This document shows, one piece after another, positions 1 through 24,746 of a stretch of 24,746 nucleotides of DNA. The DNA lies in the IMG/VR virus record IMGVR_UViG_3300044491_002358, positions 1 to 24,746 of that record. The stretch is one strand, 5' to 3'. Source of the stretch: a virus. Below the pieces are notes generated by a model. That model was not told where the DNA came from and ran no database searches. It was given only the letters and a program-made list of their open reading frames with translations. The first letter of the stretch is position 1. Each line of letters starts with the position of its first letter. Both the position numbers and the translations under genes were made by a program.

Positions 1-73
1 AAAAAGTTGTATTATAGTGATCACCAACCGAGTAGTTGGGATTGGCATGATCATATTATAGTAAAACTTTAGA

Positions 74-1540
74 ATGAGCAGTTGTAAACTAGTAATCAAA
101 GACGAAGTGAATGTGAAGTTCGAGAACCTGAGCCTCGAATGGCGTAAGCGATTATCCAACAAATTCAAATATGAGATACCATACGCCAGACACCTACCAG
201 CTGTCAAACTGGGCAGGTGGGATGGCAAGGTCAGTTTCTTTGGGTTAGGTGGCACCACATACTTGAACCTAGTGGACCAGATACTGCCCATACTGGATGA
301 GGGTGGTGTCTATGTGGACTTCGAAGATCACAGACCACAGCACAACTTTGAGTTCAAAGCCGTGGACAAGGATTACCTGGCACACATCACGTGGCCCGAG
401 CATCATCCTTGTGCGGGACAACCCATACAGTTGAGAGACTACCAAGTTGAAGTCATAAACAAATTCATAGAGAACCCACAGAGCATACAGGAGATAGCCA
501 CCGGGGCAGGCAAGACCATAATCACTGCGGCACTCTGCCAACTGGTGGAACCATATGGTCGTACACTAACCATAGTGCCTAACAAGAGTTTGGTCACACA
601 GACCGAGGAGGACTTCCTTGCTTGTAATCTAGACGTGGGAGTGTACTACGGAGACAGAAAGGAACTGGGTAGATTCAACACAATAGCCACGTGGCAATCA
701 CTGAATGTGTTAGAGAAAAAAAGCAAAGACGAGCATACCACAGATTTCCTAGAGGCCATAAAAGGCATCAACACCGTGATCATAGACGAGGTTCACATGG
801 CCAAGGCCGATGTACTAAAAAGATTATTGACCGGACCATTCGCACACTGTGGTATACGTTGGGGACTGACCGGCACCGTGCCAAAGGCGGATTATGAGTT
901 CATGGGATTGAAATGTAGTATAGGTGATGTAGCCAACAGGATACAGGCCAGTGAACTGCAAGACAAGGGCGTGTTGGCCAATTGCCACGTCAACGTGTTA
1001 CAGACACAAGACCATCCACAGTTCAAGACCTACGGCGAGGAGTTGAAATGGTTGACCACAGACGACACCAGGATGACCTGGGTGGCCAACACGATCACAG
1101 ACATAGCCACTTCGGGCAACACACTGATACTCGTGGACAGGATATCCGCTGGAGAGATGCTAGAGAAGAAAATAAAAGATTCCGTGTTCGTTTCGGGATC
1201 GACCAAAAACACAGACAGGAAGGAGCAATACGATGAAGTATCTACTGCGACAAATAAAGTTATCATTGCCACATATGGAGTTGCCGCTGTTGGCATTAAT
1301 ATTCCTAGGATTTTTAATCTTGTTCTCATAGAGCCCGGCAAGTCATTCGTGCGTGTGATACAGAGCATAGGACGTGGGATCAGGAAGGCCGAGGACAAAG
1401 ACAGCGTACAAATCTGGGACATCACCAGCAGTTGCAAGTTTGCGAAAAGACACCTCGGGGCAAGGAAAAAGTTTTACAAAGAGGCCAATTACCCGTATAA
1501 TATAGAAAAGATAGATTATGAAAATCCTTACACTAGATAA
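74..1540 (+). CDS. uvsW: UvsW-type superfamily 2 DNA/RNA helicase
   Basis: ATP-dependent helicase that in T4 unwinds branched DNA and R-loops, shutting off origin-dependent replication and promoting recombination-dependent replication. At 488 aa it is close to T4 UvsW. Visible SF2 motifs: RDYQ at residues 121-124, Walker A ATGAGKT at 142-148, DEVH at 238-241, LTGT at 265-268, and motif VI QSIGRGIRK at 430-438. The first ~110 residues fit the small N-terminal DNA-binding domain of the family. The 73 nt upstream are AT-rich with a TATTAT box at 54-59 but no clear -35 and no good Shine-Dalgarno. Its 3' end overlaps the next gene by 23 nt. The family is certain; the role is by analogy with T4. 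Confidence 0.93.
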   Translation: MSSCKLVIKDEVNVKFENLSLEWRKRLSNKFKYEIPYARHLPAVKLGRWDGKVSFFGLGGTTYLNLVDQILPILDEGGVYVDFEDHRPQHNFEFKAVDKDYLAHITWPEHHPCAGQPIQLRDYQVEVINKFIENPQSIQEIATGAGKTIITAALCQLVEPYGRTLTIVPNKSLVTQTEEDFLACNLDVGVYYGDRKELGRFNTIATWQSLNVLEKKSKDEHTTDFLEAIKGINTVIIDEVHMAKADVLKRLLTGPFAHCGIRWGLTGTVPKADYEFMGLKCSIGDVANRIQASELQDKGVLANCHVNVLQTQDHPQFKTYGEELKWLTTDDTRMTWVANTITDIATSGNTLILVDRISAGEMLEKKIKDSVFVSGSTKNTDRKEQYDEVSTATNKVIIATYGVAAVGINIPRIFNLVLIEPGKSFVRVIQSIGRGIRKAEDKDSVQIWDITSSCKFAKRHLGARKKFYKEANYPYNIEKIDYENPYTR

Positions 1541-2021
1541 CAGATCATACACTTTAGAGAAGATACCCGAGTGGGTGGATGAGAAATTGAGATTCGCTGT
1601 GTTAGACAATTCTGACCCTGCCAACCCAGATTTCTTTTATATTCCTTTAATATTCCTCGAGAGCTTTAATGCACCGGCGGCGGTATTGGAAATAGGTAAG
1701 TGGAAGATTAAGATGCCATTAGACTGGAAAATGCTGATTGGAGAAGCCGGACAGTCAGAGATGCACGTGTTACCAATAACCAGTCTCAATGACAGGGGTT
1801 TTGATGCTTTCACATTCAATCCAATGTCTAGCACCAAACCAGATTTCCATCCCATAGATGTTGTGGACATCTACACCGAGGTAAAATGGTACTTCCCTAA
1901 GATCAAATCAGGGCAGATGTTGGCCGTGCCGTTGTCTAATGGTCCTAAACCTGTGTGTGCCTATTTTGTTAAAGATATCTCTAGACAATGTGAACAGGTG
2001 GATTATGGCTCGGTCTGGTAG
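1518..2021 (+). CDS. phage protein of unknown function (167 aa)
   Basis: No function recognised. The protein is soluble, mixed alpha/beta in appearance, rich in proline and aromatic residues, with no signal peptide or membrane segment. Its start lies inside the end of uvsW (23-nt overlap), which implies coupled translation in a uvsW-led operon. Codon use resembles its neighbours. The ATG at 1518 is the only start that gives the full frame. Position next to uvsW and dense packing suggest a core T4-like accessory protein for DNA metabolism, but this is context only. Confidence 0.75.
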   Translation: MKILTLDNRSYTLEKIPEWVDEKLRFAVLDNSDPANPDFFYIPLIFLESFNAPAAVLEIGKWKIKMPLDWKMLIGEAGQSEMHVLPITSLNDRGFDAFTFNPMSSTKPDFHPIDVVDIYTEVKWYFPKIKSGQMLAVPLSNGPKPVCAYFVKDISRQCEQVDYGSVW

Positions 2022-2238
2022 ACGAACGATAACCATAGATGCACCAGTACTGATAACCAGTAACAAGATTGCTGTGTGGATGGACGAACACTGGATGAAA
2101 GAGTTTTTCGATTGGTTAAGGAAAAATAAATTCAAGATTTCGGCTATGAATCATTTGCAAAAGAAAATAAAATTAACATTCGTAGATGCGAAAGAATGCA
2201 CTATGTTTGGATTGAAATATGCCAGCAGAAAAAAGTAA
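2005..2238 (+). CDS. small phage protein of unknown function (77 aa)
   Basis: Not recognised. The open frame extends upstream to 1939, but the ATG at 2005 gives a tidy 17-nt overlap with the preceding stop and avoids a long overlap, so I chose it. The product is basic (N-terminal MARSGRR, C-terminal ASRKK) with an amphipathic middle containing WMDEHWMKEFFDWLRK, so it could bind nucleic acid or a partner protein. It overlaps the following gene by 20 nt. This chain of overlaps marks one operon. Confidence 0.6.
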   Translation: MARSGRRTITIDAPVLITSNKIAVWMDEHWMKEFFDWLRKNKFKISAMNHLQKKIKLTFVDAKECTMFGLKYASRKK

Positions 2239-2674
2239 TAGGAAATTTTTTGACCTAAGGAACGGGCTCAAGGCCGTGGATTTCAGGAACAAAGATTACT
2301 TCGACAGGATCGATGACAAGGAGCAGTCATTGTATTCTCCCTACATGCTGATGAGGTACGTGTCGAGCTGTTCATCCAAGGATCGATTCTATGTGGAACA
2401 CTATGTTGAGATGGTCAACGAATGCGTGAACAAACACTGCTTCACACTGGGCAAACACAAGAAACTGTTGTGGATGCTGACTGCCATGTGTGGCACACTG
2501 CAACAGCAGTTCCACCCATGGATCAAACCCATGAAACGTGTGCCAAACAAGAGTCTCAAGAAACTGCAGGAGATCTATCCCACATGGAAGGAATCGGACC
2601 TAGAGACCCTGGACAAAGTGATAACGGACAGGGAACTAGAGGAGTTAATGGAGGCGCATGGCATCGACAAATAA
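2219..2674 (+). CDS. phage protein of unknown function, faintly gp62-like (151 aa)
   Basis: Largely helical, charged protein. A segment beginning SLYSPYMLMRYVSS and running through HKKLLWMLTAMCG faintly recalls the start of the T4-like clamp-loader small subunit (gp62). It lacks the RKRFSKW-like stretch that I would expect, and no gp44 large subunit lies nearby, so I leave it unnamed. The C terminus is acidic (ELEELMEAHG). Start at 2219 overlaps the previous gene by 20 nt; the end overlaps the zinc-finger gene by 17 nt. A profile comparison with gp62 families would settle the name. Confidence 0.7.
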   Translation: MPAEKSNRKFFDLRNGLKAVDFRNKDYFDRIDDKEQSLYSPYMLMRYVSSCSSKDRFYVEHYVEMVNECVNKHCFTLGKHKKLLWMLTAMCGTLQQQFHPWIKPMKRVPNKSLKKLQEIYPTWKESDLETLDKVITDRELEELMEAHGIDK

Positions 2675-3341
2675 ATGCACCTACTGTGGCAAAGAGTTCG
2701 CAAAAGAGAGGACCTTGCAGGTACACCTTTGTGAACCCAAACGTAGATATCTACAGCGAGATGAGAAATGGGTGGTCAACGCATTCATGGTGTTCCAGCG
2801 ATTCTATCAGATACACCAACACAACTCCAAACCTAGAACATACGACGACTTCGTCAAGAGTGCGTACTACAACGCGTTCGTGAAGTTTGGAAGATACATC
2901 ATGCACATCAACCCGTTGTACCCTGACAAGTACATAGACTACGTGCTACGATCAAAGATCAAACTGGATCACTGGGCCAGGGACGATCTGTACGAGGAGT
3001 ACCTGATCGAGACTTTGAAATCAGAACCCGTGGAGTCGGCTTTGCAACGTAGCATAGCCACCATGATGGATTGGGCCAACGAACAGAATGCACAGTGGAG
3101 CGACTACTTCAGGTTGGTCAACACTAACAGGGCTGTACAACACATACAACAAGGTGCGATAAGTCCGTGGTTACTGTTAGGTTGCAGTGCGGGGAAGAAG
3201 ATGTTAAAATCATTTAACGACGAACAACTACAAATGATTGAGAGATTCATAAACCCTAGTTTCTGGCCAAGCAAGATAAAGAGCTACCCAGCGGACCTAC
3301 TGCTGGTGCAGGAGACGGCAAGGGAGGCCAAGATTGTCTAA
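2658..3341 (+). CDS. zinc-finger phage protein (C2H2-type N terminus, 227 aa)
   Basis: Residues 7-24 form a compact zinc finger: CTYCGKEF, then HLCEPKRR, giving Cys-x2-Cys followed by His/Cys ligands and a basic tail, as in eukaryote-like C2H2 or zinc-ribbon fingers. The rest, about 190 aa, is helical and rich in aromatics with no recognised domain. It probably binds DNA or RNA through the finger and a partner through the body; its place in the uvsW replication operon supports a role in nucleic-acid metabolism. It overlaps the flanking genes by 17 nt and 8 nt. The finger is visible; the function is inferred. Confidence 0.75.
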   Translation: MASTNKCTYCGKEFAKERTLQVHLCEPKRRYLQRDEKWVVNAFMVFQRFYQIHQHNSKPRTYDDFVKSAYYNAFVKFGRYIMHINPLYPDKYIDYVLRSKIKLDHWARDDLYEEYLIETLKSEPVESALQRSIATMMDWANEQNAQWSDYFRLVNTNRAVQHIQQGAISPWLLLGCSAGKKMLKSFNDEQLQMIERFINPSFWPSKIKSYPADLLLVQETAREAKIV

Positions 3342-3567
3342 GATAGATCTAGAGATTACAGATAACTTGAGTTTCGATGACGGAGACTGTGCCGTGATAA
3401 TAAAAGAGGACGGATCCATAGGCAGAGTGATAATGCCGGACATGAACAGAAAAATTTTAGAGTCAGAAGGATACAAGAAACTTCTGGATGTACTAGAAGT
3501 GCTAGAGCCAGGATCACGCGACAAGATGATAGACCATGCCAAACAAGGCAAAGGGAGTATGCACTAA
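3334..3567 (+). CDS. small acidic phage protein (77 aa), TTG start
   Basis: Unknown function. The frame starts with TTG at 3334 inside the end of the zinc-finger gene; no ATG sits near the N terminus, so a non-canonical start and translational coupling are likely. The product begins MSKIDLEITDNLSFDDGD and has a regular fold-like pattern with a C-terminal helix. Its stop (TAA at 3565-3567) shares one base with the ATG of the DnaE-like gene, so the two are probably co-translated and may work together. Confidence 0.65.
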   Translation: MSKIDLEITDNLSFDDGDCAVIIKEDGSIGRVIMPDMNRKILESEGYKKLLDVLEVLEPGSRDKMIDHAKQGKGSMH

Positions 3568-4157
3568 TGCCAGATGTGGACATAGATTTCTTTGACCGGG
3601 ACGGAGTTCTCAAACTATTCAAACACACACCCGCTTCTATAATCAAGGATGGCAAGTCGGAGAAACACAAGACCGGAGTGTACTTCCACGCTGTGCCAGA
3701 ACACCCTGTGACAGGACACGCGTCACTGGACTACAAGAAAGCGGAAGACAGGGGATATTTCAAGATAGATTGCTTGAATGTAAACATCTACAAGAACGTG
3801 AAGTCGGAACAGGAACTGGTGGAGTTGATGATACAGGAACCGGACTGGGACATGCTGAAGGACCCAAAGATCGTAGAAAACCTTTTCCACTTAAATGGAC
3901 ATTTCAACATAGTGTCCAAACTGGAGCCCAGGAACATAGAACAACTGGCGGCAGTGTTAGCCATCATACGACCGGCCAAGAGACAGTTGATGTACAAGGA
4001 TTGGGTGGACATCATGAAGGAAGTTTGGTTGAAGCCTACAGACGGCTCGTACTTCTTCAAGAAGTCACACGCTGTGGCGTACGCACAGGCCATCGTGGTG
4101 CAGATGAATCTGATAGCCAGGGATAAATATAACTTTAGTGTACAACAAGAAAACTAA
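3567..4157 (+). CDS. miniature DnaE-like (Pol III alpha palm) protein (196 aa)
   Basis: Colinear with short blocks of the bacterial replicative polymerase DnaE (C-family) but only about a sixth of its length. Residues 2-8 PDVDIDF match the DnaE PDxDxDF block; D5 and D7 align with the E. coli catalytic pair D401/D403. GYFKIDCLN at 63-71 matches GLVKFDFLGL, so D68 aligns with D555. LEPRNIEQLAAVLAIIRP at 119-136 matches the block around FEDMIALVALFRP, and FFKKSHAVAYA near 163-173 matches FNKSHSAAYA. The PHP, thumb, most finger, beta-binding and tau-binding regions are absent. It may be a polymerase-derived DNA-binding or accessory protein; polymerase activity from so little scaffold is doubtful. 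It is the last gene of the uvsW operon. Confidence 0.8.
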   Translation: MPDVDIDFFDRDGVLKLFKHTPASIIKDGKSEKHKTGVYFHAVPEHPVTGHASLDYKKAEDRGYFKIDCLNVNIYKNVKSEQELVELMIQEPDWDMLKDPKIVENLFHLNGHFNIVSKLEPRNIEQLAAVLAIIRPAKRQLMYKDWVDIMKEVWLKPTDGSYFFKKSHAVAYAQAIVVQMNLIARDKYNFSVQQEN

Positions 4158-4179
4158 AAAACTCACCAAAAAAACTAAG

Positions 4180-4261
4180 AAAAAAACTCCTATCAATCGT
4201 TCCGAATATAATTCATTCCAACCCAATAGCCCGTTGACTGTTTACTTTCTGAAATTGATAG
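4180..4261 (-). terminator. possible terminator for the minus-strand gene at 4278-4652
   Basis: Inverted arms CTATCAAT (4190-4197) and ATTGATAG (4254-4261) enclose 56 nt. On the minus strand the second arm is followed by GAG and six T residues (4186-4181). The loop is long, so this is weaker than a classic terminator, but it sits in the only gap between converging genes. Confidence 0.3.
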
Positions 4262-4277
4262 AGAAAAAATCTTAAGT

Positions 4278-4652
4278 TTAAACTGGACGTCGGACCAATT
4301 GTATTGTCCTTCTCTTCACCCGTTTCTTTGAAATATCTGACAGTCGCACAGTGGGACCATGTACAATCTCCACATCTTTGGAATTCAAAGTGACCAGTGT
4401 TGTGCGGAAATAACGGAAGTCGCCCTTGAGGAATATGTTGATTGGTAACTTACGATTGGACTCGTGCCACCATATTTCACCACACTTCAGGAATCTCATC
4501 TTGTCCTGTGGCAACATCAGCCTACCATAATCATAGAAGCTGATCACATTGACATCCTCATTCTGTACTATGCCTACATACTCTAGATCGCCCTTGCGGA
4601 TTAGACTCAAAAATGGGAATTTGTCCCTCAGCGTGTTAAAAATCTCGTTCAT
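4278..4652 (-). CDS. phage protein of unknown function (124 aa)
   Basis: Not assigned to a function. It starts MNEIFNTLRDKFPFLSLIRKGD and is a mainly beta, soluble protein with a basic C terminus (KKRVKRRTIQLVRR) that could contact nucleic acid. It is the only minus-strand gene among the plus-strand replication genes. On its own strand a TATAGA box ends 6 nt before the ATG with no Shine-Dalgarno, which weakly resembles the leaderless-type starts elsewhere in the window. The pattern looks like a conserved T4-like phage family, but I cannot name it. Confidence 0.75.
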   Translation of the reverse strand: MNEIFNTLRDKFPFLSLIRKGDLEYVGIVQNEDVNVISFYDYGRLMLPQDKMRFLKCGEIWWHESNRKLPINIFLKGDFRYFRTTLVTLNSKDVEIVHGPTVRLSDISKKRVKRRTIQLVRRPV

Positions 4653-4660
4653 TCTATATC

Positions 4661-4678
4661 TATAAATACTGTTAAATA
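4661..4678 (+). promoter_or_regulatory. T4-like late promoter (TATAAATA)
   Basis: Exact T4-type late -10 octamer TATAAATA at 4661-4668, followed by a second TAAATA at 4673-4678 that ends 6 nt before the ATG at 4685. In T4 such boxes are read by the gp55 sigma with gp33 and the sliding clamp. The downstream gene looks like a virion protein, which fits late expression. Confidence 0.7.
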
Positions 4679-4684
4679 TGTACT

Positions 4685-5488
4685 ATGCAAACAGTTTCAA
4701 GGTATTTACTCATACAGTTGGTAATAGCCTACATAAATGGTTATCATGGAAGGAATTCAAAAGTGTACGATAGACGCTTAACACTGCACAGAGGGGTCAA
4801 CAATCCCATAACATTCACGTTCAAGAACGAGGATCAGAAGGCCCAGGACATCACGAGCAAGACCTACGAGTTCAACATGATCGACTCGGAGACCAAAAAA
4901 GCGGTGCTAACCAAGACGTTGACCATATTGGACGACGGATCCACAGTGAGCACGAAGGGTGATGCCAGTTGTACTATCACAGAAGGTGATCTATTGCCAC
5001 TGGATGCCAAGTTCTACAACTTTGCAGTACGTGAAGTCAAGTCGGACGGTAGTAGAGAGATTACATACTCAGACACAGGATACGCGGCCGCGGGTACCAT
5101 AGAACTGCTAGATGGTGCTTACCCAGAGTTCGTTGCCAGCACTGAAATTTCAAGTTTCACAGCAGTGGGTGGACCACTGACCTACACATCAGGATCCACG
5201 GATGCCAGACCGGGCATCAACAACAACAAGGCACTGCACACGATCGCAGTGTACACCAAAAACTTCTCCGGCACACTGAGGGTGCAAGGCACCATGAGCG
5301 CAAGTCCGGGGTCAAGCGATTGGTTTAATATTACCATGGATGGTGCAGTCTCTACAGCCAACACTTTCTCTAGTTCCACCACAGTTACCAACTACAACTT
5401 CTACGGTGTTTATCACAGTGTGAGATTTAGTTGGGGCAATGACAGTGGTAACACTGGTGTGATTGACAAAATCCTATATAGACAGTAA
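4685..5488 (+). CDS. virion structural protein, probably tail or baseplate associated (267 aa)
   Basis: The N-terminal segment MQTVSRYLLIQ and following NGYHGRNSKVYDRRLTLHRG leads into a beta-sandwich-like domain (NPITFTFKNEDQKAQDITS, then a strand-rich region to about residue 140). This looks like the N-terminal part of phage baseplate or receptor-binding attachment proteins. Residues ~150-267 form a Ser/Thr/Gly/Asn-rich beta domain ending in SWGNDSG, typical of surface-exposed virion modules. No signal peptide. Expressed from the late promoter just upstream; there is no Shine-Dalgarno before the ATG. Structural role is inferred from composition and promoter class; the exact virion location is unknown. 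Confidence 0.6.
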   Translation: MQTVSRYLLIQLVIAYINGYHGRNSKVYDRRLTLHRGVNNPITFTFKNEDQKAQDITSKTYEFNMIDSETKKAVLTKTLTILDDGSTVSTKGDASCTITEGDLLPLDAKFYNFAVREVKSDGSREITYSDTGYAAAGTIELLDGAYPEFVASTEISSFTAVGGPLTYTSGSTDARPGINNNKALHTIAVYTKNFSGTLRVQGTMSASPGSSDWFNITMDGAVSTANTFSSSTTVTNYNFYGVYHSVRFSWGNDSGNTGVIDKILYRQ

Positions 5489-5498
5489 AATATAGTTT

Positions 5499-6512
5499 AT
5501 GAATCTGATCCAGTCTACTATTCTGACAAGTCTACCTACGGGTAGGAAGAAGACACCCAGCGGGTGGATAAGTTTCAACGCACCTTGTTGTGTATACAAC
5601 GGCGAGTCAGCAGACAAGAAGAAAAGGGGAGGCATAATGACCAGTGCGGACGGCACAGTCAGTTATCACTGCTTCAACTGTGGATTCAAGGCCAGTTATG
5701 TGATAGGCAGGAAACTGTCACACAAGATGAGACAGTTCATGGGCTACGTAGGCATACCCGAGGACACCATACGCAAGTTGGCCATAGAAGCCATGCGAGA
5801 AGAGGAGGGTGATGTCAAGTATGAGAAGAAGAAATTCGTAACATTCAAGAAGAAACAGTTGCCAAAGAACACACACAAACTGGATGTATGGTTGGAGAAA
5901 TACGTTGGAAATGACCTCACAGAACCACAATGGAAAAGGATTGACGGACTGCTGAAATACCTCGAGAACCGGGGAATGGGTGCAGATTGGTACGACTTCA
6001 TGTATTCTCCAGATCAACACTGGGACGTGGACAAACGGATACTGATACCTTTCTACTGGCGTGGAGACATAGTGGGATTCACAGGACGTATGTTTGAACA
6101 ATCAGACAAGGTCAAGTATTACACAGACGTACAGCCAGGATATGTATTCAATATGGACGCACAGGACTGGACCAGGAAATTCGTATTGGTCACAGAAGGT
6201 CCATTTGATGCGATCGCCGTATCTGGGGTAAGCATACTGGGATCAGAGATAAATGACACACAGCGTGAACTGATCGACGGACTGGGTAGACAAGTGATCG
6301 TAGTTCCCGATAGAGATGCACCAGGCCAGAAATTGGTAGAGCAGGCAATGGAATTTGGATGGAGTGTTGCTTTTCCAGAATGGGACAAAGCGGTTGGCGA
6401 TGTGGCAGAGGCTGTGTTACAATATGGTAGACTGTTTACTATACAATCAATTCTGAAGACAACCGAATCGAGTAAACTGAAAATAGATTTAAAGAGAAAG
6501 ATGTATGGCTGA
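5499..6512 (+). CDS. DNA primase, T4 gp61-type
   Basis: Makes RNA primers for lagging-strand synthesis and works in complex with the gp41 helicase encoded next. Architecture: an N-terminal zinc-binding module with Cys30/Cys31 and a C-x2-C pair at Cys58/Cys61, a linker, then a TOPRIM domain with the acidic motif TEGPFDAIA (Glu233) and PDRDAPG (Asp271/Asp273). Length 337 aa matches T4 gp61 (about 340). The last 8 nt overlap the helicase gene, so the primase and helicase are translationally coupled. It begins 10 nt after the virion gene. No catalytic residue appears to be missing. Confidence 0.93.
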   Translation: MNLIQSTILTSLPTGRKKTPSGWISFNAPCCVYNGESADKKKRGGIMTSADGTVSYHCFNCGFKASYVIGRKLSHKMRQFMGYVGIPEDTIRKLAIEAMREEEGDVKYEKKKFVTFKKKQLPKNTHKLDVWLEKYVGNDLTEPQWKRIDGLLKYLENRGMGADWYDFMYSPDQHWDVDKRILIPFYWRGDIVGFTGRMFEQSDKVKYYTDVQPGYVFNMDAQDWTRKFVLVTEGPFDAIAVSGVSILGSEINDTQRELIDGLGRQVIVVPDRDAPGQKLVEQAMEFGWSVAFPEWDKAVGDVAEAVLQYGRLFTIQSILKTTESSKLKIDLKRKMYG

Positions 6513-7938
6513 ATACACATTTGATGTACAAAAACTTTATATAGAGATGTTGCTGGCGGATGCGGAATCATTTGCGAGAGCACAAAACATATTCAAACCA
6601 GAATCATTTGACCGTAAACTACAACCCATAGCCAAGTTCGTCAAGGACTACATGGACGAGTATAAGGTCATGCCAGATGTGGAGCAGGTCAATGCCAAAC
6701 ATGATGTCAAACTTAAATCAGCCAAGGACCTAGATCCAAGCCACTTCAACTGGCTGTTAGACGAATTTGAAACTTTCTCTAGGCACAAGGCACTGGAACA
6801 AGCAATACTGCAATCAGCGGATCTATTAGAGAAGGGTGACTACGGTCCTGTAGAGGACATGGTCAAGGAAGCGGTCAGCGTGGGACTTACACGTGACCTA
6901 GGCACAGACTACTTTGAGGACCCAAAAGGTAGACTAACGGCCCTCAAGGACAACAACGGTCAGATCAGTACAGGCTGGGCCAACCTAGACAAGAAATTGT
7001 TTGGGGGATTCAACCGAGGAGAACTAAACATCTTTGCAGGTGGATCAGGCGCAGGTAAGAGTTTGTTCTTACAGAATCTCGCAGTGAATTGGGCTACTGC
7101 TGGGCTGAATGTGTGTTACATATCTTTCGAATTGAGTGAACAACTGACAGCCATGAGGCTAGATGCCATGATGACCAACATACCCACACGTAAGGTGTTC
7201 CCAGAGATAGACAACGTGGAGATGAAGGTCAAGATGATGGCAAAGAAGTCTGGATTACTACAGATCAAGTATCTGCCGAGTGGTAGCAACGTGCTAGACG
7301 TTAGGACGTATCTCAAGGAACTAGAACTCAAGACCAAGAAGAAAATAGACTGCATACTGATAGATTACCTTGATCTCATGATGCCAAAGAGCAAGAAGAT
7401 ATCACCAGCAGACCTGTTCATCAAGGACAAGTACGTGAGTGAGGAACTGAGGAATTTGGTGGTCGAGAAACAGTGTGTGTTGGCAACAGCATCGCAGTTG
7501 AACCGGGCATCTGTAGAAGAGATAGAGTTTGATCACAGTCACATATCGGGCGGACTGTCCAAGATACAGACAGCGGACAACGTGATAGGTATATTCACTT
7601 CAAGGGCAATGAAAGAACGTGGCAGGTATCAGATACAGTTCATGAAGACCAGATCCAGTTCGGGTGTAGGACAAAAAGTGGATCTCGAGTTTGATGTGGA
7701 CAGTCTGCGTATCAGAAGCCTGGACGAGGACGAGTCACAGAGCTACAATCAGCAGGGCAAGAACAAGATTTATGATTCATTGAAGCAAACATCTAAAGTT
7801 ACAGGTACTACAGATGCTAGATCAGAAGTACCAGATCCTCGTAAGGGCGATAACTTAGGAGTCAAGGTCAAGGCTACAGTCGAGGGCGGGAAACTGAGAC
7901 AACTGCTAAATGAATTGCACTCAGATGAAGAACAATAA
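6505..7938 (+). CDS. replicative DNA helicase, T4 gp41 / DnaB-type
   Basis: Hexameric 5'-3' helicase of the replication fork. RecA-like core with Walker A GGSGAGKS at residues 179-186, ISFELSEQ around 206-213, and Walker B CILIDYLDLM near 285. ATASQLNR and the late ISGGLSKIQTADNVIGI stretch match the DnaB/gp41 H3-H4 motifs. The N-terminal ~130 residues are the helical collar domain. At 477 aa it matches T4 gp41 (475). Overlaps the primase by 8 nt and the following methyltransferase by a few bases. The tail beyond ~400 is Ser/Thr/Lys-rich and probably disordered. Confidence 0.95.
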   Translation: MAEYTFDVQKLYIEMLLADAESFARAQNIFKPESFDRKLQPIAKFVKDYMDEYKVMPDVEQVNAKHDVKLKSAKDLDPSHFNWLLDEFETFSRHKALEQAILQSADLLEKGDYGPVEDMVKEAVSVGLTRDLGTDYFEDPKGRLTALKDNNGQISTGWANLDKKLFGGFNRGELNIFAGGSGAGKSLFLQNLAVNWATAGLNVCYISFELSEQLTAMRLDAMMTNIPTRKVFPEIDNVEMKVKMMAKKSGLLQIKYLPSGSNVLDVRTYLKELELKTKKKIDCILIDYLDLMMPKSKKISPADLFIKDKYVSEELRNLVVEKQCVLATASQLNRASVEEIEFDHSHISGGLSKIQTADNVIGIFTSRAMKERGRYQIQFMKTRSSSGVGQKVDLEFDVDSLRIRSLDEDESQSYNQQGKNKIYDSLKQTSKVTGTTDARSEVPDPRKGDNLGVKVKATVEGGKLRQLLNELHSDEEQ

Positions 7939-8569
7939 GGTCTGGATTTATCCCAGTGAGTTAGACGATTTACAACCATACATGGTCGACAAACCATACC
8001 AACAGTCTCACAGAAATAAAATAATAGAATACCTGATATCAATTAAACAACCATTCAGGAATTGTATTGACGTAGGTAGTCACATCGGTATATGGAGCAA
8101 CGACTTTGTTAAATTGTTTGAATGGGTTCATGCTTTCGAAATCATTAAAGAGATGAGAGAATGCTATGTTAAAAATGTTGATGGGGGAAACTACACCTTG
8201 TATCCTTTTGGGTTAGGTCGAGAAGAAAAAATAGTATCCGTAAACTATGTGCCCCAACACAGCAAGAACACACAGATCGATTCGAATGGCACTTATCGCG
8301 CAGAGATACGTCCTATTGATTCACTGAATCTTAAAAACATTGATTACATTAAAATGGATGTTGAGGGTTATGAATTGGAAGTTTTAAAAGGTGCTACCAA
8401 ATTACTAAATTCACAGACGCCTATAATACATCTCGAAATGAAAATGGGTGTGCTAAAGAAATTTAACTTAGATAAACAAACAGTTAGGGATTGGTTAGCT
8501 CAACATGGATATCAGCAGGTTTTAAAAATTTCTAATGAATTTATTTTTAAAAAAAGCAAAGAACAGTGA
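7925..8569 (+). CDS. FkbM-type SAM-dependent methyltransferase (214 aa)
   Basis: Class I methyltransferase fold of the FkbM group, which O-methylates sugars or other small molecules. Motif I is IDVGSHIG (residues 48-55), followed by AFEI, and the conserved FkbM core IDYIKMDVEGYELEVLKGA and PIIHLEM. I chose the ATG at 7925, which limits the overlap with the helicase to 14 nt; an in-frame ATG at 7910 would add five residues. The gene is AT-richer than the helicase before it and ends TGATG, coupled to the sulfotransferase. The pair looks like a later insertion downstream of the replication genes, perhaps modifying a surface glycan. Confidence 0.82.
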   Translation: MKNNKVWIYPSELDDLQPYMVDKPYQQSHRNKIIEYLISIKQPFRNCIDVGSHIGIWSNDFVKLFEWVHAFEIIKEMRECYVKNVDGGNYTLYPFGLGREEKIVSVNYVPQHSKNTQIDSNGTYRAEIRPIDSLNLKNIDYIKMDVEGYELEVLKGATKLLNSQTPIIHLEMKMGVLKKFNLDKQTVRDWLAQHGYQQVLKISNEFIFKKSKEQ

Positions 8570-9180
8570 TGGCATTACGAATAGAGAACAAACTTACATT
8601 TATTCACGTGAGTCATTCGGCCGGTACTGCCGTCTGTAAATTTCTAAAAGAGAACTTTGTTTGTGAAAACATAGGCCGACAGCACGAAACCTATGATCAA
8701 TTATCACTCGAATTTAGGGACGATACTTTTGCCGTTGTGAGAAATACCTATGACCGAGTGGTTTCTCTTTACGAAAAAGATCGAACCATATTTGGTTCAA
8801 AGAATAATCACACATATAAAAAAGAATTTGCCTTACTAGAAAAGGGGTTTGATTACTATGTCAAAAATTTACAGGAACATAGATTTGATAAACACATGGT
8901 AGGTCAATCAAAAAGACGCACGTGGGCAGAACAAACACAACTCAGGTTTCTCCCAGATGATTTAAATCTTATAAAACTTATAAGGTTTGATAATATTGAA
9001 AAAGATTTATATCGATACTTACAGGATAGAGGATTGATGTACAACAGTCCCCTGCAAAGGAGAAATGCGACAAAAACACGTGAGGGGAGAAATTACAAAG
9101 ATTACTATAACGCGGAAACAATGAAGATTGTTTCCCGAATATATGCTGACGAGATAGAAAAACTCGAATTTCGTTTCTAG
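8569..9180 (+). CDS. sulfotransferase-family protein (203 aa)
   Basis: Transfers sulfate from PAPS, usually to a carbohydrate hydroxyl. The 5'-phosphosulfate loop is FIHVSHSAGTAV (residues 11-22), in the place of the PKxGxT loop, and the 3'-phosphate motif is FAVVRNTYDRVVSLY (54-68) with Arg58 and Ser66. Late EKDLYRYLQDRGL also fits the family. A GTG at 8566 is possible, but the ATG at 8569 overlaps the preceding TGA as TGATG and is preferred. Low GC like the methyltransferase, so the two probably arrived together. The acceptor is unknown: host envelope glycan, phage glycan or a small molecule. Confidence 0.75.
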   Translation: MALRIENKLTFIHVSHSAGTAVCKFLKENFVCENIGRQHETYDQLSLEFRDDTFAVVRNTYDRVVSLYEKDRTIFGSKNNHTYKKEFALLEKGFDYYVKNLQEHRFDKHMVGQSKRRTWAEQTQLRFLPDDLNLIKLIRFDNIEKDLYRYLQDRGLMYNSPLQRRNATKTREGRNYKDYYNAETMKIVSRIYADEIEKLEFRF

Positions 9181-9182
9181 TG

Positions 9183-9250
9183 GCGTAAAGCGTAAATTAC
9201 CAGAGATAGCGTAAAAAAGAAATAACGCGAAGCGTTAAAAAGCGTAAAGC
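9183..9250. repeat. cluster of GCGTAAA short repeats
   Basis: The heptamer GCGTAAA occurs at 9183, 9190, 9210 and 9242, with a variant GCGTTAAA at 9232, all within 70 nt between two converging genes. The first two copies are perfectly tandem. The terminator-like hairpin at 9224-9236 lies inside the cluster. Confidence 0.6.
9213..9236 (-). terminator. intrinsic terminator after the porin gene
   Basis: Perfect 5-bp stem AACGC/GCGTT with a 3-nt loop (9224-9236). On the minus strand it is followed by ATTTC and six T residues (9218-9213). It sits ~60 nt downstream of the porin stop codon, as expected for that transcript. The GCGTAAA repeats surround it. Confidence 0.5.
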
Positions 9251-9297
9251 CGACCTTGACCTTCTCTGATCTAGATCGGCTCCACAGTGTTTGAGAA

Positions 9298-10236
9298 CTA
9301 GAATTTAAACTTGATTCCAGCCGCCATGTCTGCTGTGTCTGTGCCTGACACCACGTCAGTCATCTCGTAACCAGCGTACATGCTGAAGTTGTCACCGATT
9401 TTCTTTTCAGCTCCAACTGTTGTGTAGGCAGTCCCACTCTTGACTTTACCGTAACCTGCTGAGAACGTTGTGTTTCCCACTGTGTGTGAGGCAACGTACT
9501 CGTTGGCTTTGGTATCAAGGTTGGTCGATTCCACCGTCTTGATTGTGTGGTTGTAACCAATCGTTGTGGCATCTGTGATGTCAAATGATGCACCAACACC
9601 CTTGTACTCGATGTTGTTCACTTTGTCATCCGTGTAAGCGATACCCACGTTTAGGCCGTCGCTGATGTCCATAGAGGCCGCAGTCTCGTAAACGTCAACG
9701 CCTGATTTACCAGTTGTACCGTCAACTTTTACCAAGTTGTCGAACTGGATCGCACCGATGCTGTTAGAGTAGATCACTGTGTGTGAGTCTCTGCTGAACA
9801 GTTTCTGTGCGGCAGTATTACCATATTCTGGGAACACATCTGTCTTAGATGTGACAGCACCCTTGAACACAGAGTTCTGTCTTCCTGCTGATAGCACACC
9901 TGCTCCGCCCATGTCAACTCCGGCGAAAGCCAGTTTTGAATCGAATGGTGTGGAACCAGAGTCATCCGCGTCGATGTCCACTTCTAACTTGGCGAAGCCG
10001 TCGATGCCCTCTGCGATGTTGCTTGAAAAGTCAACACCAATTGAGGAACCGTTGTTCTCCGCTTTTGCTGTTGCCACGCCTGAAGCGTTCTCGTTGTTTG
10101 AAACCATGTAGTTCAGTGAACCATACACCTTCATCTCTGTCGCTTCGGCTGGGGCTGGTTTGAACACCGCCCATAAAACGATGACTGCAACTACAATCGC
10201 CGCACCTATCGTCCATTTGTTCTTAGTAATTTTCAT
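9298..10236 (-). CDS. Gram-negative outer-membrane porin (312 aa)
   Basis: Beta-barrel porin of the general Gram-negative type. An N-terminal export signal (basic KITKNK, hydrophobic residues 10-25, then APAEA before TEMKVYG) suggests signal peptidase cleavage around residue 33. Repeated amphipathic strands follow, such as MKVYGSLNYMVS and FAKLEVDID, and the chain ends in Phe (GIKFKF), the outer-membrane assembly signal. A good Shine-Dalgarno (AGGAGATC) precedes the ATG. It has its own promoter, a structured leader and a terminator, so it is an independent unit. It could alter nutrient entry in the infected host or exclude other phages; both are inference. Confidence 0.85.
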   Translation of the reverse strand: MKITKNKWTIGAAIVVAVIVLWAVFKPAPAEATEMKVYGSLNYMVSNNENASGVATAKAENNGSSIGVDFSSNIAEGIDGFAKLEVDIDADDSGSTPFDSKLAFAGVDMGGAGVLSAGRQNSVFKGAVTSKTDVFPEYGNTAAQKLFSRDSHTVIYSNSIGAIQFDNLVKVDGTTGKSGVDVYETAASMDISDGLNVGIAYTDDKVNNIEYKGVGASFDITDATTIGYNHTIKTVESTNLDTKANEYVASHTVGNTTFSAGYGKVKSGTAYTTVGAEKKIGDNFSMYAGYEMTDVVSGTDTADMAAGIKFKF

Positions 10237-10287
10237 TATAGATTGATCTCCTATATTTTTTCTCTATAAGGTTTATGTAAACGCGAG

Positions 10288-10305
10288 CACCAACAAGTGT
10301 CGGTG
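10288..10305 (-). other. hairpin in the porin 5' leader
   Basis: Minus-strand CACCGAC-ACTT-TTGGTG-like element: a 7-bp stem (one G-U) closed by a 4-nt loop, about 50 nt before the porin start. It may stabilise the mRNA or mediate regulation. Confidence 0.35.
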
Positions 10306-10342
10306 AGAGCGTGTGCGATCACTGGCCTTGTGACCGCTCTGG

Positions 10343-10371
10343 ATTGTAAGGCATATTTATCAAAATAGCAA
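10343..10371 (-). promoter_or_regulatory. sigma70-like promoter for the porin gene
   Basis: Minus strand TTGCTA (10371-10366), 17-nt spacer, TACAAT (10348-10343), giving a leader of roughly 100 nt. A GATAAATA late-like box lies inside the spacer. The -35 matches consensus at four positions, so moderate confidence. Confidence 0.4.
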
Positions 10372-10447
10372 CACTTAATAATTGTATTTGGTAAACTTTT
10401 TCCGTGTGCTCAACGTTGAATAATTACAACGAACAGGAGGCGGAATC

Positions 10448-10615
10448 ATGGGCATACACTACGACTACAAGAGCACCAGGGGTGCCAAGAAGATGCAGAA
10501 ACAACAGGAACGGGAACAGCGCAGGCGTAGGAGGAAGACACAGGACCTGCCCGCCAACAAACCAGCCGAGGACAAACCCCTGACCTTGGACATGATCACT
10601 GATCCCACGAAATGA
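10448..10615 (+). CDS. small basic phage protein (55 aa)
   Basis: Starts MGIHYDYKSTRGAKKM, continues with a QQEREQRRRRRK basic helix, then a proline/acid tail. It has a perfect AGGAGG Shine-Dalgarno seven bases before the ATG and overlaps the radical SAM gene as ATGA, so it is clearly translated. No fold recognised; the arginine run suggests RNA or DNA binding. It may supply coupled translation for the radical SAM enzyme, or be its partner. Confidence 0.7.
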   Translation: MGIHYDYKSTRGAKKMQKQQEREQRRRRRKTQDLPANKPAEDKPLTLDMITDPTK

Positions 10616-11643
10616 TAAATCAACGACTGTTCGATCACTATAGCATCGACACGGACAAGGATTTAAAGATAAAGGAAATTTGTCCTCGACCTTTCGACAC
10701 CTTGCTGATAGACAAGCAAGGATCGTGTTATGCGTGTGAGTGCCAGGCCTGGTTACCGCAGAGCGTAGGCAACCTACAGATCAAAGAATTACAAGATATA
10801 ATGGATTCAGCCACGCGACGGCTACTACAATCTTCCGTGACCGACGGCACGTACAAGTACTGTAATGAAAAACGTTGCCCACACCTGAAGCATGGCATGG
10901 GCTGGAATGAAGGAAGACGATTCCAGTTGAGGCTGGCCATCGATGACTCCTGTAACCTAAGATGTCCTAGTTGTAGGAAAGAACTGATACACCATAAAGA
11001 AGGCAATGCCTACAGTCGGGGGATCAAACTGGCCGATCGTATCAACAGTTGGCTGTCGTCAAATAACGGTCCCGTACAGGTACACATAGGTTCAGACGGT
11101 GATCCGTTCGCTTCATACGTATACAGATACTTCATGGAAAACACCCCAAGATCAAAAGATATCAATTACAGTATATTGACCAATGGACTAATGTTCAAAG
11201 AGTTCCACTCAAGAATCCCGCATGTGATAGACAACCTTACACAACTAGGAGTAAGCATAGATGGTGCCAGCAAAGACACCTACGAGAAACTTAGGTTGGG
11301 AGGGAAGTGGACAAAGATACTAGAGAATCTTCAGTGCATCAAAGATGTAAAATCAAAAAAAGGGTTTGAATTCGTATTACACTTTGTTGTACAAAAACAA
11401 AATTATCACGAAATGGAGATGATCATAGAGTTGGCCCGCGAATACCAAGCAGACAGATTGTGGATCAACAAGATCGAAGACTGGCAAGTGATGGACAACT
11501 GGTCAACCCAAGACATATTCAACGAACATCATCCAGAGAATGGCAAATTCATTCAACACCTTGAAAAAATAAAATCTCTATTAGATCACAAAATAAAAGG
11601 CTTGATTGTGGAGGCTCCGCAACTTTACAAAGCACAGCAATAG
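10612..11643 (+). CDS. radical SAM enzyme with N-terminal SPASM-like cysteine region (343 aa)
   Basis: The radical SAM cluster motif CNLRCPSC (Cys114, Cys118, Cys121) follows RLAIDDS, and a TIM-barrel half follows with VQVHIGSDGDPFAS, INYSILTNGLMF and LGVSIDGASKDTYEKLR, typical of the family. Before it, residues 24-90 form a cysteine-rich region (Cys24, 39, 42, 44, 84, 89) with GSCYACECQAW, VGNLQ and YKYCNEKRCPHL. That pattern resembles the SPASM auxiliary-cluster domain normally found after the core. Predicted to bind two or more Fe-S clusters; substrate unknown, peptide or small molecule possible. Overlaps the small basic gene by four bases and converges on the SGNH gene with a 3-nt gap. 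Confidence 0.85.
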   Translation: MINQRLFDHYSIDTDKDLKIKEICPRPFDTLLIDKQGSCYACECQAWLPQSVGNLQIKELQDIMDSATRRLLQSSVTDGTYKYCNEKRCPHLKHGMGWNEGRRFQLRLAIDDSCNLRCPSCRKELIHHKEGNAYSRGIKLADRINSWLSSNNGPVQVHIGSDGDPFASYVYRYFMENTPRSKDINYSILTNGLMFKEFHSRIPHVIDNLTQLGVSIDGASKDTYEKLRLGGKWTKILENLQCIKDVKSKKGFEFVLHFVVQKQNYHEMEMIIELAREYQADRLWINKIEDWQVMDNWSTQDIFNEHHPENGKFIQHLEKIKSLLDHKIKGLIVEAPQLYKAQQ

Positions 11644-11646
11644 AAG

Positions 11647-12333
11647 TTATTTCAATTTACTGTGAAATCTATCCAAGAACAGTTTGGCGAACTGAGTGTG
11701 ATGCTCAATACCAAAATGCACCCCATCCCGAGCTAGACTGGGTTCCGTGTGTATGTCTCTCGCAGTGTGTCTGTCCCAGTGGGGCCAACAGTTTCGAAGT
11801 GTATACTTTTCTAGCAGTGCGGGACTGTTCCCAGTGGTGCGAAAATCAATATAGTTTTCGGCAAAGCAGTGAAATATTTGACAGTTATTTTTTTCAGCAA
11901 ACTTCTCGAGAAAAAACACAGATTTTAAAAAATTGTTTGTGTCAGTTTTAGAATTTTCAAATCGCAATCTCTCATCCGTTCCTGGTATATTATTAGCATA
12001 ATCTTCTAATCTCTCCCTACGACTGATTTCGGGCCACATCACTATTATGATTTTAGGATATAACACCCTCTCACACGAGTACAATATCCTGACCACAGTC
12101 TCGGGGCCTGCTCCGGGCTGGCCGAGATTCCAGTATCTCAATCGCTCGGTGTTGTGTTGACTCACACGGTGCGCCCAAGTCTCGTTGGATTCCAACCCCA
12201 CACCCCAAGTATGAGAGCAACCCAGTATGACAACATTTTTCTTGCCTTCGGGTAATGGGTTCCACGATGGACATCTAAAAGGATATTTCTCTAGTGTCTT
12301 TAGATCGTTGTCGGAATAGAAACCGTACTTCAT
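11647..12333 (-). CDS. SGNH/GDSL-type hydrolase (228 aa)
   Basis: Esterase-like fold: block I GCSHTWGVGL with nucleophile Ser40, block II NLGQPGAG, and block V DGVHFG with Asp203 and His206. Such enzymes remove or move acyl groups on glycans and lipids. No signal peptide, so cytoplasmic or virion-borne. Its ATG overlaps the end of the upstream gene by four bases and the unit follows four tRNA genes on the same strand. Base composition is AT-richer than the replication genes. Acetyl-ester removal from a surface glycan is possible but unproven. Confidence 0.75.
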   Translation of the reverse strand: MKYGFYSDNDLKTLEKYPFRCPSWNPLPEGKKNVVILGCSHTWGVGLESNETWAHRVSQHNTERLRYWNLGQPGAGPETVVRILYSCERVLYPKIIIVMWPEISRRERLEDYANNIPGTDERLRFENSKTDTNNFLKSVFFLEKFAEKNNCQIFHCFAENYIDFRTTGNSPALLEKYTLRNCWPHWDRHTARDIHTEPSLARDGVHFGIEHHTQFAKLFLDRFHSKLK

Positions 12334-12632
12334 GTGCTACCCTTGGCCAATTGTAATTTTTTTTTGATCAATCTGCTGATATACAATTCCATGAACCCCA
12401 TCTGTCCACGTCCACCGAACATGTCCGGATATTTAATCCTGCCCATGGTGAGGTACTTCTCGTCGCCATAGAGGTCTAACCTATCGCGTGATTTGATGTA
12501 TCGGAACTCCAGTGCGCCATTGTCACTGAGGTATTGGACCAATTCCGACTCTGCCTTCATCATGTCCTGTGCCACAGTCACAGGTATGAACTCCCTGTGG
12601 TGCTTGAGTCTTATGGAATAGAATTTCTTCAC
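12330..12632 (-). CDS. phage protein of unknown function (100 aa), GTG start
   Basis: Reads MKKFYSIRLKHHREFIPVTVA and continues as an alpha/beta protein with a basic end (RLIKKKLQLAKG). No ATG is available near the N terminus; the GTG at 12632-12630 fits best. That codon sits partly in the right arm of a 7-bp inverted repeat (ACACAAT, five bases, ATTGTGT; 12631-12649), so folding could hide the start. No Shine-Dalgarno. It lies directly downstream of the tRNA-Arg(GCG) gene and is probably expressed from the tRNA promoter. Confidence 0.65.
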   Translation of the reverse strand: MKKFYSIRLKHHREFIPVTVAQDMMKAESELVQYLSDNGALEFRYIKSRDRLDLYGDEKYLTMGRIKYPDMFGGRGQMGFMELYISRLIKKKLQLAKGST

Positions 12633-12652
12633 ACAATTAATTATTGTGTTTA

Positions 12653-12729
12653 TGGTGGACCGGAAAGGATTCGAACCTCCGGCCTTGAGTTCCGCAAACT
12701 CACGCTCTATCCAACTGAGCTACCGGTCC
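12653..12729 (-). tRNA. tRNA-Arg (anticodon GCG)
   Basis: Minus-strand cloverleaf: acceptor GGACCGG/CCGGTCC, discriminator A, encoded CCA (12655-12653), D-stem GCTC/GAGC, anticodon stem TGAGT/ACTCA with loop TTGCGGA, T-arm GGAGG TTCGAAT CCTTT. The anticodon GCG reads CGC/CGU. Bacteria normally use ACG (edited to inosine) here. Confidence 0.9.
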
Positions 12730-12732
12730 ATT

Positions 12733-12809
12733 TGGTGTGCCCGGCAGGATTCGAACCTGCGACCTTCGGTTTAGGAAACCAACATTCTATCCAACTGAAC
12801 TACGGGCAC
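12733..12809 (-). tRNA. tRNA-Arg (anticodon CCT)
   Basis: Acceptor GTGCCCG/CGGGCAC, discriminator A, encoded CCA, anticodon stem TTGGT/ACCGA with loop TTCCTAA, T-arm GCAGG TTCGAAT CCTGC. Reads AGG, an arginine codon used often in the genes of this window. The D-stem GTTC/GAAT has one G-U pair. Confidence 0.92.
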
Positions 12810-12825
12810 ATCAAGTGGACTTGTG

Positions 12826-12899
12826 TGGTGGAGGATAGGAGAGTCGAACTCCTGACTCATCCATGCCATGGATGCGTGATCCCACTTCACCAATCCCCC
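12826..12899 (-). tRNA. tRNA-Ala (anticodon GGC)
   Basis: Acceptor GGGGGAT/ATCCTCC contains the G3-U70 wobble pair, the classic alanine identity element. D-stem GTGA/TCAC, anticodon stem CATCC/GGATG with loop ATGGCAT, T-arm AGGAG TTCGACT CTCCT, encoded CCA. Reads GCC/GCU; GCC is common in this window. Confidence 0.92.
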
Positions 12900-12971
12900 A
12901 AATAAACCAATCACATGCGAGACCATTGACTTCTTTGGTGTATATGGTAATTCTGGCATAATTGGTTCTTG

Positions 12972-13047
12972 TGGTGCCGCTTCACGGATTCGAACCGCGG
13001 ACCTACTGATTACAAATCAGTTGCTCTACCGGCTGAGCTAAAGCGGC
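12972..13047 (-). tRNA. tRNA-Thr (anticodon TGT)
   Basis: Acceptor GCCGCTT/AAGCGGC, D-stem GCTC/GAGC, anticodon stem ACTGA/TCAGT with loop TTTGTAA, T-arm CGCGG TTCGAAT CCGTG, discriminator A and encoded CCA. Reads ACA. First gene of the tRNA cluster. Confidence 0.95.
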
Positions 13048-13059
13048 GTCACAGTTAAA

Positions 13060-13088
13060 ATAGTACACTACAAACCGCTTTATGTCTA
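13060..13088 (-). promoter_or_regulatory. sigma70-like promoter for the tRNA operon
   Basis: Minus strand TAGACA (13088-13083), 17-nt spacer, TACTAT (13065-13060), each one base off consensus. It lies about 12 nt before the tRNA-Thr 5' end and is divergent to the promoter at 13209. Confidence 0.6.
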
Positions 13089-13208
13089 CCTGTTAAACGC
13101 ACACAGACGCCTTTATACGCATGGTAAAACTGATCTTGGATAAGTTGTACATCTGACCGTAATACACGCACATAAAGGTAGGTATGTAATAATAGCATAT
13201 CTGACCTG

Positions 13209-13236
13209 TTGACAATGCATAAATAATCTATATAAT
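13209..13236 (+). promoter_or_regulatory. consensus sigma70 promoter, leaderless-type
   Basis: TTGACA (13209-13214), 16-nt spacer, TATAAT (13231-13236), both boxes perfect. The -10 ends six bases before the ATG at 13243, so transcription should start at or next to the start codon. A CATAAATA late-like box (13218-13225) lies in the spacer. Confidence 0.75.
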
Positions 13237-13242
13237 AAAACT

Positions 13243-13425
13243 ATGAGAGACACAAAAACAATAACATCACATATCAGCAAGTTCGTGCGTGAGTCTAAAG
13301 AGAAACTGCTCTTCAGGAACCTACGCAAGGAAGTGAACGTGGGTGCCAACGGCACAAGAGACTATGTGATCAAAAACGGTGAGAACGCCGGTAAAGTGGC
13401 ACTGAACGCCAACAAGTTCCAATAG
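13243..13425 (+). CDS. small phage protein of unknown function (60 aa)
   Basis: Basic protein starting MRDTKTITSHISKFVRESKE with a charged N-terminal helix and a beta-rich end (RDYVIKNGENAGKVAL). No known domain. A perfect sigma70 promoter abuts the ATG and no Shine-Dalgarno exists, so the mRNA is probably leaderless. Early, strong expression of a small basic protein suits a host take-over factor, but that is a guess. Confidence 0.7.
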   Translation: MRDTKTITSHISKFVRESKEKLLFRNLRKEVNVGANGTRDYVIKNGENAGKVALNANKFQ

Positions 13426-13459
13426 CATTTTCTATCCAGATCATCTATTCATTGACTGG

Positions 13460-13467
13460 TGTAAATA
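13460..13467 (+). promoter_or_regulatory. late-type box TGTAAATA at a start codon
   Basis: TGTAAATA ends six bases before the ATG at 13474, which has no Shine-Dalgarno. It is one base off the T4-like late box TATAAATA and matches TGTAAATA at 20249-20256 exactly. Confidence 0.4.
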
Positions 13468-13473
13468 ACCGGT

Positions 13474-13755
13474 ATGAATAAAAAATTAGAATGGCTGATA
13501 ATCATCTTCATGTTGGTTATACTCGTGACCTTGGGATCACGTGATGCATCAGCTGATCACGGAACACCACACCAGACAGACAAAGAACACCAAACAGAGA
13601 TCACCCAGGAGATGGATGTGACGGATGAAGAAGTTGCTGACAAGGGTGACAGCATATCAAACCTGCAGGGCGTGGCCAACGGGGTGGTCTGTGTGTTCGC
13701 GCCAGAGCAGTGCCAGGAGAATGCGGTACTCACTCCGCCAAAAGAAAATCAATAA
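13474..13755 (+). CDS. small exported or membrane-anchored protein (93 aa)
   Basis: N-terminal hydrophobic helix EWLIIIFMLVILVTLGS followed by RDASA-DHG, which fits a signal peptide cut after Ala27 or an anchor. The mature part is acidic, His/Glu/Asp rich, with two cysteines (VVCVFAPEQC) that could form a disulfide in the periplasm. Function unknown; envelope-acting early or late phage proteins often look like this. Confidence 0.7.
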   Translation: MNKKLEWLIIIFMLVILVTLGSRDASADHGTPHQTDKEHQTEITQEMDVTDEEVADKGDSISNLQGVANGVVCVFAPEQCQENAVLTPPKENQ

Positions 13756-13783
13756 ATACCATTACCAATAACAGGGAGACAAC

Positions 13784-13894
13784 ATGTTTTTAACAATTGG
13801 ATTAGTAATCGGTTTCATAGCAGGTTGGTGGGTCAACGAAAAGTTCGAGGACATCGCCGAGGCCAGCAACAAACTGAAGTTCTGGAAGAAGTAA
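13784..13894 (+). CDS. small single-span membrane protein (36 aa)
   Basis: MFLTIGLVIGFIAGWWVNEKFEDIA then a helical basic end (KLKFWKK). One N-terminal membrane helix with a cytoplasmic tail. An AGGGAG Shine-Dalgarno precedes the ATG, supporting translation. Unknown function. Confidence 0.6.
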   Translation: MFLTIGLVIGFIAGWWVNEKFEDIAEASNKLKFWKK

Positions 13895-13916
13895 TCATAA
13901 TGACGGGGGGTTCTTT

Positions 13917-14078
13917 ATGTTCAAACACATCAGAAGATGGCTCGATGCCTACAAGAAATTCTTATTGGAATCGTATGAACTTCCGAAACCCACCGTCTAC
14001 AAATTAGGCATCAAACGTTACATCAAAGTAAAGAAGTTGAGGACTGGTTCCAAACCAAAAGGTCCTTACGTAAAATAA
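13917..14078 (+). CDS. small basic phage protein (53 aa)
   Basis: MFKHIRRWLDAYKKFLLESYELPKP followed by YKLGIKRYIKVKKL and a basic tail. A G-run (13905-13910) seven bases before the ATG can act as ribosome binding site. Strongly basic and short; may bind nucleic acid. Converges on the SDR gene with a 2-nt gap. Confidence 0.6.
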   Translation: MFKHIRRWLDAYKKFLLESYELPKPTVYKLGIKRYIKVKKLRTGSKPKGPYVK

Positions 14079-14080
14079 TA

Positions 14081-14698
14081 TTATCTCTCGATATGTTTGA
14101 CAAAAATTGTCGAGATGTGCGGGTTGTTGATCACGTGATCCACTTGAAGTGCAATGTCTTCGGGTTCTAGTGCGTGCCCTTTGCTTCCAGTCCAATTTTC
14201 TTCATCTGGGGTTAAATCTACACACCAATTCTTACGCATATTAGTTTTAATTCTACCCAATTGAAAATCTACAAACCTGTATTGTTTGCTTTCCTGTCTA
14301 AGTAATTTTATTAAAAACTGTAGACCCGCTTTGGCTGTATGATATGCACCCCCATGAGTAGAGTTTATATCCATATGTGTAGTCATGTATATAATTGTAC
14401 CTGTTGAGTTTTTCTTAGTAAATTCCTGTGTCAACATCATGGGTGCCAATTGACAAACTTTCATTACATTTAACCATGCTTCGGTTGGTGCCTCCAAAAA
14501 AGTGTGCCTACCCTTATCATGCCCTGCATTACAAATTAATACATCGTATCCTTGTAGATCAATTGTCTGTAATTTGTCTAGATCATGATGATCCCACTCG
14601 GGTCTGTTTATTTCAAAAACTTCGTGACCTTTTGACTTCAATAACTTAACAGTTGCCTTACCTATACCAGAGGTAGTGCCTGTGATTGCTATTTTCAT
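14081..14698 (-). CDS. short-chain dehydrogenase/reductase (205 aa)
   Basis: NAD(P)-dependent oxidoreductase of the SDR superfamily. Cofactor motif TGTTSGIG near the N terminus, ICNAGHD, and the active-site YHTAK (Tyr-x3-Lys) with GAYHTAKAGL. Shorter than typical SDRs (~250 aa) but all core motifs are present. Its ATG shares one base with the stop of the upstream SDR-like gene (TAATG), so the two are co-translated. Substrate unknown; sugar or nucleotide-sugar reduction would fit a glycan-modifying role. Confidence 0.85.
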   Translation of the reverse strand: MKIAITGTTSGIGKATVKLLKSKGHEVFEINRPEWDHHDLDKLQTIDLQGYDVLICNAGHDKGRHTFLEAPTEAWLNVMKVCQLAPMMLTQEFTKKNSTGTIIYMTTHMDINSTHGGAYHTAKAGLQFLIKLLRQESKQYRFVDFQLGRIKTNMRKNWCVDLTPDEENWTGSKGHALEPEDIALQVDHVINNPHISTIFVKHIER

Positions 14699-15477
14699 TA
14701 ATAGTACTTTGGATGATCTTTCATTGGTGTGTCTTTAACATTGTCTCTGGTACGTATGGTTTCCGCACCATCAAACACAATGTTCTGCCCAGTCATGAAT
14801 TGGTTTGTGTCGCTGTTTAACCAAAGTAAAACATTGGCAACGTTTTCTGATTCCGTTCCTGTGCCCATCGGGATGTCGTTTTTGTAAATTTGTTTGAGTG
14901 CTTCTCCATGATATCCCACATATAGGTTCTTTGTTCGTTTTGAGTTGCCCAGTATGACATTGTTGAAAAGATTCTTCTTCCATGTCCAAAAGGCACTAGC
15001 AGATCTGAAGTAGAACTCTGCCATGTGTTTGGCTCCACCTGTTGCTGGTTTGTTTGGACCTCCTGCGTATATCAAACTACTGATTCCAGATATACTCGCC
15101 CACTTCATTAGGTTGCTCTCATCAGACAGCTCGGGTTTACATTCTATTATTAAACTCGCTAGAGGTTCGGCACACATCTTTACAGCGTGTTTTATGTCTT
15201 CCAATTTTAATTTGTCCCATCCTATGTTCCAACTCTCTCCCACCAGCCAATACACTTTGGTGATAGGACCTTGTTCCCTCGCCTTATCTACCACGTCTTT
15301 CATGTCCGTGCCTTCAAACATGTTTTTGTGTATCATCGTTATGTTTGGATTCTTTTCTAGTTCTTTTGCATGATCGTCATACTTTCTATAAGTTCCAACC
15401 ACTTTGTGTGTCTTTGCTTCTTCCTGTGCTACAAAACTTCCTATAGAACCATTTGCACCACAAATTAAAACTGTCAT
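14698..15477 (-). CDS. SDR-like protein lacking the catalytic tyrosine (259 aa)
   Basis: Rossmann-type start VLICGANGSIGSF and an SDR-like end (TGQNIVFDGAETI). The usual YxxxK site is replaced: SISG is present, but the helix reads TGGAKHMAEF, with Thr where Tyr belongs. It may be a non-catalytic partner of the neighbouring SDR or use another chemistry. The frame extends to 15513, but I chose the ATG at 15477, which has an AAGGAGAT Shine-Dalgarno seven bases upstream. Encoded downstream of tctC on the same strand. Confidence 0.8.
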   Translation of the reverse strand: MTVLICGANGSIGSFVAQEEAKTHKVVGTYRKYDDHAKELEKNPNITMIHKNMFEGTDMKDVVDKAREQGPITKVYWLVGESWNIGWDKLKLEDIKHAVKMCAEPLASLIIECKPELSDESNLMKWASISGISSLIYAGGPNKPATGGAKHMAEFYFRSASAFWTWKKNLFNNVILGNSKRTKNLYVGYHGEALKQIYKNDIPMGTGTESENVANVLLWLNSDTNQFMTGQNIVFDGAETIRTRDNVKDTPMKDHPKYY

Positions 15478-15528
15478 ATGATCTCCTTCTATGTGTGGTG
15501 GCCCGAAGGCCACCCACGGATATGTTGA

Positions 15529-16401
15529 TTATTTTCCTACCCAGTTCTTGCCCGCTTTGTCTAAGATAGCAGACCAACCTGTTGAATCTAGTTCACCATA
15601 AGATGCAGGATGTGAAAGTTGGTTCTTTGTGATGTGTCCTGCAACAGACTCATCCTTCAACAATCTAACCCACGCCGATCTAAGTTTGGCAACATCGGAC
15701 TCACTTATGTTGGCAGAATCTAAATATGTAAACGTCTCGAGGTCATTGTACTTGTACTCTGGGAAAACATTCCTCATTGGTTCCATATCTAATATCTTTG
15801 TTGGTCCTGTGTTCGCCCAACATTTTATACCATTGTTTTTTATTCCACTCAATGCTTTTGGCATGTTTGTGAACAGCATGTCTGTGTCACCTGCTACGAA
15901 ACCAACAAGACTCTTTCCTGATGATCCGTACGGAACAAACTTCATCGGGGTGCCAGTCACTTCTACTAATGGGTCTATCAAGTGTTGCCCATAAGAATTT
16001 GAAACTGCGAAAGTAAGTCTTTTCCCGGCTTTCAATTTTTGAACTGCCACATCTAACGTGTCGGTAGAGCAGAACGCCATTGCTCTTCCCCATCCGGTTC
16101 CGATCCATGATTCAGGTGTCGCCTGTAATTCATTGCCTTCGGTCTCGTGCTCGAGTGTGTTCTGTATCCACACGCTAGGGTTCTTGCTTTTCTTGAGATA
16201 GATGGTTGCTCCTACTGTGCTGTCAACAATGATCTTGTTGAACTTGTATCCTGTTTCTCTTTCAAGAATTGGGATGAACAATTCAGCATTGTCATAGGCA
16301 GTGCCACCTGGAGTACCTGTTACTAGGTAATCGATTGTTTTTGCATTCGCAGACATCATGGTCAACAGCGAAACAAAAAGTGTTATAAGTATTTTCTTCA
16401 T
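15529..16401 (-). CDS. TctC-type periplasmic substrate-binding protein (290 aa)
   Basis: Solute-binding subunit of a tripartite tricarboxylate transporter (TctABC), which imports citrate-like acids or other carboxylates. Signal peptide MKKILITLFVSLLTMMSANA with cleavage after residue 20. Core features: LVTGTPGGTAYDNAELF, FVPYGSSGKSLVGFVAGDTDMLF and GIKCWANTGP, all typical of the Bug/TctC family. The usual length is ~300-320 aa. A fully consensus sigma70 promoter sits upstream and AAAGGAC serves as ribosome binding site. TctA is encoded next to it on the same strand. Confidence 0.88.
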   Translation of the reverse strand: MKKILITLFVSLLTMMSANAKTIDYLVTGTPGGTAYDNAELFIPILERETGYKFNKIIVDSTVGATIYLKKSKNPSVWIQNTLEHETEGNELQATPESWIGTGWGRAMAFCSTDTLDVAVQKLKAGKRLTFAVSNSYGQHLIDPLVEVTGTPMKFVPYGSSGKSLVGFVAGDTDMLFTNMPKALSGIKNNGIKCWANTGPTKILDMEPMRNVFPEYKYNDLETFTYLDSANISESDVAKLRSAWVRLLKDESVAGHITKNQLSHPASYGELDSTGWSAILDKAGKNWVGK

Positions 16402-16432
16402 TTTTTTGTCCTTTTTTAGTTAACTGTAAAAT

Positions 16433-16461
16433 ATTATACAGAAACAAATTAGCGTTGTCAA
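16433..16461 (-). promoter_or_regulatory. perfect consensus sigma70 promoter for tctC
   Basis: Minus strand TTGACA (16461-16456), 17-nt spacer, TATAAT (16438-16433): both boxes perfect. It leaves a ~25-nt leader with a Shine-Dalgarno before the tctC ATG. A 10-bp inverted repeat arm overlaps the -35. Confidence 0.85.
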
Positions 16462-16524
16462 CAGATGCGCTAGACACAAGACAATAGGAGTTAGATATTG
16501 CTATCATGTCGTTACGCATCTGTT
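16460..16524. other. inverted repeat / structured element upstream of the tctC promoter
   Basis: Arms AACAGATGCG (16460-16469) and CGCATCTGTT (16515-16524) match perfectly over 10 bp with 45 nt between. Inside, GACA/TGTC and CAATA/TATTG can pair as further stems. The left arm touches the -35 box. Could be an operator pair, a looped site or a small structured RNA. Confidence 0.5.
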
Positions 16525-16573
16525 TGTGAATGTTGGCCTGATTCGGCGCACGGGCTGGCGTTCTCGTAAGAGT

Positions 16574-16610
16574 AAAAAGAGATCCGGGATTGGCATAATT
16601 TAGATCTCTT
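16574..16610 (-). terminator. intrinsic terminator after tctA
   Basis: On the minus strand AAGAGATC and GATCTCTT (16610-16603 / 16584-16577) form an 8-bp stem with an 18-nt loop, followed by a T run. It lies 76 nt after the tctA stop and separates tctA from the tctC transcript. Confidence 0.6.
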
Positions 16611-16685
16611 AGGCGTCAGTATTTGTCCCGACGTCAATGCATTGCATTGGCGCTACAGAATTATTTATCACGATAATCGAGACGC

Positions 16686-18086
16686 TTACAAATAAGGCAT
16701 GTGTGGTAACAAATCAGAGTACATGTGGAACAGCCTAATCAAAGCACCTTGTATCTGTCCTTGTAACACGAACGCAAAAATTAATATCAATGTGTCCCAT
16801 CTTCTTAGGAGATATCCCAAAGGCAACAGTGCTATGGTTACAATTATGTAGTACATCTGTTGTTGGACAATCGTGCCCATGTAGAAAACCAAACACATCA
16901 ACAGTATGAAAGTACAGGTGTAAAGAACTTTTTGATTTACCTTGAACAACACATGTAGATGTTTGGCAAAGGGCCACGCCGCCAGTAAACACAACGCGTT
17001 CATCACCACAAAGTACATCGCCAGTGTCCCGAACATTCCCGATTCCACCGTGGTCTTCCAATTTACGACCTCCATGTTGTTCTCTATTATGTTCAGCACG
17101 ATTGCTTCGCTGGTTGTGATTGGGATTCCTATCAACAATAACGGTGTCAGTTGGGTCAGCCCCGCGGCATTGTTGGCCGTCTCCGCACTGACCAGGCTCT
17201 TGATGTCTCCGTTCTCGTCATAGATGCCACGCTTCTTGCTTCTGCTCATCTCCCTGATGTAGGCAACGTTGCTGGCCAGTGTAGAAGTCATGTGCGGCAC
17301 GAGTCCACACAGGCTACCTATCACTGTACCCCTGATGCTGGAACCTATGTTTCGCCAAAACTCTTTGAGGTGCTGTATGAACTTGTTGTCCCACAGTTTG
17401 TCTAACACCTTGGAGTCTGGCCTGGGTGAGTTCCATTCTTTCAGAAATATTGGGAAAACAAATAGTGCCACCACCACTGGATACAGTGGCAATCCGAAGT
17501 GTAGATAATAGAATTTCTTATAGTCTATGAGGTACTCGTAGTTGTATTGCATCAGTTCTTTTGAAAAACCTATAGAGCTGAGGAACCAACCTATTGCGAA
17601 CAGCGAGAGGTTGTGATACCACTTCTGGCCTGCATAGGTTATTATCAAAAACAAGGCTACGACAACGAGTATTATCGACTGTACATGGGTGTTGTAAAAA
17701 TTAGATATGGCATACACTCCCACGGGCAATAACAATAACATTATGCCTGACGCGAGGCTGGCTCCGAAGAAACTGCCTATGGCACTGTTGCTGATGGCGT
17801 AGTTGCCCCTACCCGAAAGGAACATCCTGTGTCCTTCTGTGACCGCCGGTAGACTGGAAGTCTCACCAGGGACCGCGAGGGTGGTCGCAACCACACTGCC
17901 TGTGTACTGTGCCGCACCCGCCAGACACATGTAGAATAGAACTATATGGAAAAGATCAAAATCTGTGATGAACGGATACACCATTATCAAAATCACCACA
18001 TTGCCTATTCCGGGTAGCATACCTGCTATCAGTCCAAGCACTATGCCAGACAACATTACCATGGAATTCAATAAAACTAGATCCAT
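16686..18086 (-). CDS. TctA-type membrane subunit of a tripartite tricarboxylate transporter (466 aa)
   Basis: Large membrane channel of the TctABC system, many transmembrane helices over the whole length. Signature motifs: GLIAGMLPGIGNV near residue 18, TTLAVPGETSSLPAVTEGH around 67-85, and the second-half repeat SAETANNAAGLTQLTPLL with GIPITTSEAIV. Slightly shorter than the usual ~500 aa. No TctB-like 4-helix subunit lies in the window. A TTGACT-16-TATAAT promoter at the end of the upstream gene ends six bases before this ATG, with no good Shine-Dalgarno, so the transcript may be leaderless. It probably acts with the TctC encoded next. Confidence 0.9.
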   Translation of the reverse strand: MDLVLLNSMVMLSGIVLGLIAGMLPGIGNVVILIMVYPFITDFDLFHIVLFYMCLAGAAQYTGSVVATTLAVPGETSSLPAVTEGHRMFLSGRGNYAISNSAIGSFFGASLASGIMLLLLPVGVYAISNFYNTHVQSIILVVVALFLIITYAGQKWYHNLSLFAIGWFLSSIGFSKELMQYNYEYLIDYKKFYYLHFGLPLYPVVVALFVFPIFLKEWNSPRPDSKVLDKLWDNKFIQHLKEFWRNIGSSIRGTVIGSLCGLVPHMTSTLASNVAYIREMSRSKKRGIYDENGDIKSLVSAETANNAAGLTQLTPLLLIGIPITTSEAIVLNIIENNMEVVNWKTTVESGMFGTLAMYFVVMNALCLLAAWPFAKHLHVLFKVNQKVLYTCTFILLMCLVFYMGTIVQQQMYYIIVTIALLPLGYLLRRWDTLILIFAFVLQGQIQGALIRLFHMYSDLLPHMPYL

Positions 18087-18092
18087 AACATT

Positions 18093-18120
18093 ATTATAAT
18101 ATGTACATCCTAAAAGTCAA
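18093..18120 (-). promoter_or_regulatory. sigma70 promoter for tctA, leaderless-type
   Basis: Minus strand TTGACT (18120-18115), 16-nt spacer, TATAAT (18098-18093), then six bases to the tctA ATG. The -35 overlaps the last codons of the PP-loop gene. Confidence 0.65.
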
Positions 18121-19201
18121 TCACTGCGGCCGGGATATACTTTCGTCCGTCACCTAGTATTCCGCTGTCTCCGATCATACATGACGGATGGATTTTTTCA
18201 TTCAACATAGATATCCATTGGTAATACTCTTTGTACTTGCCATTTCGTTCCATCATGAACGCATGCCGAGGTTGCTCCTGCCATGGCAACAGCCAGTCTT
18301 TGCTCTTGCTGTTGTGAAGGATTTCTAGACCTTTGTACATAATCTCTTCATGCACCCATTCATTGTTGGTGGTCCATGTGTGATCATTACCGGTTATGTT
18401 GACAAGTGATCTGTCCTCGTCCGTGGCCGCCGTGTACCAATTCCTGATCTCCTCGCCCACTTTGATCATGATATCATGTGTTTCATAGAACCTCACAGTG
18501 GGTAAATGAAAACTTATCGCGCCCAGTTGATTGACCTCGGAGTCTGCTAGGTACAATGACCAGGTTCCGTGAGTTTTGTTATGTATTGCGTTCTTCCACC
18601 CCTGACCAGTTAGTATAATACCATTGTTGACCCGACGCTCGGGAACCAAGTGGTCTGTGCCTATCCTACAGATGTCGTCCAACATCTCCATTGTTGTCAG
18701 CCTGCACCACAGTATGTGGTCGTGATGTTGCTTTATTGTATTAGCATAGCACTCGTCAATATCGAGATACCTTACCTTTGTTAGTGGAAAACGTTTGACG
18801 TAAGACTCGACATAATGCATGTTCTCTGAAATCTCAAAATTAAAGCCTGTCCTGTTTGATGCGGGATCGCCGTGCACCTGCATTGATATGAGGTCTATTT
18901 GGCAGTCGGCCTCTTCGGCCGCTCTGAGTATCATGGTGCTGTCGTGGCCGCCGCCCCAACTCAATTCCACGTAATTATACTGCTCACGCAGTGTTCTGAT
19001 CCTGTCCTTGTACAGTTGCATCAGCGTGGATGATGGTGCCGGACCTTGTTTTTTAAACTCTGTGTACATCTTGAGATCGTCGAAGTGTCCACATTCCAGC
19101 ATGGCAATAGTGGATGTGGGATAACGCTTGCCGGTCTTCCGATCTATAATGCCTTCAGCGAAGCCATATAAGTTTCCGGGTGTCGAGGAAACTTTATCCA
19201 T
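18110..19201 (-). CDS. PP-loop ATPase, asparagine-synthase-like (363 aa)
   Basis: N-type ATP-pyrophosphatase: the P-loop is LSWGGGHDST at residues 80-89, a variant of the SGGxDS loop of asparagine synthases and thiolases, which activate a carboxyl or carbonyl by adenylation. The N-terminal glutaminase domain of AsnB is missing, so the nitrogen source would be ammonia or another partner. The frame runs on to 19318, but the ATG at 19201 lies 2 nt after the upstream stop, so that start is preferred. Co-transcribed with the 2OG oxygenase. Its product is unknown; amide or amidine formation is plausible. Confidence 0.72.
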   Translation of the reverse strand: MDKVSSTPGNLYGFAEGIIDRKTGKRYPTSTIAMLECGHFDDLKMYTEFKKQGPAPSSTLMQLYKDRIRTLREQYNYVELSWGGGHDSTMILRAAEEADCQIDLISMQVHGDPASNRTGFNFEISENMHYVESYVKRFPLTKVRYLDIDECYANTIKQHHDHILWCRLTTMEMLDDICRIGTDHLVPERRVNNGIILTGQGWKNAIHNKTHGTWSLYLADSEVNQLGAISFHLPTVRFYETHDIMIKVGEEIRNWYTAATDEDRSLVNITGNDHTWTTNNEWVHEEIMYKGLEILHNSKSKDWLLPWQEQPRHAFMMERNGKYKEYYQWISMLNEKIHPSCMIGDSGILGDGRKYIPAAVIDF

Positions 19202-19203
19202 AT

Positions 19204-19923
19204 CTACTTGATTCTTTTGCGACCCACCACGGTAAGGGAATTCCTTTCCGCATTGGAGTTGTTGAATGTGTGGTGTGGGAAGAACCACGGCCACTCGTAG
19301 AAATCTCCCATCTTCCAATTTTGTGCTATGCTTTCTCCCATGCCGAACCCTTGTCCGTACGCCCAGTCGTCGAGGAACATGACACCTATACGTACCTCAC
19401 CACTCAGTATGGGGTCTTCTAGGGAGTTGTGTAGATTGCTCATCTGTCTGTGTACATCCACGTGTGATGCCGTCATCTCGCCGGCGGGTTGTTGGAATCT
19501 AGAGAAACGCAGTTTCTCCCACCCCATGGGTTCTAAAAAATCTTTCAGTGCGGCGTGTACATCCATGGCGAGAGCCTTGTCGCCTGTCTGTTCTACTATC
19601 TGTCTGTTCGTCTTGGTCACGTCTTTCGTGTCGTCACAATAGATGTTGAGTTCATGAATGTAACTGATTTTAGGCCTCGCGGTGTTCAGTTGTGGCTGTA
19701 TACCAAACGTAGAACCATTACCTACTATAGCAGGAATGTCCCAGTCCGTCATCCTCTCCTGCGTTATCCCGTGCTTCTCGAACGAGTCCCAGAAGTTTCC
19801 ATGCTTGATGTATCCGGGCCTGTGTTTGTTCAGCTCATACAGCCTCCATGAGTTCACTTGACTTGCGCCCCATGGTTTTATGTTTTTTTTCAGAGGTTGT
19901 TTGTCTAGATCGGTATTGTACAT
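19204..19923 (-). CDS. 2-oxoglutarate/Fe(II)-dependent oxygenase-like protein (239 aa)
   Basis: Jelly-roll oxygenase signature: HVD (His154, Asp156) after AGEMTAS, then WKMGDFYEWPWFFPHHTFNN, where His217 or His218 supplies the third iron ligand, and an Arg (227 or 235) near RNSLTVVG for 2-oxoglutarate. Such enzymes hydroxylate amino acids, sugars or nucleic-acid bases. A leader with AAAAAAGGA precedes the ATG and a TTGACA-type promoter lies at 19959-19987. First gene of the oxygenase/PP-loop operon, so both probably act on one metabolite. Confidence 0.65.
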   Translation of the reverse strand: MYNTDLDKQPLKKNIKPWGASQVNSWRLYELNKHRPGYIKHGNFWDSFEKHGITQERMTDWDIPAIVGNGSTFGIQPQLNTARPKISYIHELNIYCDDTKDVTKTNRQIVEQTGDKALAMDVHAALKDFLEPMGWEKLRFSRFQQPAGEMTASHVDVHRQMSNLHNSLEDPILSGEVRIGVMFLDDWAYGQGFGMGESIAQNWKMGDFYEWPWFFPHHTFNNSNAERNSLTVVGRKRIK

Positions 19924-19958
19924 ATTGTTTCTAATCCTTTTTTAGTATGCCAATACCA

Positions 19959-19987
19959 AGTTTACTTATTTTGATACAGTGTGTCAA
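19959..19987 (-). promoter_or_regulatory. possible promoter for the oxygenase/PP-loop operon
   Basis: Minus strand TTGACA (19987-19982), 17-nt spacer, TAAACT (19964-19959). Perfect -35, weak -10. The leader carries an A-rich ribosome binding site. Confidence 0.45.
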
Positions 19988-19994
19988 CTGTATT

Positions 19995-20243
19995 TTACGG
20001 GCACCAATACTTGCGATCTAGTTCCAGTGTGTCGAAGAACCTCTTCTGTGATTGTTTGTAGGAGCAACCATTCCACCAGTCCTGGCCTTCTATGTCCATG
20101 CGACACAATTCACAGTCACCAATCACCCAGGTGGGATCATACCAGACCGGATTGCCACGCCATGGCGTGATGCAGTGCGTGTGTAACCACACCGGCTTGC
20201 GTGTCATGATGTAGATCATCTTGCGTTTCTCCACAGTGTACAT
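19995..20243 (-). CDS. small cysteine- and tryptophan-rich phage protein (82 aa)
   Basis: The frame extends to 20348, but that start overlaps the 48-residue ORF upstream. The ATG at 20243 follows a TGTAAATA box by five bases and is preferred. The product contains CITPW, CELCRMDIEG, DWWNGC and a terminal WCP, so a metal-binding or disulfide-bonded fold is possible. No recognised family. Confidence 0.5.
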   Translation of the reverse strand: MYTVEKRKMIYIMTRKPVWLHTHCITPWRGNPVWYDPTWVIGDCELCRMDIEGQDWWNGCSYKQSQKRFFDTLELDRKYWCP

Positions 20244-20248
20244 AAAAA

Positions 20249-20256
20249 TATTTACA
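20249..20256 (-). promoter_or_regulatory. late-type box TGTAAATA at a start codon
   Basis: Minus-strand TGTAAATA ends five bases before the ATG at 20243. Same octamer and near-identical spacing as at 13460-13467. Confidence 0.35.
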
Positions 20257-20284
20257 CCGCGGAAACGCAAGAAATAGTTTGCTA

Positions 20285-20431
20285 TTAATTGAATGTCTTC
20301 TGTGATCCGAAGAACCTGGCGATCCTTGTGTATAGTTTGGATACCCACTCCGGTCTAGGCACGGCCCAAGTCACTGCTATAGCACTGACGAGCAATCCCA
20401 ATTCCATAAGTTCGTGTAATAAAAAGCTCAT
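20285..20431 (-). CDS. small membrane-associated ORF (48 aa)
   Basis: Starts MSFLLHELMELGLLVSAIAV with one hydrophobic segment, then VPRPEWVSKLYTRIARFF and a basic end. An AGGAG Shine-Dalgarno sits at ideal distance and a 9-bp hairpin precedes it, so translation is likely. Overlaps no better candidate frame. Unknown function. Confidence 0.55.
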   Translation of the reverse strand: MSFLLHELMELGLLVSAIAVTWAVPRPEWVSKLYTRIARFFGSQKTFN

Positions 20432-20444
20432 GTGTTTCTCCTAG

Positions 20445-20467
20445 TTGCGAATAGTTATTATTCGCAA
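20445..20467 (-). other. strong hairpin before the 48-aa ORF
   Basis: Perfect 9-bp stem TTGCGAATA/TATTCGCAA with a 5-nt loop, immediately upstream of the Shine-Dalgarno of the 48-aa ORF. No T run follows on either strand, so a processing or protective mRNA structure is more likely than a terminator. Confidence 0.55.
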
Positions 20468-20515
20468 GTACTTATTCATGACTATGTTACCAATGCTGTT
20501 TTTTGGTGTGTTGTT

Positions 20516-21469
20516 TTATTTTGAGTGTGTGACCTTTTCTCTCTGGAGATCGTTTGTCATGCAGTGCAGTCCATTGTCCCAAAAAAGATGATGTCTGAAC
20601 GGGACGGTGTGTACGGTGATTCCCAGCGTCTCAAGTTTTTCGTATACCTCGCTGTTTTGACTGATAGCCACGACATTCTTATCATCTATTATTGAAAGAT
20701 TAAGATCGAACAGCGTTTCCTCGCAATAGCCCACCCAATTAGAAAGATAGTCGTCGACAAATTTTATGTCTTGGTTGTTCAGTGTTTCTTTGGCCACCAG
20801 GAACCTGCCTCTGGTTTTGAGTAGCTCGTTCTTTTTTTTCCATTCTAAATAATTCGTCCAGTCGTTGATCTCGCCACCCGCAGATGTTGACAGTTGAAAA
20901 ACAGGAGTGTCTGGCCAATATTTTTGGAAGTTCAATACGTTACCGTTGGTCAGCCATATCTTGTCAGCGACATTACAATAGATCCCGTCGGCGTGTCCTT
21001 CATTGAATGCCGTGATGATCTTTCTCTTCGGTGACAATTCGTTTTTCCACCACACGTAAGACTCGTGTGGCTCAATTCCATCCAGTATTGCGTAGTCATG
21101 ATGAATGTAAATGTCGGGTGCATAACTTCCTCGGTAGGGCACTTGTATTTTGTTGGGCACCGACGAATAAAATTCTGATAGACAGTCTAGATTTTGAGTG
21201 ATGTACATCTTGTCGTCGACAACCACAAAGACATCTCTCATGCCAAGGGAATTCTCAATTTTTTTAACAGGATATGTTAAAACAGTGACCCCGAGCGACT
21301 CGTAGGTGCTTTTGATCACTTGGAGGTCTTCGTGGGTTTCTTCCACCACTTTTTGTATCTTGTAAGGCATGGGCTTGCCCGTTATGTCAATTATCGTTTC
21401 AACTGAGGGTATATTGCCCAGCAACACTGTCTGTAAACGATTGATGCTGTTGGGAGCCCATAGTTCCAT
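20516..21469 (-). CDS. amidinotransferase-family enzyme (317 aa)
   Basis: Guanidino-group modifying enzyme of the arginine:glycine amidinotransferase superfamily. The C terminus has the catalytic block HHLFWDNGLHCMTNDLQRE with nucleophile Cys303 after His302; GMRDVFVVVDD supplies the acidic segment and AFNEGHADG the catalytic His. Possible products are guanidino compounds from arginine. The frame extends upstream to 21508, but the ATG at 21469 overlaps the bL33 stop as TAATG and gives a natural N terminus (MELWAPNSINRLQTVLLGN). The match to transferase versus hydrolase members cannot be decided from sequence alone. Confidence 0.82.
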   Translation of the reverse strand: MELWAPNSINRLQTVLLGNIPSVETIIDITGKPMPYKIQKVVEETHEDLQVIKSTYESLGVTVLTYPVKKIENSLGMRDVFVVVDDKMYITQNLDCLSEFYSSVPNKIQVPYRGSYAPDIYIHHDYAILDGIEPHESYVWWKNELSPKRKIITAFNEGHADGIYCNVADKIWLTNGNVLNFQKYWPDTPVFQLSTSAGGEINDWTNYLEWKKKNELLKTRGRFLVAKETLNNQDIKFVDDYLSNWVGYCEETLFDLNLSIIDDKNVVAISQNSEVYEKLETLGITVHTVPFRHHLFWDNGLHCMTNDLQREKVTHSK

Positions 21470-21684
21470 TACTTGCTGTGTGGTGGCAGTTTCTTCTCTA
21501 CCCACCATATGTGCTTCTGTGTGATGGGGTCGAATTTGCGCATTCTTAGTTTCTGATTCTGTTTCTCTCCCTTGCCGGGCTTTGTGGCGTAGTAATAGAA
21601 TGCATGGTCCTTCATGCTCGGATCTTCCGGGACCAATCTAACTTTTACGTAGGGTTTTTTTGACTTGGGCTTTTTTGCGGCCAT
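21469..21684 (-). CDS. bL33-like ribosomal protein (71 aa)
   Basis: The end RMRKFDPITQKHIWWVEKKL matches the bL33 signature LxLRKYDPxxRKHVxxKExK, and VKVRLVPEDP matches its IKIKLVS start. An insertion (SMKDHAFYYYATKPGKGEKQ) replaces the short Zn-knuckle loop, and basic N-terminal AAKKPKSKKP suits rRNA contact. At 71 aa it is longer than host L33 (~55). It could replace host bL33 in the large subunit and shape phage translation. Coupled to the amidinotransferase by TAATG and overlapped by the small membrane ORF at its 5' end. Confidence 0.7.
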   Translation of the reverse strand: MAAKKPKSKKPYVKVRLVPEDPSMKDHAFYYYATKPGKGEKQNQKLRMRKFDPITQKHIWWVEKKLPPHSK

Positions 21685-21754
21685 GTAGATATCCTAGTTG
21701 ATATGCCACTGCTATGAACGTGGCGATTATTAGTGTGTGCCAGATGTAAAACAT
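21638..21754 (-). CDS. small membrane ORF overlapping bL33 (38 aa)
   Basis: MFYIWHTLIIATFIAVAYQL forms one hydrophobic helix, followed by GYLHGRKKAQVKKTLRK, a basic tail. It starts 7 nt after the clpP stop and overlaps the bL33 gene by 47 nt in another frame. The helix-plus-basic-tail pattern supports a real gene, but the ribosome binding site is weak. Confidence 0.5.
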   Translation of the reverse strand: MFYIWHTLIIATFIAVAYQLGYLHGRKKAQVKKTLRKS

Positions 21755-21760
21755 GTGCTA

Positions 21761-22363
21761 TTAATTAGCCTGGTCGTCGTCGACCCTTGTAGTTATTATC
21801 CTGTCGGCCAGTCCGTACCCCACCGCTTCTGTGGGGGTCATGAACTTGTCACGTTCCATGTCCGCTTTCAATTTCTCCAGTGGTTGTCCTGTCGTCTTCT
21901 CGTAGATCTCTGTCAGCTCTTTCTTCCAACGTAGCAGTTCGTTGGCCCTGATCTCCACGTCGGTGGCCTGACCACTCGCTCCGCCCAATGGTTGGTGGAT
22001 CATGTGTCGTGCGTGTGGCAACATCAGTCTCTTGCCTTTGGTGCCCGCACTCGCTAGGAGTGAGCCCATGCTACACGCCTGGCCCACCACTATGGTCTGT
22101 ATGTCTGATCTCACATACTGCATGGTGTCGTATATGGCCATGCCCGCCGTTACCAGACCGCCCGGCGAATTGATATACAGTGTGATATCCTTCGAGGCGT
22201 CTTGTGATTCCAAGAACAACAGTTGGGCACACAGCACTGAAGCGGTGTGTTCCTCTATCGGTCCTTCCAACATGATTATCCTGTCCCGGAGCAATCTACT
22301 GAAAATGTCGTAGGATCTTTCGCCCTTGGATGTCTGTTCTATCACTATTGGTGTAAGTGGCAT
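21761..22363 (-). CDS. clpP: ClpP serine protease subunit (200 aa)
   Basis: Proteolytic barrel subunit that degrades substrates delivered by a host ClpX or ClpA unfoldase. Complete catalytic triad: Ser98 in GQACSMGS, His123 in [10 protein letters not shown] and Asp172 in ERDKFMTP. The length (200) and start [24 protein letters not shown] match bacterial ClpP without a propeptide. A strong promoter (TTGACT-17-TATTAT) has its -10 six bases before the ATG with no Shine-Dalgarno, suggesting a leaderless mRNA. First gene of the operon with the small membrane protein, bL33 and amidinotransferase. No phage unfoldase is seen, so it depends on host partners. Confidence 0.96.
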
Positions 22364-22366
22364 AGT

Positions 22367-22384
22367 GTTATAATATGCTATAAC
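22367..22384. promoter_or_regulatory. inverted repeat GTTATA-N6-TATAAC over the clpP -10 box
   Basis: Perfect 6-bp arms GTTATA (22367-22372) and TATAAC (22379-22384) with six bases between, covering the -10 box. The same hexamers, head to head, cover the -10 box at 24611-24624, suggesting a shared repressor or activator site. Confidence 0.5.
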
Positions 22385-22398
22385 CTGTGATCAGTCAA
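22370..22398 (-). promoter_or_regulatory. sigma70 promoter for clpP, leaderless-type
   Basis: Minus strand TTGACT (22398-22393), 17-nt spacer, TATTAT (22375-22370), then six bases to the clpP ATG. Each box has one mismatch to consensus. Confidence 0.7.
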
Positions 22399-22417
22399 CC
22401 TTTAAATATCTGCACTA

Positions 22418-22651
22418 GTGAGATGGTTCCTGATCGTGTATTTCCTCACCATGGGCACGGATGGTAATATGACATGGCGCACCGCCGAGGAGCTGGGACG
22501 CGACGGTTGGCATCGCATGGAGCACCCTGACTCTGAGAGTTGCCGACAGGCACAGGACCGATTCACCGAGAACACCAATGGCGCCTTGATGAGGGCCGCC
22601 TGTGAATACCGTGCTTCAGAGATTACGGTTGGGCAACTGCCACCACTGTAA
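22418..22651 (+). CDS. small protein of unknown function (77 aa), GTG start
   Basis: GTG start, then a hydrophobic stretch RWFLIVYFLTMG that may be a signal or anchor. The rest is polar and cysteine-containing (two Cys), ending ASEITVGQLPPL. A TTTAAATA box ends nine bases before the GTG. An ATG inside the hydrophobic stretch is an alternative start. Divergent from clpP; its 3' end overlaps the Stf0-like gene tail by 36 nt, tail to tail. Function unknown. Confidence 0.5.
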   Translation: MRWFLIVYFLTMGTDGNMTWRTAEELGRDGWHRMEHPDSESCRQAQDRFTENTNGALMRAACEYRASEITVGQLPPL

Positions 22652-23194
22652 TTGGTGCCAATTGGCACACAAGGAACGCAGTGATCTGGGATTGATAGGG
22701 AATCTCGATCTATGTGTGTGCTCCACCTGGAAACCCAATCCACGAGCGACGCCGTGTACGTCGTCGATGAGGTCCTCGCGATAGATCACACTCACGGGAG
22801 AGGGTGCGGTGTCTAGCCATTCCCGTTCACAATCGACCACGAATCGTGCGGTCCAGTCGAACTCCTCCTGTGTGATCGTGACGGGCTCCATCTCGCGATC
22901 CGAGTACACCACGAACTCCCGTGTGCGTTGGCTCACTATCTTGCTCAGCACCTGTGATCTGAAATCCCTCCTGCGCACCAACACGCATCTCCACTGCACT
23001 TCCGGGTTTGGCCACCCGCGTTGGTGGTCGTACCACACCTGTGGTCGCTCCGACGTGAGCCTCTCGCGTCGCTGTTCATCGGTGGTCAGCTGTTCGGTCC
23101 AGCACAGCTCGTAGCCGGCCTGTTCCACCGTGCCCAACAGCAGGTGTGAGGCCGTGCGTCCCGCGGACTTTATCAACCACCTAGGTGGTGTCAT
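22616..23194 (-). CDS. Stf0-like sulfotransferase (192 aa)
   Basis: Sulfotransferase with the phosphosulfate loop IKSAGRTASHLLL at residues 8-20 and the 3'-phosphate segment CVLVRRRDFRSQVLS at 70-84, then IYREDLIDD and ARGLGF, a pattern close to the trehalose sulfotransferase Stf0 and similar small enzymes. The open frame runs upstream through the pyruvate kinase gene in another frame, but the ATG at 23194 overlaps the kinase stop as ATGA and is the clear start. GC-rich like the kinase. The partner or acceptor is unknown. Confidence 0.75.
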   Translation of the reverse strand: MTPPRWLIKSAGRTASHLLLGTVEQAGYELCWTEQLTTDEQRRERLTSERPQVWYDHQRGWPNPEVQWRCVLVRRRDFRSQVLSKIVSQRTREFVVYSDREMEPVTITQEEFDWTARFVVDCEREWLDTAPSPVSVIYREDLIDDVHGVARGLGFQVEHTHRSRFPINPRSLRSLCANWHQLQWWQLPNRNL

Positions 23195-24144
23195 CGTGTG
23201 TGCCCGTTGTCCCGATAAACCTGGAATATGCGATGGACCTGTCGCACACAGCCCAGGGGGTGCTCGCCGATGGCGGTCTCCGCCGCCAGCACCAGTCCGT
23301 CGGCGCCCTGCTCCAGTGCCGTGTACACGTCTGATATCTCCGCACGGGTGGGTTCCGCCCTGGTTAGCATGCTCTCCAGGAAGTTGGTGGCCATGTACAC
23401 CCGTGTGCCCGGCGTTAGACTGCGTTGGTGCATGACCCGACGTTGGGCCACCGGCACCTGTTCCGCGCCGATCTCCTTGCCCAGGTCGCCGCGATCTATC
23501 AGGAACTGCCTGCCGGGCCTGAACATCCGTCCCAGGTCCGCCATGGCACTCTTGGTCTCGATCTTGTAGATCAGCCTGTGTGACGGCAACATGTGTTCGA
23601 ACTGCTCGACGGAGTGTGCGTCCTGTGTGAAACTGAGGGCGAACGTGTCTATGCCCATGGACCTTGCGCGTTCGATGGCCTGTTGGTCCTTGCGGGTCAG
23701 TGCGGGCAACGTCACCGAGTGCTCCGCGACATGCACCCCCTTGTTGGGGGACAGCCGACCGTGTTGTGTGCATTCGCACGTGATGGCGTCCTTGTTCGCG
23801 CTCGACACCCGCACCTGTAGACCATCGAATCCTATGATCATGGTGTCGCCCGTGTGTATCTGTGGCCATGCCTCCGGGGGTGTGATCTGGTCCGGGGTGA
23901 ACACCACGGTGTCACCCACGTGGTGGTCGCGCTGGTCCACGTTGGTCGTCCTGATCTGTGCGCCTTCCGTGTCCACGCATATGGGCACCCGGGTGTGACG
24001 CCTGATCTCCTCTATGGCGTCGACCATCCCTGGCACGGTCATGTGGCTCATGTTCAGGCGCAGTAGGTCCACCTGGCCAGTGATCCGGCCGAGGAACCCC
24101 GCGTTGAGTGTGCTGGGGCCTAGTGTTGCGAACAGTTCGGGCAT
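23191..24144 (-). CDS. pyruvate kinase, lacking the C-terminal domain (317 aa)
   Basis: Converts phosphoenolpyruvate and ADP to pyruvate and ATP. Conserved core: ATLGPST (6-12), RLNMSH (29-34), DTEGAQIR (58-65), YKIETKS with Lys194 and Glu196, IDRGDLGKEI with Asp220, MATNFLESM with Thr253, and EPTRAEISDVYTALEQGADG through AAETAIGEHPL. Lys194, Glu196, Asp220 and Thr253 correspond to the catalytic and metal-binding residues of E. coli PykF. The ~150-residue C-terminal allosteric domain is absent (usual length ~470), so activity may be unregulated. A TTTAAATA box lies five bases before the ATG and there is no Shine-Dalgarno. Confidence 0.88.
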   Translation of the reverse strand: MPELFATLGPSTLNAGFLGRITGQVDLLRLNMSHMTVPGMVDAIEEIRRHTRVPICVDTEGAQIRTTNVDQRDHHVGDTVVFTPDQITPPEAWPQIHTGDTMIIGFDGLQVRVSSANKDAITCECTQHGRLSPNKGVHVAEHSVTLPALTRKDQQAIERARSMGIDTFALSFTQDAHSVEQFEHMLPSHRLIYKIETKSAMADLGRMFRPGRQFLIDRGDLGKEIGAEQVPVAQRRVMHQRSLTPGTRVYMATNFLESMLTRAEPTRAEISDVYTALEQGADGLVLAAETAIGEHPLGCVRQVHRIFQVYRDNGHTR

Positions 24145-24149
24145 ACTGC

Positions 24150-24157
24150 TATTTAAA
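24150..24157 (-). promoter_or_regulatory. late-type box TTTAAATA at the pyruvate kinase start
   Basis: Minus-strand TTTAAATA ends five bases before the pyruvate kinase ATG. Same layout as the boxes at 13460 and 20249. Confidence 0.35.
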
Positions 24158-24177
24158 TCGTTTTCGGTGGGTGGTGG

Positions 24178-24279
24178 CTAGATGTGTGTGATCACGGCCA
24201 TGATGGCGAAGAACGCCACGAACGCCCAGGTGTCCAACCTGTAGCGCTCCACCATGTGGTACTTCTGACGCTCTGACAC
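24178..24279 (-). CDS. small single-span membrane protein (33 aa), GTG start
   Basis: Starts GTG overlapping the preceding stop as TAGTG; reads MSERQKYHMVERYRLDTW then AFVAFFAIMAVITHI, a hydrophobic C-terminal helix. Translational coupling supports it. Function unknown. Confidence 0.5.
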   Translation of the reverse strand: MSERQKYHMVERYRLDTWAFVAFFAIMAVITHI

Positions 24280-24455
24280 TACACCTGTACCGGCACCACG
24301 TAGGTCCTGCCGTCCACCTCTATGGTGGTGGTGATGGCCCAGTCGTGTTTGCGATAGTCCTGTGCTTGTGGTGGTTGTCCGTCCCTTGTCTGGTTGCTGA
24401 CGCGCTTCTTCTTGGGTGCGCTCAGCCATTCGTGCTCTTGTTCCGTGTATATCAT
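24279..24455 (-). CDS. small phage protein of unknown function (58 aa)
   Basis: MIYTEQEHEWLSAPKKKRVS at the start, then a Gln/Asp-rich stretch and a beta-like end DGRTYVVPVQV. Coupled by TAGTG to the small membrane protein. A weak AAGGA lies ~12 bases upstream. Another frame through the same bases exists but looks like a shadow. Confidence 0.5.
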   Translation of the reverse strand: MIYTEQEHEWLSAPKKKRVSNQTRDGQPPQAQDYRKHDWAITTTIEVDGRTYVVPVQV

Positions 24456-24486
24456 GTGTGGGTGTGTTCCTTGGTTTTGTACTATT

Positions 24487-24591
24487 TTATCTGATCGCGC
24501 GGGCGATCACGACCGCTTTTTCGACATACCAGGTATGCGATGGCCTTGGGATCCGATCCACTCTCGCATCCTCGGACCCCAGGGTCGCCAT
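24487..24591 (-). CDS. very small ORF downstream of a promoter (34 aa)
   Basis: MATLGSEDARVDRIPRPSHT followed by WYVEKAVVIARAIR. It is the first ORF after the TTGACC-17-TATAAT promoter and its end looks protein-like, but an alternative ATG at 24595 opens a different frame. Weak support. Confidence 0.3.
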   Translation of the reverse strand: MATLGSEDARVDRIPRPSHTWYVEKAVVIARAIR

Positions 24592-24608
24592 GCATCTGAT
24601 ACCACACC

Positions 24609-24637
24609 ATTATAACATGTTATATGGTCGGGGTCAA
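24609..24637 (-). promoter_or_regulatory. sigma70 promoter for the pyruvate kinase region
   Basis: Minus strand TTGACC (24637-24632), 17-nt spacer, TATAAT (24614-24609). The -35 has one mismatch. It probably drives the small ORFs and the pyruvate kinase/sulfotransferase genes. Confidence 0.6.
24611..24624. promoter_or_regulatory. perfect palindrome TATAACATGTTATA over the -10 box
   Basis: 14-bp palindrome made of TATAAC and GTTATA half sites around AT, covering part of the -10 box. Another GTTATA lies at 24646-24651. The same half sites, wider apart, overlap the clpP promoter. Confidence 0.5.
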
Positions 24638-24656
24638 CCCAGGCCGTTATAGCCCG

Positions 24657-24746
24657 TTATTTTTTCCCGTGTGCAAATTTTTTCAATCTCAGGTACAGGT
24701 CCCGATGGGGTCTCTGGCCCGCCCTGTAACTGCTGATCACACCCAT
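24657..24746 (-). CDS. small basic ORF at the window edge (29 aa or longer)
   Basis: MGVISSYRAGQRPHRDLYLR then LKKFAHGKK and a TAA stop. The ATG lies at the last bases of the window, so the gene may extend further upstream. Basic and short; no family recognised. Confidence 0.3.
   Translation of the reverse strand: MGVISSYRAGQRPHRDLYLRLKKFAHGKK

Follow-up and report, generated by a model that had tools for sequence, protein, structure and literature searches.

What kind of domain precedes the radical SAM core of the enzyme encoded at this locus, and what is the relation of the enzyme to the small protein whose gene overlaps its own? A preliminary description had read the cysteines ahead of the core as a SPASM-like domain in reversed order, and the small basic gene upstream as coding for a possible substrate or partner. 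The material analysed is the IMG/VR virus record IMGVR_UViG_3300044491_002358, a stretch of 24,746 bases referred to below as the window, whose source is an uncultured marine phage. The enzyme and the small protein are named RSAM1 and PEP. The features of the locus are the following.

10435 to 10440, + strand: AGGAGG, Shine-Dalgarno-like site for PEP, read in the sequence; the PEP start lies 7 nt after it
10448 to 10615, + strand: PEP, 55-aa basic small protein (MGIHYDYK...LTLDMITDPTK), based on the ATGA overlap with RSAM1, homologs and purifying selection
10612 to 11643, + strand: RSAM1, radical SAM enzyme of 343 aa with an ATG start, predicted N-terminal twitch domain followed by the core
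10681 to 10878, + strand: N-terminal twitch/SPASM-like domain (residues 24-89), based on a sub-threshold PF13186 match, AlphaFold strands and helices, and cysteine conservation
10948 to 11436, + strand: radical SAM core match (residues 113-275), PF04055, E 9.7e-10
9298 to 10236, - strand: beta-barrel/porin-like protein, divergent neighbour, labelled by the look of its sequence, with no convincing Pfam match
11647 to 12333, - strand: SGNH/GDSL hydrolase-like protein, convergent neighbour (weak Pfam match, E 0.04)

The beta-barrel/porin-like and SGNH/GDSL hydrolase-like genes are the most frequent upstream and downstream neighbours, respectively, across loci. No near-identical phage record was found for the window beyond two tRNA stretches. 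The best cultured-phage relatives of its replicative helicase (6505-7938) belong to large Pseudomonas phages, e.g. PA5oct (54% identity over 88%). On the minus strand, the window also carries four tRNA genes, Arg(gcg), Arg(cct), Ala(ggc) and Thr(tgt), at 12653-13047, a TctA-type tricarboxylate transporter gene (PF01970, E 1.9e-62) with an adjoining secreted-looking gene at 15529-18086, and genes for an arginine-deiminase-like protein (weak match), ClpP (E 1.5e-80) and a pyruvate kinase barrel (E 1.1e-47) at 20516-24144.

RSAM1 contains six cysteines (24, 39, 42, 44, 84 and 89) that are all N-terminal to the core motif C114-x3-C118-x2-C121. The elements GSCYACECQAW, VGNLQ and C84-x4-C89 are all present in this part of the protein. 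The enzyme belongs to the radical SAM superfamily, as Pfam Radical_SAM (PF04055) matches residues 113-275 with 39.3 bits for a cut-off of 29.5 and C114, C118 and C121 are found in 76/76 sequences. The Pfam SPASM profile (PF13186) aligns with residues 24-89 over its positions 1-66 of 67, at 18.8 bits for a cut-off of 21.5. C24, C42, C44, C84 and C89 are likewise kept in the 76 RSAM1 sequences and C39 in 74 of them, the exceptions being L145 and L146. These counts concern 76 of the 77 distinct sequences of the subfamily, and the 77th, L095, shows all six cysteines in a separate alignment. Since it is near-invariant across the subfamily, the six-cysteine layout is not a product of chance, and the initial reading of six cysteines with these elements ahead of a CxxxCxxC core is confirmed by the open reading frame and by its conservation.

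The conservation of the cysteines was followed in broader sets. Every row of a 100-row alignment (A3) contains C24, C84, C89 and the core cysteines, and at least 90% of the rows contain C42; at E <= 0.01, 95 of these members match PF04055 and 70 match PF13186. Among 143 distinct radical SAM proteins, C24, C42, C84 and C89 are found in 137/137 of those with the N-domain columns, a number that omits six rows in which these columns are empty or cut. C39 and C44 occur together only in RSAM1 and in one other paralog of this set, carried by L009, and a scan for relatives of the latter returned only the paralog itself. Four related radical SAM genes devoid of the N-terminal domain lie between primase and helicase (L015:1612-2520, L018:1564-2475, L124:1560-2483 and L102:1177-2106).

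Relatives of RSAM1 were searched for in several collections. An IMG/VR scan with RSAM1 as the query returned 25 loci, and a broader alignment-based scan 108 confirmed loci, of which 80 were kept. A collection of genomes from 84,980 species contained a single relative; it lies in a Porticoccaceae MAG, on a 10-kb contig whose gene order resembles that of the viral islands. By tblastn, no full relative was detected in 50,697 phage records, the one weak core match being to a Wolbachia phage record. By its sequence, RSAM1 thus defines a separate subfamily with two extra near-invariant cysteines, found here in uncultured viral contigs and one virus-like MAG contig only.

The nature of the N-terminal domain was addressed by structure prediction. 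The AlphaFold model of RSAM1 based on a 100-sequence alignment has a mean pLDDT of 93.6, with ten-residue block means of 89-98 over residues 1-90; it supersedes an earlier prediction from 23 close homologs in which the pLDDT of this domain was below 50. In the model, a strand (30-33), a second strand (38-40), C42, a third strand (51-54), a short helix (60-64), a longer helix (67-77), C84 and C89 follow each other in this order. A twitch domain is described as a three-stranded sheet with a short and a longer helix, in which the ligands precede the hairpin and follow the second strand and the last helix, with the motif CX9-15GX4C (excerpt of PMC6231123). The RSAM1 domain reads C24-x12-G37-x4-C42 followed by the pair C84/C89. 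This motif and pair were found in 85/86 sequences, the single miss being L095, whose sequence is cut at a wrong start, and the predicted elements occur in the expected order. The motif of the second cluster in seven-Cys SPASM domains, CX2CX5CX3C, is absent from RSAM1, where only C84-x4-C89 comes after the first half. A full two-cluster SPASM domain was therefore rejected, and since the SPASM motif is represented by its first half only, the domain is classified as a one-cluster twitch domain. In the predicted structure, the N-terminal domain of RSAM1 is a twitch domain with one predicted auxiliary cluster, plus two unexplained cysteines (39 and 44). The arrangement of an N-terminal twitch domain ahead of a radical SAM core is held with high confidence. 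The preliminary description was right to place the domain in the SPASM family, given the fit to PF13186 and the twitch elements, but what it called SPASM-like comprises the first half of the motif only. Structure prediction was among the checks that it named, and a model devoid of any auxiliary cluster site was not obtained, since twitch elements and cysteines in ligand order are predicted. In SkfB, the first strand of the C-terminal domain adjoins the first barrel strand (excerpt of PMC6231123), so that an N-terminal position of the twitch domain would be topologically easy.

The N-terminal twitch layout is real, conserved and unusual, but already known in related proteins. The order of domains noted at the outset was thus correctly described, and its novelty was rejected, as the NCBIfam family NF033640 and Vibrio phage KVP40 already display it. 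NF033640 (N_Twi_rSAM, twitch domain-containing radical SAM protein) is known here by its name and its matches. Five of the eight paralogs tested from sister islands exceed its cut-off of 170 bits (266.6, 245.8, 243.4, 214.3 and 175.7), with coverage that starts at profile position 1-4 and ends at 326-397 of 398, and with cysteines in the N-terminal part. RSAM1 reaches 37.3 bits through its core alone and is therefore not a member by score, although it has the layout that defines the family, i.e. the twitch domain N-terminal to the core. When the profiles of RSAM1 and of NF033640-type paralogs were compared, both the N-terminal domain and the core aligned (probability 98.8%). Both groups have the N-terminal twitch followed by the core, but RSAM1 differs by the extra cysteines 39 and 44 and by GSDGDP where most paralogs have GGEP. 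NF033640 was detected at E <= 1e-20 in 44/100 members of A3, and above its cut-off in 3/299 sampled genomes of the phylum of the MAG (MAG included) and in 0/14 controls.

Several characterized and uncharacterized enzymes can be compared with RSAM1. The twitch enzymes BtrN, SkfB and MoaA resemble it in the order of strands, helices and Cys ligands, whereas their twitch domain is C-terminal to the core (excerpt of PMC6231123). The SPASM enzymes anSME, PqqE, CteB and SuiB share with it the first half of the seven-Cys motif, CX9-15GX4C, but have the second-cluster motif CX2CX5CX3C and carry the domain at the opposite end. The protein KVP40.0272 and its relatives, from cultured T4-like phages, present the N-terminal twitch cysteine pattern before the core as RSAM1 does; KVP40.0272 was recovered with a paralog as the query (22% identity) and not with RSAM1, and its small upstream gene is unlike PEP. 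The BFVD entry A0A6J5L3D5, uncharacterised and from an uncultured Caudovirales phage, matches the RSAM1 model structurally over its whole length (TM 0.85/0.86, 27% identity). For N-terminal SPASM or twitch domains, the open-licence PMC literature yielded the paper on the tetraether lipid synthase GDGT-MAS (Tes). Tes too belongs to the radical SAM enzymes and has an auxiliary-cluster domain at its N-terminus, as predicted for RSAM1, but in addition it has rubredoxin and C-terminal auxiliary-cluster domains (PMC9433317). Its fold matches residues 9-338 of the RSAM1 model with Z 12.8. Viperins head the Foldseek PDB list through the core fold, and RSAM1 reaches 29.8 bits in the viperin family NF038283, below the cut-off of 180. 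A sequence search of solved structures with RSAM1 gave chance matches only, and among the PDB fold matches listed BtrN does not appear, MoaA appears through its core, and the N-terminal domain is not isolated by any match. Altogether, the layout is frequent in related viral genes and reaches beyond a single curated family model. In bacterial genome G100, three or four radical SAM genes with an N-terminal twitch lie in tandem, some in very long open frames (L160-L166, contig C19: 4283-9859).

The small upstream gene was examined in the same way. An independent scan with PEP only returned 70 loci, and 63 distinct full-length homologs of 55-68 aa were obtained. They display conserved ends, MGIH[YH]xYK and TLDMxTDP, and a variable middle, the MGIH N-terminus being present in 63/63; their mean net charge is +6.4 and only two contain a cysteine. 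PEP is under purifying selection and both of its ends are strongly constrained (pN/pS 0.176/0.684 and 0.201/0.731). The four-nucleotide ATGA overlap is found in 44/59 distinct PEP/RSAM1 pairs. A Shine-Dalgarno-like motif precedes PEP in 53 of these pairs and RSAM1 in none, for a background of 369/4250 random 14-mers from the same loci. PEP is thus a real gene that is translationally coupled to RSAM1, and the claim that a small basic gene coupled by ATGA precedes the enzyme was well founded. No convincing match to PEP was found in PDB, Pfam or PHROGs (best PHROG E 0.0023, with 5/17 members matching phrog_22358), and none in cultured phages.

RSAM1 lies directly downstream of PEP in 65 of the 68 PEP loci that could be judged, L049 and L068 being left aside as their records end too close to PEP. 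In L087, PEP has no adjoining RSAM1 and other radical SAM genes lie nearby. In L092, RSAM1 is found in the same record on the opposite strand, about 7.6 kb away. In L062 (6001-6695), RSAM1 is missing and a different gene directly follows PEP and the shared ATG, as if recombination had exploited this junction. PEP therefore persists in the absence of RSAM1 in L062 and L087. Conversely, PEP adjoins RSAM1 in 60/81 RSAM1 loci and is absent from the 900 nt upstream in the other 21. Leaving out two near-copies, 19 of these 21 records, all of them fragments, were searched whole: 16 contain no PEP, one has it about 7.6 kb off on the other strand, and two have its C-terminal half in a fusion. In these fusions (L122 and L123, around 5207-6003), PEP has lost its MGIH end, and its C-terminal half is joined to a 265-aa gene from a different family and still overlaps RSAM1, which suggests that the coupling end can persist without the rest of PEP. 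In some viruses (L007:5662-5850 and relatives), a 62-aa Cys-rich protein, presumably of the DUF1289 type, is encoded between PEP and RSAM1.

The pair stays together while the genes on both flanks vary. On the RSAM1 tree, the presence of PEP changes at least 13 times, at least eight of these changes being forced by well-supported branches (shuffled mean 18.6); the tree was built by a quick method with SH-aLRT support only, after rows below 240 aa had been dropped (85 to 83). In matched sets, PEP distances correlate with those of the helicase at 0.73 and of RSAM1 at 0.43, and with those of the porin at 0.90 and of RSAM1 at 0.62. After controlling for the other genes, the partial correlation between PEP and RSAM1 is 0.15-0.39 (p 0.001-0.009), small but above permutations; these Mantel tests use p-distances, which saturate, and the loci are phylogenetically non-independent. 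Because of these presence changes and of a divergence that tracks helicase and porin, PEP behaves as a resident gene of the virus, and RSAM1 next to it as one that is exchanged and at times lost. Of the two roles envisaged initially for PEP, that of a partner is plausible because the gene is real and translationally coupled, but that of a substrate is not supported, given the 21 loci without PEP, the PEP genes without enzyme and a divergence that follows the phage core.

The genes surrounding RSAM1 provide a context for its function. Its island encodes an FkbM methyltransferase, sulfotransferase-like, SDR and SGNH-like proteins and further radical SAM enzymes, labels which come from weak or family-level matches and in part from the look of the sequence. 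Up to three radical SAM genes of the N-twitch cluster are found per locus. The KVP40 enzyme adjoins a gene annotated with PF00534, a glycosyltransferase family. In pelagimyophages, radical SAM cassettes are reported within LPS-rich host-recognition islands (excerpt of PMC7029224), and 12 radical SAM genes, together with an Fe-S carrier, have been described in a T4-like marine virus (excerpt of PMC5332604). For the chemistry of RSAM1, which we infer entirely, redox tailoring of a surface or small-molecule intermediate is favoured because of this island gene content and of the printed viral radical SAM cassettes.

In the proposed mechanism, C114, C118 and C121 would hold the SAM-cleaving [4Fe-4S] cluster and C24, C42, C84 and C89 one auxiliary cluster. 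By taking up or returning an electron, the latter may allow the 5'-deoxyadenosyl radical to bring about a net oxidation or another type of redox tailoring, as has been proposed for BtrN. C39 and C44 could tune the auxiliary cluster, hold the substrate or donate a hydrogen. RSAM1 would serve a variable viral cargo island, where it would most likely tailor a host surface-polymer or small-molecule intermediate, and PEP would be a co-translated viral partner or neighbour rather than a substrate. The proposal as a whole, an N-twitch radical SAM enzyme engaged in redox tailoring in a viral cargo island with PEP as its partner or neighbour, is given an even chance, and a non-peptide class of substrate is adopted only tentatively, at somewhat less than that. 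In the PDB fold list, the sugar enzymes DesII (Z 15.4) and BlsE (15.0) are on a par with the peptide enzyme SkfB (15.1). Such differences, below 1, are ties, so that fold matches do not separate sugar from peptide enzymes. The best NCBIfam matches of the core, to the protein-maturase model TIGR04317 (65.6 bits) and to a sactipeptide maturase (38.7 bits), are both far below cut-off; at the level of sequence, they lean toward peptide or protein work.

These matches bear on the alternative that RSAM1 modifies the 55-68 aa PEP in a virus-encoded peptide- or protein-modifying pair, with MGIH[YH]xYK and TLDMxTDP as recognition and target sites, which is regarded as unlikely. The direct adjacency in 65/68 PEP loci, the overlap in 44/59 pairs with no Shine-Dalgarno-like motif before RSAM1, and the persistence of the pair between varying flanks all fit such a system, but the enzyme dispenses with PEP upstream in 21/81 loci, PEP occurs without the enzyme in L062 and L087, and at least 13 changes in its presence are counted on the tree. 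Likewise, the strong constraint on both ends of PEP and the small residual correlation with RSAM1 (0.15-0.39) are to be set against a divergence of PEP that follows the phage core and against the rarity of cysteine (2/63). No RRE-like (PqqD) match was found in RSAM1 itself (Pfam, E <= 1), which may speak against peptide modification, though some radical SAM maturases lack an RRE. On the other side, SPASM and twitch radical SAM enzymes often act on peptides (excerpt of PMC6231123). The fuller version of this alternative, a two-gene viral protein-modification system in which a permuted six-cysteine twitch radical SAM enzyme acts on the co-translated MGIH protein of 55-68 aa, is judged less probable still. 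Once the initial Met is removed, PEP would begin with Gly-Ile-His, presumably a copper/nickel-binding (ATCUN) type N-terminus, and if modified by RSAM1, PEP could then serve as a metal-binding or takeover peptide.

PEP could also be an accessory subunit of RSAM1, or an electron-delivery or recognition partner, without being its substrate. Translational coupling and adjacency, the very basic character of PEP and its conserved ends around a variable middle are consistent with this role, which is nevertheless doubtful in view of the losses of PEP and of its divergence, discordant with that of RSAM1. That the N-terminal domain would be a relic and RSAM1 would work by its core cluster alone is very improbable: some relatives encoded between primase and helicase do lack the domain (four rows, plus one cut by a contig end), but C24, C42, C84 and C89 are kept in all 76 RSAM1 sequences and in all 137 proteins bearing the domain. 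The preferred reading is still that of a redox-tailoring enzyme of the cargo island with a predicted twitch cluster.

Many radical SAM genes of marine T4-like viruses are uncharacterised. RSAM1 represents a well-delimited subfamily among them, for which a second cluster site is predicted, the model is reliable and a small gene is coupled to that of the enzyme; one anaerobic expression experiment could therefore reveal the role of such viral enzymes. In L092, the record that contains RSAM1 also has a gene (2887-3261) for an Fe-S assembly protein of PaaD/SufT-like appearance, which agrees with the paaD genes published for T4-like viruses.
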